Positions 1 through 64,000 of a DNA stretch of 64,000 nt are shown one piece after another. Positions within the stretch are counted from its first letter, which is position 1. Each line of letters opens with the position of its first letter. Both the position numbers and the translations under genes were made by a program. A model generated the notes under the pieces. That model saw only the letters and a list, made by a program, of their open reading frames with translations. It had not been told where the DNA came from and did no database searches. Source of the DNA: Pseudomonas putida (lineage in GTDB: Bacteria > Pseudomonadota > Gammaproteobacteria > Pseudomonadales > Pseudomonadaceae); NCBI RefSeq assembly GCF_025905425.1, contig NZ_CP109603.1:1586001-1650000 (forward strand), in the 5' to 3' direction.

Positions 1-148
1 CGGTCTAGACCAAGGTCCAATAGCCCGTTGTAGAGCCTTTGCGCGATCATTTCAGATGATGCTTGGCCACTGTTCGAGCGTGTCGCAGTACCGCAGCAGG
101 TGATTGCTGCAGGTTGTTTTTTGCCTTTCTTTCTGGATATTTCCACGC

Positions 149-1438
149 ATGTTTGCCCCCCTTCCTCACGCCCTTGGGCGCCGTGTTGCCGGCTTGTTCC
201 TTTTGTCTGCCGGCGTCAATGCCCAGGCCGCCGGTTTTCTTGAAGACAGCAGCGCCAAGGTCGAGGCGCGCACTGTCTACTTCAACCGGGACTTTCGTGA
301 TGGCCACAGCAGTTCCAGCCAGGGCGCATCCAAGCGCGAAGAGTGGGCGCAAGGCTTCATCCTCAATGTGCAGTCCGGGTTTACCCAGGGGCCAGTAGGG
401 TTTGGTGTGGATGCCCTGGGCATGTTTGGCGTCAAGCTCGACTCCAGCCCGGCGGACAGTAACAGCGGCTTGCTGCCTTCTTCTGGCCATGACCCGCGGC
501 ACTCGGCCGATCAGTACGCAAAGATGGGCCTGGCGGCGAAGGTCAAGGTGTCCAACACCGTGCTCAAATATGGATCGATGATGCCCGATGTACCGTTGTT
601 GAAATACAACGATGGCCGCCTGTTGCCGACGATGTTTCATGGCGCCATGCTCACGTCCGAAGAAGTGCGTGACCTGAAGTTCACCCTGGCCCGCCTGAAC
701 AAGTACACCGCGCGTGATTCCACCGATCGCCAGGACATTCGCGTGCACTGCAAGAACAAGCGCTATGCCTGCGACATCGAAGCCGACCACTTTGACTTGG
801 CAGGCCTCGATTACCGCTTCAACGACCGTGTCAGCGGCCAGTACCAGGTGGCCAAGCTGGAAAACATCTATCGCCAGCATTTCCTCGGCCTGGTGGCCAG
901 CCAGCCGCTGACGGTGGGCAGCCTGTCGGCTGACTTGCGCCTGATCAAGAGTGATGACATCGGCAATGCCCGTGCCGGTGAAATCGACCACCGCGCCTTT
1001 AGCGGCATGCTCGGTTACAGCCTGGGTGGCCACAAGGTCAGCGCCGGCTGGCAGCGCATGTATGGCGACAGTGCCATGCCTTACTTGGATGGCAGCAACC
1101 CGTACCTGGTCAACTACGCTCAGGTCAACGACTTCGCCGCCGCCCAAGAGCGTTCCTGGCAAGTGCGCTATGACTATGACTTCAAGGCACTGGGTGTGCC
1201 CGGCCTGACCTTCTTCACCCGTTACATCAATGGCGACCATATCAAGGTCCCGGGCAGCACGGCCGAAGGTAAGGAATGGGAGCGCGACACCGAGTTCAAG
1301 TACCAGGTGCAAAGTGGCACCTTCAAGGATGTTAGCGTGCGTTTGCGTAACTCCACCTATCGCAGCAACTATGAGAAGTGGGCGCGTGACATGGACGAGA
1401 CCCGGGTCATTGTTAGTTACAACTTCTCCCTCTTATAG
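149..1438 (+). CDS. OprD-family outer-membrane porin
   Basis: A 429-residue protein. Residues 1-28 form a signal peptide ending in AQAA, and the mature part starts GFLEDSSAKVEART, the usual beginning of OprD-type porins. The rest is an alternating beta-strand pattern ending in a short aromatic/hydrophobic C-terminus (VSYNFSLL), consistent with an 18-strand barrel for small carboxylates or basic amino acids; the substrate cannot be read from sequence. The ATG at 149 is chosen because it begins the signal peptide; an in-frame TTG at 104 would add 15 residues with no sense in an exported protein. Length fits the family (about 420-450). cobF follows 67 bp downstream on the same strand. A 10-bp palindrome, ggtctagacc, lies at 2-11. 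Family assignment is firm, substrate unknown. Confidence 0.9.
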   Translation: MFAPLPHALGRRVAGLFLLSAGVNAQAAGFLEDSSAKVEARTVYFNRDFRDGHSSSSQGASKREEWAQGFILNVQSGFTQGPVGFGVDALGMFGVKLDSSPADSNSGLLPSSGHDPRHSADQYAKMGLAAKVKVSNTVLKYGSMMPDVPLLKYNDGRLLPTMFHGAMLTSEEVRDLKFTLARLNKYTARDSTDRQDIRVHCKNKRYACDIEADHFDLAGLDYRFNDRVSGQYQVAKLENIYRQHFLGLVASQPLTVGSLSADLRLIKSDDIGNARAGEIDHRAFSGMLGYSLGGHKVSAGWQRMYGDSAMPYLDGSNPYLVNYAQVNDFAAAQERSWQVRYDYDFKALGVPGLTFFTRYINGDHIKVPGSTAEGKEWERDTEFKYQVQSGTFKDVSVRLRNSTYRSNYEKWARDMDETRVIVSYNFSLL

Positions 1439-1505
1439 CGGGTGGCTTTGCCAAACAGTGGTGGCTGGTCGACAATGACCACCGGTAGCGGCAAAGGGCA
1501 GGGCA

Positions 1506-2255
1506 ATGAAAGACCTGTTGTTGATTGGCATCGGCCCGGGTGATCCGCGTCAGATCACTTACGAAGCGGTCGAGGCGCTACGCCGCGCCAGCGTGTTCTT
1601 CGTGCTCGACAAGGGCATGGAGAAGGACGAACTGGTGCGCTTGCGCAAGATGATTCTCGAACGCTATCGACCCGAAGGCGGCTACCGGCTGGTGCAGGTG
1701 GCTGACCCTTCCCGGGATGGCCAGGCGGTGGATTATGTGGGCGCGGTTCAGGACTGGCACCGGCAGCGCTCCGCACTTTATGCCTACATGATCGAGGATG
1801 AGATGGGTGTCGGCGATATTGGCGCCTTTCTGTTGTGGGGCGAACCTGGCCTGTACGACAGCACTTTGCGCGTCCTCGACCTTGTCCGCGCAGGCGGCCT
1901 GGCATTGCGCCTGGAGGTGATTCCCGGCATCAGCAGTGTGCAGGCCCTGGCGGCTCGTCATCAGGTGCCGCTCAACCGTATCGGCGAGCCACTGACCGTG
2001 CTGCCGGGGCGACGCCTGGCCGGGCAGGGCCGCATCGACAACGTGGTGGTGATGCTTGACGGGCAGTGCGCGTTTGCCCAGCTCGATGACCCGGCGTTGA
2101 TGATTTACTGGGGTGCGTACCTGGGCACCGAGGATGAGGTACTGATTGCTGGGCCGTTGCAGGCGGTGAAGGCACAGATCCTAGAAGTGCGTGAGCGTGA
2201 GCGGTTGCGCAAGGGGTGGATCATGGATACCTACCTGTTGCGCAGGGAGCTGTAG
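1506..2255 (+). CDS. cobF: Precorrin-6A synthase (deacetylating) CobF
   Basis: A 249-residue tetrapyrrole methylase. CobF uses S-adenosylmethionine to methylate C-1 of precorrin-5 with loss of the acetyl group, giving precorrin-6A in the aerobic cobalamin pathway. The N-terminal glycine-rich motif LLIGIGPGDPRQIT (residues 5-18) and the central WGEPGLYDSTLRV segment are typical of the methylase fold; length matches CobF (about 250). The ATG at 1506 follows a purine-rich stretch (gggcagggca). No other cob gene is in the window, so this is a detached member of the pathway, as is common in pseudomonads. A REP pair follows immediately. Confidence 0.9.
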   Translation: MKDLLLIGIGPGDPRQITYEAVEALRRASVFFVLDKGMEKDELVRLRKMILERYRPEGGYRLVQVADPSRDGQAVDYVGAVQDWHRQRSALYAYMIEDEMGVGDIGAFLLWGEPGLYDSTLRVLDLVRAGGLALRLEVIPGISSVQALAARHQVPLNRIGEPLTVLPGRRLAGQGRIDNVVVMLDGQCAFAQLDDPALMIYWGAYLGTEDEVLIAGPLQAVKAQILEVRERERLRKGWIMDTYLLRREL

Positions 2256-2278
2256 TTGGGCGGAACGTGTACTGGCCA

Positions 2279-2374
2279 CTTCGCGGGCAAGCCCGCTCCC
2301 ACAGGAACTCCACAAATCTTGGGGTTGCGCTGTCATGCAGAGAACAGTGTGGGAGCGGGCTTGCCCGCGAAAGG
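2279..2374. repeat. REP pair (inverted)
   Basis: Two P. putida-type REPs in opposite orientation (2279-2304 and 2348-2374), both with the gcgggcttgcccgc core. They flank a spacer containing cttggggttgcgctgtcatgcag, a spacer type that recurs at 10.93 kb and in the 59.7-60.75 kb array. They lie between the convergent genes cobF and the receiver protein. Confidence 0.85.
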
Positions 2375-2387
2375 CGCCACACTGATA

Positions 2388-2738
2388 TCAGGCCTTACCT
2401 AATACCTCGGTCATCTTGTTGCGTAACTGTTCGATGCTAAATGGCTTGCCAATCAGGTGCATGCCATCTGGCACACTGACATTCTCGGCATAGCCACTGG
2501 CAAACAGCACCGGCAGCAGCGGACGGAGTTCGCGTGCGCGTTGCGCCAGCTCTTCGCCGCGCATGTCGGGCAGGCCTACATCTGTCATCATCAGCGCCAA
2601 GCTCTGCGACGCGTCTTCGAGCACCCGCAGTGCTGCGCCGGCGTCTTCTGCCTCGATCACCTTGTAGCCCAACTCGTCGAGCACTTCGACCATCAGCATG
2701 CGTACGATGTCGTCGTCTTCGACTACCAGAAGATACAT
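2388..2738 (-). CDS. Single-domain response regulator (CheY-like)
   Basis: A 116-residue receiver domain with no output domain. The acidic pocket is VVEDDD (residues 5-10), the phospho-acceptor is D53 in MMTDVGLPDM, and the conserved lysine is K98 in IGKPF. The start is the ATG at 2738, where the receiver fold begins; a longer reading frame upstream adds 34 residues with no domain. It is divergent from the large hybrid kinase that begins about 250 bp away and is the natural candidate for a diffusible receiver in that phosphorelay. Partner specificity is inferred from position only. Confidence 0.85.
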   Translation of the reverse strand: MYLLVVEDDDIVRMLMVEVLDELGYKVIEAEDAGAALRVLEDASQSLALMMTDVGLPDMRGEELAQRARELRPLLPVLFASGYAENVSVPDGMHLIGKPFSIEQLRNKMTEVLGKA

Positions 2739-2987
2739 GGTTCGGATCCTGTGAAAATGAATGTCTTTATTCTGTACGCCCGTCGACGGCAGAAGTTCCC
2801 GAGGATACCGATCCTTGCAATCAGATGGAACGATTGGCAAACCCAGCCTTCAAATGCTGGCTAAATGCCCTGCCAGACCCGGTAAAGCTGGTTAGACTCG
2901 CTATTACCGGTGAGCGCAGCGGCAGACAATTACAAGGGTCTTTCCGCCACACTTCTTAATGGACTTTCTTCGCTCGGGCGTTATCTC

Positions 2988-5900
2988 ATGATTCAAGCAG
3001 CCTCGATGGACCAACGAAGCTTCCGCAAGCTGTTGAGCCGCAACGTCGGCCTTCCCCTTGGGGTGGGCCTTTTGGGCGCAGTGGCTTTTGTCGCGGTGAT
3101 CAACTACCTGCTCTCGGCGATGCAGTGGGTCGAGCATACTGATCGGGTAATCGGCAACGCCAACGAAACGGTCAAGCTGTCGATCGACATGGAAACCGGC
3201 ATGCGCGGTTTTCTGATCACCGGCGACGAACGCTTTCTCGACCCCTACGAGGTGGCCAAGCCGAAAGTGCTCGGCAGCTTGCAGAGCCTGCGCGGCATGG
3301 TCGAAGACAACCCGCAGCAGGTCGATCGTATCGACCGGCTGATGGCCCTGCAGAAGGCTTGGAACGACTTCGGTAACGAGATGATCACCCTGCGCCGTAG
3401 TCAGGGTAACTACCAGGAATCGATCGGCAACGGGCGGGGCAAGCGCATCACCGACGAGATCCGCAAGGAGTTCGACGGCCTGATCAGCACGGAACAGCAA
3501 CTGCGCATGGCCCGTAACGAGAAAGTAAGCTCGGTTACTGTGACCGCGATCTCGGCCTTCGTGCTGTTCATCGTCGGCCTCAGCGCCTTGCTGGCCTACC
3601 TTGGGCGCCGGGACCTGCTGGCGCTGTCGGCCAGCTACGACGAAAACCTTCAGGCCCAGCAACGTGCGGCCCAGCGCCTGGAGCATCAGGCTTGGTTGCG
3701 CAACGGCCAGACCCAGCTGGCCCAGCAGGTGCTGGGGCAACTGACCCTGCCCATGCTCGGCGACAACATCCTGCGCTTTTTCGCCACCTACCTGGGCTGT
3801 GTAGTGGGCGCCATGTATGTGCGCGACGAACACGGCCGACTGGTGCGTGTGGCCAGCTATGGCCTGAGTGCCGAGGAGCAGGCCCGCGAGCAGATCAAGG
3901 GCGACCACGATGGCTTGTTGGCCCAGGCCATGCGCGAAGGGCGGCTGTTGCGCCTCGATGATTTGCCCGAAGACTACTATCGCCTGAGCTCTGGCCTTGG
4001 CAGCGGCCTGCCGCGCAGCGCATTGCTGATGCCCGCCACAGACGACGGGCAGATCAACGGCGTGATCGAACTGGGCTTCCTGCGCCCCTTGCAGGAGCGC
4101 GATGATGAGTTCCTGGAACGGGTCGGTGGCAACCTTGGCATGTCCATCGAAAGTGCGCGTTATCGCCAGCGTCTGCAGGAAGTGCTGGCCGAGACCCAAC
4201 AGTTGAACGAAGAGCTGCAAGTGCAGCAGGAAGAGCTGAAAACCGCCAACGAAGAGCTTGAAGAGCAATCACGCGTACTCAAGGAGTCTCAGGCCCACCT
4301 GGAGACCCAGCAGGCTGAACTCGAGCAGACCAACGAGCAGTTGTCTGATCGCACCGACGCTCTGAACCGCAAGAACGACGAGCTGAGCCAGGCCCAGCAA
4401 GAGCTGCAGGCTCGCGCCGACGACTTGCAGCGCTCCAGCAAGTACAAGTCCGAATTCCTCGCCAACATGTCCCACGAGCTGCGCACGCCACTCAACAGCT
4501 CGCTGATTTTGGCCAAGCTGCTGGCGGAAAACGGCGAGGGCAACCTCAGCGAAGAGCAGGTGAAGTTCGCCGAGTCCATCTATTCGGCCGGTAACGACCT
4601 GCTGAACCTGATCAACGATATTCTCGACATCGCCAAGGTCGAAGCCGGCAAACTCGAAGTGCGGCCCGAGACCACCCAGGTCGAGCGCCTGGCCGAAGGC
4701 TTGCGTGGCATGTTCCAGCCCCTGGCCGGGCACAAGGGCCTGGCCTTCGAGGTCAAGGTCGAGCCGCGGGTGCCGGTCACCCTGTTCACCGACCGCCAGC
4801 GCCTGGAGCAGATCCTCAAGAACCTGCTGTCCAACGCCATCAAGTTCACCGAACGTGGCGAAGTCAGCATGAACGTCAGCTTCCAGGCCGGCACCGGTAT
4901 CGTGTTCTCCGTACGCGATACCGGTATCGGTATTGCCGCTGATCAGCAGCAGGCGATCTTTGGCGCCTTCCATCAGGTTGATGGCACCAGCAATCGCCGC
5001 TACGGCGGTACCGGTCTGGGCCTGTCCATCTCCCGTGACCTCGCGCATTTGCTTGGCGGGCAGATCAGCGTCGACAGCAGCCCCGGCCAGGGCAGTGTGT
5101 TCAGCCTGATCTTGCCGGAACGTTACGAAGCCGAAACCGATGAAGTCGAGCAGCACAGCCTGCGCCCCGCAGTCGATGCGTTGCCGCCGGCACCGCAGGC
5201 TACCGCAGCGCCAGCGCCCAAACGCCCGACACCGGCCTTCAGCGACGACCGCGAGCGTGCCCCCTTCGACAACCGCTGCATCCTGGTGATCGAAGACGAG
5301 CCGAACTTTGCCCGCATCCTCTTCGACCTGGCGCACGAGCTGGGTTACAGCTGCCTGGTGGCCCAGGGCGCGGACGAAGGCTTCGAGCTGGCGTCCCAGT
5401 ACATTCCGGATGCGATCCTGCTGGACATGCGCCTGCCCGACCACTCCGGGCTGACCGTGTTGCAGCGGCTCAAGGCGCTGCCCGGTACCCGTCATATCCC
5501 GGTGCACATCATTTCGGTGGAAGACCGCGTCGAGGCGGCCATGCACATGGGCGCTGTGGGTTACGCCGTCAAGCCCACCAGCCGCGAAGAGCTCAAGGAG
5601 GTATTCGCGCGCCTGGAAGCCAAATTGACTCAGAAGCTCAAGCACATCCTGCTGGTGGAGGATGATGACCTGCAGCGCGAGAGCATCGCCCGGCTGATTG
5701 GCGACGATGACGTCGAGATCACCGCCGTGGCCATGGCCCAGGACGCCCTGGCACTGCTGCGCGAGAACATCTACGACTGCATGATCATCGACCTCAAGTT
5801 GCCCGACATGCTCGGCAACGAGCTGCTCAAACGCATGACTGCCGAGGATATCCGTTCATTCCCGCCGGTGATCGTCTACACCGGGCGCAACCTCACCCGC

Positions 5901-6451
5901 GAAGAAGAAACCGACCTGCTCAAGTACTCGCGCTCGATCATCATCAAGGGCGCCCGCTCACCGGAGCGCCTGCTCGACGAGGTGACGCTGTTCCTGCACA
6001 AGGTCGAATCGCAGCTGTCCAACGAGCGTCAGCGCATGCTCAAGACCGCGCGCAGCCGCGACAAAGTGTTCGAAGGCCGCAAGGTGTTGCTGGTGGACGA
6101 CGATGTTCGCAACATCTTCGCCCTTACCAGCGCCCTGGAGCACAAGGGCGCGATTGTCGAGATTGGCCGCAACGGGCGCGAAGCCATCGAGCGTCTGGAG
6201 CAGCACGACGATATCGACCTGGTGCTGATGGACGTGATGATGCCGGAGATGGACGGTTTCGAGGCGACCCGTCTGATCCGCCAGCAAGCGCGCTGGCGCA
6301 AGCTGCCGATCATTGCCGTGACCGCCAAGGCGATGAAGGATGACCAGCAGCGATGCCTGCAGGCTGGCGCCAATGACTACCTGGCCAAACCGATCGACCT
6401 GGACCGGCTGTTTTCGCTGATCCGCGTCTGGCTGCCGCAACTGGAGCGAAT

Positions 6452-6455
<4 letters not shown>
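2988..6455 (+). CDS. Hybrid sensor kinase: CHASE3-GAF-HisKA-HATPase-REC-REC-REC
   Basis: An inner-membrane sensor kinase of 1155 residues from this ATG. A first membrane helix (about 23-43) is followed by a CHASE3-type extracytoplasmic four-helix sensor, a second helix (about 182-204), a GAF-like domain (about 245-390) and a long Q/E-rich coiled coil. The HisKA phospho-acceptor is H496 in MSHELRTPLN, followed by an HATPase with the DTGIGI and GGTGLGLSI boxes. Three receivers have acceptors near D813 (LLDMRLPD), D935 (IIDLKLPD) and D1082 (LMDVMMPEMDG). An upstream in-frame start at 2910 is possible but would give a non-hydrophobic leader. Its stop codon overlaps the TTG start of the CheR-like gene by four bases, implying co-translation. 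The three receivers suggest branched or sequential phosphotransfer; the signal is unknown. Confidence 0.9.
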
Positions 6456-7269
<814 letters not shown>

Positions 7270-7273
<4 letters not shown>

Positions 7274-7845
7274 ACGGCGTCCGTGCGGTGGTGATTGGCG
7301 CCTCGGCTGGCGGGGTGGCGGCATTGTTCCAGGTGCTGGGTGCACTGCCGACGGCGTTCACCCTCCCGGTGCTATGTGTGCTGCACTTGCCGGACAGCCG
7401 TCACAGCCAGCTGGCTGAGGTGTTGCAGCGGCGCTTGCATCGACCCGTGCACGAGGCCTGTGACAAGGAACGGATCAGCGCCGGGCAGATCTATGTCGCG
7501 GGGCCGGGCTATCACCTCTCGGTGGAGCACGACCTGACGCTGTCGCTGAGCCAGGAAGCACCGGTGCATTTCTCGCGCCCGGCCATCGACTTTTTGTTCA
7601 TGTCGGCGGCCGATGCCTACGGCAGCGGCCTGCTGGGCGTACTGCTTACCGGCGCCAACGAAGACGGCGCCGCGGGCTTGGCTTACATCAACAACAATGG
7701 GGGCCGCACGATTGTCCAGGACCCTCGCGACGCACAGGTCGCGCTGATGCCGGAAGCCGCTTTGGCCCTGCACCAGCCTGACCATATCCTTACTCTGAGT
7801 GGTATCGGGCAGTTGCTCGCGACCCTGGAAACCAGCGCATGCTAA
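7270..7845 (+). CDS. Stand-alone CheB-type methylesterase domain
   Basis: A 191-residue CheB catalytic domain without the usual N-terminal receiver. The catalytic triad can be placed at S12 (GASAGG), H39 (VLHLPD) and D132 (LTGANEDG). CheB removes methyl groups, or deamidates glutamines, on receptors. The loss of its own receiver means it is not phospho-controlled in cis; the receivers of the flanking kinases may do this in trans (inference). It overlaps the upstream cheR-like stop by ATGA and the downstream kinase start by seven bases. Confidence 0.9.
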
Positions 7846-9065
7846 GCCACACCATCGCCAAACTGCTGATCGTCGACGACCTGCCGGAAAACCTGCTGGC
7901 GCTCGATGCCCTGATCCAGGGCGAAGACCGCGAGGTGCACCAGGCGCAGTCTGCCGAAGCCGCATTGTCGCTGCTGCTCGAGCACGAATTTGCGCTGGCC
8001 ATCCTTGATGTGCAAATGCCCGGCATGAATGGCTTCGAGCTGGCCGAATTGATGCGTGGCACCGACAAGACCAAGAACATCCCCATCGTTTTCGTCAGTG
8101 CGGCGGGGCGCGAGATGAATTACGCCTTCAAAGGCTATGAGAGCGGGGCCGTGGACTTTTTGCACAAGCCGCTCGATACCCTGGCGGTGAAAAGCAAGGT
8201 CTCGGTATTCGTCGACCTGTTCCGCCAGCGCAAGGTCCTTGGCCGGCAATTGGAAGCCCTGGAGCGCAGTCGCCAGGAGCAGGAGGTATTGCTGGGCCAG
8301 CTGCAGCTGGCGCGGGGCGAGCTGGAGCATGCAGTGCGCATGCGTGACGATTTCATGTCGATCGTGTCCCACGAGGTGCGTACGCCACTCAACGGCCTGA
8401 TCCTGGAAACCCAGCTGCGCAAGATGCACCTGGCACGGGGCAACCTGGACGCCTTCAGCGCGGACAAGCTGCAGGCCATGGTCGAGCGTGACGAGCGGCA
8501 GATCAACAGCCTGATACGCCTGATCGAGGACATGCTCGACGTCTCGCGCATTCGCACCGGCAAGTTGTCGCTGCGGCCCCGGGTGTTCGATATCGGCCAA
8601 CTGGTGCGTGGCCTGGTGGAAAACTTCACGGCCCAGGCAACGGCGCTGGACACCCATATCGCGCTGCAGCGCTGCGAGGCGTTGCGCGGCGAGTGGGATG
8701 AATTTCGGATTGAACAAGTGGTAGCCAACCTGTTGTCCAATGCGTTGCGTTACGGCGAGCGCAAAGCGGTGCAGGTGCGTGTGTTCGCCCAGGACGGCAT
8801 GGCCTGGGTGCAGGTGCAGGATCACGGTATCGGCATCAGCGCGGCCAACCAGCAGCGGATCTTCCAGCAGTTCGAGCGGGTCGCTGCCCAGCAGGCCAGT
8901 GGTGGGTTAGGGTTGGGGCTGTACATCTCCGAGCAGATCGTCCACGCCCACGGTGGGCGGATTCTGGTGGACAGCGAGGAAGGCGAGGGTGCCACATTCA
9001 CCCTGCAATTGCCGCTTGCAACGTACGAAGAACAAAACGACCAGGTGCGGGCAACCTCCGCGTAA
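7839..9065 (+). CDS. REC-HisKA-HATPase hybrid kinase
   Basis: A 408-residue soluble protein. An N-terminal receiver (acidic pocket IVDD at 11-14, acceptor D57 in LAILDVQMPGMNG) is joined by a coiled coil (about 125-170) to a HisKA domain with H178 in IVSHEVRTPLNGL and an HATPase with QDHGIGI and GGLGLGLYI motifs. No membrane segment or signal peptide is present. Its start lies inside the end of the cheB-like gene, so it is co-translated with it. The N-terminal receiver could accept phosphate from the triple-receiver kinase upstream and gate its own kinase activity, as in other receiver-kinase hybrids. Confidence 0.9.
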   Translation: MLSHTIAKLLIVDDLPENLLALDALIQGEDREVHQAQSAEAALSLLLEHEFALAILDVQMPGMNGFELAELMRGTDKTKNIPIVFVSAAGREMNYAFKGYESGAVDFLHKPLDTLAVKSKVSVFVDLFRQRKVLGRQLEALERSRQEQEVLLGQLQLARGELEHAVRMRDDFMSIVSHEVRTPLNGLILETQLRKMHLARGNLDAFSADKLQAMVERDERQINSLIRLIEDMLDVSRIRTGKLSLRPRVFDIGQLVRGLVENFTAQATALDTHIALQRCEALRGEWDEFRIEQVVANLLSNALRYGERKAVQVRVFAQDGMAWVQVQDHGIGISAANQQRIFQQFERVAAQQASGGLGLGLYISEQIVHAHGGRILVDSEEGEGATFTLQLPLATYEEQNDQVRATSA

Positions 9066-9109
9066 GCCTGGGGTCAGATGGCCAACTGTAAGCATTTCAA
9101 GGCGTTATC

Positions 9110-9487
9110 ATGAGTGAAGATGCACAAGATGTGGTGCTGGTGGTCGAGGATGAACCGGTTATTCGCATGATCCTGCGCGATTACCTGGCCGGTGAGGGCT
9201 ATCACGTACTGGTGGCTGAAGACGGTGAGCAAGCGTTCAAGATCCTGGCAAGCAAGCCACATCTGGACTTGATGGTCACCGATTTTCGTTTGCCAGGGGG
9301 CATTTCCGGGGTAGAGATCGCTGAACCTGCGGTGAAGCTGCGACCGGAGCTGAAGGTGATCTTCATCAGTGGCTACCCGGCGGAGATTCTTGAATCGGGC
9401 AGCCCGATCGCGCGCAAGGCGCCGATCCTGGCCAAGCCGTTCGACCTGGATACCCTGCATGAGCAGATCCAGGCGCTGCTGCGCTGA
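9110..9487 (+). CDS. Single-domain response regulator
   Basis: A 125-residue receiver with the acidic pocket VVEDEP (11-16), acceptor D58 in MVTDFRLPGG and conserved lysine in ILAKPF. There is no effector domain. It is the last gene of the signalling operon, 44 bp after the hybrid kinase, and resembles the lone receiver at 2388-2738. It probably transmits the output by protein-protein contact. A disrupted REP with an IS110 element follows. Confidence 0.87.
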   Translation: MSEDAQDVVLVVEDEPVIRMILRDYLAGEGYHVLVAEDGEQAFKILASKPHLDLMVTDFRLPGGISGVEIAEPAVKLRPELKVIFISGYPAEILESGSPIARKAPILAKPFDLDTLHEQIQALLR

Positions 9488-9557
9488 GGCTGGCCCATAC
9501 GCCGTCTTTGTGTAGGCGATTGCCCAGGCCCTTGGGGTAACAGTGGTCATGTGGGAG

Positions 9558-9650
9558 CAACTGTCTTCTTGTGGAAGCTGGCCTTGCCGGCGATGGGGCG
9601 CGTAGCGCCCCAGGCCCGGCTGTGCCGGGCATCGCCAGCAAGGCTTGCTC
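9558..9650 (-). repeat. Right end of the IS110 element with two hairpins
   Basis: The sequence after the transposase stop contains two palindromes, ggggcgcgtagcgcccc (9596-9612) and cccggctgtgccggg. They are flanked by gtaggagcaagccttgctgg-type sequence that itself resembles a REP of a different subtype. The element therefore carries a REP-like pair at its end. Confidence 0.6.
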
Positions 9651-10586
9651 CTACGAATGAGCTATTTGCTCCTTCCAGGGCGTTCCGGTCTTGAGCATCG
9701 CATTTAGCCTCACTATCAATACTCGCATACACGCCACCACCGATACTTTCGCGCACTTCCCCTGGGCTCGCAGTGCTTTGTAGCGCTCGCAGAAGTCCTT
9801 GTTGTGCCGTATCACCACCCAGCAGGCCATATAGAGCGCCCGCCTGACTTGTGAGCGTCCCCCCCAGATTGAACGCTTGCCCGACTGCTTGCCGCTGTCC
9901 TGATTGAACGGCGCAACACCGACCAAGGCGGCAATTTCCTTCTTATCCACCTGGCCCAGCTCTGGCAGCAAGGCCATCAGCTTTCCGGCAGTAATCAGAC
10001 CAATTCCTTTGACTTGAGTGAGCTGTTTAACCCGATCATCAGGCAAAGCTGCTGCCTGCTGTGCGATCTCTTGTTCCAGCGCTTGAATTTCACCCTTCAG
10101 ATAGGCGATGTGTTGTTCCAACCGCAAACAAACACTGGGAGCCCGCGCCTGCTTCAGGCGCCGCTTGTCATCGTCGCGCTGTTGGACGAAGCGATCCCGC
10201 TGCATAAGCAGTTCGCGCAGCAAGGCCCGCTCGGGTGTCATCACCTGGCAAGGCCGTGGGGGCATAACTTCAGCCAGGTGAGCCAAAACAGCTGCGTCAA
10301 TGGGATCGGTCTTGGCGCGTTTACCCATCGACTTGGCAAAGTCCCGGGCACGACTGGGATTGATCCGGCAAACCGGAAAATCGGCATCCTGCAGCGCTTT
10401 GAGGACATTGCACTCGTAGCCACCGGTAGCTTCGAGCAAGACCATTGAAACTGCATACCCGCCAAGCTTTTCGACGAGCAGTTGGAATCCCTTCAAGTCA
10501 TTGGAAACACTGAAGTTCACCCCCTCAGGGCGGATGTGAACAGCAAGTGTGGCACTGGAAACATCGATGCCGACAGAGGAAGACAT
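9651..10586 (-). CDS. IS110-family transposase (DEDD recombinase)
   Basis: A 311-residue transposase with an N-terminal RuvC-like DEDD domain (D8 in GIDVSS, E52 in LEATGGYE, D94 and D97 in KTDPIDA), a central coiled coil (about 118-182), and a C-terminal Transposase_20 domain with KGIGLITA and the presumed catalytic serine S231 in FNQDSGKQSGKR. IS110 recombinases act with an element-encoded bridge RNA and join DNA at a core dinucleotide. The ATG at 10586 follows gagggtttggcc; an in-frame TTG six bases upstream is also possible. All expected catalytic residues are present, so the protein looks intact. Confidence 0.92.
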   Translation of the reverse strand: MSSSVGIDVSSATLAVHIRPEGVNFSVSNDLKGFQLLVEKLGGYAVSMVLLEATGGYECNVLKALQDADFPVCRINPSRARDFAKSMGKRAKTDPIDAAVLAHLAEVMPPRPCQVMTPERALLRELLMQRDRFVQQRDDDKRRLKQARAPSVCLRLEQHIAYLKGEIQALEQEIAQQAAALPDDRVKQLTQVKGIGLITAGKLMALLPELGQVDKKEIAALVGVAPFNQDSGKQSGKRSIWGGRSQVRRALYMACWVVIRHNKDFCERYKALRAQGKCAKVSVVACMRVLIVRLNAMLKTGTPWKEQIAHS

Positions 10587-10798
10587 GGCCAAACCCTCTT
10601 AAACTCAAGGAGTGAGAGCGCTTTGGCTTGGCCCACGCTTGTGATTCGAGATTACGCCCCTCATCCAACTGTTCGGGCTCTCGCCAAAGTGGAACGGTGG
10701 ATGGCAGCTTTTGCTCCCACACGTGCTCTGGGCACCTCGGGCTATCAGCTTGCCATTCACCGCTCTCACTTCAGATTCTATTCCCTCTCCAAGACACA
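10587..10798 (-). ncRNA. Candidate bridge RNA region of the IS110 element
   Basis: The 212-bp non-coding end upstream of the transposase is where IS110-group elements encode their bridge RNA. Read on the transposase strand it contains, in order: AGCCCG (10743-10738), identical to the left side of the REP target; GTGTGGGAGC (10722-10713), complementary to the right side; ACAGTTG (10672-10666), identical to the last seven bases of the element's right end; and CACAAG (10643-10638), complementary to the first bases after the other core (CTTGTG). This is the left-target, right-target, left-donor, right-donor order of known bridge RNAs. The ends of the RNA and its promoter were not determined. Confidence 0.7.
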
Positions 10799-10880
10799 AG
10801 CGGGCTTGCCCCGCCAATGAGGCCGCGCGGAGCATGGCACCGGCTTCGCCGGTGTTCGCGGGGCAAGCCCGCTCCCACAG
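10799..10880. repeat. REP pair, first REP split by the IS110 element
   Basis: The remainder of a REP whose head (9548-9557) is on the other side of the IS. It is followed by ggcaccggcttcgccggtg and the inverted partner ending gcaagcccgctcccacag. Confidence 0.85.
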
Positions 10881-10971
10881 GTTTGCTGCTAAATCAAAGC
10901 GTTAACTTTTCTTCTATGAGAGATTGCCCCGCCTCTTGGGGTTGCGCTGTCACGCAGAGAACAGGGGTCAT

Positions 10972-11059
10972 TGTGGGAGCGGGCTTGCCCCGCGAATGAG
11001 GCCACGCGGAGCATGGCACCGGCTTCGCCGGTGTTCGCGGGGCAAGCCCGCTCCCACAG
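10972..11059. repeat. REP pair
   Basis: An intact unit: a REP head, a short ggcaccggcttcgccggtg hairpin and an inverted REP. It is preceded by the cctcttggggttgcgctgtc spacer also found at 2.3 kb and in the 59.7-60.75 kb array. It lies about 70 bp beyond the end of the TetR gene. Confidence 0.9.
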
Positions 11060-11131
11060 AGTTGCTGCTGAATCAATGCGTCAAGTTTTGTTCTATGGGA
11101 GCAGCACAAGGCTGCTCCAAAAGCGCGAAGG

Positions 11132-11719
11132 TCAGCGTAGGGTTCGCTCAATGCCCCCCAGCAGCAGGCTCTCCATCAGTCCCAGCCCTTCGCCTTCCGG
11201 CAGGCGCCGTGCCTGCAGCAGCCCTGGCAACTGGTTGAGCAACGTCGCCAGTACATGCGCGGTCGCCGCCAGCGCTTCGCCTTTAAGGCTTGCCCGCGGT
11301 GCAATCAGGTGCAGCACCCCCGTTTCGTAACGCCTACGCAGTAGCATCAGGCGCGCCTGTTGCGCCTCGCTCAAACAGCAAAAGTCACGCTCTGCCAGAC
11401 GAAACTGCAAAGGCCGCTCGGCATGCAACTGCCAGTGCGCCGCGATCAGGCAAGACAACGCCGATGTGCCACGGGCCATGGCGCGGCGGCCTTGGTCTAG
11501 CGTTGCCTGCAGCTCTTCATACAACTCCTCGATCAAGTCGTACAACAGGTCCTGTTTGCTGGGGAAATGGTGATACAGCGAGCCCGCGGTCAACCCTATA
11601 TGGGCTGCCAGTTCACGCATGCTGACCTGGCCGAAGCCCTTTTCGGCAAACAGCGCCATGGCCTGGTCACGTCGCTCTTCAAAGCTGGCACAGCGCATTG
11701 CAGCGTTGACCGGGGGCAT
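11132..11719 (-). CDS. TetR-family transcriptional regulator
   Basis: A 195-residue repressor-type protein with an N-terminal helix-turn-helix (about 17-60; GFGQVSMRELAAHIGLTAGS then LYHHFPSKQDLL) and an all-helical ligand domain. It is read in the same direction as, and 12 bp after, the hydroxyacyl-CoA dehydrogenase gene, so it probably forms one unit with the thiolase and dehydrogenase and may repress them in response to an acyl-CoA. Ligand and operator are not visible. Confidence 0.85.
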   Translation of the reverse strand: MPPVNAAMRCASFEERRDQAMALFAEKGFGQVSMRELAAHIGLTAGSLYHHFPSKQDLLYDLIEELYEELQATLDQGRRAMARGTSALSCLIAAHWQLHAERPLQFRLAERDFCCLSEAQQARLMLLRRRYETGVLHLIAPRASLKGEALAATAHVLATLLNQLPGLLQARRLPEGEGLGLMESLLLGGIERTLR

Positions 11720-11731
11720 GGCACTCGCTCC

Positions 11732-12580
11732 TCAATAGGTGAAGAAACCGCGGCCGCTCTTGCGCCCCAGCCAACCGGCCGCGACCATTTCCTTGAGCAA
11801 CGGGGCAGGGCGGTACTTGCTGTCATTGAAGCCTTCATGGAAGGCCTCCATGATCGCCAGCAGGGTATCCAGGCCAATCAGGTCGGCCAGTGCCAGCGGG
11901 CCAATCGGCTGGTTGCAGCCCAGGCGCATGCCGGTGTCGATGTCCTCGGCACTGGCCAGGCCTTCCTGGCGCACGAAGACCGCTTCGTTGATCATCGGCA
12001 CCAGAATGCGGTTGACCACGAAACCCGGGCGATTGCCGGCGGTAATCGGTGTCTTGCCCACCTTCTCGGTCACCAGCAAGGCCTGGGCATAGGTACTGTC
12101 GCTGGTCTGCAGACCACGGATGATCTCGACCAGAGCCATCATTGGCACCGGGTTGAAGAAGTGCACGCCGATGAAGCGCTCAGGGTGCTCGATGCTCGCG
12201 GCCAGTTGGGTGACTGACAGCGACGAGGTATTGGTGGCAATCAGGCAGTCGGCGGTAACGTTGGCCGCCACTTGCTGAAGAATGCGCTGCTTGAGCTGCA
12301 GGTTTTCGGTAGCCGCCTCGATCACCAGCTGCGCGCCATTGAGCTGGGCATAGTCGGTGCTGGTGCGGATACGAGCTCTTGCGGCTTGTGCTTTGTCGGC
12401 GTCGAGTGTGCCTTTGCTGACCTGGCGCTCGAGGTTTTTGCTCAAGGTCGCCACGCCACGCTCCAGCGCAGCATCGGACACGTCCACCAGTAGCACCTGA
12501 TAACCCGCCACCGCGCACACTTGGGCGATGCCGTTGCCCATGGTGCCTGCGCCGATTACGGCAATGTGTTCAATGTTCAT
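11732..12580 (-). CDS. 3-hydroxyacyl-CoA (3-hydroxybutyryl-CoA) dehydrogenase
   Basis: A 282-residue NAD-dependent dehydrogenase of the short single-domain class (Hbd/PaaH type, not the fused FadB type). The Rossmann motif AVIGAGTMGNGIAQ is at 7-20, the catalytic region GVHFFNPVPMMALVE near 138-152, and the C-terminal dimer domain contains GNRPGFVVNRIL. It oxidises (S)-3-hydroxyacyl-CoA to 3-oxoacyl-CoA, or the reverse. It lies 13 bp downstream of the thiolase gene, which catalyses the next step. Confidence 0.92.
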   Translation of the reverse strand: MNIEHIAVIGAGTMGNGIAQVCAVAGYQVLLVDVSDAALERGVATLSKNLERQVSKGTLDADKAQAARARIRTSTDYAQLNGAQLVIEAATENLQLKQRILQQVAANVTADCLIATNTSSLSVTQLAASIEHPERFIGVHFFNPVPMMALVEIIRGLQTSDSTYAQALLVTEKVGKTPITAGNRPGFVVNRILVPMINEAVFVRQEGLASAEDIDTGMRLGCNQPIGPLALADLIGLDTLLAIMEAFHEGFNDSKYRPAPLLKEMVAAGWLGRKSGRGFFTY

Positions 12581-12593
12581 GTGTCAGTTTCCC

Positions 12594-13778
12594 TCAGACG
12601 CGCTCGAAGACCACGGCGATGCCTTGGCCGCCGCCGATGCACATGGTGGCCAGGGCGTAACGGCCCTGAATGCGGTGCAGCTCATGGATGGCCTTGGTAG
12701 CGATGATCGCGCCCGTGGCGCCGACCGGGTGGCCGAGGGAGATGCCCGAACCGTTCGGGTTGACCTTTTCCGGGTCGAAGCCGAGCTCACGGGCCACGGC
12801 GCAGGCTTGGGAGGCGAAGGCCTCGTTGGACTCGATCACGTCCAGGTCGTGGACGTTGAGGCCGGCTTTTTCCAACACCTTGCGGGTCGCAGGGATCGGG
12901 CCCAGGCCCATCAGTTCGGGTTCGACGCCGGCATGGGCGTAGGCCACCAGGCGTGCCAGCGGCTTCAGGCCCAGGCGGCGCACGGCGTCACCGCTGGCCA
13001 GCACCAGGCCGGCAGCGCCGTCGTTGATACCGCTGGCGTTGCCGGCGGTGACGGTGCCATCTTTCTTGAACACGGTCTTCATCGCGGCCAACTGCTCTGC
13101 GGTGACATCGCCACGCACGTGTTCGTCGACGCTGAACTGCACACTGCCTTTGCGGGTTTTCAGTTCCAGCGGGACGATCTGGCTGGTGAAGCGGCCTTCG
13201 GCAATGGCGCGCGCGGCGCGGCGCTGGCTGGTCAGGGCCAGTTCGTCCTGCATTTCACGGGTAATACCGTGTTTGGCCGAGACGTTTTCGGCTGTGATGC
13301 CCATGTGGAAGTGTTCGAAGGGGTCCTGCAGCACGCCGACCGTGTAGTCGATGCCTTGCAGGTCGCCCATGCGCGCGCCCCAACGTGCCTGTGGCAGCAA
13401 GTAAGGGCCGCGGCTCATGGACTCGGCGCCGGCCGCCAGGGCCACGTCGGTGTCGCCCAGCAGCAGGCATTGGGCGGCTGAGACGATGGCCTGCAAGCCC
13501 GAGCCGCACAGGCGGTTGACGTTGAAGGCAGGGGTTTCCTTGGGGATGCCAGCGTTCATCGCCGCCACCCGGGCCAGGTAGGCATCACGGGGCTCGGTGG
13601 GGATCACGCTACCCATCACCACATGGCCGATTTGCCCGGCATCCACGCCCGAACGCTCGATGGCGGCACGGGCCACGGCGGTGGCGAGGTCGGCCAGTGG
13701 CAGGTCCTTGAGAGAACCACCAAAGCCACCAATGGCTGAACGGACGGCACTGACGACGTAGATTTCTGCGCTGCTCAT
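12594..13778 (-). CDS. bktB: Acetyl-CoA acyltransferase / beta-ketothiolase
   Basis: A 394-residue thiolase II. The nucleophile is C91 in NRLCGSGLQAI; the second active-site loop GHPVGATGA and the third CIGGGQGIAV are both present near the C-terminus. It catalyses reversible condensation or cleavage of acetyl-CoA with acyl-CoA. The start is the ATG at 13778, preceded by ggagccctt; a longer open frame upstream is non-coding in character. It is first in a thiolase-dehydrogenase-TetR unit, and divergent from the AraC gene 168 bp away, a likely regulator. The bktB name is by similarity to the P. putida thiolase-dehydrogenase-TetR arrangement; substrate length range not established. Confidence 0.85.
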   Translation of the reverse strand: MSSAEIYVVSAVRSAIGGFGGSLKDLPLADLATAVARAAIERSGVDAGQIGHVVMGSVIPTEPRDAYLARVAAMNAGIPKETPAFNVNRLCGSGLQAIVSAAQCLLLGDTDVALAAGAESMSRGPYLLPQARWGARMGDLQGIDYTVGVLQDPFEHFHMGITAENVSAKHGITREMQDELALTSQRRAARAIAEGRFTSQIVPLELKTRKGSVQFSVDEHVRGDVTAEQLAAMKTVFKKDGTVTAGNASGINDGAAGLVLASGDAVRRLGLKPLARLVAYAHAGVEPELMGLGPIPATRKVLEKAGLNVHDLDVIESNEAFASQACAVARELGFDPEKVNPNGSGISLGHPVGATGAIIATKAIHELHRIQGRYALATMCIGGGQGIAVVFERV

Positions 13779-13946
13779 AAGGGCTCCGATTGCGAAGGCG
13801 TGGCGGGACCGGGCCCGGCTCTGCGAGAATGGCCGGCGATCCCTTCGATCATCCGAGTCTAGGCAAAGGCACTGCCAGAGCCTATGCCGGATCTGTTCAA
13901 TCAACCTGGCACTTTTTGCCACTCAGCATAGACAGCGAAATCCGCC

Positions 13947-15026
13947 ATGCGCGATAGCGATACAGTCGCCGTGTACTTCCTTGAGGCCATGCTTCATGCC
14001 CTGCGCGAACGCCCGAACGTGCGCGATGCGCACCTGCGTGCGGTCGGCATCGATCCACAGCTGCTCGAACAGCCCCAGGCCCGCGTGCCGGCCAAGGCAT
14101 TCGCCCAGCTGTGGCTGGCCCTGATCGAGCTGCTGGACGACGAGTTCTTCCGCCTCGACAGCCACGGTATGCCGCCGGGCAGTTTTGCCTTGATCTGTCG
14201 TGGCGTGATTCACGAACCGAACCTGGAAAAAGCCTTGCGTCAGTGCATGGGTGGCTTTGGCCTGTTCCTGCGCGACCTGCGCGGCAGCCTTACGGTACGT
14301 GGCGCCAGGGCGGTGATCAGCGTGCAGTCGAGCATTGCCGACCCGTTGACCCGGGTGTATGCCGAGGAAACCTACCTGGTGTTGATGATCGGCCTGCTGT
14401 GCTGGCTGGCGGGGCGGCGTATCGGCATCGACCGCACTGAGCTTGCGGTGTCGCGCCCGGCCCAGGACGATGACCTGTTGCTGTGGGGGCCGGACCTGCG
14501 CCTGGGCAGTGGGCGCACCGAAGTGGAGTTCGACAGTGCCTACCTGCGCCTGCCGGTGGTGCAGGACCTGCCGGCCTTGAAGGCCTTCCTGCGCAGCGCC
14601 CCCCAAGGCCTGGTGATTCGCTTTCGCAACCAGAACGGCCTGGTGGCCGACGTCTACCGCCACCTGCGCGCACGGCGTTACGGGCAATGGCCGACGTTGG
14701 CGGCGTTGGCGCAGTTGCAGGGTATCAGCGCCAGTACCTTCCGCCGCCAGTTGGAGCGGGAAGGGCGTTCGTACCAGCAGATCAAGGACGAAGTGCGCCG
14801 GGCGATGGCCTTCGAGCACCTGCGCGAAGGGCTACTGAGCATCGCCGAGGTGGCCGAGCAGGCCGGGTTTCAGGAGCCCAGCGCGTTTCACCGGGCGTTC
14901 AAGAAATGGACTGGGCAAAGCCCCGGGAGTTACAGAGTACGGTTGGCAAGCAGCCCTGCTGCCGGCAAGCCGGCCACAGGGCCTGTAAAAGCCATCAATC
15001 CTGCAGGTTCGCCGCCAGTGCCTTGA
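13947..15026 (+). CDS. AraC-family transcriptional regulator
   Basis: A 359-residue regulator of the OruR/ArgR-like AraC subgroup. A long N-terminal ligand domain (about 10-210) is followed by the double helix-turn-helix at about 235-330 (ISASTFRRQLEREG and IAEVAEQAGFQEPSAFHRAF). It is divergent from the thiolase operon and probably its activator (position-based inference). The last 32 bp overlap the end of the convergent catalase gene; the C-terminal tail beyond residue 330 is low-complexity and may be dispensable. Confidence 0.87.
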   Translation: MRDSDTVAVYFLEAMLHALRERPNVRDAHLRAVGIDPQLLEQPQARVPAKAFAQLWLALIELLDDEFFRLDSHGMPPGSFALICRGVIHEPNLEKALRQCMGGFGLFLRDLRGSLTVRGARAVISVQSSIADPLTRVYAEETYLVLMIGLLCWLAGRRIGIDRTELAVSRPAQDDDLLLWGPDLRLGSGRTEVEFDSAYLRLPVVQDLPALKAFLRSAPQGLVIRFRNQNGLVADVYRHLRARRYGQWPTLAALAQLQGISASTFRRQLEREGRSYQQIKDEVRRAMAFEHLREGLLSIAEVAEQAGFQEPSAFHRAFKKWTGQSPGSYRVRLASSPAAGKPATGPVKAINPAGSPPVP

Positions 15027-16524
15027 CCCGCTTCAGATCGCCGTTTGCCACCTTGGTGACTCCGGCGCCATACGCGGCATCGGCCTTGTACAGGAAGGAC
15101 AGGATAATGTGCTTGCTCTGATCATCGGCCGCTGCCAGCGACTGGCCAAAGCTATTGATCAGGTCACGCTGCTCGCTTTTGGAATAGGCGCGATACAGCT
15201 CGCCGGCCTGCTTGAAATTCTGTTCGCGGGCGATGCCCTGCTGCTGGGTCGTGCCGCTTAGCGGTAATTGGCTTGTCCGGGCCAGGTCGCTGGTGCTGCG
15301 CGGCTGCAGCCGGCTTGGCTGGTAATTGACCATGTCATTGGACCGACCAGGGTTGAGCGCGCCATCCTGATTGCTGTTGTTGACGGCAGCTCGCGGCTGG
15401 TTGATGGGCAGGCTATTGGCGTTGGCCCCAACCCGATACATCTGGGTATCGGCGTAGGAGAACAGTCGGCCTTGCAACAACCGGTCTTCGGACGGCTCGA
15501 TGCCTGGGATCAGGTTGGACGGGGCCAGGGCCACCTGTTCGGTTTCTTGGAAGAAGTTGCCAACGTTGCGGTTGAGCACCATCTGGCCGACCCGACGCTC
15601 GGGTACATCCGGCCAGACTTTGGTAGGGTCCAGCGGGTCGAAGTCAAAGCCAGCCAGTTGATTGGGGTGCAGGGTTTGAATATAGAGGTCCCATTTGGGA
15701 AACTCGCCACGGCCGATAGCGGTGACCAGGTCTTGTGTCATGTGGTTGAAGTCCTTGCCCTGAATCTGTTCGACGGCCTTGGGGTCGAGGTTTTCCCGAC
15801 CTTGCAGGCTTTTCCAGCGAAACTTCACGTAAGTGGCTTCACCCTCGGCATTGACGAACTTGTAGGCATGCACACTGTTGCCATCCATATGCCGATAGCT
15901 TTTCGGCGTACCTTCGTTGGAGTAGAGCAGGGTGAGAGTGCGTGTAGCCTCGGGCATGTGCGAGAACAGATCGAAGCGCCGCGCATCGTTGCCGAGGTTG
16001 GTGCGCGGGTCTGGCTTGAAGGCGTGGACCATGTCCGGGAACTTGATCGCGTCACGGATGAAGAAGGTCGGGAAGTTGTTACCCACCAGGTCCCAGTTGC
16101 CGGTACTGGTGTAGAAGCGCGTGGCGAACCCACGTGGGTCGCGCAGGGTTTCCGGAGAATGCAGGCCGTGTACCACGGAAGAGAAACGTACGAATACCGG
16201 GGTCTTCTCGCCTGAGGTGAATAACGGGGCCTGCGTCAATGCGCGTAGGTCCTCGGAGGCGGTGAACTCACCGTGAGCGCCGGTACCGCGAGCATGTACC
16301 ACACGTTCAGGAATGCGCTCACGGTCGAACCGTTGCAGCTTCTGGATCAACTGCACATCCTGCAGCAGCGTGGGCCCGGTAGCACCGGCGGTCTGTGAAT
16401 GCTGGTTCTCGCCAACGGCCGCGCCGTTGTCGCGGGTCAGCGGTGCGGCTTGCAGATGAGCACTGGCAAAAAATGCTGCGCACAGCAGGGGCAGGCTGCG
16501 CATGGGTGGGCGGGTTACTCTCAT
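14995..16524 (-). CDS. katB: Periplasmic catalase, KatB-like
   Basis: A 509-residue monofunctional haem catalase with an N-terminal signal peptide (residues 1-26, ending HLQAAP), which marks the exported KatB subgroup. The distal catalytic His is H77 in RVVHARGTGAHGEF, the distal Asn lies in VGNNFPTFFIRDA, and the haem-ligand Tyr is in LFSYADTQMYR (about 356-366). It converts hydrogen peroxide to water and oxygen in the periplasm. The signal peptide distinguishes it from the cytoplasmic KatA type. It converges with the AraC gene (32-bp overlap). The AhpD-like gene lies about 100 bp upstream on the same strand. Confidence 0.92.
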   Translation of the reverse strand: MRVTRPPMRSLPLLCAAFFASAHLQAAPLTRDNGAAVGENQHSQTAGATGPTLLQDVQLIQKLQRFDRERIPERVVHARGTGAHGEFTASEDLRALTQAPLFTSGEKTPVFVRFSSVVHGLHSPETLRDPRGFATRFYTSTGNWDLVGNNFPTFFIRDAIKFPDMVHAFKPDPRTNLGNDARRFDLFSHMPEATRTLTLLYSNEGTPKSYRHMDGNSVHAYKFVNAEGEATYVKFRWKSLQGRENLDPKAVEQIQGKDFNHMTQDLVTAIGRGEFPKWDLYIQTLHPNQLAGFDFDPLDPTKVWPDVPERRVGQMVLNRNVGNFFQETEQVALAPSNLIPGIEPSEDRLLQGRLFSYADTQMYRVGANANSLPINQPRAAVNNSNQDGALNPGRSNDMVNYQPSRLQPRSTSDLARTSQLPLSGTTQQQGIAREQNFKQAGELYRAYSKSEQRDLINSFGQSLAAADDQSKHIILSFLYKADAAYGAGVTKVANGDLKRVKALAANLQD

Positions 16525-16626
16525 CGGGGCTACTCGGTTGTTGTTCGAGTGCCCGATACTAGTAACGCCACAGGTAGGACGCAGTAGGGGAGCTCACTTC
16601 GTCCTGTGGGACCTTTCACCGCTTGC

Positions 16627-17064
16627 TCAGACCGGCACCATCGCAAAGCCGACGCCGAAGCGGTTCCAGGCATTGATGGTGGCGATGGCCAGTGTCAGGT
16701 TGACCACTTCCTGCGGTTCGAAATGCGCTTGCAGCGCCTCGTATTCCGGCTGTGGGGCACCGCGCTCTGGCAGGCGGGTCAGGTTCTCTACCCACGCCAG
16801 CGCGGCGCGTTCGCGGGGGGTGAAATAGGCGGTTTCCTGCCATACGCTCAGTGTCTGCAACCGGGCTTCGGTTTCGCCGGCCTGGCGTGCGTCATTGGCA
16901 TGCATGTTGACGCAGTAAGCGCAGCCGTTGATTTGCGATGCGCGCAGGCGTACCAGTTCGAGCAGTGAATTTTCCAGGCCGCTCTTGGCCAGGGCCTGTT
17001 CCAGGCCGACCATGGCTTTGTAGGCTTCCGGTGCGTGTTTGGCCCATTCGATGCGCGTGTTCAT
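16627..17064 (-). CDS. AhpD-like / carboxymuconolactone decarboxylase-family protein
   Basis: A 145-residue helical protein with the redox motif CAYC (C48, C51) followed by VNMH (H55), the signature of AhpD-type alkylhydroperoxidases in the CMD family. Such proteins reduce peroxides through the cysteine pair. It is upstream of the catalase on the same strand, so it may belong to an oxidative-stress pair; no OxyR site was identified. Confidence 0.85.
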   Translation of the reverse strand: MNTRIEWAKHAPEAYKAMVGLEQALAKSGLENSLLELVRLRASQINGCAYCVNMHANDARQAGETEARLQTLSVWQETAYFTPRERAALAWVENLTRLPERGAPQPEYEALQAHFEPQEVVNLTLAIATINAWNRFGVGFAMVPV

Positions 17065-17263
17065 GGTGATCTCCAGAAAGTGTGAGGCGGACAGGGCGCT
17101 ACCTTAGCGCTTTCCATCGACCGCCCCGATAGCCAATCGCATCGTTTACCGGGGGGCCAATAGGGCCATTCAGGTGTCCACTGACGTGCATCCAATCTCT
17201 TCATTTCTGCCAAGGCCGGTAAGCCGGGATAATGGCCAGGTCTTGCAACAGGAGAACCGATTC

Positions 17264-17722
17264 ATGTCCGAAGAACGCTACATGCGCGAAGCGCTCGATC
17301 TGGCCCGCGCCAACATTCAGGCCGGTGGCCGGCCCTTTGGTGCCGTGCTGGTGCATCAGGGGCGTGTGCTGGCGCGCGCGGTCAACGAGATCCACAGCAC
17401 CCAGGACCCGACTGCCCATGCCGAGTTGCAGGCCATCCGCAAGGCGGCCCAGGCCCTGGGCCAGGCTCGCCTGGACGGCGCCGAGATCTATGCCAGCGGT
17501 CACCCGTGCCCAATGTGCCTGGCGGCCATGCACCTGTGCGGTATTGAGCGTGCCTGGTTTGCCTATGGGAACGATGAAGGCGAGCCTTACGGGTTGTCCA
17601 CGGCTGCAGTGTATGCGCAGATGGCGCGCCCGCCGCAACAGCAGAGTCTGCCTTTGCGGGCGCTGAAGCCGAGCGGCGAAGCCGACCTGTACCTTGAGTG
17701 GCAACAGGCTAACGCGCAATGA
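17264..17722 (+). CDS. Nucleoside/base deaminase (cytidine-deaminase fold)
   Basis: A 152-residue zinc hydrolase. The HAE motif (H52, E54) and PCPMC (C82, C85) supply the zinc ligands and the proton-shuttle glutamate, as in guanine and tRNA-adenosine deaminases. The size and single-domain layout suit guanine deaminase of the GuaD type or a related base deaminase; the substrate is not certain. The start at 17264 is preceded by acaggagaacc; an earlier in-frame ATG at 17174 lacks such a site. The stop overlaps the MFS gene (ATGA), so the two are co-translated. Confidence 0.85.
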   Translation: MSEERYMREALDLARANIQAGGRPFGAVLVHQGRVLARAVNEIHSTQDPTAHAELQAIRKAAQALGQARLDGAEIYASGHPCPMCLAAMHLCGIERAWFAYGNDEGEPYGLSTAAVYAQMARPPQQQSLPLRALKPSGEADLYLEWQQANAQ

Positions 17723-18915
17723 GTGCTGCCTTGAATCTGTTGCTGGTGATGCTGCTGGCATTGAACCTGCGGCCGATTCTTACCAGCATCGGGCCGCTGC
17801 TCGAACCCATGCGCGCCAGCACGGGCCTTGGGTACCAGCAGGCGGCGTTGCTGACCGCGCTGCCGGTGCTGTGCATGGGCCTGGTGCCGTTGTTGCAACC
17901 CTGGCTGCGGCGCTGGATCAGCGAACATGGCGGCATGCTAGGCGGCCTTGTGGCCATTGCGTTGGCTTGCCTGTGGCGCTTGCAACTGGACAGCGCCTGG
18001 GCACTGATTGCCAGCGCGGTGGTTGCCGGGCTAGGCGTAGCGGTGGTCCAGGGCATGATGCCGGGGCTGGTCAATCGTTGGTTCCCCGGCCGCCTGGCGG
18101 GTGCCATGGGCATATATGCTGCGGCGCTGATGAGTGGCGGCGGCCTGGCGGCGGTGCTTGGGCCGCATATCAGCGGGTACTTCGGCCATTGGCAGGCAGG
18201 GTTGGGCGTTTGGGCAATACCGGCGCTGCTGGCGGTGCTGGCCTGGACGCTGCTGCGGCCACGGCAGGACGCGCCGAAGCTGGCAGGTGCCGCTGGCGGG
18301 CATTGGTTCGGCACGCGGCGTGCCTGGTTGTTGGCGGTGTACTTCGGCCTGATCAATGGCGGCTACACCAGCATGGTTGCCTGGCTGCCTGCCTATCATC
18401 TGGAGCATGGCGGTACCGCCCAGGGCGGCGGCGACCTGGTAGGGTTGATGACGATCTTCCAGGTGGCGGGCGCGCTGGGTTTGCCGTTGTTGCTGCGGCG
18501 TTGGGTGGATCGCCGGCCTGGTTTGTGGCTGGCGCTGTCGATCCAGCTGGCAGGGTTCCTTGGCTTGTTGCTGGCGCCCACGCTGTCCATGGGGCTGTGG
18601 GTGGCGATGATCGGCTTTGGCCTGGGCGCCTGTTTCAGCCAGAGCCTGACCCTGACCCTGGAGCACCTGAAAACGCCGGCCGAGGCCGGCAGCCTGGCAG
18701 CGTTTGTCCAGGGGGTCGGCTTTATCATCACCGGCATCGTGCCGTACATCACCGGCTGGCTGCGCGACGTCAGTGGCGATTTTCAGGCGTCGTGGGCGCT
18801 GTTGACCCTTACCGTGCTGGCGATGCTGCTGGTGACGGCGTGTTTTGCACCACGCGGTTACGCCACCGCCCTGGCGCGGCGGGCGCCAAACGGCCAGGCG
18901 GCGCCCGTCAGCTGA
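17719..18915 (+). CDS. MFS transporter, CynX/NimT-like
   Basis: A 398-residue inner-membrane protein with about 12 hydrophobic segments and the subgroup's N-terminal LALNLRPILTSIGPLL (13-28). CynX/NimT proteins move cyanate, nitroimidazoles or small amines. Translational coupling to the deaminase suggests export or import of a purine/pyrimidine-related compound (inference). The 3' end overlaps the convergent MocR-type gene by eight bases. Confidence 0.85.
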   Translation: MSAALNLLLVMLLALNLRPILTSIGPLLEPMRASTGLGYQQAALLTALPVLCMGLVPLLQPWLRRWISEHGGMLGGLVAIALACLWRLQLDSAWALIASAVVAGLGVAVVQGMMPGLVNRWFPGRLAGAMGIYAAALMSGGGLAAVLGPHISGYFGHWQAGLGVWAIPALLAVLAWTLLRPRQDAPKLAGAAGGHWFGTRRAWLLAVYFGLINGGYTSMVAWLPAYHLEHGGTAQGGGDLVGLMTIFQVAGALGLPLLLRRWVDRRPGLWLALSIQLAGFLGLLLAPTLSMGLWVAMIGFGLGACFSQSLTLTLEHLKTPAEAGSLAAFVQGVGFIITGIVPYITGWLRDVSGDFQASWALLTLTVLAMLLVTACFAPRGYATALARRAPNGQAAPVS

Positions 18916-20341
18916 GGCGTTGCAGGGTATCGCGAACGCGGTCGAGCGCGGGGTCGATATCGAGCAACTCGATGGCGCCGAAGCCCAGCAGCAGCCCGGA
19001 GCGCACGGGCACGTCACTGAAGAACGGTGCCAGCGAATAGAGGCCGACCTCCACCTTGCGAGCGAGGTTGGCCAGCAGTTCGACATCGACCCCAGGTTTG
19101 GCCAGCGCGCTCAGATGAAAACCCGCACTGGCCGGCACGGCGCTGAACCAAGGCGCCAGATCGTCGTCCAGGCGGGCGAGGATGCGCTCGCGGCGGGCAC
19201 TGTAGACGTCGTGGCAGCGGCGGATGTGCTTGTTCAGGTGCCCTTCGCTGATGAAGCGCGCCAGCGCCCATTGCAGCAAGGTCGGGCTGTGCCAGTCGCT
19301 CAGGTGCTTGGCCACGCAGGCGGCCTGCAGCACGGCGGGCGGCAATACGGCATAGCCCAGGCGCAACTCCTGCAGCAGGGTTTTCGAGAAGGTCCCGACG
19401 TAGGCCACCAGGCCATGCCGGTCGAGGCGCTGCAGGGCGTCGGCGGGCGGCCCCTGGTAGCGAAACTCGCAGTCGTAATCGTCTTCGATGATCAACGCCC
19501 CCAGCTCGGCGGCGCGTGCCAGCAAGGCCCGCCTGCGCGGTTCGCTCATCGGCATGCCCAACGGAAACTGGTGCGAGGGGGTCACGTAGATCAGCCGTGT
19601 GCCGTCGGCGATCTGCTCGACGCACATCCCTTCATCATCCACCGGTACCGACTGCAGGTGTGCGCCCAAGGCCTGGAACAGTTGACGTGCTGGTGGATAA
19701 CCCGGGTCTTCCATGGCCACCGGGCAACCCGGTTCGATCAGCACCCGGGCAATCAGGTCCAGTGCCTGTTGCGCGCCATTGCACACCAGCACGTCCGCTG
19801 CGCTGCAATGCACGCCGCGGGCGTAGGCGATGTGGTGGGCGATGGCTTCGCGCAGCTCAGGCAGGCCTTGGGCGGAGAATTGCCGCTCGGGATGCCGCTG
19901 GCTGCGGCGCAAGGCGTAGTTCAGGCAGCTGCGCCATTGGTCGAAGGGGAACTGCGCCTTGCTCGAAGCGCCGCCGACGAAGTCATAGCGCGACGGTGCT
20001 TGCAGTTGCCGCCTGCCGAGCACGGTAGCGCGCTGCTGCCAGCGTTCGAGGGATGCGGCAGCGGCCAGGGGGATGGCGGGCACGTCATTGGCGCGCAAGG
20101 GTTGGTTGGGGGTGATGAACGTGCCGCGGCCGACCACGCCACTGAGCAGGTTGTCGTAGGTCAGCCGCGAATAGGCCTCGGCCACGGTCTTGCGTGACAC
20201 GCCCAGTTGTTCGGCCAGCAAGCGGGTGGGTGGCAGCTGGGTGCCAGCGGCCAGGTGGCCGCTGTCGATGCCCGCGCGCAGTTGCTGGTAGAGCTGGTCG
20301 GCCAGGCGTTTGCGGCCTTCCAGGCGGATATGCAGTTCCAT
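18908..20341 (-). CDS. MocR/PdxR-family regulator (GntR HTH + aminotransferase-like)
   Basis: A 477-residue fusion regulator. The N-terminal winged helix (about 10-70; LPPTRLLAEQLGVSRKTVAE) is joined to a fold-type I aminotransferase domain, with the PLP lysine at K320 in YVGTFSKTLL and the EDPGYP and EDDYDCEFRY boxes. MocR proteins sense PLP or amino compounds. The ATG at 20341 begins the HTH domain and is preceded by ctccggatcg; the longer frame adds 18 residues. The target is unknown; the facing MFS/deaminase pair is one possibility. Confidence 0.88.
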   Translation of the reverse strand: MELHIRLEGRKRLADQLYQQLRAGIDSGHLAAGTQLPPTRLLAEQLGVSRKTVAEAYSRLTYDNLLSGVVGRGTFITPNQPLRANDVPAIPLAAAASLERWQQRATVLGRRQLQAPSRYDFVGGASSKAQFPFDQWRSCLNYALRRSQRHPERQFSAQGLPELREAIAHHIAYARGVHCSAADVLVCNGAQQALDLIARVLIEPGCPVAMEDPGYPPARQLFQALGAHLQSVPVDDEGMCVEQIADGTRLIYVTPSHQFPLGMPMSEPRRRALLARAAELGALIIEDDYDCEFRYQGPPADALQRLDRHGLVAYVGTFSKTLLQELRLGYAVLPPAVLQAACVAKHLSDWHSPTLLQWALARFISEGHLNKHIRRCHDVYSARRERILARLDDDLAPWFSAVPASAGFHLSALAKPGVDVELLANLARKVEVGLYSLAPFFSDVPVRSGLLLGFGAIELLDIDPALDRVRDTLQRLS

Positions 20342-20413
20342 GAAACGATCCGGAGCAGGGGAATGCTGAGGATAGCGGATCGCAACTCGACGCACAGTGC
20401 AAATGCAACGCCG

Positions 20414-20752
20414 TTACAGGCGTGCTGTGCTCACGGTGATGTAGCCCTTGTCGGGCAGTGCAATGCGTATCACCGTCTCATCGGCCTGCGCCTTGTGCTT
20501 TTGCTTGATACGTACCCCTTCGACCGCAACGGCCCGCATCCTGTGGCTGATGGCACGCCCACTGGCATCGAAGAACACCTCGCTGGCCAGCAGTTCGATG
20601 CGTTCGATCAACTGGCGGGTGCGCTCATCGGTGGCGCAGAAGAACAGCACCCCCGACAGGTGCGGGTCGTCATCGGGGTTGCAGACTTCGTGGGCCAGCA
20701 GTTCGCGCAGGGTGTGGCGCAGTTCGGCAGTGGTACGCGCGCTCAGGTGCAT
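20414..20752 (-). CDS. Small conserved-looking protein of unknown function
   Basis: A 112-residue protein that I do not recognise. It is mixed helical/strand, with no signal peptide, membrane helix or metal motif. The N-terminal 30 residues are helical (TTAELRHTLRELLAHEV), and the C-terminal half is beta-rich (FFDASGRAI; VIRIALPDKGYITVSTARL). Codon use matches neighbours and the frame is uninterrupted, which supports a real gene. It lies 72 bp upstream of the MocR gene on the same strand. Confidence 0.6.
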   Translation of the reverse strand: MHLSARTTAELRHTLRELLAHEVCNPDDDPHLSGVLFFCATDERTRQLIERIELLASEVFFDASGRAISHRMRAVAVEGVRIKQKHKAQADETVIRIALPDKGYITVSTARL

Positions 20753-20881
20753 GGGGGCTTCCTCAGGGTCATCCAGTGCCGATCATGTTTTCCCCTGTTA
20801 ATCGCCACAAGTAGGGTGTTTCTGAGGATGTTGTGGGATATTTCCGAAGCAGTCGGCTTAACCCCTCGATCTCGCAGCCCA

Positions 20882-22732
20882 TCATCCCTCGGCCATTTCG
20901 GCCACAACCTCCCCGGCACTGCGCAGGTAGGCGTCATACAGCGCCGCATAAGCCCCTGCGCAGCCAATCAGCTCGGCATGCGCCCCTTGCTCCACCACCC
21001 GCCCATGGCGGACCACGGCGATCCGATCCGCGTCGCGGATGGTCGCCAGACGGTGCGCGATGATGATCGCCGTGCGCCCCTGGCACAGCCGCCGCAATGC
21101 CTGCTGGATACGCCGTTCGGTGTGCACATCGACCGCCGAGGTGGCCTCGTCGAGCACCAGCACCGCCGGGTCGGCCAGGTAGGCGCGCACCAGGCACACC
21201 AGCTGGCGCTGGCCGTGACTGAGGTGCGCGCCCAGCGGGCCGACTTCGGTGTAATAGCCCTCGGGCAGGCGTTCGAGCACTTCGTCGGCCCCCAGCTCGC
21301 GGGCCGCCGCCACCAGCCGCGCATCGTCGGCGTCCGGCGCGGCCAGGCGCAGGTTGTCGAGGATGCTGCCGCTGAACAGCACGTTGTCCTGCAGCACCAC
21401 GCCGACGTTGCGCCGCAGGTCATGCTGGGCCAGTTCACGCAGGTCGATGCCGTCCAGTTTCACGGCGCCGCTTTGCACCTCGTAGAAGCGCGTCAGCAAT
21501 TGCACCAGGGTGCTCTTGCCATGCCCGGACGGGCCGACGATGGCCAACACTTCCCCGGCGCGGATATGCAGGTCCAGCCCATCAATCACCGGGCGCGGGC
21601 TGTTCGGGGCATAGGCAAAACCCACCCGCTCGAAGTCCACCTGGCCGTGTGCCCTGGCCAGCGGGCGGGGTGACGCGGGGTCGAGCACCTGCGGGCGCGT
21701 GTCAAGCAGCAGGAAGATGCGCTGCGCCGACGCACTGCCGGTGGCATAGCGCTCGAACAGGTCCGACAGCTCCTGCAACGGCCCCAGGAACAGAAACACG
21801 TAGAACAGGCTCTCGGCCACCTGGCCGACACTGACCTTGCCTTCGGCCAGGCCATGGGCGCCTACCAGCAGCAATACCGCCATGCCCGCGGTGCTCAGCA
21901 GTGCGGTGAACGGTGCAAACCAGCCGGCGCGCAGGCTGCCGTGGATCAGTGCCTGGTTGAAGTCTTCCAGCAGGCGCCGGTAGCGCGCCTGGTTGTTCTG
22001 CTCCTGGCCGCATTGCTGAATCAGCCGCACCCCGCTGACGCTCTCGACCAGGTGCGCGGTGAAACGGCTGCGTTGTTCGGCGACCTTGGCCCAGTTGCGT
22101 TGCGAAACCCGTTTGAAACGCCAGGTAGCGATGGCCAGCAACGGCACCGTGGCGGCCAGGCTGTAGAAGAAACTCGGCTCGATGCGCCACAGCATCACCG
22201 CCGCCAGGCCGCAGCGCAGCAAGGCACCGAGCAGCTCTGGCGGGCCTTGCACCAACAACGGCTCGAGCGCATCGACATCACGGTCGGCGCGAGAAATGAT
22301 ACGCCCGGCGCGCGTCTGGTCGAAGTAGCTCACCGACAGCGCCTGCACATGGGCAAATACCTTCACCCGCAGGTCGTTGAGCACGCGGATCGCCGCACGC
22401 CCGGCAATGAACTGCGACACGCCCGCCAGCAAGAAGCGCCCCAGCCAGCTGGCCGCCAAACCCAGGCCCAGCCACAGCACCAGGCGTTCGTCCAGCAACC
22501 AGTGATCGGCGCTGGCTACCAAACCCTTGTCGAGCAGCTCGCGCACGAACCAGGGCCGCAGGAACACAGTGAACACCAGCAGCAGTTCGATGCCGATCAC
22601 CGCCAGGATCTGCCGGCGAATGGGCCGCAGCAGCGGCAGCAGACGGTGGAACATGCCACGGTCCAGGGCCTGGCGCGCCAGGTGCTGCTCGATCTCGATA
22701 TCGCTGGGGGTCTTGTTGGGTGCATTACTCAT
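20882..22732 (-). CDS. ABC exporter half-transporter, catalytically competent NBD
   Basis: A 616-residue TMD-NBD half-transporter with six membrane helices in about residues 40-330. The Walker A is GPSGHGKST, the Walker B/D-loop LVLDEATSAVD has the catalytic glutamate, but the signature is LSHGQ instead of LSGGQ. It overlaps the upstream half-transporter by eight bases. Together they form a heterodimeric exporter: the intact Walker B here pairs with the intact signature of the partner, and the degenerate LSHGQ pairs with the partner's degenerate Walker B. Substrate (drug, lipid or peptide) unknown. Confidence 0.88.
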   Translation of the reverse strand: MSNAPNKTPSDIEIEQHLARQALDRGMFHRLLPLLRPIRRQILAVIGIELLLVFTVFLRPWFVRELLDKGLVASADHWLLDERLVLWLGLGLAASWLGRFLLAGVSQFIAGRAAIRVLNDLRVKVFAHVQALSVSYFDQTRAGRIISRADRDVDALEPLLVQGPPELLGALLRCGLAAVMLWRIEPSFFYSLAATVPLLAIATWRFKRVSQRNWAKVAEQRSRFTAHLVESVSGVRLIQQCGQEQNNQARYRRLLEDFNQALIHGSLRAGWFAPFTALLSTAGMAVLLLVGAHGLAEGKVSVGQVAESLFYVFLFLGPLQELSDLFERYATGSASAQRIFLLLDTRPQVLDPASPRPLARAHGQVDFERVGFAYAPNSPRPVIDGLDLHIRAGEVLAIVGPSGHGKSTLVQLLTRFYEVQSGAVKLDGIDLRELAQHDLRRNVGVVLQDNVLFSGSILDNLRLAAPDADDARLVAAARELGADEVLERLPEGYYTEVGPLGAHLSHGQRQLVCLVRAYLADPAVLVLDEATSAVDVHTERRIQQALRRLCQGRTAIIIAHRLATIRDADRIAVVRHGRVVEQGAHAELIGCAGAYAALYDAYLRSAGEVVAEMAEG

Positions 22733-24500
22733 GGTCGATCCCCAGCAGGTCGCGGTAGTGGGCATTGTTCGCGCTCAATTCGGCATGGCTGCCACTGGCG
22801 CTGATGCAGCCGTTTTCCAGCATCAGCACCCGGTCGGCCAACAGCAGGGTCGACAGGCGGCTGGTGATCAGCAGCAAAGTCGGCCCCTGGCCTGCACCGC
22901 CGCGCAGGCGGCGGATGTTGTCCAGCACCTGGCGCTCGCCCAGGGCATCCAGCGCGCTGGTGGCGTCGTCCAGGCAGAGGATGTCCGGTGCGCCGAGCAA
23001 CGCGCGGGCCAGGCACAGGCGCTGGCGCTGGCCGCCGGAGAGGGTCACGCCACGGTCGCCCAGCGGGGTGTCCAGGCCGTGGGGCAGGCGTTCGAGTACA
23101 TCTTCTGCCGCGGCCAGGCGCAGCCCTTCGCGTAGCTGTGCAGCGCTGGCATCGGCGGCCGCCAGGCGCAGGTTGGCGGCCAGGCTGTCAGAGAACAGAA
23201 AGCTTTCTTGCGCCAATACCTGCACGCGCCGGCGCAGGTCGGCCAGGTCAAGCGCGCGCACATCCTGCCAACCCGCCGCATCACTGCCGACCAGCACGGC
23301 GCCGCCTTGCACGTCGGCCAGGCGCGGCAGCAGGCTGGCCAGCAGGCTCTTGCCGGTGCCTGTGGCACCCACCAGTGCCACCACCTCGCCGGGCTGCAAG
23401 GTCAGCGAGCAGTTGTGCAGGATGTCGCGTTCACCCGCTGGCGAGCCGACGCGCACCTGGGCCAGTTTCAGCCCCAGAGGCCCTGGCGGCAGGGTCGCCT
23501 TGCCGCTAATAATCGCCGGCCGCTCGTCCAACAGTTGCCAGATGCGCTCGGCACTGGCGCGGGCATCGGCGAAGGTCTGCATGACCCGGCCGATGCCTTC
23601 GATACGGAACACCAGCGTGGTCGCGACCAACAGCGAAGTGACCAACTCACCGATGCCCAGCGTGCCCGCTGCCACGCGATGGGCGCCGTACACCAGGATC
23701 CACACATGCCCCAGCGCGACTACCGCCTGGGGCAGCGGGATGCGCGAGCTGGCATAGGCCAGGGCCGCGCGCGCGTGGCCGGTGAACACACCGACCTGGC
23801 GGGCGAAGCGCTCGATACGCTGGCCCTCCAGGCCGAACGCCTTGATCACCCGCACACCACCGATGCCTTCGGCCAGATCCTGGCTGACCTGGTCGTAGGC
23901 GGCGCCCACGGCGCGATCAAGCGTGACCAGGCGATCGGTCTGCACCACGAACAGCCACAGCCCGGCCCCGGTCAGCAGCAGCGGGACCAGGCCGAGCAGG
24001 GGGTCGTACCAGCTCAGCAGCCCCACGGCGGCCATCACCACCAGGGGCGTTTCGATGATCTGCCGCCAGAAGGTGATCAGCGCATCGCGCACCTTGTCGG
24101 CATCGCGCGTGGTGCGGGTGACCAGTTCACCCATGCCATGGCGCCAGTGGTAGCCCAGGTGCAGGCGCTGGACCTGGATGAGGATGCGTTCGCGCAAGCG
24201 CGTCAATAGGGCCTGGCTGAGCACCAACGACAGCACCGCCGCAGCGTATTGCAGCACGCCACGGCCGAAGGCGATGGCCAGCAGCAGCCACAGCCAGTGC
24301 CAGGCCACGGTGGCATCCAGGCCGCCCTCGGGCAGGCGTACTACGGCGCGGCCGGCGCTGACATCGTCCACCGCATGGCCGATCAGCCACTGCTGCCAGA
24401 CCAGACCAAGGTTGCCAGCGATGTACAAAGCGGTGACGAGCGCGAAGCGCCAGGGCATTTCACGGTAGATGGCCAAGGCGCGAAGAAGAGGGTGATTCAT
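22725..24500 (-). CDS. ABC exporter half-transporter, degenerate Walker B
   Basis: A 591-residue TMD-NBD half-transporter. The Walker A is GATGTGKS and the signature is canonical LSGGQRQR, but the Walker B region reads LCLDDATSALD, with aspartate where the catalytic glutamate should be. This is the mark of the non-hydrolysing partner in heterodimeric exporters. The start at 24500 follows gagcctctac; the longer open frame runs into a REP. It is the first gene of the two-gene unit. Confidence 0.88.
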   Translation of the reverse strand: MNHPLLRALAIYREMPWRFALVTALYIAGNLGLVWQQWLIGHAVDDVSAGRAVVRLPEGGLDATVAWHWLWLLLAIAFGRGVLQYAAAVLSLVLSQALLTRLRERILIQVQRLHLGYHWRHGMGELVTRTTRDADKVRDALITFWRQIIETPLVVMAAVGLLSWYDPLLGLVPLLLTGAGLWLFVVQTDRLVTLDRAVGAAYDQVSQDLAEGIGGVRVIKAFGLEGQRIERFARQVGVFTGHARAALAYASSRIPLPQAVVALGHVWILVYGAHRVAAGTLGIGELVTSLLVATTLVFRIEGIGRVMQTFADARASAERIWQLLDERPAIISGKATLPPGPLGLKLAQVRVGSPAGERDILHNCSLTLQPGEVVALVGATGTGKSLLASLLPRLADVQGGAVLVGSDAAGWQDVRALDLADLRRRVQVLAQESFLFSDSLAANLRLAAADASAAQLREGLRLAAAEDVLERLPHGLDTPLGDRGVTLSGGQRQRLCLARALLGAPDILCLDDATSALDALGERQVLDNIRRLRGGAGQGPTLLLITSRLSTLLLADRVLMLENGCISASGSHAELSANNAHYRDLLGIDHE

Positions 24501-24516
24501 GTAGAGGCTCGGTACT

Positions 24517-24616
24517 GGGGCTGCTACGCAGCCCATCGCAGGCAAGCCAGCTCCCACAGGTAAGGTGTAAGACTTGTGGGAGCTGGCTTGCCTGCGATGG
24601 GCCGCGCAGCGGCCCC
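24517..24616. repeat. REP pair (variant subtype)
   Basis: A variant REP pair built on ggcaagccagctcccacag and its complement agctggcttgcctgcgatggg. It lies between the 3' end of the flavoprotein gene and the 5' end of the ABC exporter, both on the minus strand. Confidence 0.8.
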
Positions 24617-24626
24617 TGGACTAGGT

Positions 24627-25859
24627 TCAACGGCGCGTTGCGCCCTGGGTTTCCTTGGCATTGAGCACGGCGGTGTACTCCCCTGGGTCGGCGCCGTTGA
24701 GGTAGTAGTTGCCGACGTTGTGCAGCCGCCAGCGAATGGGGTCATGGGTGGTGTGCACCCGGGCGTTGCGCCAGAAGCGGTCGAGGTTCCACTTGCTCAA
24801 CGAGGCACTGGCCCCGAGCAGCGAAAACAGGTCGCTGGAAATCTTCAGCGACGCCGCATCGGAGTGCGCGCGGGCGGTGGCCACCGAGAGAATCAGCTCG
24901 TCCTGCAGGGCTTTGTCCTCCGGGTCGCCTTCGTGCGCATCGAACACCCGCGCGGCATCGCGCAGTACCGACTCGGCACCGCGCAGGGCCACCGCGTACT
25001 CGCCAATCTGGCGAATGACGTGCGGCTCATCGCTGGCGCGCTCCACGCCACTTTCCACCCAGGCCCGGGCATGCTCGCGCAGGTAGTCCACACCTGCCTG
25101 CAGGGCGCCGGCGGCGATGCCGGTGTCGATGGCGGCGTGAAGTATCTGCGGGAAGGTCAGCCCCGTGCGTTTCATCGGTCCGTTGCGCCGCGACAGGTAG
25201 CGCTCGTCGAGCACGATGTCGTCGAAGTTCACCGTGCCACTCACCGAGTTCTGTTGGCCGAAGGCCTGCCAGTCATCGACCAGGGTCAGCCCAGGGGTGT
25301 CACGGTGCAACAGCACACCAACACCGCCGTCTTCGCTGGCAGCCGTCAGCGAGATCCAGTCGGCGAGGTACGAGCCTGTGGAGTAGAACTTGCTGCCATT
25401 GAGCACCAGCTCGCCATCGGCGCGGCGCTCGACCCGGGTTTTCAGGGCGAACTTGTTCTTGCCGCCGACTTCGGCCAGGGCATTGCCAAAGCGCTTGCCG
25501 GCCAGCACGTCGGCGATCAGGCGGTCGCGCACCTCGGTGGCGTAGCTGGTGTAGATGCCACGCAGCATCACGTTGTGAATTTGCAGCAACTGGCCAACGC
25601 CGCCATCGGCGGTGGAGATCAGGCGCACGGTTTCGACGATGGTCTGCACCGAGGCGCCGAGGCCGCCGAATTCGGCCGGTACAGCGATGGCGGTGAGGCC
25701 GCTGCTCGACAGCAGGTCGGCTTGGCGGCGTGGCAGCTGGCCGTTGTTGCCGGGGTCGGCGGCGAGCACGGCGATCTGTGCGGCGACCTCGCGGGCGGCG
25801 GCGATGGCTTCGGCTTCGCTGGTCAGGCGGTGGGTGGGGCTGGGTTCGATGGCGCTCAT
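24627..25859 (-). CDS. SfnB/DszC-like flavin monooxygenase (acyl-CoA dehydrogenase fold)
   Basis: A 410-residue protein of the acyl-CoA dehydrogenase fold, in the branch used for sulfur acquisition (SfnB, DszC). Features are GLTAIAVPAEFGGLGAS (about 54-70), the FMN/FAD-binding KFYSTGSYLADW segment near 165, and a C-terminal helical domain with LGASASLSKWNLDRFWRNAR (about 358-377). It lacks the acyl-CoA dehydrogenase base in its usual context. Related enzymes use reduced flavin to oxygenate organic sulfur. The start at 25859 is chosen at the beginning of the conserved region. It has its own sigma-54 promoter at 26010-26025, back to back with the DszB-like operon. Confidence 0.85.
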   Translation of the reverse strand: MSAIEPSPTHRLTSEAEAIAAAREVAAQIAVLAADPGNNGQLPRRQADLLSSSGLTAIAVPAEFGGLGASVQTIVETVRLISTADGGVGQLLQIHNVMLRGIYTSYATEVRDRLIADVLAGKRFGNALAEVGGKNKFALKTRVERRADGELVLNGSKFYSTGSYLADWISLTAASEDGGVGVLLHRDTPGLTLVDDWQAFGQQNSVSGTVNFDDIVLDERYLSRRNGPMKRTGLTFPQILHAAIDTGIAAGALQAGVDYLREHARAWVESGVERASDEPHVIRQIGEYAVALRGAESVLRDAARVFDAHEGDPEDKALQDELILSVATARAHSDAASLKISSDLFSLLGASASLSKWNLDRFWRNARVHTTHDPIRWRLHNVGNYYLNGADPGEYTAVLNAKETQGATRR

Positions 25860-25899
25860 GGGTCGTCTCGCAAAGGTCTTCAAGGGCCAGTGCGCCTGC

Positions 25900-25982
25900 T
25901 TCGCGGGCAAGCCCGCTCCCTCCGGTTCGGTGCCGTTTTCAACGGCAGTGAAAGGCCCTGTGGGAGCGGGCTTGCCCGCGAA
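25900..25982. repeat. REP pair inside the leader of the flavoprotein gene
   Basis: Two opposed REPs (tcgcgggcaagcccgctccc; gtgggagcgggcttgcccgcg) separated by about 40 bp containing tgccgttttcaacggca. The pair lies between the predicted sigma-54 start site near 25999 and the flavoprotein start codon, so it would be transcribed as a structured 5' leader. Confidence 0.85.
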
Positions 25983-26009
25983 TGGCTACACCGCGGTCCC
26001 ACAGCCTTG

Positions 26010-26025
26010 AGCAAGTTCTTTGCCA
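26010..26025 (-). promoter_or_regulatory. Sigma-54 (-24/-12) promoter for the SfnB/DszC-like gene
   Basis: On the minus strand: TGGCAA-AGAAC-TTGCT. GG and GC are separated by exactly 10 bases, and the -12 element is a full consensus match. The -24 element differs from TGGCAC only in the last base. It is divergent from the promoter at 26191. Confidence 0.75.
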
Positions 26026-26066
26026 TGAGTCGCCAGGCCCCATGCTGCGCTGCTTTGCGCCGAACG

Positions 26067-26105
26067 TGCTGCCCCAGCAGCAGCCCGCCTGCTGATCTGG
26101 CAGCA
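26067..26105. promoter_or_regulatory. Paired inverted repeats, likely activator binding sites
   Basis: TGCTGccccagCAGCA (26067-26082) and TGCTGatctggCAGCA (26090-26105): the same five-base arms, the same six-base spacer, start points 23 bp apart. They lie between two divergent sigma-54 promoters, the usual place for enhancer sites. The first lies in an 18-bp block identical to 43903-43920, next to the SfnR-like gene. Confidence 0.7.
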
Positions 26106-26190
26106 CCTCGCACGCAATCCTGCTCCGTGCCCAGCACCCAGCACCTGCGGGCGACTACGAAAGCGCCGTAAATCAAGGCCTCCAGCGGTT

Positions 26191-26206
26191 GGCACGCACG
26201 CTGCAA
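26191..26206 (+). promoter_or_regulatory. Sigma-54 promoter for the DszB-like/ABC operon
   Basis: TGGCAC-GCACG-CTGCA, with GG and GC 10 bases apart and a perfect -24 element. The start site is expected near 26217, 20 bp before the aaggag ribosome site of the desulfinase gene. Confidence 0.8.
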
Positions 26207-26238
26207 TGGTGCTTTCACGACGCCCAAGGAGCCACCCC

Positions 26239-27294
26239 ATGACACTCGCTACTGCCGCAACGCCAACAGACGATCCCACCGCCCTGGAGCGCATCTGGTT
26301 TACCCGCTGCCCGGTGCCCACCGCTTCGGGCATCGCCTACAAGCTGGGCTGGCTGGATGAAGAATTCGCCCGCGATGGCCTGCCGGTCTCGACCCTGCAG
26401 GAAACCCGTCAGCTCGGCCATCACCACTACGATCACCAACTGCCGGGGCTGTTTCGCGAAGGCGGCAACGTACCGGCCCTGGCCGCCCGTGCCGCAGGCT
26501 CGCCGAGCCGGCTGATCGGCCTGACCTGGATCGAAGAATGGCAAACCATCCTGGTGCGCCCGGACGCAGGCATTCGCAGCGCTGCCGACCTGCGCGGCAA
26601 ACGCCTGGCCCTGCCGGCCTGGGGCGACAGCCGCCCCGGCAGCATCGCCCGCGCCATGAGCCTGCACGGCTACAAAGGCGCGCTGGCTTCGGCCGGCCTG
26701 CACCTGGACGACGTGCAACTGGTGGAAGTGGCGCTGCTCGACCAGGCCAGCGCCGCCACCCCGCAACTGGGCCTGCAGCGTTTGTGGTCCGGCCTTGACT
26801 ACCTGGTGCGCGGCGAAGTCGATGCCGTCTACGTGAAGGGCGCGGCCGCTGCCGATGCGGCGCGGCGCCTGGGCCTGGTGGTGGGCGTCGACCTCGACCT
26901 GCTGCCCGACCCGCGCCACCGCATCAACAACGGCACGCCAAGGCCGATCACCGTGCACCAGAGCCTGCTCGACAATCATTTCGAGCTGGTGGCGCGCTTC
27001 CTGGCCCAAACCCTGCGCGCTGCCGAATGGGCGGCCGGCAACCGCGATGCGCTCAACAGCTTCCTCGAAGACGAGACCCGCGCCGGTAGCCAGGGCGTGG
27101 CCGAAGCCTACCGAGGTGCGTTCCACACCACCTTGGCGCCGGACCTGTCCGAGCAGCGCCTGGCTTTCCTCGGCACGCAAAAGGATTTTCTCTACCTGCA
27201 TGGCTTCCTCGAAGCCGATTTCAGCATCGCCGACTGGGTCGACCCACGGCCTTTGCAGGCTGCCCATGAACTGCTGGCCCAGCGCCGCGCCTGA
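26239..27294 (+). CDS. DszB-like sulfinate desulfinase (SBP-fold enzyme)
   Basis: A 351-residue protein with the fold of an SsuA-type binding protein but no signal peptide, so it is cytoplasmic. It aligns with DszB, the 2-(2-hydroxyphenyl)benzenesulfinate desulfinase. The TRCPVPTA segment places C24 at the DszB nucleophile Cys27 (NCPVPN), and H63 and R73 keep the 10-residue spacing of DszB His60 and Arg70 (YDHQLPGLFREGGNVPAL here). The C-terminal LAFLGTQKDFLYLHGFLE also corresponds. DszB releases sulfite from a sulfinate. Automatic annotation would likely call it an ABC substrate-binding protein. The ATG at 26239 follows aaggagccacccc. It is the first gene of an operon with monooxygenase and transport genes. 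Substrate unknown; activity inferred from conserved residues. Confidence 0.8.
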   Translation: MTLATAATPTDDPTALERIWFTRCPVPTASGIAYKLGWLDEEFARDGLPVSTLQETRQLGHHHYDHQLPGLFREGGNVPALAARAAGSPSRLIGLTWIEEWQTILVRPDAGIRSAADLRGKRLALPAWGDSRPGSIARAMSLHGYKGALASAGLHLDDVQLVEVALLDQASAATPQLGLQRLWSGLDYLVRGEVDAVYVKGAAAADAARRLGLVVGVDLDLLPDPRHRINNGTPRPITVHQSLLDNHFELVARFLAQTLRAAEWAAGNRDALNSFLEDETRAGSQGVAEAYRGAFHTTLAPDLSEQRLAFLGTQKDFLYLHGFLEADFSIADWVDPRPLQAAHELLAQRRA

Positions 27295-27321
27295 CCTTGC
27301 ATCCGCACCCGGAGATTGAAC

Positions 27322-28053
27322 ATGACCGTACTGATCAACGAACGCCCCGTCACTGCCGAACTGCAAGCCTTCATCGACCAGGTGGTCGCCGAAGCCGAAG
27401 CCGCGTTTACCGTGTTCCGCGAGACCAACACCATCACCGCCAATGGCACCGTCGGCTTCATCGAGCGTGTGCCCGGTGAAGAGCTGCTGGTGTCGGTGAA
27501 CTACGGCGGCCCGTGGAACCACCGCAAACCGCTGCAACCCACCGTGACCGACTTTTCCGGCAACGTCATCGTCGGCAAGGGCAAAGGCGGGCTAGGGCGC
27601 TACACCAAGCTGTTCCAGACCCACGCCGACATCACCACGATCTCGCACGTGCACAGCCCCTACCTCGGCGCCTGGGCGCAGACCCACCGTACCTTGCCGT
27701 TTCACTACGTGCCGGTGCAGCGCTATCAGCTGGCGCGGGAGCTGCCGGTGTACATCGACCGGCGCCAGGCCGAGGTGGACTTCATCCTCGACAAGATTGC
27801 CGAAAACCCGTTCAACCTGGCGATTCTTGAAGCCAATGGTGGGTCCACCGTCTGGGGCAAGCAGGGGCTGCGTGCGACGGCCGAGTTCATCCTGTTGCTG
27901 GAAGAGGGCGCGCAGATTCAACTGTTGGCCGACGCGTTGGGCGGTTCGCGGCCCTATGGGCCAGGGGTGCTGACGCAGCAGTGGAAGATGAGTGGGTTGT
28001 ATGAGCGCGCTATCGAACTGGGGCTGGTACCTGGCATTGATCGGCGTAGCTGA
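27322..28053 (+). CDS. Class II aldolase/adducin-family protein
   Basis: A 243-residue protein with the class II aldolase fold. The metal-binding pattern HVHSPYLGAWAQTHRTLPFHY (the histidines near 111, 113 and 124) is visible, with the preceding NGTVGFIERVPGEELLVS. Family members are metal-dependent aldolases, epimerases or decarboxylases on small phosphorylated or hydroxy acids. Its place between a desulfinase and a flavin monooxygenase suggests it processes the carbon skeleton left after sulfur removal (inference). The ATG at 27322 is preceded by cggagattgaac; a TTG six bases upstream is less likely. Confidence 0.75.
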   Translation: MTVLINERPVTAELQAFIDQVVAEAEAAFTVFRETNTITANGTVGFIERVPGEELLVSVNYGGPWNHRKPLQPTVTDFSGNVIVGKGKGGLGRYTKLFQTHADITTISHVHSPYLGAWAQTHRTLPFHYVPVQRYQLARELPVYIDRRQAEVDFILDKIAENPFNLAILEANGGSTVWGKQGLRATAEFILLLEEGAQIQLLADALGGSRPYGPGVLTQQWKMSGLYERAIELGLVPGIDRRS

Positions 28054-28064
28054 TTCGATAGTTG

Positions 28065-28083
28065 GGGGCTGCGCAGCAGCCCC
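28065..28083 (+). other. Intra-operon hairpin
   Basis: GGGGCTGC and GCAGCCCC form an 8-bp perfect stem with a 3-base loop between the aldolase-like and monooxygenase genes. There is no T-run, so it is more likely an RNA-stability or partial-termination element than a full terminator. Confidence 0.5.
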
Positions 28084-28128
28084 AGAGGCCTAAAGGGCAA
28101 CACCTCACCCAGCTCAAGGAATCCCCCC

Positions 28129-29316
28129 ATGGCAGTAAAAATCCTCTGGTACCTCACCACCCCCGACGGCCCCTATCCCTGGGAGCCCGAAGGCCGCTGG
28201 AAAACCGACTTCGAGCACCTCAAGCAATTGGCGATCGCCGCCGATCGCCTGGGCTTCTACGGCTCGCTGCTCGGCTCCAGCCCCAACGAAAGCCTCGCCG
28301 TGTCGGCCGCCCTGATCGACGCCACGTCGCGCCTGCGCTTTCTGGTCGCCCAGCACCCGGGCGAATTGTCCCCTGCGGTGCTGGCCAAGTGGGCACTGAC
28401 CTTCGACCAGTTCTCCAACGGCCGCCTGCTGTTCAATGTGGTCAACGGCAACGACGCCGGCCTGGCCACGCTGGGCGTACATTACCCGCACGATGAACGC
28501 TACGACTTCAGCCTGGAATACTGGCGAGCATTCCAGGGCTTCTACGCCGGCGAAACGGCGGGCTACGACGGTCGTTACGTCAAACTTTCGCCACGGTCGC
28601 CCACGGCGGCCAGCCACCCCTTGGGCGGTTGGCACCCGCCTAAGCAGAAGCCCGGTATCCCGCTGTGGGGCGCAGGCACCTCGGCACCCGGCGTGGCCCA
28701 TTCGGTGCAGTTGCTCGACGTCTACTTAAGCTTTGCCGATACCCCGCAAAAACTCGGCGACAAGTTCCGCCGGGTGGCTGCCGAAGCTGCAAAAATCGGC
28801 CGCGAGCTGACCTATGGCACGCGCCTGCAAGTCATCGTGCGCGAGACCGAAGAAGAAGCCTGGGCCCACGCCGAACGCCTGCTGCAGCGCACCTCGCTGG
28901 CCACCGCTCGGGCGGCCATCGAGCGCCAGCTGCCTGCGGGGCAGACCCTGGACACCTACGTCAGCGACGACCCGCGCATCCAGCGCAACCTCGACAGCAT
29001 TCGCGCCGGGCGCCTGCCCACCGCCCGTGAGCTGGAGATCTACCCCAACGTATGGCTGGGCCCGAGCCTGTTCGGTTTCAACATCCTCGGCCCGGCGGCT
29101 GGCACTTACCTGGTCGGCAGCGCCGAACAGGTGGCCGAGCGCATTCGCGAATACGAAGCTCAGGGCACTTCGGCGTTCATCCTGTCGGGCTTCCCGCTGA
29201 TCGACGAAGCCCACCGGGTGGCCGATCTGCTGTTCCCGTTGCTCGACCTGGATCACGGGTTCGAGGTGCCGCGCCTGGGCGCCCGCGCCAAGCCGACCGT
29301 GGCGCAACCGGCGTAA
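28129..29316 (+). CDS. FMNH2-dependent monooxygenase, LLM class (SsuD/SfnG-like)
   Basis: A 395-residue luciferase-like monooxygenase. The TIM-barrel features include an N-terminal LTTPDGPYPWEPEGRW, QHPGELSPAVLAKWALTFDQ (about 81-100), FNVVNGNDA (104-112) and the C-terminal LVGSAEQVAERIREYEAQG. These enzymes use reduced flavin from a separate reductase to cleave C-S bonds of sulfonates or oxidise sulfones, releasing sulfite. It is about 8 bp upstream of the solute-binding protein gene. It resembles the monooxygenase at 40185-41384, so the two may act on related substrates. No flavin reductase gene is present in the cluster. Confidence 0.87.
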   Translation: MAVKILWYLTTPDGPYPWEPEGRWKTDFEHLKQLAIAADRLGFYGSLLGSSPNESLAVSAALIDATSRLRFLVAQHPGELSPAVLAKWALTFDQFSNGRLLFNVVNGNDAGLATLGVHYPHDERYDFSLEYWRAFQGFYAGETAGYDGRYVKLSPRSPTAASHPLGGWHPPKQKPGIPLWGAGTSAPGVAHSVQLLDVYLSFADTPQKLGDKFRRVAAEAAKIGRELTYGTRLQVIVRETEEEAWAHAERLLQRTSLATARAAIERQLPAGQTLDTYVSDDPRIQRNLDSIRAGRLPTARELEIYPNVWLGPSLFGFNILGPAAGTYLVGSAEQVAERIREYEAQGTSAFILSGFPLIDEAHRVADLLFPLLDLDHGFEVPRLGARAKPTVAQPA

Positions 29317-29326
29317 GGAGAGGGTG

Positions 29327-30904
29327 ATGAGTGAGCTGTTTTCGCGCCGGGTGTTTCTCGGCAACAGCCTGGCCGTCGGTGGCGGCCTGCTGCTCGGTGG
29401 CGGGCTGCTCAGCGGCTGCGACGGCGGCGCACCAGCTGCCACGGCTGGCGGTGTCGCATTGCCGGCCACGCCGGTACGCGGTGGGCGTTTGCGCGTGGGC
29501 ATCATCGACGGTGACCAGGCCGGCAACCTCGATGCGCACAAACCGGTGGGCGGGGGGATCATCCGCGGTTGGGCCTTGTACGCCAAGTTCTGGGAATGGA
29601 ACCCAGATGTCAGCACGCGCCTGGCCCTGGCCGAGTTCGCCGAGCCGAACGCCGATGCCAGTGCCTGGACCATCCGAATCAAGCCAGGGCTGGAGTTTCA
29701 CCATGGCAAAAGTATCACCGCCGACGACATGCTGTTCTCGATCCTGCGCCTGACCGACCCGCAGTTGGCCTCGCCGTTTGCCGGGCTGGTCGGCGCCATC
29801 GACCGCCAGGCGCTACGCAAGCTGGACGCGCGCACCCTCGAGATCCGCTTCAAGCAGGGGCAAAGCTTCTACCCGCTGGATGAAACGCTGATCAGCTTTG
29901 GCGGCATCGTGCCGACCGACTACCATCCGCTGACCAACCCGGTCGGCGCCGGGCCCTACAAACTCAAAAGTTTCATCCCTGGCCAACGCTCGCTCTACAC
30001 CCGCTTCGAAAACTACTACAAGCCCAACCGCCCTTATGCGGATGAGCTGGAGATCATCGAGTTCAAGGACCAAGTCTCGCGTGCGGCGGCTTTGCGCGCG
30101 GGGCAGATCGACGTGGCGAGTGGGGTGCAGGCCGAGCACAGTGCCTTGCTCAAGGCCGACCCGCGCCTGCGCCTGTACGCCTCGCCCAGCACCTCGTTCA
30201 CCGGTTTCAACCTGAACCTGGCCAAGGCGCCGTTCCAGGACGTGCGTGTGCGCCAGGCGTTCCGCCTGCTCGCCGACCGCCAGGAGCTGGTGGCGCGCGG
30301 GCTCAATGGCTTCGGCCGCATTGCCAACGACCTGTACTCACCACACGACCCGACCTACAACCACGCGATCGCCCAACGCCCCTACGACCTCGATCAGGCC
30401 CGTTCACTGCTGCGCCAGGCCGGGCAGGACGACCTGCGCGTCGAGCTGACCACCACACCAGGCCCTGGTGTTAATGCGGCCTTGGTATTCGCCCAGCAAG
30501 CGCAGAAGGCGGGGGTGCAGGTCAAGGTCAACCAGGTTGACGGCTCGGTGTTCAACGGCCCACAGCGCGAGCAGTGGCAGCTGTCACCGGGTTCGACACC
30601 GGCCCGGGGCTTCCTGGCCTCGGCGCTGCACAACGATGCCCCGCAGGCGATCTACAACCGCAGCAACTTCCATGACCCTCGCTTTACCGAACTGTTCCGC
30701 CAGGCCCTGGCCCAACCTGATCTTGAGCGGCGCAAAGCCCTGGTGCATGAAGCCCAGGTGATTCAGCACGAACGCGGCGGGCTGCTGATCTGGGGGTTCT
30801 CGGACGTGCTCGACGCGGCGTCCGCCAAGGTCGGCGGGCTTGCTCCCGAACAGACCACCTTCGCCTCCTGGCGCTTCGACGAGCTCTGGTTGAACCATGC
30901 CTGA
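29327..30904 (+). CDS. Dpp-type solute-binding lipoprotein (SBP_bac_5)
   Basis: A 525-residue periplasmic binding protein with an N-terminal SRRVFLGN (twin-arginine-like) followed by a glycine/leucine-rich segment and a lipobox LLSGC near residue 32, so it is probably a lipoprotein, possibly Tat-exported. The extended SBP_bac_5 fold serves peptide, nickel or opine-type transporters. It is strongly paralogous to 38627-40180 (shared GIIDG, GNLDAHKPV, GAGPYKLKSF). Two permeases and a fused ATPase follow with overlapping starts. The GTG at 29324 is an alternative start; the ATG has the better spacing from aaggaga. Confidence 0.88.
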   Translation: MSELFSRRVFLGNSLAVGGGLLLGGGLLSGCDGGAPAATAGGVALPATPVRGGRLRVGIIDGDQAGNLDAHKPVGGGIIRGWALYAKFWEWNPDVSTRLALAEFAEPNADASAWTIRIKPGLEFHHGKSITADDMLFSILRLTDPQLASPFAGLVGAIDRQALRKLDARTLEIRFKQGQSFYPLDETLISFGGIVPTDYHPLTNPVGAGPYKLKSFIPGQRSLYTRFENYYKPNRPYADELEIIEFKDQVSRAAALRAGQIDVASGVQAEHSALLKADPRLRLYASPSTSFTGFNLNLAKAPFQDVRVRQAFRLLADRQELVARGLNGFGRIANDLYSPHDPTYNHAIAQRPYDLDQARSLLRQAGQDDLRVELTTTPGPGVNAALVFAQQAQKAGVQVKVNQVDGSVFNGPQREQWQLSPGSTPARGFLASALHNDAPQAIYNRSNFHDPRFTELFRQALAQPDLERRKALVHEAQVIQHERGGLLIWGFSDVLDAASAKVGGLAPEQTTFASWRFDELWLNHA

Positions 30905-31976
30905 TCACACTCACCGTTCCCCACGCACCCCGGCTTGGCTGGCCTGGTTCATCGGCCGTCTCGGCTACGGCCTGCTGACCGCCTGGGTGATCAGCCTGGT
31001 GGTGTTCATCGCCACCCAGGCGCTGCCTTCGGACCCGGCGCGGGTCATTCTTGGCCCCGATGCGCCCCTGGAAAGCATCGTGACCTTGCAGCGCCAGTTG
31101 GGCCTCGATCAGCCGATTCTGGTGCAGTACCTGCGCTGGCTGGGTGCAGCGCTGCGCGGTGACCTGGGTATTTCGCTGGACTCGCAGGTGCCGGTGGCAC
31201 CGTTGCTGTTTGGCCGGCTCGGCCACACCCTGGCGCTGCTGGCCGGCGTACTCGCGCTGGTGGTGCCGCTGGCACTCACCCTGGGCGTGAGCCTGGCCCT
31301 GCGCCGTGACCGGCCGCTGGACCGCTGGGGCCTGTCGGCGTTGATCCTGTTGAAGGCTACGCCAAGCTTCCTGTTGGCCATCGGCCTGGTGCTGCTGTTT
31401 TCCATGCCCGGCATGGGCTGGCTGCCAGCGGTGTCGATCCTCGACCCGCAACTGCCGCTGTGGCGGCAGCTGCCGTCGTTGGTGCTACCGGTGGTTGCCC
31501 TGAGCCTGTCGGCGCTGCCGTACCTGACGCGGATGGTACGCGCCTCGATGATCGAGGCGCTGGAGTCCGATTATGTGGTGGCCGCACGCCTGCGGGGTAT
31601 CCCCGAACGGCGCATCGTCTGGCACCACACCTTGCCCAATGCCCTGACCCCGGCGATCCAGGGCGTGGCGCTGACCCTGCGCACGCTGGTCGGCGGCGCA
31701 CTGCTGGCCGAGGTGGTTTTCAGCTACCCCGGCATCGGTACCGCCCTCAATGCTGCGATCCAGATGCGCGACCTGCCGATGATCCAGGGCGTGGTGCTGG
31801 TCATCACCCTGGCCGTGGTGCTGATCAACCTGCTGGCCGATCTGCTCACGGTCCTGCTCACCCCCAAACTGCGCACCGCGCGCCGGGTCAAGATGATCCG
31901 CCGCAACCGGCGCGGCATCCGCCCCTGGTGGCGACGCGCACGCAGCACACCTGCCCAGGAGGCGACCCATGACTGA
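30897..31976 (+). CDS. ABC permease, DppB-like
   Basis: A 359-residue inner-membrane permease with six hydrophobic helices and the cytoplasmic EAA loop ESDYVVAARLRGIPERRI (about 222-239). It overlaps the binding-protein gene by eight bases and the next permease by eight, so the operon is tightly coupled. The C-terminal 30 residues are very basic (RRNRRGIRPWWRRAR), a cytoplasmic tail longer than usual. Confidence 0.9.
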   Translation: MPDHTHRSPRTPAWLAWFIGRLGYGLLTAWVISLVVFIATQALPSDPARVILGPDAPLESIVTLQRQLGLDQPILVQYLRWLGAALRGDLGISLDSQVPVAPLLFGRLGHTLALLAGVLALVVPLALTLGVSLALRRDRPLDRWGLSALILLKATPSFLLAIGLVLLFSMPGMGWLPAVSILDPQLPLWRQLPSLVLPVVALSLSALPYLTRMVRASMIEALESDYVVAARLRGIPERRIVWHHTLPNALTPAIQGVALTLRTLVGGALLAEVVFSYPGIGTALNAAIQMRDLPMIQGVVLVITLAVVLINLLADLLTVLLTPKLRTARRVKMIRRNRRGIRPWWRRARSTPAQEATHD

Positions 31977-32796
31977 CACACGCTGGCTGGCCGACCCGCA
32001 GGTGCGGCGCGGCGCCGTGATTACCGTGTTGGTGATGCTGCTGGCCGTGCTTGGCCCCTGGCTCGCGCCCCATGCACCGACGGCCATGGTCGGGCCGGTG
32101 TATGGCCCGCCGACCGCCGGTGCGCCGCTGGGGCATGATTTTCTTGGCCACGATTTGCTGTCACGCCTGCTCAGTGGCGGTGTGTCGGTGCTGTGGATGT
32201 CGGTGGCGGCGGCCACCCTGGCGTTGTTATTTGGCGGTAGCCTGGGCCTGTTGGCCGGCTTTTCGCGGCGCCGGCTGGACCAGGCGATCAGCTGGGCTGC
32301 GGATGTCTCGCTGGCCTTCCCGGACCTGATCCTGGTGTTGTTGATCGTCTCGATGCTTGGCCGTGCGCCTTGGTTGATCGTGTTGACCGTGGCGATCGCC
32401 TTCACCCCTGGGGTGATCCGCCTGGCGCGTGGCAGCGCGGTGGCGGTAGCGGGCCAGGAGTTCGTCGAGGCGGCGCAGATGATGGGCTACTCACGCTGGC
32501 GCATCCTGTTCAAGGAAATCCTGCCGAACATCCTCACGCCGCTGCTGGTGCATTTCGGCAACATGCTGACCTGGGCGGTGGGCATGCTCTCGGGCTTGAG
32601 CTTCCTGGGGTATGGCGTAGCACCGCCTGCGGCCGACTGGGGCCTGATGATCAACGAAAATCAGGCCGGCTTGCTGGTCCAGCCCTGGGCGGTGTTGGCA
32701 CCGGTGCTGCTGATTGCGGTGTTCGCCTATGGCACCAACATTCTGGCCGAAGGTATTGGCCGGGTCAGTGCACGTATCGGGGAGAAGCAGCCATGA
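31969..32796 (+). CDS. ABC permease, DppC-like
   Basis: A 275-residue inner-membrane permease with the EAA loop QEFVEAAQMMGYSRWRILFK (about 162-181) and the DppC-type N-terminal HDFLGHDLLSRLLSGG. With the DppB-like partner it forms the translocation channel. Its stop overlaps the ATPase start (ATGA). Confidence 0.9.
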   Translation: MTDTRWLADPQVRRGAVITVLVMLLAVLGPWLAPHAPTAMVGPVYGPPTAGAPLGHDFLGHDLLSRLLSGGVSVLWMSVAAATLALLFGGSLGLLAGFSRRRLDQAISWAADVSLAFPDLILVLLIVSMLGRAPWLIVLTVAIAFTPGVIRLARGSAVAVAGQEFVEAAQMMGYSRWRILFKEILPNILTPLLVHFGNMLTWAVGMLSGLSFLGYGVAPPAADWGLMINENQAGLLVQPWAVLAPVLLIAVFAYGTNILAEGIGRVSARIGEKQP

Positions 32797-34574
32797 CAGC
32801 GGCAGTGAAGATCGACAGCGACGTCTTGCAGGTCAGCGACCTGCGGGTGGAGTTGGCCGGGCAGGTCGATGTGCTGGCCGATGTCTCGTTCAGCCTGGCA
32901 GCGGGCGAGATCGTGGGGTTGGTGGGCGAGTCCGGTTCGGGCAAGACCACCCTGGCCACGGCCTTGTTGTGCCATGCGCGGCAAGGGGCGCGGATTACCG
33001 GCGGGCGCATTGCCGTGGCCGGGCAGGCGGTGCTGGAGCTTGAGGGCGAGGCCTTGCGCCTGGCGCGGGGCGGGTTGGTCGGCTACGTCGCCCAAGACCC
33101 GGCCACAGCGCTGAACCCGGCTCTGCGCATAGGCGCCTTGTTGCGTGAAACCGTGTTGGCACATCAGCCGAAGCTGACTGCTGATGCATTGCAGCAACGC
33201 ATCAATGAGACCCTGGTGGATGTCGGCCTGCCGAACGACCCAGCCTTTCTGCGGCGTTTCCCCCATCAACTGTCCGGAGGGCAGCAGCAACGGGTGATGC
33301 TGGCGCTGGCGTTTGTCCTGCGGCCGAAACTGATTGTGCTCGACGAGCCCACCACTGCGCTTGACGTCACCACCCAGGCGCATGTGCTGGAAACCCTCAA
33401 ACACCTGTGCCGGGGCCACGGCGTGGCAGCGCTGTACGTGACGCACGACCTGGCCGTGGTGCGCGACCTGGTTGACCGGGTGATGGTGATGTATGCCGGC
33501 CGGTTGGTCGAAGTGGCGGGGCGTGAGACGCTGTTCAGCGCCCCGGCGCATCCCTACACCCGCGCCTTGCTCACGGCGATCCCCGACATTGCCCGGCGCC
33601 AGCCGCTCCAGGCCATCGCCGGCCATGCGCCGGCGCCGGGGCAACGACCTGCGGGCTGCGCCTTCGCCCCCCGCTGTGCCAGACGACGAGCCGAATGTGC
33701 GGTGATCGAGCCTTCGCTGCTGGCGCTCGATGGCGGTCACCAGATTGCGTGCCTGGCGCCCCACCGAGAGCCGCTGCCCCTCGGCGAAGGGGCTGTCGAG
33801 GCTGTTGCGACCCCGAGCGCGGAGGTGTTGCTGGAGGTTCAGGGGCTGGACGTGGCTTACGACCGCCAAGTGCTGTTCGATGTCTCACTGCGGGTGGCGC
33901 AAGGCGAGTGCCTGGCGCTGGTGGGCGAGTCGGGTTCGGGCAAGACCAGCCTGGCCAGAGCCATCGCCGGGTTGGGCGAAAATGTTCAGGGGCAACTGCG
34001 TTACGGCGGCGAGCCGCTGGCGTTCACGGCGCGTCAGCGGGATGCGCGGCTGCGTCACCAGATTCAGTACGTGTTCCAGAACCCTTACCGAGCATTGAAC
34101 CCACGTCAGACGATCGCGCAAACCCTCAGCGCGCCCCTGACGCATTTTTTTGGTGTGCGTGGCGACGAGGCGCGTCGCCGGGTCGAGGCGGTGCTGGAGC
34201 GGGTGTCGCTGCCGGCGCGTGTGGCCGATCTGTATCCGCACAGCTTGTCGGGCGGCGAACGGCAGCGCGTGGCGATTGCCCGGGCGTTGATCTGTGAGCC
34301 ACGGCTGTTGGTTTGTGATGAGATTACTTCGGCACTGGATGTGTCGGTGCAGGCGTCGATCCTGGCATTGCTGCGGGGATTGCAGGGGGAGGGGCTGACG
34401 GTGTTGTTCGTCACCCATGACTTGGGCGTGGTGCGGGCGATTGCCGATCGAGTGTTGGTGTTGCGCCAGGGGCGGGTGGTGGAAGAAGGTAGTGTCGAGC
34501 AGGTGCTTGGCCGGCCGGTCGATGCCTATACCCGCACCTTGGTGGCGCATTCGCCTAGCCTGTCAGCTGAGTAA
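32793..34574 (+). CDS. Fused DppD-DppF-type ABC ATPase
   Basis: A 593-residue protein with two complete ATPase domains. The first has GESGSGKTT (about 48-56), LSGGQQQR and VLDEPTTALD; the second has GESGSGKTS (about 382-390), LSGGERQR and VCDEITSALD. The junction at about 280-340 contains the cysteine-bearing oligopeptide-transporter motif (GCAFAPRC, then C). The ATG at 32793 overlaps the permease stop; a longer open frame back to 32370 lies inside the permease gene and is not real. Both catalytic sites look intact. It ends the operon; REPs follow. Confidence 0.92.
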   Translation: MTAAVKIDSDVLQVSDLRVELAGQVDVLADVSFSLAAGEIVGLVGESGSGKTTLATALLCHARQGARITGGRIAVAGQAVLELEGEALRLARGGLVGYVAQDPATALNPALRIGALLRETVLAHQPKLTADALQQRINETLVDVGLPNDPAFLRRFPHQLSGGQQQRVMLALAFVLRPKLIVLDEPTTALDVTTQAHVLETLKHLCRGHGVAALYVTHDLAVVRDLVDRVMVMYAGRLVEVAGRETLFSAPAHPYTRALLTAIPDIARRQPLQAIAGHAPAPGQRPAGCAFAPRCARRRAECAVIEPSLLALDGGHQIACLAPHREPLPLGEGAVEAVATPSAEVLLEVQGLDVAYDRQVLFDVSLRVAQGECLALVGESGSGKTSLARAIAGLGENVQGQLRYGGEPLAFTARQRDARLRHQIQYVFQNPYRALNPRQTIAQTLSAPLTHFFGVRGDEARRRVEAVLERVSLPARVADLYPHSLSGGERQRVAIARALICEPRLLVCDEITSALDVSVQASILALLRGLQGEGLTVLFVTHDLGVVRAIADRVLVLRQGRVVEEGSVEQVLGRPVDAYTRTLVAHSPSLSAE

Positions 34575-34601
34575 GGGCCTGAGGGTTCATGAGGGCCACC
34601 C

Positions 34602-34688
34602 TGTGGGAGCGGGTTCACCCCGCGAACACCGGCGAAGCCGGTGCCATACACCGCGTTGATTTCTTCGCGGGTAAACCCGCTCCCACAG
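34602..34688. repeat. REP pair between convergent operons
   Basis: Two opposed REPs of a variant subtype (gcgggttcaccccgcgaac; gcgggtaaacccgctccc) flank ggcgaagccggtgcc. They fill the space between the 3' ends of the ABC operon and the minus-strand sulfur operon. Confidence 0.85.
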
Positions 34689-34716
34689 GGTTACCCGCTG
34701 AGCCCGATTTGTGCGC

Positions 34717-35805
34717 TTATCCGGCGAATCGTGCCTGCCGCCGCCGCACTTCCTCCCGCACCGCCGGAATCACCCAGCGCCCGTAATCCACCGTGTCGTA
34801 CAGCGGGTCATACCCACGGTTGAGGAACGTGCTCACCCCCAAATCGACATAATCCAGCAACGCCTGCGCCACGGTCTCTGGCGTGCCCACCAGCGCCGTG
34901 GTATCACCATAAGCCCCCACCGCCGTCGCCGTCGGCATCCACAACGCCCGGTCATGCCGGTCGGCACGGGCGGCGGCGGCGAGCAGGCGCTCGGAGCCGG
35001 TGCCCTTGATGCGTTTCTGCCAGGGGCTGTCCGCCGCAAACTGGGGGTTGGCCTTGATCTGCGCAAGGATCTGCTCAGCGCGCTGCCAGGCCAGGTCCTC
35101 GGTGGCACCCAGGATCAGCCGTACCGACAAGCTCACCCGTGGCGCCGCCACGCCAGCGGCACTGGCCGCCGCCTTGAGCTTGGTGATCTGCTCGGCGACG
35201 CCACTCAACGGCTCACCCCACAGGGCATACAGGTCGGCATGCTTGACGGCAATCTGGTAGGCAATGTCGGACGAGCCGCCAAAGGAGATCGGGATATGCG
35301 GCTGCTGCAGTGGTTTGACCGGCGAGAAGGCGCCCTTGATGTTGAAGTAGCGGCCCTCGAAATCGAACGGCTCCTCGGCAGTCCAGGTGCGCCGGACAAT
35401 GTCCAGGTACTCGTCGGCACGCTGGTAGCGCTCGGTCTTGTCCAGCAGGGTGTCGCCTTCTTGTGGCTCGGCCGTGATGCCAGTGATCGCATGCAAGCGG
35501 ATGCGCCCGCCGCCGGTGGTGTGGTCGAGGGTGGCAAATGCCCGCGCGGCTACCGTCGGCGCAGTCAGGGCCGGGCGGTGGGCGATCATGAAACCGAGGC
35601 GCTCGGTGTGTGCGGCCGCATAGGCGGCAATCTGCAGGCTGTCGGCACTGCCTGGGCCGCTGGCGATCAACACCCGGTCGAAACCGGCATGCTCATGGGC
35701 GCGGGCGTGGTGGCGGATGAACGGCAGGTCGAAGTCGGGTGAACGTACACCGCGGGTTTCGGACCACTGGCGGGGGAAGATCATACCGACGAATTCAATG
35801 GACAT
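34717..35805 (-). CDS. SsuD-like FMNH2-dependent alkanesulfonate monooxygenase
   Basis: A 362-residue LLM-class monooxygenase, closer to SsuD than the two others here. It has an SsuD-type start, RIRLHAITG in place of the substrate loop (about 101-109), PHIPISFGGSSD (about 166-177) and the C-terminal LVGTPETVAQALLDYVDLGV followed by GYDPLYDTVDYGR. It is the last gene of the minus-strand operon that begins near 43705. It would release sulfite from an alkanesulfonate with reduced FMN. Confidence 0.87.
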   Translation of the reverse strand: MSIEFVGMIFPRQWSETRGVRSPDFDLPFIRHHARAHEHAGFDRVLIASGPGSADSLQIAAYAAAHTERLGFMIAHRPALTAPTVAARAFATLDHTTGGGRIRLHAITGITAEPQEGDTLLDKTERYQRADEYLDIVRRTWTAEEPFDFEGRYFNIKGAFSPVKPLQQPHIPISFGGSSDIAYQIAVKHADLYALWGEPLSGVAEQITKLKAAASAAGVAAPRVSLSVRLILGATEDLAWQRAEQILAQIKANPQFAADSPWQKRIKGTGSERLLAAAARADRHDRALWMPTATAVGAYGDTTALVGTPETVAQALLDYVDLGVSTFLNRGYDPLYDTVDYGRWVIPAVREEVRRRQARFAG

Positions 35806-35833
35806 GGCGATGGCCTTTTACGTTGAGGAAGGG

Positions 35834-38410
35834 TCAGAACTGGTAATCGACCTGGGCCAGCAAGGTGCGCCCAGGCATGGGTTGCAGGAAGGTGTTGGTC
35901 GAACCTGCCAGGCCACTGACGAAATTCAGCTCGTCGGTGACGTTGAGCATGCGCAACGTGACGCCCCACTGTGGCTGGCGGTAGTACGCGGCAAGGTCGA
36001 GGTTGTATTCGTCGGGGACTTTCACGGTTTTGCTCAGGTTCAGGTACCAACTGCTGGTCCACCAACCAGAGAGCTCCACGCCGAACCCGGAATCGAAGCG
36101 GTAATCGACATAGCCGCCGGCGTTGTATTCGGGGATTTGCACCGCATCGAACTTGCCGGACGGGCGCTGGTTGAGGCTGTTGTTATCGCCAAACACGGTG
36201 CCGTTGTCGGGGATGAACCCGGCCGAGGCGAACCCGGCCTGGCTGGTGAACTCGTTGTAGGCACTGATGCGGCTGAGGTTGAGGCCACCGCGCAGGTGCG
36301 GGTCCTGGTAGCGCAGGGTGGCTTCCCAGCCTTTGACGATCAGCCGGGCGATGTTGTTGTTGCTGTCCGGCGACTGGTCGCGCGCCTGCTTGTAGGCGGC
36401 CAGGGTGAAGAACAGCTGGTCGGGCACGGCCTCGACCTTCAGCCCCACTTCGTGCAGCACGCTGAGGCTCTCGAACGCCAGCGGGTTGAGCTGGTTGGCC
36501 CCGGTGCCGCTGCCCCAGCCCAGACCATTGGTGAAGAAGCCGGTGTTGACCGCCAGCGAGCGGTCGAAGGTGTAGTAGAGCGTGCTGTTTTCGGTGGGTT
36601 TGAAATAGGGGCTGACCTGTACCGAGAACAACCGGTAGTTGTCCGAGTCCTTGCGTGGGTTACCGCCCGCGAGCACGAAGGGGTTTTCGATGCGGGCGTC
36701 GATCCAGCTGCGGCTGGCCCCCACATTCAGCCCCACACGTTCGCCCAGGCGCAGGTTGTGCTGGCTGAACAGGGTCTTGGTGGTCCAGGTACTGTCGGCG
36801 GTGTAGGGCGCCACCGATTCGGCGTACAGGCCGTGCCCTGCCGGGTACATGGCCGGCAGGTTGAGCCAGCCGTAATAGTTGGACAGCTGCGGCACGCCGG
36901 GTTGGCCGATCCAGGCACCGTTGCCGCCTGCGGGGTTGCGCCCGCTGAGACCGAGCAGGTCGCCAGGGTTTTTCAGCGTCGGGTCGAGGGTGAGGTCGTA
37001 GGCATTGATGGTGGAGCCGAAACTGTTGTTGGCGGCGATCGACTCGTTGCTCTCGCGGCGATAGATCAGCCCGGTGTTGCTGTCGTCGACCAGCGTCAGG
37101 CCGCCCAGCTGCCATTGGCCACGGGCGCGGAACTCGAAGCGGTTGTCGAAGATGTCGTCCTTGCCTTGCACCTGGAACGCGCCCACCGCGTCGGTGGTGT
37201 CGGTGGAGTGCTGGTAGAAGGTGCTGTTGGCCAGGGTGATGGACGGGGACAGGTCGCCTTCGACGCGCAGTTGTGTAGTGAAGCGCCGGGAGCGGTTCTG
37301 GTCCTGCGCACGTTGGCCGGTCTGTGACGACAACGAGGTCTGGTCATTGCCCGCCAGCGACGGGTCATAGACCCAGCCGCGCAAGCTGCCTGGGCTGGCC
37401 TGGGTATTGGGTGAGGCGCCCTGGAAACTGCCATCGACCACCTGGTATTGGCCCTGCGCGTTGCGCTGGCGCTGTACCCAGCCGAGTACCTGGGCATCGC
37501 TGGCGCCGGATGACAGCACCGGCGACCACAGGTTGTTGCCGTTCTGGATGATTGGCGTGGCGCGGCCGGCGTTGTACTTCCCGTGGTCTACCAAGTCCTG
37601 GGTGGCGCGGTTCCAGCCGTGGGTGATGTTGTAGTCGTAGTAGTCGTCGTAGGCGGCGTTCCAGTCCACCCGCAGGTTGTCGTTGCGCCAGGCGAGTGCG
37701 CCGTAGAACGCGTCGAAGTTGTTGTCGACGTTGTCGTAGAAGGTTTCCTGGCGCTGGCGGGTAATGCTGACCCGGTAGGCCAGGCTGTCACTGATGGGGC
37801 CGGTGTTGTCGATGCTGAATTTGGTGGCATCGCGCGATTCGCCGTCGGGGATCCAGCTGCCGATTTCGCCGCTCAGGCGGGTGCGGAAGCGGTTGAAGTC
37901 GGGCTTCTTGCTCAGGTAGTTGATGTAGCCGCCGCTGCCGCTGACCGAGCCGTAGGTGACCGAGGACGGCCCGGCGACGATGTCGGCGCCTTCGTAAGCG
38001 TTGAAGTTGGTGGGGTGGCGCACGCCGTAGGCGCGTTGGCCATCCTGGAACACCTCGGAGTTCTGCCCGCGCATCTGCGGGGCGATGCCGGCGTTCTGGC
38101 CGCCGCCACGGGTGATACCGGGGGCGTACTTGACCAGGTCGTCGGAGCTTTGGATCGGGTCGCGGGCCAGTTGCTCGGCGTTGATCTGGGTGACCGAGCG
38201 TGGGGTGTCGAGGACCTTGGTTTCCAAGCCACCGTAGATCGAGGCTGGTGGGCGTGTGGGCAGGGCGTCGTCGTCGGCCTGCTCGGCCTGCACGGTGACT
38301 GTTTGCAGCTGGGTGTCCTCGGCGTACGCCATGGGCACGGTGGCGGCCAGGATGGCGAGGGCCAGCGAGCTGGGCTGGAATTTCGGGTGCAGCAAGGCAA
38401 CGCGGGGCAT
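35834..38410 (-). CDS. TonB-dependent outer-membrane receptor (no STN domain)
   Basis: An 858-residue receptor with a signal peptide (residues 1-30, ending PMAYAED), a plug domain (about 55-190; LDTPRSVTQINAEQLA and VSGSGGYINYLSKKP) and a beta-barrel ending LAQVDYQF. It lacks the N-terminal signalling (STN) domain of the iron receptors elsewhere in the window. The start at 38410 begins the signal peptide; the longer frame reads through a REP. Lying in a sulfur operon, it probably imports an organosulfur compound rather than a siderophore (context inference). Confidence 0.85.
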   Translation of the reverse strand: MPRVALLHPKFQPSSLALAILAATVPMAYAEDTQLQTVTVQAEQADDDALPTRPPASIYGGLETKVLDTPRSVTQINAEQLARDPIQSSDDLVKYAPGITRGGGQNAGIAPQMRGQNSEVFQDGQRAYGVRHPTNFNAYEGADIVAGPSSVTYGSVSGSGGYINYLSKKPDFNRFRTRLSGEIGSWIPDGESRDATKFSIDNTGPISDSLAYRVSITRQRQETFYDNVDNNFDAFYGALAWRNDNLRVDWNAAYDDYYDYNITHGWNRATQDLVDHGKYNAGRATPIIQNGNNLWSPVLSSGASDAQVLGWVQRQRNAQGQYQVVDGSFQGASPNTQASPGSLRGWVYDPSLAGNDQTSLSSQTGQRAQDQNRSRRFTTQLRVEGDLSPSITLANSTFYQHSTDTTDAVGAFQVQGKDDIFDNRFEFRARGQWQLGGLTLVDDSNTGLIYRRESNESIAANNSFGSTINAYDLTLDPTLKNPGDLLGLSGRNPAGGNGAWIGQPGVPQLSNYYGWLNLPAMYPAGHGLYAESVAPYTADSTWTTKTLFSQHNLRLGERVGLNVGASRSWIDARIENPFVLAGGNPRKDSDNYRLFSVQVSPYFKPTENSTLYYTFDRSLAVNTGFFTNGLGWGSGTGANQLNPLAFESLSVLHEVGLKVEAVPDQLFFTLAAYKQARDQSPDSNNNIARLIVKGWEATLRYQDPHLRGGLNLSRISAYNEFTSQAGFASAGFIPDNGTVFGDNNSLNQRPSGKFDAVQIPEYNAGGYVDYRFDSGFGVELSGWWTSSWYLNLSKTVKVPDEYNLDLAAYYRQPQWGVTLRMLNVTDELNFVSGLAGSTNTFLQPMPGRTLLAQVDYQF

Positions 38411-38513
38411 GGGGCTGGGCCTCGTTCTATTCAGGAATGGGAAAAGCGAGGGCGCAGCCGCGCCTGCGGTTGGTGGGTGTATAGGGCGATTGCCGGGAGC
38501 GCTATGGGCCCCC

Positions 38514-38601
38514 TGTGGGAGCGGGCTTGCCCCGCGAACACGGGCGAAGCCCGTGCCATCCACTCGGGATGCCTGCTTCGCGGGGCAAGCCCGCTCCCAC
38601 A
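38514..38601. repeat. REP pair
   Basis: Opposed REPs (gcgggcttgccccgcgaac; gcggggcaagcccgctccc) around cgggcgaagcccgtgcc, between the binding-protein and TonB receptor genes, i.e. within the minus-strand operon. Confidence 0.87.
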
Positions 38602-38626
38602 GAGGAATGCGTAGCGCTCGAATCAA

Positions 38627-40180
38627 TTAGCTCTTGAGCCACAGGCTCTCGAACCGCCAGGTACTGAACAGCGACTGTTCCGCCTGCGCTCCACCGACTC
38701 GGGTACTGACGCTGTCGAGCAAGTCGGCAAAGCCCCAGATCAGCATGCCGCCGCGTTCGTACTGGATGCGTTGGGCGCGGTGCACCAGCGCTTTGCGTTT
38801 CTCAAGGTCCGGCTGGGCCATGGCGGCGAGGAAGGCCTCGCTGAATGCCGGGTCGTGGAAATGGGTCTTGTTGGCCACGGCGAACGGCGCGTCGGTGTGG
38901 ATGGCGCTGGCCAGAAACGGCGCTCCGATGCTGCCACCGGTGCTCAAGGTCCAGTCATCGCGCTGCGGCCCCTGGAACGTCGCCAGGTCAACCTGGCGCA
39001 CCGTGATCGTCACACCGATGCGCCGGGCCTGTTCGGCCAGCACCAGCGCCGAGGCAAGCCCTGGCCCTGGGGTCGTCACCAGCTCTACCTGCAGGCCTGC
39101 CTGGCCCGCGTCCTTGAGCAACTGCGCCGCCCGTTGTGGGTCATGCGGCCGTGGCCCGAGGCTATGGTCGAAGGTGGGGTCGAAGGGGGCGTACAGGTCG
39201 TTGGCCACCCGGCCTTGGCCATTGAGCGCCCGGCGCACCAGGTCGTCACGGTCGGCCAGCAGGCGAAACGCCTCGCGCACCCGTGGGTCGTCGAACGGCG
39301 GTTTGCTGGTGTTCATGTCGAACGACAACCAGTTGCCGCTCACCGACTTCAGCAGACGCAGGCGCGGGTCGGCCTGCAGCACTTGCAGGTGCTCGGTGGA
39401 CATCACGTTGGCCATGTCGATCTGCCCAGCGCGCAAAGCCGCCAGCCGGCCGGTCTGGTCCTTGAAGTCGATGATCTCCAGTTCATCGGCATAGGGCTTG
39501 GCGGGTTTGTAGTAGTTGTCGAAACGGGTGAACAGCGAGCGCTGGCCTGGGGTGAAGCTTTTGAGTTTGTAAGGCCCGGCGCCGACCGGGTTGGTGACCG
39601 GGTGGTAATCGACCGGCACGATGCCGCCAAAGTTGACCCAGGTCTCGGGCAACGGCAGGTAGCTACGGCCTTCGCGAAAGGCCAGGCGCACGGTACGGTC
39701 GTCGAGCTTGACCAGGTTGTCGCGGTCTACCCAGTGCAGCAGCGCCGCATAGGGCGAGGCCAGCTGCGGGTCGGTCAGGCGCCTGATGGAAAAGATCAGG
39801 TCGTCGGCATCGATGGTCTTGCCGTGGTGGAACTCCAGCCCAGGCTTGAGCCGCAATGTCCAGCTGCTGGCGTCGGCATTGGGCTCGGCGAATTCGGCCA
39901 GGGCCAGGCGCGGCTGCATCTGCTCGTCCCACTCCCACAGCTTGCTGTACAGGGCAAAGCCCCGCACGATGCCGCTGCCGACCGGTTTATGGGCGTCGAG
40001 GTTGCCGCTTTGGTTGCCATCGATGATGCCGAGGCGCAAACGCCCGCCATGACGCGGCTGGTCGGCAACCGCGTTGCCGGGGCTGTCGCTTGGGCCGCAG
40101 CCGGCCAGCAACCCGCCGGCCAGCACGCCGGCATGGCCGAGGAAGTGGCGCCGGCTGAGTGGGTAACCGTCCCAGGCCAT
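38627..40180 (-). CDS. Dpp-type solute-binding lipoprotein, paralogue
   Basis: A 517-residue SBP_bac_5 protein with LSRRHFLGH followed by a lipobox LLAGC near residue 28. It shares long stretches with 29327-30904 (GNLDAHKPVGSGI; ADASSWTLRLKPGLEFHHGK; VTNPVGAGPYKLKSF). Its operon contains no permease or ATPase, so it most likely delivers to the ABC transporter encoded at 30897-34574. The start at 40180 is four bases from the stop of the preceding monooxygenase gene. Confidence 0.88.
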   Translation of the reverse strand: MAWDGYPLSRRHFLGHAGVLAGGLLAGCGPSDSPGNAVADQPRHGGRLRLGIIDGNQSGNLDAHKPVGSGIVRGFALYSKLWEWDEQMQPRLALAEFAEPNADASSWTLRLKPGLEFHHGKTIDADDLIFSIRRLTDPQLASPYAALLHWVDRDNLVKLDDRTVRLAFREGRSYLPLPETWVNFGGIVPVDYHPVTNPVGAGPYKLKSFTPGQRSLFTRFDNYYKPAKPYADELEIIDFKDQTGRLAALRAGQIDMANVMSTEHLQVLQADPRLRLLKSVSGNWLSFDMNTSKPPFDDPRVREAFRLLADRDDLVRRALNGQGRVANDLYAPFDPTFDHSLGPRPHDPQRAAQLLKDAGQAGLQVELVTTPGPGLASALVLAEQARRIGVTITVRQVDLATFQGPQRDDWTLSTGGSIGAPFLASAIHTDAPFAVANKTHFHDPAFSEAFLAAMAQPDLEKRKALVHRAQRIQYERGGMLIWGFADLLDSVSTRVGGAQAEQSLFSTWRFESLWLKS

Positions 40181-40184
40181 GGGG

Positions 40185-41384
40185 TCAGCCTCCGTTGCTG
40201 GCGTGCAGTTGCACGGGGGTGGGCACCGGGCGGGCGAGGGCGGCACGCTGGCCACGGAAGTGCGGCAGGATGTGCTCGCCGATGCGGTAGGCCTCTTCCA
40301 GGTGCGGGTAGCCGGCGAGGAAGAACAGGTCGATGCCGATGCCGTGGTACTCGCGGATGCGTGCCACCACGTTGGCATAGCTGCCCACCAGCGCGCAGCC
40401 CGGCGGGATGCCGATGTAGCCAAAGCCGGTCCACACGTTGGGGTGGATGAAGAAGTCGTCGAACGCCTGTTGCTCGTTCTTGTCGCTGTAGCCGTGTTCG
40501 TAGCTCAGTTTGCGTGCCGTGCGCAGGCCGGCGTGGGCGGCGCGGGCCTTGACCGTGCCCTTGGCCACGCCTTCGTCGAAGAAGCGCTTGGCCTCGGCCC
40601 GCGCGGCCTCTTCGGTGTCCCGGGCGATCACGTCGATGGACAGGCCAAAGCGAATGTCGCTACGCCCCCACTTCAAGGCGCGGGCGCGGATGTCGGCGAT
40701 CAGCGCGGCGATTTCGTCCGGGTGTTCGGCGCGCATCAGGTAGAAGTCGGCATGCTTGGCGGCGAACTCGCGTGCGGCATCCGATGAGCCTGCAGTGCAG
40801 ATCAGCGGCAGCTCGGCTTTTTTCAGCGGCCCGCGCAGGCCGCCGCCTTCGGCGCGGTAATAGGTGCCGTCGTAGTGGAACTGCTCGTTGTGCCAGTAGC
40901 CGCGCACCACGTCCATGAACTCGGTGGCGCGGGCGTAACGCTCGTCGTGGCCCTCGAAGTCGCCGACCTGGCGCTGGATGGCGTCGGAGCCGCCGTTGAT
41001 GATGTTCCACACCAGCCGATTGCCCGTAGCGCGTTGGTAGGTCGCGGCCTGTTGCACGGCCACCCAGGGCGTGTAGTGAAAGGGCTGGAACGCGGTGACG
41101 AACTTGAGGGTGCGGGTTTCCCGCGCCAGCAGCGAGCACACGGTCCACGGCTCTTCGCCGGTGGGCGCATTGACCATCAGCGCGCCGCCGAAGCCGTTGA
41201 TTTCTGCCGCGCGGGCGATCTGGCCGAGGTAGTCGATGTAGGTGAAGTGATCACCTACGGCGAACCCTGAAACCGCACCGCTGCTGTCGCCGCCCGCGTG
41301 CCAGTCGCCACGGTTGCGTGGGTCGCCGGGAAGAAACTGGGTTTCGCCATGCAGTGGCAGGCGGGTGAAGAATTCGATGCTCAT
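40185..41384 (-). CDS. FMNH2-dependent monooxygenase, LLM class
   Basis: A 399-residue LLM-class monooxygenase with GDHFTYIDYLGQIARAAE (about 44-61), FVTAFQPFHYTPWVAVQQ and LVWNIINGGSD, and the C-terminal LVGSYANVVARIREYHGIG. It is a paralogue of the 28129 enzyme in layout, with a substrate-facing region that differs. It is between the lipase-like and binding-protein genes in the minus-strand sulfur operon. It needs an external flavin reductase, not encoded here. Confidence 0.87.
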   Translation of the reverse strand: MSIEFFTRLPLHGETQFLPGDPRNRGDWHAGGDSSGAVSGFAVGDHFTYIDYLGQIARAAEINGFGGALMVNAPTGEEPWTVCSLLARETRTLKFVTAFQPFHYTPWVAVQQAATYQRATGNRLVWNIINGGSDAIQRQVGDFEGHDERYARATEFMDVVRGYWHNEQFHYDGTYYRAEGGGLRGPLKKAELPLICTAGSSDAAREFAAKHADFYLMRAEHPDEIAALIADIRARALKWGRSDIRFGLSIDVIARDTEEAARAEAKRFFDEGVAKGTVKARAAHAGLRTARKLSYEHGYSDKNEQQAFDDFFIHPNVWTGFGYIGIPPGCALVGSYANVVARIREYHGIGIDLFFLAGYPHLEEAYRIGEHILPHFRGQRAALARPVPTPVQLHASNGG

Positions 41385-41396
41385 GGGGTGGCCTCC

Positions 41397-42620
41397 TTAC
41401 TGGACGCTAGGGTTGCAGTTGGGCGTGACCGGCTGGCCGCTGATGACCTGGCGGGCGAAGGGGATCGAGTCCTTGAGCGAGGCGTTGACCGTTTCGCTGT
41501 GCCCTAGGCCCTTGTACAGGTGGCCCTGCACCACCGAGCCGGCCTTGCAGGCGTCCTGCATCAGCGCGACCTGGGTCGCGGCGGCGGGGGTCTTGTCCTC
41601 GGCGCCGGTGCCGATGAAGATTGGCTGGGCCAATTTCAGCGTGGGGTACGACACCTGGGCCAGCCACGGCTTGAGTTTGTCGCCCTGGTAGTCCTTCTTG
41701 GCGTTGGCCGGGGTCAGGCCGGTACCAACCACGTCGCTGACCAGTGAAGACAGGCAACTGGTGCGCGCCTGCTCGAACAGCGGCAGGGCCTTGTCGGTGT
41801 AGAAGTCGCGTGGGTCGATGCTCGGGTCGTACTGCTGGGCGGCAAGCAGGGTGTAGAAGCCGTAGGCCAGGGCCGGGTCGACCTTGTTCGGGTCCTGCTC
41901 GCCGACGTTCTTCGACCCCACGGTGTAGATCACGCCGGTGCCGATGCTGCCCTTGACCCCCAGTTTTGGTGCATAGGTCGCCGCGTAGGCACCGGCTGCG
42001 AAGGCACCGGCGCCGCCCTGGGACTGGCCGACGATCAGCACCTTGTCGGCCAGCCCCGGTACGCCGGCGACCACGGCCTTGGCCGCATCGAGAATGCCGT
42101 AGGCGGCCATGCGGTTGTTCAGCAGCGGGTGGCCACCGGGTACCCCTAGGCCTTGGTAATCGGTGGCGACGATGGCATAGCCCTCTTCGAGCCAGCGGTT
42201 CAGGTACTGCACATCACGGTAGGAGCGCCCGGCCCAGGATGGTGCGCAGATGTCCGCCACACCGACGGTGCCATGGCCCCAACTGGCGACCGGCCAGCCA
42301 CCTGCGGGCGCCTTGCCCTTGGGGATGAACAGTGCGCCGGAGACCACGATTGGCGTCTTGCCGTCGATGCCGTCCAGCGAGGTGTAGAGGATGCGCTCGG
42401 CACTGGCGGCGCTGGGCAGGCTCAGTGCCGAGTCCAGCGGCTCGCTGCGTAGCAGTTTGCCGGGCGTGGCGGGGATGGCTTTGGCCCAGGTGTAGAAGCT
42501 CGATACGCGCCCGTCACCTTGTTGTGGGTCGGGTTTGGGGGCGTAGGTGTCGGCGGCCAAGACGCCAATGGAAAAGGCCAGGGCACTGAGGCCGAAAGCG
42601 ATGGAAACAGGCAGTTTCAT
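41397..42620 (-). CDS. Secreted alpha/beta hydrolase, secretory-lipase type
   Basis: A 407-residue exported hydrolase. A signal peptide (1-22, ending GVLAAD) is followed by an alpha/beta-hydrolase fold with nucleophile S200 in VGQSQGG. The acid is probably the D in GTGAEDKTP, and the histidine is in GLGHSETV near the C-terminus. The long N-terminal part with GHGTVGVADIC is typical of LIP-type secretory lipases. In this operon a role in splitting a sulfur-containing ester before uptake is plausible (inference). It starts 12 bases before the end of the SsuA-like gene. Confidence 0.8.
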   Translation of the reverse strand: MKLPVSIAFGLSALAFSIGVLAADTYAPKPDPQQGDGRVSSFYTWAKAIPATPGKLLRSEPLDSALSLPSAASAERILYTSLDGIDGKTPIVVSGALFIPKGKAPAGGWPVASWGHGTVGVADICAPSWAGRSYRDVQYLNRWLEEGYAIVATDYQGLGVPGGHPLLNNRMAAYGILDAAKAVVAGVPGLADKVLIVGQSQGGAGAFAAGAYAATYAPKLGVKGSIGTGVIYTVGSKNVGEQDPNKVDPALAYGFYTLLAAQQYDPSIDPRDFYTDKALPLFEQARTSCLSSLVSDVVGTGLTPANAKKDYQGDKLKPWLAQVSYPTLKLAQPIFIGTGAEDKTPAAATQVALMQDACKAGSVVQGHLYKGLGHSETVNASLKDSIPFARQVISGQPVTPNCNPSVQ

Positions 42621-42631
42621 GGAGGATGTTC

Positions 42632-43705
42632 TCAAGGTTGTTGGCTGATTTGAGCGTCCAGGGACGGCCAATAGTGGGTGAGTTGCAGGTCGCTCAGCGC
42701 CTGGCGGGTGAAGCCTGTGGCCAGGTCATGGGTGATGTCGTAGGGCGTGCGGATCAGGCGGTTGGCCAGGGCGTACTGGCCCAGGGCGTCGTAGTGGGCC
42801 TTTAGCTGGGCATCGCTTTTCGGTGCCCAGCGCGCCTGCCACGCCACCGGATCGTCCTGGTCGTCGCGGCGCAGCACGCTTTCGGCCACACCGGCGCGCG
42901 ATGACAGCGCGTAATAGGCGTCGCGGTTCTGCTCCTGGGAGATCCACCAGGCCGCACGCACCCAGGCCGTGGCGACCAGCTGCGTGAGGTCGGCGTGCTG
43001 CTGCACGAAGCGGTCGGTGCCCCACAGGTCGGACACCAGCCGCCAGTCGTTGGCGCCTTGCTTGGTCGACCAGAGGATCCGCGCCACGCCTTTGTCTTCC
43101 AGGGCGTAGGCTTCGTTGAGCAGCACGGCGGCATCGACCTTGCCGGCCGACACGGCGGCGGCACCGACCTGTGGGTTGAGGTTGGCGATCTTGAAGTCGG
43201 TCAGCTTCAGGCCCTGGCTTTGCAGGAAGTTGCTGAAGGCAAATTCCCAGGGCCGCCCGCGGTGCAGTGCCAGGCGCTTGCCTTTAAGGTCCTGAATGCT
43301 GCGCACCTCAGAGCCGGCAGGCACCACCAGGTAGATGTTGTTGCCGCTGCCGCCCGGCACGATCAGCTTGCCGGGCACTTGGCCGGCCCCGGCGATGACC
43401 GAGGGCAGGTCGCCACGTACAGCGAAGTCCAGGCTGTTGTTGCTGAAGCCTTCGTTGATCTGCGGGCCAGCGCCGGCGTGGGGCAGGGCGGTCCATTGCA
43501 GTTTCACGCCACGGGCGGCCAATTGCTGCTCGAGCCAACCGTCTTCGATTACCCGCCCTGGGATGCCACCGAATACCGGCGCTCCGCCTTGGGTGAAGGC
43601 AACGATGGCGATGCGCACCGCTGCCGGTGGCTCGGCCGCCAGGGCGGTCAGGCTGAGGAACAGGCCGCCCAACAGGGCCAGGGTGTGACGCCAGCGTTTG
43701 TTCAT
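42632..43705 (-). CDS. SsuA-like periplasmic sulfonate-binding protein
   Basis: A 357-residue binding protein of the SsuA/TauA family, with a signal peptide (1-22, ending TALAAEPP), an N-terminal lobe beginning VRIAIVAF, and DLKGKRLALHRGRPWEF (about 138-154). Unlike the DszB-like protein it has a signal peptide and no cysteine in the catalytic position. No SsuB/SsuC-type partner is in the window. It is the first gene of the minus-strand operon, downstream of a predicted sigma-54 promoter. The TTG upstream at 43729 is not the start; the ATG at 43705 begins the signal peptide. Confidence 0.85.
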   Translation of the reverse strand: MNKRWRHTLALLGGLFLSLTALAAEPPAAVRIAIVAFTQGGAPVFGGIPGRVIEDGWLEQQLAARGVKLQWTALPHAGAGPQINEGFSNNSLDFAVRGDLPSVIAGAGQVPGKLIVPGGSGNNIYLVVPAGSEVRSIQDLKGKRLALHRGRPWEFAFSNFLQSQGLKLTDFKIANLNPQVGAAAVSAGKVDAAVLLNEAYALEDKGVARILWSTKQGANDWRLVSDLWGTDRFVQQHADLTQLVATAWVRAAWWISQEQNRDAYYALSSRAGVAESVLRRDDQDDPVAWQARWAPKSDAQLKAHYDALGQYALANRLIRTPYDITHDLATGFTRQALSDLQLTHYWPSLDAQISQQP

Positions 43706-43776
43706 GTGCAGCTCCAGGCAGTGATTCAACAGGTCTGGGCCGCGTGTTGCAGCGGACCAGGCGTTGACAGGCCAGG

Positions 43777-43792
43777 AGCGAAATACATGCCA
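43777..43792 (-). promoter_or_regulatory. Sigma-54 promoter for the minus-strand sulfur operon
   Basis: On the minus strand: TGGCAT-GTATT-TCGCT, with GG and GC exactly 10 bases apart. The -24 and -12 elements each have one departure from consensus. The start site is expected near 43766, 60 bp before the SsuA-like ATG. Confidence 0.6.
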
Positions 43793-43902
43793 TTATTTGA
43801 AAAGGCGGCTGCAGGCCTTTAATGGCGGGGCCTTCAGCGTAAGTGAAGGGTGCGCAGCTCAGCCCTGGCTGCTGATCGGCACGCAGGGCAGTGCTGGCGA
43901 GT

Positions 43903-43918
43903 TGCTGCCCCAGCAGCA
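43903..43918. promoter_or_regulatory. TGCTG-N6-CAGCA site, likely activator enhancer
   Basis: A TGCTG-ccccag-CAGCA inverted repeat, identical over 18 bp (43903-43920) to the block at 26067-26084. It lies about 115 bp upstream of the minus-strand -24 element, a usual enhancer distance. Confidence 0.7.
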
Positions 43919-44037
43919 GCGAGCTGTTGAAAATTCAAATATTCAAAAATGGAATATACAAAGATTAATTAATAATTTTTTGATCTAATTTGTTTCGTGC
44001 ACTATGGGGGTGCGCGTCAATTGCCAGGAATGCCCCC

Positions 44038-45102
44038 ATGTCGCTGATCACCCATCCTAATGCCCGAGAGCTGACCAAGTCGGTACGTGCCACCGTGCTT
44101 GTGTTCAAGGACCCTCGCTCCCAGGAGCTGCTCAGCCGTATCGAGCGCCTGGCGCCCAGCGAGGCCAATACCCTGATCATCGGCGAAACCGGCACCGGCA
44201 AGGAGCTGGTCGCTCGCCATATCCATCAGCTGAGCCGCCGTGGCCGCGAACCGTTCGTGGCAGTGAACTGCGGCGCCTTTGCCGAAACCCTTGTGGAGAG
44301 CGAACTGTTCGGCCATGAGAAAGGTGCCTTCACCGGCGCCACCTCGAACAAGGTCGGTTGGTTCGAGGCTGCCAACGGCGGCACGCTGTTCCTCGACGAG
44401 ATTGGTGATCTGCCGCTCAACATGCAGGTGAAGCTGCTGCGGGTGCTGCAGGAGCGCGAAGTCGTGCGGCTGGGCTCACGCACGCCTATCCCGATCAATG
44501 TGCGCCTGGTGGCCGCGACCAACGTCAACCTGGCCGACGCCGTGGTGGCCGGGCATTTTCGTGAAGACCTGTTCTACCGCCTGCACGTCGCCACCATTCG
44601 CCTGCCGCCGCTGCGTGAGCGACCGGGTGACATCCTGCCCCTGGCAGAATTTTTCATCGAAGAGCACTGCCGGCGCCTGGGCTACGAGCGGGCGTCGCTC
44701 AGCCCGGATGCCGAGCGCAAGCTGCTGGCCCACAGTTGGCCGGGCAACATCCGCGAGCTGGAAAACGCGATCCACCATGCCTTGCTGGTGTGCCGTTATC
44801 AGGTCGTGGCGCCCGCAGACCTGCACCTGGTGGACATGAGGCCGCAGGGCGCGGCCCAGGTATATGCCGCGCAGGCCAGCGCACCGGCCGCGGTCGCGGC
44901 GCCGCCTAACCTGGAAAACGCGTTGTTGGCGCTGTTCGAGCAGAACGTGCCGAACCTGTATGAGCACATCGAGGAGACGGTGTTCCGGGCAGCGTATCGG
45001 TATTGCCATGGGAACCAGTTGCAGACTGGCCGGCTGTTGAACATCAGCCGCAACATCGTGCGGGCGCGGCTGGAGAAGATTGGTGAGTTGACCAAGGCCT
45101 GA
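44038..45102 (+). CDS. SfnR-like sigma-54 activator (no receiver domain)
   Basis: A 354-residue enhancer-binding protein. It has an N-terminal stub of about 22 residues and no receiver or sensor domain. The AAA+ domain has GETGTGKE (Walker A, about 45-52), the sigma-54 contact loop GAFTGA (about 96-101) and [10 protein letters not shown]. The C-terminal Fis-type HTH is in [23 protein letters not shown]. SfnR of P. putida is a receiverless activator of sulfone/sulfonate genes. The absence of a sensing domain suggests control by its amount, e.g. transcription under sulfur limitation. It is divergent from the sulfur operon. The ATG at 44038 follows ccaggaatg. Confidence 0.85.
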
Positions 45103-45160
45103 TCGCTGGTGGCGAGTCAGCGTTACCCATGGTAGTTGCACAGGCCAGGACGTCTCAGGT

Positions 45161-45179
45161 TAAATGAGAGTCATTACTA
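45161..45179 (+). promoter_or_regulatory. Candidate Fur box
   Basis: taaatgagagtcattac: 12 of 15 core bases agree with AATGATAATCATTAT. It lies 25 bp before the first FecI-type sigma gene, the expected location for iron repression by Fur. Confidence 0.55.
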
Positions 45180-45203
45180 AAGACGTCCTGACCGGTTCAC
45201 TCC

Positions 45204-45713
45204 ATGTCCTGCGCTGACCCCTCTCTGCAAAAAACCGTGCACACCCTCTACGCCGAGCACCACCCCTGGCTGTGCGGGTGGCTGCGCAACAAGCTCGGGT
45301 GCGTGGAGCATGCTGCGGACCTCGCCCAGGACACTTTCATCCGCGTGCTCACCCAGCGCAAGGCGGCCGAGCTGCGCGAGCCACGGGCCTACCTCTCCAG
45401 CATCGCGCGTAGCCTGATGATCGACATGTTCCGGCGCCGGGCCGTTGAGCATGCCTACCTGGAAACGCTCGCCGCCCGCCCCGAGCAGGTCGAAGTCTCG
45501 CCCGAGGCGCGCGCGTTGATCATCGAAACCCTGCTGGAAATCGACCGTCTGCTCGACGGCCTGGGCGCACGCACACGTGAAATCTTCCTGATGGCCCAAC
45601 TCGATGGCCTGAGCTATGTCGAGATCGGCCGGCGCCTGGACGTCTCGGTCACCACCGTGAAGAAGCATGCCGTGCGGGCACTGACCCATTGCCTGATGCT
45701 GGCCGAGGACTGA
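45204..45713 (+). CDS. FecI-family ECF sigma factor
   Basis: A 169-residue ECF sigma factor of the iron-starvation class. Region 2 includes AADLAQDTFIRVL (about 37-49) and REPRAYLSSIARSLMIDMFR, and region 4 has LDGLSYVEIGRRLDVSVTTV (about 133-152). It directs RNA polymerase to a TonB receptor gene after signalling through FecR. The FecR gene follows three bases after the stop, and a receptor gene lies downstream. A Fur-like box precedes it. Confidence 0.92.
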   Translation: MSCADPSLQKTVHTLYAEHHPWLCGWLRNKLGCVEHAADLAQDTFIRVLTQRKAAELREPRAYLSSIARSLMIDMFRRRAVEHAYLETLAARPEQVEVSPEARALIIETLLEIDRLLDGLGARTREIFLMAQLDGLSYVEIGRRLDVSVTTVKKHAVRALTHCLMLAED

Positions 45714-45716
45714 ACC

Positions 45717-46661
45717 GTGCCCGGTGCTCAGCTGGACCGGCGCGTGCTCGAAGCCGCTGCGCGCTGGTATGTCGAGTTGCGCTGCGATGCCGATGAGAGT
45801 ACCCACGCCGCGCATCAGCGCTGGTTGCTCAGCGACCCGCTGCACCTGCAGGCCTGGGAGCGCTTGGCACGTTTGCAGGGCAAGTTCGAGCATGTGGCCC
45901 CGGGCATCGCCCGCCCGACCCTGAGCAGTGCTAGGGCCAAGCGCCGTGAAGTGCTCAAAGTGATGAGTATTGTGCTGGCGGCGGGCGGGGCAGGGGGGCT
46001 GGCCTGGAACCAGGGGGGTGTTGCGCGGTTGATGGCCGACCAACGTACCGGCGTTGGCGAGCGCCGTTTGCTGCGCCTGCAGGATGGCAGCCGCTTGCAA
46101 CTGAACACGGCCACCGCCGTCGATATCCGTTACAGCGCCCAGTGGCGAGCCTTGCATCTGTTGGGCGGCGAGATTCTTGTGGAAACCGCGCGCGACGCGC
46201 AGGCCCGGGCGTTCATCGTGCACACCGAACAAGGCAGCATTCGCGCCCTGGGCACGCGTTTCACTGTGCGCAGTGATGCCGACGTCACCCAGGTTTGCGT
46301 GCTTGAGCATGCCGTGGAGGTGCGCAGTGCGCATTCACTGGCGGCGGTGCGCGTCGAGGCCGGCCAGCAGCTGAGTTTCCGGGCGGATGGAACGGGCGTC
46401 GTGCAGCCGGCCTCAGCGCTGGCGGATGCCTGGACCCGCGACATGCTGCTGGTAGACAACTGGCGTCTGGCCGATGTTGTGAGTGAACTGCAACGCTACC
46501 GGCCCGGGTACCTGGGGTGTGACGAGGCGGTGAGTGAGTTGCGCCTGTCCGGCGCGTTTCAGCTGGGCAATATTGATGCGGCCCTGGACAACCTCACCAC
46601 CACCTTGCCGGTGCGCATTCGTCGTTTCAGCCGGTTCTGGGCGCGTGTGGAGGCTGTTTGA
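45717..46661 (+). CDS. FecR-family anti-sigma regulator
   Basis: A 314-residue inner-membrane protein. The N-terminal sigma-binding DUF4880 domain ends with RWLLSDPLHLQAWERLARLQ (about 38-57). A single membrane helix (about 80-97) is followed by the periplasmic FecR domain (VGERRLLRLQDGSRLQLNTATAV) and a C-terminal STN-binding region. It relays occupancy of the TonB receptor at 47094 to the FecI sigma. Starts with GTG, three bases after fecI. Confidence 0.9.
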   Translation: MPGAQLDRRVLEAAARWYVELRCDADESTHAAHQRWLLSDPLHLQAWERLARLQGKFEHVAPGIARPTLSSARAKRREVLKVMSIVLAAGGAGGLAWNQGGVARLMADQRTGVGERRLLRLQDGSRLQLNTATAVDIRYSAQWRALHLLGGEILVETARDAQARAFIVHTEQGSIRALGTRFTVRSDADVTQVCVLEHAVEVRSAHSLAAVRVEAGQQLSFRADGTGVVQPASALADAWTRDMLLVDNWRLADVVSELQRYRPGYLGCDEAVSELRLSGAFQLGNIDAALDNLTTTLPVRIRRFSRFWARVEAV

Positions 46662-46719
46662 GGGCGGAGGTGGTGCATTTTTTTAAAGGTGTTCGCTCAG
46701 CATTTTCGTCGCCTATGAG

Positions 46720-46941
46720 ATCGAGCGCCGCCCGCGCGGCGCTTCGCGGGGCAAGCCCGCTCCCACATTTGTTTCGGGCCAGTTACTCCTGTGGCATGTG
46801 CACGCGAACCCTTTAGCGTCCGACTTAATACTGGGTCGGGCAGACAAGGCGGTCGCGCGCAAATGCCAGATGCCTCACTGGCCCCAAACACTCTGTGGGA
46901 GCGGGCTTGCCCCGCGAAGCGCCGCGCGGGCGGCGCTCGAT
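46720..46941. repeat. 48-bp perfect inverted repeat containing REPs
   Basis: Arms 46720-46767 and 46894-46941 are exact reverse complements over 48 bp. Each contains a REP (gcttcgcggggcaagcccgc) plus the flanking cgccgcccgcgcggc extension. The 126-bp spacer holds no gene. This occupies most of the 432-bp gap before the TonB receptor. Confidence 0.9.
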
Positions 46942-47093
46942 ATACGCCTCACATCAAAACCAAAGACAGGCACCTAGTCGCCTTCACCCCCTCTTTTCAC
47001 AAAAAGGGGTTATCGATTTCAATTCTCATTCGACTTGTAAGTAGAGGCGCATCAGACGCCGTAAAAAACTGCCACAGGGCGAAAGGAATACCC

Positions 47094-49571
47094 ATGCTCC
47101 GTTCAGACACTCGCACCCCCGTTTTCCTAACCAACTCCGCCAAAGGCGCCGTGGCCCGGGCGGTGCATCGCGCGCTGTTCAGCATCACGCTGACAACACC
47201 GTTGGCTGCGGCGATGATCGCCCAACCCGCCATGGCCCAGGCCCGCGCCGATGCCGTATACGACATCCCGGCCGGCCCGCTGGACGCGGCGCTCACCCAG
47301 TTTGCGGCAGCGGCGGGGGTGACGGTGTCTTTCGAGCCCTCATACGTTCAGTCGCAGAAGTCGCCTGGGCTGCATGGCCGCTACAGTGCCGAGGCGGGCC
47401 TGCGTCAGTTACTCATGGGCAGCCAGTTGCAGGTGCTGCGCCAGGCCAATGGCAGCTACTCACTGCTGCCCAGGGTCGGCGACGCATCGACGCTGCAACT
47501 CGACAGCACCAGCATCACCGGCGCATCCGTTGAATCGGCGTATGGCCCGGTAACCGGTTATGTGGCCACCCGCAGCGCGACAGGCACCAAGACCGACACA
47601 CCGATTCTGGAAATCCCGCAGGCCATCAACGTCGTCACCGCCGACCAGGTGCAGGCCCAAGGCGCGCGCAACCTGACCCAGGCACTGCGCTACACGCCGG
47701 GGCTGGCAACCGGCGGCTTTACCGACCGCAACAGCATTGCCGACGAAATCACCAGCCGCGGGTTCGCCCCGACCCCGCTGTACCTGGATGGCGCGTACGT
47801 GCCCTATGCAGGCAGCCTGGGCGGTGCGCCGCAGATCGACCCCTACACCCTGGAACGTATCGAAGTGCTCAAAGGCCCGTCGTCGGTGCTCTACGGGCAA
47901 AATCAGCCGGGTGGGCTGATCAACATGGTCTCCAAACGCCCGACCCGCGAGCAGCGCAACCAGGTCAAGCTTGGCGCCGGCAGCTACAACCGCGCCAACG
48001 GCGCCTTTGACAGCAGCGGCCCCGTGGATGAGCAGGGCGTGTTCACCTATCGCCTGGTCGGTGTGGTCGACAAGGGCAACGAACAGGTGGCCCACGCCCA
48101 CAGCGAACGCCTGCTGCTGGCGCCAAGCCTGACCTGGGCGCCGAACGAGGACACCTCCCTGACCGTGCTGGCGCAGGTGCAGCGCGATGACGGCCTTGCC
48201 GACTACCAGTCGCTGCCGATGATCGGTTCGCTCAAGCGTGGCCCGACAGGCCAGCACATCGACCGCGACTTCTTCTCGGGTGACTCGCACTACAACGATT
48301 ACAAACGCAACCAATACATCTTCGGCTATGACTTCAGCCACCGTTTCAGCGATGACCTGGCCCTGCGCTCTACGGCGCGTTACACCGATGTGCGCGACCG
48401 CTACAAAGGTTTTTACCTGCGCAGCTTCGTCTCGGACGCCGAAGGGGTGGACTACACCCGGGCCAACCGGGTGAAGCTCGACTGGCGTCAGCACAACATC
48501 GCCTACACCCTGGATAACAACCTGGAGTACACATTCAATACCGGCGCGCTGCAGCACACCACGCTGGCGGGCGTGGACTACCGTCATTTCTCGCGCAAGT
48601 ACGATGGCTACAACGCCTACAACGTGTTGCCGGTCGACCTTTATGGCAAGAACAATTACGACACCAGCAGCGTGACACCGGTGCTGGACACCCGTTGGGA
48701 CAACACCGTTCGCCAGACCGGCGTATACATGCAGGACCAGATCAAGCTCGACCAGTGGATCCTCACCGTCGGTGGCCGCCAGGACTGGGCAGAACTCGAC
48801 AACAAGGACCTGCTGGCCAAGAGCATCGCCTCCCAGCGTGACAACAAGTTCACCGGCCGTATCGGCCTTACCTACCTCACCGAGTTTGGTCTGGCGCCTT
48901 ACGTCAGCTATTCCCAGTCGTTCTTGCCGACGCTGGGCACGGACAGCGCCGGCAAGTCGTTTGAACCGACCGAGGGTGAACAGTACGAAGTGGGGGTGAA
49001 GTACCAGCCGGTCGAGGGCACTTTGCTCACGGCATCGGTGTTCCAGGTGAAGCAGAAGAACGTGCTGACCCAGGACAATGACAACCCCCAGTACCAGGCG
49101 CAGGATGGCGAAGTGCGCTCGCGCGGCCTTGAGCTGGAGCTCAAATCCACCCTCGCTAATATCGACGTGCTGGCCGCTGCAACCTACATCGACTCGTTCT
49201 ATACCAAGAGCAACTATGGCGACCAAGGCAACCGCAGCGAATCGCAGGCCCCGGTATCGGCGTCACTGTGGGTGGATTATCACTTCACCCAGGCCATGCT
49301 CAATGGCCTGACCTTCGGCGCTGGTGCCCGTTACACAGGCCGCAAACCGGGTGATTCCTCCAACTCCTTCGACGTGCCGGCCTATGCGGTGTATGACACT
49401 ACCGTCAGCTACGACCTGGGCAAACTCGACTCGAGCCTGCGCGGGCTGCAGGCCAGCCTGAACGTGCAGAACATCTTTGACCGCGAATACGTGTCGGACT
49501 GCAACTATGCGTTTGGTTGCTACTACGGCCAGGAGCGCGTGGCATCGGTGGAGATGACCTACGATTGGTGA
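47094..49571 (+). CDS. TonB-dependent siderophore receptor with STN signalling domain
   Basis: An 825-residue outer-membrane receptor. A long signal peptide (1-49, ending PAMAQA) precedes the STN domain (about 55-120; PAGPLDAALTQFAAAAGVTV), then the plug (LEIPQAINVVTADQVQ; SVLYGQNQPGGLINMVSKRP) and a barrel ending SVEMTYDW. The STN domain marks it as the sensor of the FecI-FecR pair upstream. It probably imports a ferric siderophore; identity unknown. The ATG at 47094 follows gaaaggaat. A weak Fur-like stretch lies at 47015-47032. Confidence 0.9.
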   Translation: MLRSDTRTPVFLTNSAKGAVARAVHRALFSITLTTPLAAAMIAQPAMAQARADAVYDIPAGPLDAALTQFAAAAGVTVSFEPSYVQSQKSPGLHGRYSAEAGLRQLLMGSQLQVLRQANGSYSLLPRVGDASTLQLDSTSITGASVESAYGPVTGYVATRSATGTKTDTPILEIPQAINVVTADQVQAQGARNLTQALRYTPGLATGGFTDRNSIADEITSRGFAPTPLYLDGAYVPYAGSLGGAPQIDPYTLERIEVLKGPSSVLYGQNQPGGLINMVSKRPTREQRNQVKLGAGSYNRANGAFDSSGPVDEQGVFTYRLVGVVDKGNEQVAHAHSERLLLAPSLTWAPNEDTSLTVLAQVQRDDGLADYQSLPMIGSLKRGPTGQHIDRDFFSGDSHYNDYKRNQYIFGYDFSHRFSDDLALRSTARYTDVRDRYKGFYLRSFVSDAEGVDYTRANRVKLDWRQHNIAYTLDNNLEYTFNTGALQHTTLAGVDYRHFSRKYDGYNAYNVLPVDLYGKNNYDTSSVTPVLDTRWDNTVRQTGVYMQDQIKLDQWILTVGGRQDWAELDNKDLLAKSIASQRDNKFTGRIGLTYLTEFGLAPYVSYSQSFLPTLGTDSAGKSFEPTEGEQYEVGVKYQPVEGTLLTASVFQVKQKNVLTQDNDNPQYQAQDGEVRSRGLELELKSTLANIDVLAAATYIDSFYTKSNYGDQGNRSESQAPVSASLWVDYHFTQAMLNGLTFGAGARYTGRKPGDSSNSFDVPAYAVYDTTVSYDLGKLDSSLRGLQASLNVQNIFDREYVSDCNYAFGCYYGQERVASVEMTYDW

Positions 49572-49590
49572 TCGACGGTTAACTGTGGAG

Positions 49591-49618
49591 GGTGTTCGCG
49601 GGTGAGTCCGCGAGCACC
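49591..49618. terminator. Terminator-like hairpin between convergent genes
   Basis: GGTGTTCGCGG pairs with CCGCGAGCACC (one G-T pair) around a 6-base loop, 20 bp after the receptor stop and just before the end of the GNAT gene. No clear T-run. Confidence 0.5.
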
Positions 49619-49622
49619 GTCT

Positions 49623-50063
49623 TCAGGAGAGGAATTTGACAAAGACGAGCTCGGGATCTCCCTCATCGAGGTTCTCGATCTGTCCGCTGCTGATGAAGCC
49701 AAGCTGGCTGAGCAGACCCCGCATGGGCTCATTCGAAGCATTCGTCGAAGTGAACAGCTTGCCACCCATGCATTGCGACTCCAGTGTCCGCATGATGGCC
49801 CCGGCGATACCGCGGCGCCGTGCCGATTCCTTCACCACCACCAGCGCAATGAAGGGGTATTCGAAGAAGGCGTCGTTGAGCACGCCGTACCCCGTCAGCA
49901 GCGCGGCATCGTGGGGGTCTGCGGCTACCCAGCATTGGCCACAGGCGATGGCCTGGGCGATGAACCTACGCCGTTGCGGGTCGCGCCGGGCAATGGCGTC
50001 CAGCGCTACAAGCGCCTCAAGGTCCTCGAGCTGGGCGAGGCGTAGGGTTGATCGCAAATCCAT
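49623..50063 (-). CDS. GNAT-family N-acetyltransferase
   Basis: A 146-residue acetyltransferase with the acetyl-CoA pyrophosphate loop in ESARRRGIAGAIMRTLE (about 79-95, R-R-x-G-I-A) and the terminal TSTNASNEPMRGLLSQLGF, a common GNAT end. The substrate (amine, peptide or antibiotic) is not recognisable. It converges with the TonB receptor. Confidence 0.85.
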   Translation of the reverse strand: MDLRSTLRLAQLEDLEALVALDAIARRDPQRRRFIAQAIACGQCWVAADPHDAALLTGYGVLNDAFFEYPFIALVVVKESARRRGIAGAIMRTLESQCMGGKLFTSTNASNEPMRGLLSQLGFISSGQIENLDEGDPELVFVKFLS

Positions 50064-50248
50064 TGTGCGGCCTGAAATGAAAGGGGAGTGGCGAGTCTAG
50101 CTGCGAAGACGAGTAAGCTGCGAGCACTCATCCAAAGCGATGCATTGGCAGCCGCTTCGATGCTGATCAGCCCGGCACTGCTTTCAGCGAACTGCAACAG
50201 GGGCGCCACGTTATACTCGACGCCTTTTGCCCGTGGCCGGAGAGCCCT

Positions 50249-50722
50249 ATGCGCCAGGTTTTGCTTATCGTCGATGTTCAATCCACCTTCAGCCCGCCCG
50301 AATGGCTGGTCGACGGTTTGCGGCGGTTGTCGGCGAACATTCCCACCATCGCCTCGGTCGAGCTGCACGATGAAAAGGCCACGCCATTTCAGCGTCAGTT
50401 GGGCTGGCACCCGGCAGCCGAGGACGAGAGCCTGGTCGAAGCGGACCAGGTGTTCGTCAAACATGGCTACGGGCAGACCGTCGAAACCCTCGATTACATC
50501 AAGCAGCTGGGTGTGGAGCGGGTGCTGGTGTGCGGCATGCAAACCGAAACCTGCGTGCTTGCCGCAGGTTTCGCCCTGTTCGATGCGGGGCTCACGCCTA
50601 CCCTGGTTACCGACATGACGGTTGGGTCGTCCCTGGACAGGTCCGGGAAGCTGGGCATCGACCTGTGGAAGCACCACTTTCGCCAGGTGACGACCGCTGC
50701 CGAGGTATTGGCCACGCTGTAG
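50249..50722 (+). CDS. Isochorismatase-family cysteine hydrolase
   Basis: A 157-residue hydrolase with the D-K-C triad of the family: D9 in LLIVDVQSTF, K in VFVKHGYG (about 71) and C97 in MQTETCVLAAG. It lacks a carrier-protein domain, so it is a stand-alone hydrolase of the nicotinamidase/isochorismatase superfamily rather than a siderophore-assembly enzyme. Substrate unknown. Start preceded by ggccggagagccct. Confidence 0.87.
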   Translation: MRQVLLIVDVQSTFSPPEWLVDGLRRLSANIPTIASVELHDEKATPFQRQLGWHPAAEDESLVEADQVFVKHGYGQTVETLDYIKQLGVERVLVCGMQTETCVLAAGFALFDAGLTPTLVTDMTVGSSLDRSGKLGIDLWKHHFRQVTTAAEVLATL

Positions 50723-50825
50723 ATACGATCACAAAAGATGCAATCATTTTGCCATCCTTTGGCGCCAATGCGTATCATTGTCGATTGACGACAACCTCGA
50801 TACACCTGGATTGAGAAGGATCTCC

Positions 50826-52676
50826 ATGCTGAAAAAGTCTTACCTTGTCGCTGTTCTGCTGCCGGTTGCAATGAGTTGGGGTAGCCTGGCGCAAGCCTTC
50901 ACCGACGGCACCGACCGCTCCGTGACCCTGGAAAAGGTCGAGCAGACCTTTGTGGTGCAGAAGGATGGCAGCAACCGCCTGAACGTCGACAGTGTCTTGC
51001 TGATCAATGAAGAGCGCGCCATCAAGGCCAGTGCCCAGCGCCCGGTGAGCTACAACCGTTCGCTGGAAACGCTGGAGGTGATCGAGGCGTACACGCACAA
51101 ACCTGATGGGCGCAAGGTGATGGTGGATGCCGCGCACATCAAGGAGCAGCAGGAGCAGGCGTCCGCGCAGGCGCCCATGTTTCAGGACAGCGTCAACAAG
51201 GTAATCATCTTCCCTGAGGTTGCGGTCGGCGACCGCCTGGTCCTGCGTTATCAGCGCAACCGCTTCACGCCGCTGTTCCCCGACCAGTTCGAAGACATCA
51301 CCGTGCCGGAGTTCCACCCGGTCGGGCAGTTCACACTGATTTACGACATGCCCGAGGACATGCCCCTGCAGGCCGATGCGCGCAGCTTCAAGGCATCGAT
51401 GCCGGCTGCTGCGCCAGGGCGCAAGGTCTATCGGTGGGACTACGTGCCGGCGGACCGTGCGCGGATCGAGGCGAGTGCGGTGTCCTACCTGGACTATGGG
51501 CACTACCTCGCGGTCTCGACCTTTACCGACTTCAAGCAGTTCGCCCAGGCCTACCAGGCGCGGGCCAAGGTCGAGGTCACGGCACCGATCACCGAGCTGG
51601 CGCAGCGCCTCACGGCCCATTTGCCCACCACCCGGGAGAAGGCGCTGACGCTCAGTGACTGGGTGCGCGAGAACATCCGCTATGTGGCCGTGTATGTCGG
51701 CGCTGGCGGGGTCGTGCCGCATGCCGCGCAAACCGTGCTGGACAACCGCTACGGTGACTGCAAGGACCATGTTGCCCTGCTTGAGGCGCTGCTGACGGCT
51801 GCAGGCATCAAAAGCACGCCAGCCCTGATCAACCTGGGCAATGCCTACGTGTTCCCCAAGGTCCCTGCGCTGGGCGTGTTGAACCATGTGATCACTTATG
51901 TGCCCAGCCTGGACCTGTACCTGGATTCGACCGACCCCTCGATCGCCGCGGGCTACCTGCCGTTGACCGTGTTGAACAAGCGGGTGCTGCTGACCGCGAC
52001 CGGCGAGTTTGGCCGTACACCGTCCATCCAGCTCAACAAGGTCTCCAGTGACTTGCAGTTCAAGGTCCAGGGCAATGGTGGCGCGGACTTCACCAACGTT
52101 TCCACCGTGCAAGGCTGGGCCAGCGAGGTCAGCCGCTACGGGGTGAAATCGATGAAACCGGCGGATCGCGACATGCTCGTCGAGAAGGTGCTTGGCGCCT
52201 ATGGGCAGCGCGGCAGTGGCAGTTTCGAGGTACGCCCGACGAACGCCAACGGCGACTTTGTCAGCAGCGTTGCCGGGCGCACGGAAAACCTCGTCAACCT
52301 GCCAGGGCCTGTCGGTATGGTGGCCTTGAGCAGCCTGGCGGGTGGCATCTCGCAGAACGTCTACAGCTTTGCCATGGAGAAGGAGCGCAGCCAGCGCTTC
52401 GTGTGCATTTCCAACGATACCGTTGAGACGTCGCGCTTCGAGTTCCCGCCTGAGGTCAGTGTGCTGGCGATTCCCAAACAGGTGCGTCTGCAGGACGCCA
52501 ACGTGGAGTACAGCGCGCAGTACACCCAGGAGGGGAATGCGGTGGTGATCGAGCGGCATTTCAAGTTCAGCCGCCCGGACGTGGTCTGCTCACCTGAGGA
52601 TTTTGCGGCCATGAGGCCGGCCATCGAGGCGATGGTCAGGGACCTGCAGAGCCAGATTATCGTACAAGCGAGCTAG
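50826..52676 (+). CDS. Exported DUF3857/transglutaminase-like protein
   Basis: A 616-residue protein with a signal peptide (1-22, ending SLAQAF), a DUF3857 beta-rich N-terminal domain (about 30-250) and a transglutaminase-like core with the nucleophile in NRYGDCKDHVALLEALL and His in LNHVITYVPSLDLYLDSTDP. The catalytic Cys-His-Asp set looks complete. Such proteins are periplasmic or surface enzymes of unclear substrate. The ATG at 50826 follows aaggatctcc. Confidence 0.85.
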   Translation: MLKKSYLVAVLLPVAMSWGSLAQAFTDGTDRSVTLEKVEQTFVVQKDGSNRLNVDSVLLINEERAIKASAQRPVSYNRSLETLEVIEAYTHKPDGRKVMVDAAHIKEQQEQASAQAPMFQDSVNKVIIFPEVAVGDRLVLRYQRNRFTPLFPDQFEDITVPEFHPVGQFTLIYDMPEDMPLQADARSFKASMPAAAPGRKVYRWDYVPADRARIEASAVSYLDYGHYLAVSTFTDFKQFAQAYQARAKVEVTAPITELAQRLTAHLPTTREKALTLSDWVRENIRYVAVYVGAGGVVPHAAQTVLDNRYGDCKDHVALLEALLTAAGIKSTPALINLGNAYVFPKVPALGVLNHVITYVPSLDLYLDSTDPSIAAGYLPLTVLNKRVLLTATGEFGRTPSIQLNKVSSDLQFKVQGNGGADFTNVSTVQGWASEVSRYGVKSMKPADRDMLVEKVLGAYGQRGSGSFEVRPTNANGDFVSSVAGRTENLVNLPGPVGMVALSSLAGGISQNVYSFAMEKERSQRFVCISNDTVETSRFEFPPEVSVLAIPKQVRLQDANVEYSAQYTQEGNAVVIERHFKFSRPDVVCSPEDFAAMRPAIEAMVRDLQSQIIVQAS

Positions 52677-52682
52677 GCCACG

Positions 52683-52717
52683 CCTGGTAGGAGTAGCCTT
52701 GTGCTGCTCCTACCAGG
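52683..52717. terminator. Bidirectional terminator-like hairpin
   Basis: CCTGGTAGGAGTAGC and GCTGCTCCTACCAGG pair over 14 of 15 bases around a 5-base loop, in the short gap between the convergent DUF3857 and TonB receptor genes. Confidence 0.65.
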
Positions 52718-52723
52718 ACCGGC

Positions 52724-55174
52724 TCAGAAGTCCCAGCGGGTGGTGACCATCAAGTTGCGTGGCTCGCCGTAGTAGGTGGTCTCGAAGTTGCCAAGCCCGG
52801 TCAGGTACACCTTGTCGAACACGTTGTTGGCATTGACCGTGAAGCTCAGGTGCTCGCTGTACTGGTAGCGGGTCATCAGGTCCACCAGGGTGTAACCGCC
52901 TTGCTTGATGCGCGTGTAGTCGTTGGCGGTCGGGCTGTAGATATTGCCGTAGAACCCACTCTGCCAACGTAGCCCACCGCCGACGGTGACGCGGTCCAGG
53001 GCGCCGGGCAGCCGGTAGGTGCTGAACAGCCGCGCCACATGCTCAGGCTTGGTGGTCGCCAGTGGGAAGCCGAACAGGCGGTTGTCGTCGGCGTCGCGCG
53101 TGCGGGCGTAGGTGTAACCGGCGGTGATGTTCCAGCCTGGGGCCAGTTCGCCGGCCAGCTCCAGTTCGACGCCTTGGGTGGTGGCACCGTCGATGGCGGT
53201 GTAGATGCCCTCGTTGGTGACTGGGTTGGTGCCGACGGACGAGGCGACGTTGTCCTGCTCGATACGGAAGAACGCCAGGGTGGCGTTCAGCCTGCCATCG
53301 AAATAGGCCGCCTTCAGGCCTGCTTCATAACCATCGCCTTCCACGGGGTCGAGGGTGGCGCCATTGACGTCCTTGTAGACTTGCGGCTGGTAGATCGAGG
53401 TGTAGCTGGCGTACACCGAGTAAGTGTCGTCCAGGTCATAGACCACGCCGGCGTACGGGGTGACCACGCCGTGTTGCTTGTAGCTGGCGTGGGTGTCGTC
53501 CAGGGGCGAGGTTGGGTAGAAGTCCTGGTCATCGTTGTACTTGAAGGTGCTGACCCGGGTGCCGAGGATCACCGAGAGGTTGTCGGTGGGCCTCAGGCGT
53601 GTGGCCACGTAGGCGCCGTTCTGGCTCTGGGTGGTGGTGTAGTCGCCGTTTTTCGGGAATTCCTGTACCGGGATCTTGCCGTTCCAGTCGAAGATCGAAC
53701 CCGGGACTTGGGCGAAGGCACTGCCGTCGTAGGTGTCACCGGTCTGGCGCGAGTGCGAGGTCATGAAGCCTGCAACCAGGTCGTTCTGACGGCCAAAGAG
53801 GGTGAACGGCCCGGAGACGTTTAGGTCTGCGGTGTTCTGCACACGGTGCCCTTCCCAGCGCCCCCAGTAGAAGAACATGCCTTCGCCGGTCGCGGGGTTG
53901 GGGTTGCCACCGCTGGCTGAGGCCAGGCGCGTGTCATGGTCGCTGATCATGTGGTTGAGGCTGAGCTTGACCTTCCAGTCATTGGCCAGTGCTTGCTCCA
54001 GCGAGCCGAAGTAGGTGGTGGCCTGGAAGTCGCGGCGGCTCCAGTCGGCCCCTGGGTTGTGTGCGCGCGAGAAGTCGGTGCGGCTACCGTCGGAGAAGTA
54101 CGCCGGGTTACCGGTCCAGGAGGAGCCGCGCGGCGTGGTGGTCTGATTGTCGACGCCGAACGTCAGCAGCGTGTCGGGCGTCAGGTCGGCTTCAAGAATG
54201 CCGTAGTAGACGTCTTTCTTCTGTTGGTAGTGATCCAGGTAGGACTTGCGGTCCTGGTACGCGCCGACGAAGCGGCCACGCACACTGCCGGTGGCGTTGA
54301 GCGAGCCCGAGATGTCACCTTCGGTGCGGTAGTTGTCCCAGGAACCGGCGCTGGCGGTGATCGAGGCCTTGAAGTCGTGGGTGGGCTTCTTGCGGATCAG
54401 GTTGACTGTGGCAGAAGGGTCGCCGGAACCTGTCATCAACCCGGTTGCGCCCTTGATGACTTCGACACGGTCGTAGGCGGCCATGTCGACATGGGTCGCG
54501 CCCTCGTCGTACACGCCGTCATAGATGGTGTTGACGCCATCGTACTGGTAGTTGGTGATGGCAAAGCCGCGCGCGGAATACTCCATGCGCTCGCTGTCGT
54601 AGGCCTGTACCGAAACCCCAGGGGTATTGCGCAGGACTTCGCCGATGTCTTGCGAACCGTGGTCGTCGATGGCCTGGCGGGTAATCACGCTGACGGACTG
54701 CGGCGTCTCGCGCAGGGTCAGCGGCAGCTTGGTCGCGGTGGTCGAGCCACCGGTGGTGTAGGCGCCGGTGCCTTCGGTGATGTTGCCCAGGCCCTGGCTG
54801 TCGATGCGGCTGGGGGCCAACTCCACCACGTCACCTTGCTTGGCGGTGAGCAGCAGCGAGTAGCGGCCGTCGCTTTCCCGAATGGCTTGCAAGCCTGTGC
54901 CGCTCAGCAGAATCTGCAGCGCCTGGTCCACCGGGTAGTGGCCATTCAAGGCCGGGGAGCGCTTACCGCGCGTCCATTGGGTGTCGAACGACAGGACGAT
55001 GCCCGCCTCGGCGGCGAACTGGGTCAGCGTCTCGCCCAGGTCGCCCTGCGGCAGGTGATAGTCATGCGCTTGCGCGGCACAGGCTGCGCCCGGCCCACCG
55101 AGCAATGCAGTCAGCAGCAGGCAGGTGCGCAGGTCGGGCGCGCTGAAGGGCCTGAGAGTGAAGCGGCAGGTCAT
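52724..55174 (-). CDS. TonB-dependent siderophore receptor with STN domain
   Basis: An 816-residue receptor. A signal peptide (1-36, ending AACAAQ) is followed by the STN domain (about 38-108; LPQGDLGETLTQFAAEAGIVL), the plug (LTLRETPQSVSVITRQAID; GLMTGSGDPSATVNLIRKKP) and a barrel ending MVTTRWDF. Plug sequence and overall length suit a hydroxamate- or pyoverdine-type receptor (FpvA/FoxA-like); ligand unknown. The FecR and FecI genes lie upstream on the same strand, so it is the output gene and sensor of the second signalling unit. Confidence 0.9.
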   Translation of the reverse strand: MTCRFTLRPFSAPDLRTCLLLTALLGGPGAACAAQAHDYHLPQGDLGETLTQFAAEAGIVLSFDTQWTRGKRSPALNGHYPVDQALQILLSGTGLQAIRESDGRYSLLLTAKQGDVVELAPSRIDSQGLGNITEGTGAYTTGGSTTATKLPLTLRETPQSVSVITRQAIDDHGSQDIGEVLRNTPGVSVQAYDSERMEYSARGFAITNYQYDGVNTIYDGVYDEGATHVDMAAYDRVEVIKGATGLMTGSGDPSATVNLIRKKPTHDFKASITASAGSWDNYRTEGDISGSLNATGSVRGRFVGAYQDRKSYLDHYQQKKDVYYGILEADLTPDTLLTFGVDNQTTTPRGSSWTGNPAYFSDGSRTDFSRAHNPGADWSRRDFQATTYFGSLEQALANDWKVKLSLNHMISDHDTRLASASGGNPNPATGEGMFFYWGRWEGHRVQNTADLNVSGPFTLFGRQNDLVAGFMTSHSRQTGDTYDGSAFAQVPGSIFDWNGKIPVQEFPKNGDYTTTQSQNGAYVATRLRPTDNLSVILGTRVSTFKYNDDQDFYPTSPLDDTHASYKQHGVVTPYAGVVYDLDDTYSVYASYTSIYQPQVYKDVNGATLDPVEGDGYEAGLKAAYFDGRLNATLAFFRIEQDNVASSVGTNPVTNEGIYTAIDGATTQGVELELAGELAPGWNITAGYTYARTRDADDNRLFGFPLATTKPEHVARLFSTYRLPGALDRVTVGGGLRWQSGFYGNIYSPTANDYTRIKQGGYTLVDLMTRYQYSEHLSFTVNANNVFDKVYLTGLGNFETTYYGEPRNLMVTTRWDF

Positions 55175-55270
55175 CGTCGAGTTTCTCTGGGAGGTAAAGA
55201 ATCAGCCAGGGCTGGGGTTACCTATGAGTCGGATGAGCCGCGGCAAAGTGATCAGGCATTGGGCATTTTT

Positions 55271-56224
55271 TTACGCGGCGGTGATGGTTATCCAGAAACG
55301 GGTGCGGGTGTGCACGTGCACCGGCAGGGAAGTGGCCAGTGCCCGCAGGATCTGGTCGGTATCATTGAGCCGGTAGGTGCCGCTGATGCGCAGGCCAGCC
55401 ACCGAGGGGGCGCAGTGCAGCCAACCTGGCCGGTATCGGGACAGCTCGTTGATGAAGGTGTCGAGGCGTTGGTCATTGGCGATCAGCAAGCCTCGTTCCC
55501 AGGCGTCTGCGGTGCTGGCGAGCGCTTCTACAGCAGAAAAGCCCTGGCCATCGAACTGGCGGCTCTGGCCGGCGTTCACCGCCATGGCCTGGCCTGAAGC
55601 CAGCGTCACCCGTGCCTGCTGGCCAAACACATCGAGCTTGCTGGTGTCATCGAGCACGCGCACGGCAAAGCGGCTTTGGCCAGCGTCTACGAGGCCGTGC
55701 CTGGTCACTACGCTGCAACGTTGCTGCGGCGGGACGGTGACCATGATTTCACCTTGGCGCAGGCGCACGTAAGGTTGTTCGCGGGTCTCATCGATATCCA
55801 CTGCGCAGGCGCTGTTGAGCAGCACCGTACTGCCGTTTTTCAGGTTCAGCCAACGTTGTTCGCCCACGCGACTGCGCACGTCTGCAAACAGGGTTGAGTG
55901 CTGCATTTCGCGGTAGCTGCCCACGCCCAGTGCACTGCCACCGAGCAGCACCAGGCCGGCCTTGACCACACGGCGGCGGCTGGCGTGGCGGCCGTGCGCC
56001 GCGACCGACAGCACGCGCGTCGTTGCCGGGTTGTGGGTTGAGCTCATGCGTGTTTGCAAACGCTCGGCTTGCTGCCATGCCCAGGCATGGGCAGGGGCCG
56101 CGTTCAGCCACGCCTGCCAGGCACTGTAGTCACTGGGCTGCGCCTCACCGCTGTTGAGTTGGCTATACCAGTGCGCGGCCTGGCGCAGGGCGGCGAGTTG
56201 CTCGGCACTCAGGGCCATGTTCAC
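55271..56224 (-). CDS. FecR-family anti-sigma regulator (second unit)
   Basis: A 317-residue protein from the GTG, or 315 from the ATG at 56218. The DUF4880 domain with DYSAWQAWLNAAPAHAWAWQ (about 38-57), a membrane helix near 88-105 (KAGLVLLGGSALGVGSY) and the periplasmic FecR domain (VGEQRWLNLKNGSTVLLNSA) are all present. The GTG start overlaps the fecI stop (GTGA), the classic coupling of these pairs. Confidence 0.9.
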   Translation of the reverse strand: MNMALSAEQLAALRQAAHWYSQLNSGEAQPSDYSAWQAWLNAAPAHAWAWQQAERLQTRMSSTHNPATTRVLSVAAHGRHASRRRVVKAGLVLLGGSALGVGSYREMQHSTLFADVRSRVGEQRWLNLKNGSTVLLNSACAVDIDETREQPYVRLRQGEIMVTVPPQQRCSVVTRHGLVDAGQSRFAVRVLDDTSKLDVFGQQARVTLASGQAMAVNAGQSRQFDGQGFSAVEALASTADAWERGLLIANDQRLDTFINELSRYRPGWLHCAPSVAGLRISGTYRLNDTDQILRALATSLPVHVHTRTRFWITITAA

Positions 56225-56751
56225 TGGCCGTGGGTCAGGCTGTAGATCATGCAGTGCTCGGCCGCCTTGGCAACGTAGCGGCGCACCGTCACTTCAGAGA
56301 TGCCCAGCTGGGTGGCGATGTGTTTGTAGGGCATGCCATCGACCTGCGAGAGCAAGAACGCTTCACGCACGTTGGCGCCGAGTGCTGCCAGCATCGCATC
56401 GAGTTCGAACAACGTTTGCAACAGCGACAGCCGTTGTTCCGCAGAGATGTCCAACGCTTCGGGTTGCTCGGCCAGCACCTGCAGCCAGGCCCGTTCCAGG
56501 TGCACGCGGCGCAGGTGATCGATCATCAGGCGACGGGCGATGGTGGCCAGGTAGCCCTTGGGTTCGCGGACCGCCTCGAGCTTGGCCGCGGCATCGGCTG
56601 CAGACATGACGCGAACGAACACGTCCTGCACAAGGTCAGCGGCCAGGTGGGTGCAGTTGACCCGTGGTTTCAGCCAACCGTGCAGCCACTTGCTCTGCGC
56701 ACGGTAGAGCTGGCTGACCTGGGAATTAAGGGCTACGTCCGGGGTGCTCAT
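56221..56751 (-). CDS. FecI-family ECF sigma factor (second unit)
   Basis: A 176-residue ECF sigma with region 2 (LAADLVQDVFVRVMSAADA; PKGYLATIARRLMIDHLRR) and region 4 (VDGMPYKHIATQLGISEVTV). The start is set at 56751, where the fold begins; a frame 17 residues longer has a poor leader that covers the Fur-like site. It heads the FecI-FecR-receptor unit transcribed leftwards. Confidence 0.9.
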   Translation of the reverse strand: MSTPDVALNSQVSQLYRAQSKWLHGWLKPRVNCTHLAADLVQDVFVRVMSAADAAAKLEAVREPKGYLATIARRLMIDHLRRVHLERAWLQVLAEQPEALDISAEQRLSLLQTLFELDAMLAALGANVREAFLLSQVDGMPYKHIATQLGISEVTVRRYVAKAAEHCMIYSLTHGQ

Positions 56752-56778
56752 CCATGCCGCCTGAAAAGAGTTGCAAAT

Positions 56779-56794
56779 GTTAATGGTTCGCATT
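56779..56794 (-). promoter_or_regulatory. Candidate Fur box
   Basis: On the minus strand: aatgcgaaccattaac, 12 of 16 bases agreeing with AATGATAATCATTATC. It is about 28 bp before the second fecI start. Confidence 0.5.
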
Positions 56795-56849
56795 TTATGC
56801 AAACTGTTTCAGGCTTGGCAATGACCAGCGGGCCGACAGTGTCACAGGC

Positions 56850-59639
56850 TTACGGGGAGGTCGCGCGTTCCACGGCCTGCGCGCCGCGCGCTTTCCGGCC
56901 CCCACTGAAGCGTGTCAGTACGAGCCGGGTCAGCGTGTTCCAGCAGTACGTCACCACCACGCCACCGACAATGGCCAGCACCACCGCGAATACCGGTTGA
57001 TCGAAGATGCGCTTTGCCAGCGACTGGAACTGGAAGTGCGTCAGGTAGATGAACAAGGTTGACGACGCGATCATCGCGCCTGCCCTGGCGACCGCGCCCG
57101 GTACGGGAACCGAGCGGAACCAGATCAAGGCGAGCATCGCCGGCAGGGCAATATCGATGTAACGGGCAAACGCCTGCCAGCCGATGCCGGCAATGGCCAC
57201 AAGGTCCAACTCGGCGATCAGCAGCACCGCCACCGCACTGGCGACCGCTTTGCGCAGCGGGGTGTCGGCGTAGTGAATGGCCATCCCCAGCACCATGACT
57301 GCCAGGTAGTGCTGAGGCACCCGGTTGAGCAGTGCCGTGGCGTCGAACACGAAGCGGCTGAGCAGCACGTCCGCCGCCACCAGCACACAGGAGGCCGTGA
57401 CCAGGCAGCGAAACGGGTTGGCGATGATCGCCTGGCGCACACGCTTGAACGACAGGACGACGCCGAGGATCAGCAGCATCTGCACCAAGACTTCGATGTA
57501 CCAGTAATTGAAGACCCCCACCTTGTCCTGCGTGAACCAGTTGGAGATCAACAGCAGTGATTGCCAGTGCACCCGGTCGAACAGCGCCTGCACCAAGACC
57601 GTGTACAGAAGGGTCGGCACCGCGATGGCGGCCAGGGACTTGAGCAGCATGCGCGCATCGCCGCGTTCATCGATGGCCTTGAACTGGAACCTGGCCAGGC
57701 TGATGCCGGAGATCAGGAACAGCACCGACGTTTCGCCTGCGATCCGCCATTCGGAAAACACATTCAAGTGCCCGACGACGATCAGGATGATGGCGATCAT
57801 CCGCAGGAAAACCGGCACCTCCATGACCCGCATCGACCACTTGCTGGCCTTGGTGTTTTGCTCGGCCAGTTCGGCCAGGTCCTGTACCGGGATCATCTCC
57901 CAGCGATCCGGCAGGTGGCCGATCAGTTCTTCCAGCACCATCGAGGCGCGCACGAACGACAAGGAGTCGCCGCCGAGTTCGACGAAGGTAAGACGGGCAT
58001 CGATGCGAGGGGCCTGAAGTATCTGCGCCCAGGCCTCGGTGAGTTTCAACGCCAGCGGTGACAGCGCCTGCGTGGCCCCAGAGGTGCTGTCATCGAAAGC
58101 TGCCGGCAAGGCGCGTTTGTCGATCTTGCCGTTGGGTGTGAGTGGGATGCTGGGCACGAATAGGAACATCACCGGCACCATGTAGTCGGGGAGCATGCCC
58201 GCGATGGCCTGGCGCAGGTCAGCGGTCGCGAGTGGCTGTTCGGCAACGCAATAGGCGACCAGCCTGACCATCGCGTTGTCATGGTTGGCCAGCACCACGC
58301 ATTGCTTGATGCGTGGGTGCCGAGTGATGGTGTTTTCGATTTCGGCCAGTTCGATGCGATGGCCGCGAATCTTCACCTGGCTGTCGCCGCGCCCCAGGAA
58401 GCTGGCGCTGCCATCGGCCAGGTAGGTGCCCAGGTCGCCGGTGCGGTAGCAGCGGTCGGCCGTGGCGCCGGTGAATGGGTTTGCCACGAACTTCTCTTGG
58501 GTCAGCGCCGGGTCACCCCAATAGCCCAGCGACAGGTAGGGGCTGCGGATCAGGATTTCCCCGACTTCACCGGCCTCGACCAAGCGGTTGGCCTCGTTGA
58601 CCACCAACAGTTGCGCGCCGTCTATGCCTTTGCCCAGCGGGACTCTGGCGTTGTCCGCGTGCGGGTCGAGTACGTGGAAGGCCATGGCCTGTGGTGTTTC
58701 GGTGGTGCCGTAGAAGTTCACGCTGGTGGCGTTTGGCGCAATGGCGCAGATCTGCTGGTACAGGGTAGGGCTGAGGGCATCGCCGCCCCAGAACAGGTAG
58801 CGCAGGCGCTCGAACACTTGCCCGTTCATCCGCGCGCCGGTTTCGATCAACTTGCCCAGGGGTGGAGTGAGGTGAATGACGGACACGCCGTGGTCGTGGA
58901 TCCAGGCGGCCAGGCGCGACGGGTCGGTCAGGGTTGACTGGGCCGGGCAAATGATTGTTGCGCCAATCGACAGCGGCGTGAACACATCCCGGTAAACCGG
59001 GTCATGGCCCAGGCCGGAAAGCAGTGAAAAGCAGTCGTCCTGGGTGAAACCATGGTGCTGGACATGCCAGTCGATGAAATGCACCAGCGGGGCGTGATGG
59101 GTGACGATGCCCTTCGGTTCGCCCGTGCTGCCTGAGGTGAAGGTGATGTAGGCCGGCTGCGCGGGGCTGACTTCGGGCAGGGGCGACGGCCTTGCAAAGT
59201 GTTGCAGCGCTTCGACAGGGGCGTGCGGCACGTTGACGAGGCGTGCGGGGCCAGGCTCGACGTCAGCGTCGCCACAGCGCAACACAAAGGCAGGTTCGAG
59301 TGTGCGGATGATCTGCCCGATACGCGCAGCAGGGTAAGCGGCGTCGGCGACGGTGAAGGTCAGCCCGGCGCGCAAGGCGCCGAGCATGGCATACACCAAG
59401 GCTGCGCCGCGGCTAGCGACAATCACAACGCGATCGGAGCTGATGGCGCCGTTTTCGAGTAGAAAGGTGGCGATTCCCTGGCTGATCTGCTCAAGTTGTC
59501 GATAGCTGCAGGTAGCCTCATGGGCGATGATGGCGGTGGCATCGGGCGAGCGACTCGCCTGCTCCACAAAGGCCTGGAAGATCGGCCGCTCGGCACGGTA
59601 CTCAAGGCTCAGCGTCGGGTTCGGGCGCATATCCGGCAT
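56850..59639 (-). CDS. Adenylation-carrier-acyltransferase fusion (A-T-AT3)
   Basis: A 929-residue NRPS-like protein with three parts. The adenylation domain (about 18-500) has TFTSGSTGEPKG (core A3), NFYGTTETP (A5), YRTGDLGTYLADG (A7) and NGKIDKRALP (A10). The carrier domain has the phosphopantetheine serine S559 in VELGGDSLSF. The C-terminal third (about 610-905) is a membrane-bound acyltransferase-3 domain with about ten hydrophobic helices. It should activate an acid, load it on the carrier, and present it to a membrane acyltransferase. There is no condensation or thioesterase domain. The start at 59639 follows gcggagcgaac. It is next to an iron-signalling unit but not clearly co-transcribed. 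Substrate unknown. Confidence 0.85.
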   Translation of the reverse strand: MPDMRPNPTLSLEYRAERPIFQAFVEQASRSPDATAIIAHEATCSYRQLEQISQGIATFLLENGAISSDRVVIVASRGAALVYAMLGALRAGLTFTVADAAYPAARIGQIIRTLEPAFVLRCGDADVEPGPARLVNVPHAPVEALQHFARPSPLPEVSPAQPAYITFTSGSTGEPKGIVTHHAPLVHFIDWHVQHHGFTQDDCFSLLSGLGHDPVYRDVFTPLSIGATIICPAQSTLTDPSRLAAWIHDHGVSVIHLTPPLGKLIETGARMNGQVFERLRYLFWGGDALSPTLYQQICAIAPNATSVNFYGTTETPQAMAFHVLDPHADNARVPLGKGIDGAQLLVVNEANRLVEAGEVGEILIRSPYLSLGYWGDPALTQEKFVANPFTGATADRCYRTGDLGTYLADGSASFLGRGDSQVKIRGHRIELAEIENTITRHPRIKQCVVLANHDNAMVRLVAYCVAEQPLATADLRQAIAGMLPDYMVPVMFLFVPSIPLTPNGKIDKRALPAAFDDSTSGATQALSPLALKLTEAWAQILQAPRIDARLTFVELGGDSLSFVRASMVLEELIGHLPDRWEMIPVQDLAELAEQNTKASKWSMRVMEVPVFLRMIAIILIVVGHLNVFSEWRIAGETSVLFLISGISLARFQFKAIDERGDARMLLKSLAAIAVPTLLYTVLVQALFDRVHWQSLLLISNWFTQDKVGVFNYWYIEVLVQMLLILGVVLSFKRVRQAIIANPFRCLVTASCVLVAADVLLSRFVFDATALLNRVPQHYLAVMVLGMAIHYADTPLRKAVASAVAVLLIAELDLVAIAGIGWQAFARYIDIALPAMLALIWFRSVPVPGAVARAGAMIASSTLFIYLTHFQFQSLAKRIFDQPVFAVVLAIVGGVVVTYCWNTLTRLVLTRFSGGRKARGAQAVERATSP

Positions 59640-59749
59640 GTTGTGTGTTCGCTCCGCATCAACGGCAGGTGGCTGGCTGGATAGCACAACGCTAGTGCAG
59701 GCCAACGAATGGCGCCAATGCACGTGCGCTATTTGCGTCGACGCCTAGC

Positions 59750-60750
59750 TGAGCTGCGCTGTCGCACAGACAACAGTGGCAGATAATACAGGTCTTGTGG
59801 GAGCGGGCTTGCCCCGCGAAGGGGGCCACGCGGAGCATGGCACCGGCTTCGCCGGTGTTCGCGGGGCAAGCCCGCTCCCACAGAGTTAATTTTTTGTTCT
59901 ATGGGAGATTGCCCAGCCTCTTGGGGCTGCGCTGTCGCACAGAGAACAGTGGCAGATAACACAGGTCTTGTGGGAGCGGGCTTGCCCCGCGAAGGGGGCC
60001 ACGCGGAGCATGGCACCGGCTTCGCCGGTGTTCGCGGGGCAAGCCCGCTCCCACAGAGTTAAGTTTTTGTTTTATGGGAGATTGCCCAGCCTCTTGGGGC
60101 TGCGCTGTCGCACAGAGAACAGTGGCAGATAACACAGGTCTTGTGGGAGCGGGCTTGCCCCGCGAATGGGGCCACGCGGAGCATGGCACCGGCTTCGCCG
60201 GTGTTCGCGGGGCAAGCTCGCTCCCACAGAGTTAAGTTTTTGTTTTATGGGAGACTGCCCAGCCTCTTGGGGCTGCGCTGTCGCACAGAGAACAGTGGCA
60301 GATAACACAGGTCTTGTGGGAGCGGGCTTGCCCCGCGAAGGGGGCCACGCGGAGCATGGCACCGGCTTCGCCGGTGTTCGCGGGGCAAGCCCGCTCCCAC
60401 AGAGTTAATTTTTTGTTCTATGGGAGATTGCCCAGCCTCTTGGGGCTGCGCTGTCGCACAGAGAACAGTGGCAGATAACACAGGTCTTGTGGGAGCGGGC
60501 TTGCCCGCGAATGGGGCCACGCGGAGCATGGCACCGGCTTCGCCGGTGTTCGCGGGGCAAGCCCGCTCCCACAGAGTTAAGTTTTTGTTCTATGGGAGAT
60601 TGCCCAGCCTCTTGGGGCTGCGCTGTCGCACAGAAAACAGTGGCAGATAACACAGGTCTTGTGGGAGCGGGCTTGCCCCGCGAAGGGGGCCACGCGGAGC
60701 ATGGCACCGGCTTCGCCGGTGTTCGCGGGGCAAGCCCGCTCCCACAGAGT
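59750..60750. repeat. Tandem array of six ~173-bp REP-bearing units
   Basis: ggtcttgtgggagcgggc recurs at 59791, 59964, 60137, 60310, 60483 and 60655: steps of 173, 173, 173, 173 and 172. Each unit has a REP head, a ggcaccggcttcgccggtg hairpin, an inverted REP, then a cagagttaa(g/t)tttttgtt(c/t)tatgggag spacer and cctcttggggctgcgctgtcgcacag. The units differ at only a few positions (e.g. gaaggggg or gaatgggg; one copy lacks a C in the REP core). Open frames inside are by-products of the repeats. The whole 59640-60817 interval is otherwise gene-free. Confidence 0.93.
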
Positions 60751-60817
60751 CGCCAGTTGCCCCCACAGAGTTCTCTGCTAAATGAATCGGAATGGGCTCC
60801 TGAGCAGACCCAAAATC

Positions 60818-61738
60818 TCAACCGGCCTGCAACGCCCGTGGCCGCTGGCTGCGTTGCTCGTCGTCGGCCACCGTCGCCTGCTGCAATTGGAAGCTGAAGG
60901 CAATCCGTGCCACGCGGCCACTCACCCCAGGCAGCGCAGCTTCAAGCATCTCAACCTCCCCTACCAACCCATCGCGGGTGGCATGGGCAAAGTCGTCCCA
61001 CAGGTACTCGTCGCCCGACAAGTTGATCTGCGTGGTCAGGTGGCGATACCCCGGCGCGCTGATGAAAAAGTGGATGTGCGCCGGGCGCTGGCCGTGGCGG
61101 CCCAACTGGTCCAGGCAGGCTTGGGTCGGGCCGTCGGTGGGGCAGCCGTAACCGCTGGGCACAATGCTGCGGGCGCGATAGCGCCCCTGGGCATCGGTGC
61201 GGATGCGGCGGCGCAGGTTGTAGTCCGACTGGCTGGAGTCGAAGTAGGAATACAGGCCTTGGGTATTGGCATGCCACACATCGACGATCGCACCGCTGAT
61301 TGGCGTGCCGTCCAGGTCCAGCACCTGGCCTTCGAGCAGCATCGGCAGGCCCGGGTCGCGCCCGTCGTCAAGCCGTGCCTCGCCCTCGCACAGCGGCGCA
61401 CCCGCCACATACAAAGGGCCTTCGATGGTGCGTGGGGTGCCGCCGGTATGGCCGGTCTGGGCATCGCGGGCATCGTTGAGCAGGTCGAGAAAGTGCTCCA
61501 GGCCAAGGCCCGCCATCAACAGTCCGGCTTCGCTGCGGCTACCCAGGCGGTTCAGGTAGTCGACGGCTGTCCAGAACTCATCGTCGCTGATGGCCAAGTC
61601 TTCGATCAGCTTTGCGCTGTCTTGCAGTAGGCGCAGTACGATCTGCTTGAGCCGCGGGTTGCCCTGGTCGCTGCCAAAACCGGCCGCTTTTTCGAAGAAG
61701 GCCCGTACATCAGGTGATTGGGAAATCGCTACAGTCAT
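60818..61738 (-). CDS. catA: Catechol 1,2-dioxygenase
   Basis: A 306-residue intradiol dioxygenase that opens catechol to cis,cis-muconate. The non-haem iron(III) ligands can be placed at Y163 (GLYSYF), Y197 (PSGYGCP), H221 and H223 (RPAHIHFF), and the helical N-terminal linker domain is typical of CatA dimers. It has its own sigma-54 promoter and twin enhancer sites, and lies directly after the DmpR/PhhR-type regulator gene, so it is probably induced by phenolics together with the operon at the window edge. Confidence 0.93.
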   Translation of the reverse strand: MTVAISQSPDVRAFFEKAAGFGSDQGNPRLKQIVLRLLQDSAKLIEDLAISDDEFWTAVDYLNRLGSRSEAGLLMAGLGLEHFLDLLNDARDAQTGHTGGTPRTIEGPLYVAGAPLCEGEARLDDGRDPGLPMLLEGQVLDLDGTPISGAIVDVWHANTQGLYSYFDSSQSDYNLRRRIRTDAQGRYRARSIVPSGYGCPTDGPTQACLDQLGRHGQRPAHIHFFISAPGYRHLTTQINLSGDEYLWDDFAHATRDGLVGEVEMLEAALPGVSGRVARIAFSFQLQQATVADDEQRSQRPRALQAG

Positions 61739-61782
61739 GGTTGCCTCACCGGTCGTTGTTGTTATTGCGGTGAACTGCGTAC

Positions 61783-61798
61783 AGCAAATGCGATGCCA
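61783..61798 (-). promoter_or_regulatory. Sigma-54 promoter of catA
   Basis: On the minus strand: TGGCAT-CGCAT-TTGCT, with GG and GC 10 bases apart and a perfect -12 element. The start site is expected near 61772, 34 bp before the catA ATG. Confidence 0.8.
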
Positions 61799-61862
61799 TG
61801 TTTATAACTAACTGATATTTAAGAAATTATTTGTTTTAGACACGGTAGCCGGTGTTGCGCGC

Positions 61863-61909
61863 TCAATCATTTGATCAACCCGCGCCACGCCTTTTGTCCA
61901 AATGCTCAA
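61863..61909. promoter_or_regulatory. Twin DmpR/PhhR-type enhancer sites for catA
   Basis: TCAATCATTTGATCAA (61863-61878) and TTGTCCAAATGCTCAA (61894-61909), both imperfect versions of the TTGATCAATTGATCAA palindrome of DmpR/XylR-type activators, centres 31 bp apart. The second overlaps the stop codon of the regulator gene. Confidence 0.75.
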
Positions 61910-63609
61910 GCCTTGCCGGCCACGCTTTCGCCCGGTGTTTTTTTCAGCCGATAAGCCAGGGCAGGGCGGGTCATGCCCAGCAGCCGCGCCGCTTCCGAAA
62001 CGTTTTGCCGGCAGCGTGTCATGGCCTCCTGCATCAGTGCCTCCTCGACCGCATCCAGGCCGGTGCCGCTGTCGAAAATCTGCGCTACCCAGCCTGGCGT
62101 GGCTTGGTCGCTCGCCGCCACCAGCCGGCCATCGCTGCCAAGGCCGATGCTGTCGATGGCGGGCGGTGCATGGGGGAACAGCGCATCCAGGCCGATGCTC
62201 TGGTTCTCATCGGTGATGATCACACCGCGCTCCATGAGGTTTTCCAGCTCGCGAATGTTGCCCGGCCAGTCGTAGTGCAGGCACACCTCCATGGCCCGGT
62301 CGCTGAGGCCGCGGGTTTTCTTGCCGTAGCTTTCATGCAGGCGCCCGAGGAAGTGCTCGATGAGCAGCGGAATGTCCTCGCGGCGCTCGCGCAGCGCGGG
62401 GATACGCACCGGGAACACGTTCAGCCGGTAGAACAGGTCGGCGCGGAAACGCCCGTCCTTGACAGCTTGCTCCAGGTCTTCGTGGGTGGCGGCGATGACC
62501 CGCACATCCACCTGCCGCGTGCGGCTGTCGCCCACCCGTTCCAGCTCGCCCTCCTGCAGTACCCGCAGCAGGCTGGCCTGGGCGCGTGGCGTCAGCTCGA
62601 TGATTTCGTCAAGGAACAGGGTGCCGCCGTTGGCCCGCTCGAAACGGCCCATGCGTGCCTGCTGGGCGCCGGTGTAGGCGCCTTTCTCGACCCCAAACAG
62701 TTCGGCCTCGATCAGGTCGGGCGGTATCGTCGCGCAGTTCAGCGCCACGAACGCCGCGCCAGCGCGCTCGCTGCGCAGGTGCAGGCTGCGGGCGATGACT
62801 TCCTTGCCGACGCCGGTTTCGCCCAGCAGCAATACCGAAGCCTTGCCCGAGGCGACCTTGTCGGTGAGCGCGCAGCAGCGCCGGTACACCGCCGACTGGC
62901 CGATGCCGTAGAACTGCCCCGACTCGTACTGCAGGCGCTGGCGCAGGTTCGCCACCTGCACCTGCAAGGATTGCAACTCGTCGATCACCGGGTCGCTCTG
63001 GAAGTAGCGCATGAAGGTTTCAGCGTCGTCCCATTGCTCCACCGGCTTGCCGATGATGCGGCACTCGCTGGCGCCGCAACCGCGGCAACTGACCTCCTTG
63101 TACAGCACCTGGCGGCCGAGGAAGAACGAGCTGTAGCTGATCGCGTAACCCAGCAGCATCCAGCAGATCGGCTGCTCGGAATGCAGGTTTTCCTGCTGGC
63201 AGTTCTCCACTTCGAAGGAGTCCTGCCATTCGATGTCGGCGTAGAAATGGCCGTTATCGAGGTCGATCTCCAGCTGCAACGGGCGGACCTTGACCATGCC
63301 CTTGAGCGAGTGCAACTGGGGGCCGATGAAGAACATCTCCACCGGGTTGCCAGTGGGGCGCAGCTTGCGTGCGAGCTCGGCGTCCTTGAGGCCGGACTGG
63401 TAGCCCAGGCGCAGGAAGAAGCCCTTGGCGCGCTCCACACCGAGCATCTCGATCAGCTCGCGGCGCATGCCGGCCATCATCGCCGCCTGCACCAGCAGCA
63501 TGCGCTGCTCGTCCAGCCAGATCTTGCCTTCGGTGCCGAGGAAGCGCACCCGTTCGGTGAGGTCCTTCAGCGCCGGTGCAGGTTCCGGCGCCCTGTACTG
63601 GGTAATCAT
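61906..63609 (-). CDS. DmpR/PhhR-type sigma-54 activator of phenol catabolism
   Basis: A 567-residue XylR/DmpR-family regulator. The N-terminal aromatic-sensing domain (about 1-210) contains the V4R cysteines ([13 protein letters not shown], about 175-187). A Q-rich linker precedes the AAA+ domain with GETGVGKE (about 254-261), a GAYTGA sigma-54 loop (Tyr for Phe) and LFLDEIIEL. The C-terminal Fis-type HTH is [20 protein letters not shown]. It activates sigma-54 promoters when bound to phenols. Length matches DmpR/PhhR (about 563). The start at 63609 begins the sensor domain; the longer frame is low-complexity. Confidence 0.9.
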
Positions 63610-63775
63610 TCGCGTGCGCCCCTTGGTTGTAGTTGTATGGGGAATCGGCGCGTCCCGCTCAGGCAAGGGCGGGTGATGGTCGCGCCGGGACGACCTCGGT
63701 GATTCAGGCAAGGCCCGGGTCATCTCTTCTTTCTAAACCGCCTGAAACCTGCGCAAAAGTCAATCGCAGGTCGTG

Positions 63776-63822
63776 TTGGTCATTTGCTCGAAGTGCCATT
63801 GCGCGATTGAGCAAATGATCAA
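63776..63822. promoter_or_regulatory. Twin DmpR/PhhR-type enhancer sites for the right-edge operon
   Basis: TTGGTCATTTGCTCGA (63776-63791) and TTGAGCAAATGATCAA (63807-63822), centres 31 bp apart, about 120 bp upstream of the -24 element at 63934. The space between holds an AT-rich tract (63858-63912) suited to DNA bending. Confidence 0.8.
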
Positions 63823-63932
63823 TCGAGCGGGCGCGTCGGGTTGGTGAACGCGCTGCGGCTCAATTTTTCAAAAACAAAAAAACTGTTTTAAAACAATTAA
63901 TTAGATTGTTTTTTCGGCTCTGGAGACAGGCC

Positions 63933-63948
63933 TGGCACAGCGGTTGCT
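63933..63948 (+). promoter_or_regulatory. Sigma-54 promoter of the right-edge operon
   Basis: TGGCAC-AGCGG-TTGCT: both elements match consensus, GG and GC exactly 10 bases apart. The start site is expected near 63959. Confidence 0.9.
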
Positions 63949-63982
63949 CTAGCCCTTGCAAGCCCTACCGGAGCACAACCGC

Positions 63983-64000
63983 ATGACCCCAGCCACTACG
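63983..64000 (+). CDS. Start of a catabolic operon, truncated by the window edge
   Basis: ATG at 63983, nine bases after ggag, gives six codons (MTPATT) before the window ends. Position behind a perfect sigma-54 promoter with DmpR-type sites, divergent from the phenol-type regulator, suggests the first phenol hydroxylase gene (DmpK/PhhK-like). This rests on context only. Confidence 0.45.

Follow-up and report, generated by a model that had tools for sequence, protein, structure and literature searches.

The window analysed here, 64,000 nucleotides of Pseudomonas putida DNA, carries on its minus strand an insertion sequence whose features are collected in Table 1. The recombinase gene is counted there from the ATG; the open reading frame listed for it comprises 313 amino acids, with a TTG start at 10592, two codons upstream. 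Sequence relatives of the recombinase in the PDB are those of ISCro4 (9t56) and IS621 (8wt6), the homology to the IS621 recombinase reaching E 1.9e-28, and alignment to ISCro4 showed that the catalytic residues D10, E54, D96, D99 and S233 are kept (313-residue numbering). A DEDD RuvC-like and Transposase_20 recombinase with a catalytic serine places the element in the IS110 group, where the initial annotation had put it. A non-coding left end of ∼212 bp (10587–10798) lies upstream of the transposase gene (tnp) and a right end of 93 bp (9558–9650) completes the element; a long left end upstream of tnp is the arrangement of the IS110 type, not of the IS1111 type. No long terminal inverted repeats were apparent by eye. 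Of 7,940 protein matches, the 120 listed bore no name more specific than transposase or IS110 family transposase.

The genome holds 27 copies of the element, near-identical to each other (98.7–99.7%) and all with open frames free of stops. Every one of the 27 copies is flanked by CT on both sides, and insertion is site-specific. The 27 tnp genes are accompanied by 27 left ends, with no orphan or mini left ends found in this genome, and a plasmid collection searched with the element gave no match.

Table 1. Features of the IS110-group element and its flanks (positions in the window)
Feature	Position	Strand	Details
IS110-group insertion sequence	9558..10798	-	1241 bp excluding flanking CT cores; ends set by comparing 27 copies
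DEDD recombinase gene	9651..10586	-	311 aa from ATG
Recombinase domains			Pfam PF01548, E 3.7e-21; PF02371, E 4.1e-17
CT core, left end of element	10799..10800	-	
CT core, right end of element	9556..9557	-	
Left target	10801..10822	-	left half of split REP, ending AGCCCG
Right target	9550..9555	-	CCCACA, right half of split REP
Predicted bridge RNA	10612..10769	-	158 nt; closing helix GUGAGAGC/GCUCUCAC as bounds; ends predicted
Left target guide	10743-10738	-	AGCCCG; 5' side of target loop
Right target guide	10721-10713	-	TGTGGGAGC, including one further base; UGUGGGAG pairs with core CT + CCCACA, plus C10713
Left donor guide	10672-10666	-	ACAGTTG (RNA ACAGUUG)
Right donor guide	10643-10637	-	CACAAG + following C (CACAAGC)
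-10-like hexamer	10775..10780	-	TAGAAT; consensus reading only
sX15-like antisense match	10611-10775	+	

The right end holds a REP-like palindrome pair of its own (GTAGGAGCAAGCC...GGCCAGCTTCCACAAG), a pair common to L028 and L029 among the 17 right ends compared; the CT inside it fits the guides described below at only 9 of 12 positions. The right end of L052 is different and contains a complete REP, including the guide target. In L011, at ∼2735–2790, a stray right-end-like sequence (AAGACAGTTG/CTCCCATAG) lies outside the element and resembles the right end of the relative in G127; it is probably a relic of another IS110 element. The distant copies L012 and L013 have identical right flanks (CTCCCACAAAACTTTTCGTACA) and different left flanks, as if a rearrangement had taken place between copies.

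The initial annotation had read four short guides from the transposase strand of the left end, in the order known for IS110 bridge RNAs: one equal to the left target, one complementary to the right target, one equal to the element's own right end and one complementary to its other end. All four were found (Table 1), and they follow one another on the minus strand as left target guide (LTG), right target guide (RTG), left donor guide (LDG) and right donor guide (RDG). As RNA, the two target guides read AGCCCG on the left and GUGUGGGAG on the right. The final C of GTGTGGGAGC, C10713, lies past the core-pairing bases and occupies the place of the ‘handshake’ guide base of IS621 (PMC11208158). When the match was scored as the longest exact match per guide, anchored at the core and with the order LTG–RTG–LDG–RDG required, the best ordered match to the target and element ends summed to 29 nt. 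None of 20,000 sequences made by dinucleotide shuffling of the 158-nt RNA reached this value; their mean was 14.5 (sd 1.85) and their maximum 24. A second AGCCCG stands in the donor-loop stem of the RNA (10679–10674), so that the 6-mer alone would say little and it is the ordered set of guides that carries weight.

Each guide had also been described as adjoining the CT core. The cores are now fixed by the 27 copies. Pairing with CT is seen for both right guides but not for the left ones, which have AG and GA at those positions, and the match of the left target guide is confined to six bases. The pairing of the core by all four guides, which is therefore not seen here, is a property stated for IS621 and not a definition of the family.

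The predicted RNA (10769–10612) has a minimum free energy of −70 kcal/mol (z −4.29), and none of 200 shuffles was equally stable. Its fold consists of a closing stem and two hairpins, one for the target and one for the donor; each has an internal loop, and these two loops hold the guides, as the initial annotation had anticipated for this strand. RNAalifold recovered the same shape from 20 aligned sequences, two from this genome and 18 from relatives, with changes on both sides in 11 of 44 pairs. In a named structure of 39 pairs, 97.7% of the cells of this alignment were paired and nine pairs had changed on both sides, as compared with 3.8 in shuffled controls (0 of 500 as high as nine) and 0 to 3 in slid ones. 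Four of five covariation measures lay above all 500 shuffles, while the fifth, the number of further pair types, was 14 and below the shuffles (16.6). In the free RNA the CCC of the left target guide can pair with the GGG of the right one, since CCC is present on either side of CT in the target.

The insertion sites in this genome can be compared with the guides base by base. The right flank reads CT/CCCAC in all 27 copies and the left flank ends in AGCCCG in 26; the remaining copy, L009, ends in AACCCG, readable by the guide through a G–U wobble. The REP left arm TTCGCGGG stands before 24 of the 27 copies at seven or eight of its eight positions, with six in L013, four in L004 and three in L012. 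The L004 site, without a REP left arm (4/8), nevertheless matches seven nucleotides of the left guide (TAGCCCG), with a single mismatch on its right side (CCCACC). It is therefore the guide match, and not the whole REP, that is common to the 27 sites, and no copy was found with the same guides at an unrelated sequence. The exact 13-mer target AGCCCGCTCCCAC occurs at 732 sites in the genome, the reversed control pattern at none. Among the 7,010 CT sites of the window, 21 fit all 12 guide positions and six fit 10 or 11; inspected by eye, these 27 sites of the window, with scores of at least 10 of 12, are all recognizable as REPs, and no other site scores above 9, a value reached at five. A side observation is an array at 59802–60739 of the window, in which 12 unoccupied REP guide-target sites (11 perfect, one at 11/12) recur on both strands with a period of ∼173 bp; a similar array with a 179-bp period runs from G000:C1:1895496 onward.

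Among related elements, guides change together with targets. The comparison covered 79 of 104 loci (L001–L104) in 19 groups, fit being counted as Watson–Crick plus G–U pairs. Left out were 15 copies from the groups of P. hunanensis and P. palleroniana in which the contig ends before the left target (L032, L035–L038, L050, L078, L039–L041, L043, L061, L075, L093 and L094); the duplicates L030, L031, L051 and L065; L029, which fits like L070; the broken copy L057; and L048, L068, L069 and L103, in which the left end is absent or the right end was not found. Over the 19 groups, the mean fit of own guides was 0.926 versus 0.859 when permuted (0 of 20,000; kinship ignored). For the nine natural guide sets, own guides gave 0.927 versus 0.808 (sd 0.031) when swapped, a difference attained by 1 of 50,000 permutations with kinship ignored, and ten sets, with L029 and L057 added, gave 0.916 versus 0.804 (0 of 50,000, kinship again ignored). 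Once L047 and L067, the most divergent of the sets, are removed, the advantage shrinks to 0.906 versus 0.863 (23 of 50,000, likewise ignoring kinship).

Most relatives share one common target. Clear changes of guide and target together are the following. In P. putida W15Oct28 both guide and target read AACCCG, and in G018 both read ATTCG, in six of six copies. P. massiliensis has the left guide TTCGTCCC with the target TTCGCCCC, and the complement of its right guide, CTTCCTA, is also its right target. GCCCC is found in guide and target alike in three of five copies from P. palleroniana, P. orientalis and G188, and the complement of the right guide in G127, CTCCTAC, equals the target there. There are exceptions. 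The TGCCCG clade has five matched left-guide bases, position −6 never matching, and its targets would be better served by the guide of the window element. All three copies of the L066 group (G165) have a mismatch at −1. One C is missing from L044 and L062. L052 fits only after a one-base register shift; without it the score is 0.667, whereas other guides average 0.852. The broken copy L057 scores 0.818 at its own site, slightly under other guides (0.859). Apart from the L066 group and these four loci, the co-variation of guide and target that the initial annotation had proposed to look for in relatives is borne out.

The ends of the element also suggest how the RNA might be made. When the right end, core and left end are joined, TTGCTT spans the junction (9560–9558, 10800–10799 and 10798) and stands 17 bp from TAGAAT; by consensus reading only, this promoter-like pair arises only in the circle. 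The integrated copy has CCGCTT in place of TTGCTT, and a scan of its left end for sigma-70 promoters gave no hit. The same reading finds TTGCTT-17-TAnnnT in 15 of 16 elements, the exception being that of G018 (L067). A promoter-like pair at the circle junction, here a matter of sequence reading, agrees with the junction promoter of IS621 (PMC11208160). Following IS621, the element would excise as a circle, in which the joining of right end, CT core and left end would create a promoter that transcribes the left end; the RNA would fold into its closing stem and two hairpins, and the DEDD/serine recombinase would exchange strands at CT. Transcription, binding, circle formation and catalysis are in this scheme proposed by analogy.

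We conclude that the left-end feature is very probably a bridge RNA, belonging to an IS110-group element that is ISPpu10-like. The initial annotation had seen a REP-targeting bridge RNA in the upstream non-coding end, and the two-loop fold, the ordered guides, the co-variation and the 27 guide-matching sites are all in keeping with that proposal. It had further offered the RNA as a mechanism for REP-specific insertion, which guides, fold and targets support; the mechanism itself is not new, having its precedent in IS621 in 2024 (PMC11208160), and the element is a new example of it. What is added here is the natural co-variation series and a link to the small RNAs sX15 and Asr9.

This link begins with the Rfam family sX15 (RF02234), which matches the plus strand of the left end over its full length, as the antisense of the predicted bridge RNA, at 43.5 bits, under the gathering cut-off of 55. 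Just upstream of the match, a TAAACT (10600–10605, plus strand) overlaps with the ribosome site of the transposase, an arrangement also reported for the promoter of Asr9 (PMC8450116); no good −35 was seen by eye. Rfam microRNA and CRE matches near REPs, below their gathering scores, were set aside as palindrome noise. When five relatives were scanned for sX15, antisense matches exceeded the cut-off in two Pseudomonas (L054, 59.4; L047, 56.0) and fell below it in L045 (43.6) and L067 (43.1), and L029 gave no match at E 0.01. At the level of the order, none of 56 genomes had a match and control genomes were equally without one; at the level of the class, one of 321 genomes did, and the search then found matches in 6 of 17 genomes of that genus, with eight strong loci at 109–128 bits.

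At all seven testable strong loci (seven of eight overall, L120 ending at a contig end), an IS110 transposase gene or fragment adjoins sX15 on the opposite strand; it looks intact in L116, L118 and L119 and is partial in L113, L117, L121 and L122. On the transposase strand the left guide together with the core has 7 to 9 nt in common with its own flank at seven of seven loci. The right guide pairs at eight of eight positions with CTGAGTTA or CTGAATTA in L116, L118 and L119, three of the five loci with a visible right flank, and at seven of eight in L121 and L122. The flanks of the strong loci resemble what we take, from the attC consensus, to be an integron attC site, so that an attC-like target stands there in place of the REP targeted by the window element. 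Judged from these sequences, sX15, a catalogued Xanthomonas small RNA, is likely to be the antisense strand of an RNA of the IS110 bridge-RNA type. This connection was found neither in the literature at the level of titles and abstract openings nor in the sX15 passage of PMC6337395.

Asr9 of ISPpu9 is a very stable RNA of ∼180 nt, antisense to the transposase mRNA leader (PMC8450116). With Asr9 and sX15, RNAs antisense to the region of the bridge RNA have been reported from two distant lineages of IS110, provided that the strand given for sX15 in Rfam is that of the measured transcript. Such RNAs might mask the guides, make the leader accessible to translation, the role proposed for Asr9 (PMC8450116), or do both. 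Ssr9 of ISPpu9 pairs with Asr9 and is bordered by copies of the boxes found at the element ends; its orphan copies show no apparent relation to REPs (PMC8450116). Ssr9 may itself be a bridge RNA, the second of ISPpu9, carried by a mini-element. That IS110 elements widely make stable antisense ‘anti-bridge RNAs’, with Asr9 and sX15 as instances and Ssr9 as the second bridge RNA of a tnp-less mini-element, is a conjecture that we regard as possible rather than probable. If true, anti-bridge RNAs could mask guides and balance the production of recombinase against that of guide RNA. sX15 gains a likely identity, and antisense control of bridge RNAs becomes testable.

These observations raise the question of whether an antisense regulatory RNA of the Asr9/sX15 type is the main RNA product of the left end, the bridge-RNA features being secondary in this copy. 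Asr9 provides the precedent of a stable antisense to the ISPpu9 leader (PMC8450116), sX15 matches the plus strand here and in relatives, and the plus strand folds strongly (z −4.64). Its helices are, however, alike on both strands, so that antisense folding is to be expected, and the guides make sense in the sense strand only. We therefore consider this reading unlikely, and an antisense RNA and a bridge RNA are not mutually exclusive. That the element is a dead relic whose RNA has gone out of use is very improbable in view of its 27 near-identical copies, their open frames without stops and the catalytic residues that are kept. Least probable of all is that the recombinase protein itself recognizes the REP, by sequence or hairpin, and that an mRNA leader fold controlling tnp translation gives rise to the guide-like matches incidentally: REPs are palindromic and the tnp mRNA of ISPpu9 does have a structured 5' leader proposed to bury the ribosome site (PMC8450116), but four ordered matches of a kind absent from all 20,000 shuffles, guides that change with targets in relatives, the guide match of L004 without a REP left arm and the precedent of IS621 (PMC11208160) all speak against it.

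Taken as bridge RNAs, the left ends compared here form a natural series in which guides and targets have changed together. In several Pseudomonas species the targets are variants of REPs, and in another bacterial family the target is an attC-like site. Such a series helps to test which guide positions matter and could test the need for core pairing by the left guides.

Among the closest known systems is IS621, whose bridge RNA was shown experimentally in 2024 to direct insertion into Escherichia coli REPs, with 144 of 173 insertion sites in REPs (PMC11208160). The window element resembles it in having a two-loop RNA from the left end, the guide order LTG–RTG–LDG–RDG, a CT core and a REP target (PMC11208160, PMC11208158). 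In IS621 the LTG pairs over 9 nt including the core and the RTG over 4 nt, with handshake bases beside the right guides (PMC11208158). The guide lengths differ here: the left target guide has 6 nt as against 9 in IS621 (7 without core bases), and the right target guide 8 nt as against 4, core included (PMC11208158). Unlike those of IS621, the left guides face the core with AG in the target loop of the window element and with AG, CG, GA or AA in aligned relatives.

Within P. putida, ISPpu10 is among six predicted bridge RNAs given with predicted LTG, RTG, LDG, RDG, target and donor (PMC11208160, Extended Data Fig. 10c). All seven KT2440 copies of ISPpu10 lie in REPs, as do seven of seven copies of ISPpu9, and ISPpu10 has a 2-bp repeat (PMC1525189); the window element has 27 copies where ISPpu10 has seven. 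ISPpu9 is an IS110 element at the same REP position and has a structured 5' leader (PMC8450116, PMC1525189); in the passages of PMC8450116 concerned with Asr9 and Ssr9, these are described in terms of tnp regulation and not as bridge RNA. The window element, with as many left ends as tnp genes, has no orphan left ends comparable to Ssr9 (PMC8450116). In the IS1111 group, the seekRNA of ISPa11 likewise selects the target, ISPa11 being found in P. aeruginosa REPs, and its guide RNA lies downstream of tnp, in contrast to the upstream position in the window element (PMC11187229). IS1111-type elements that target attC, ISKpn4 and ISPst6, have also been described (PMC11187229).
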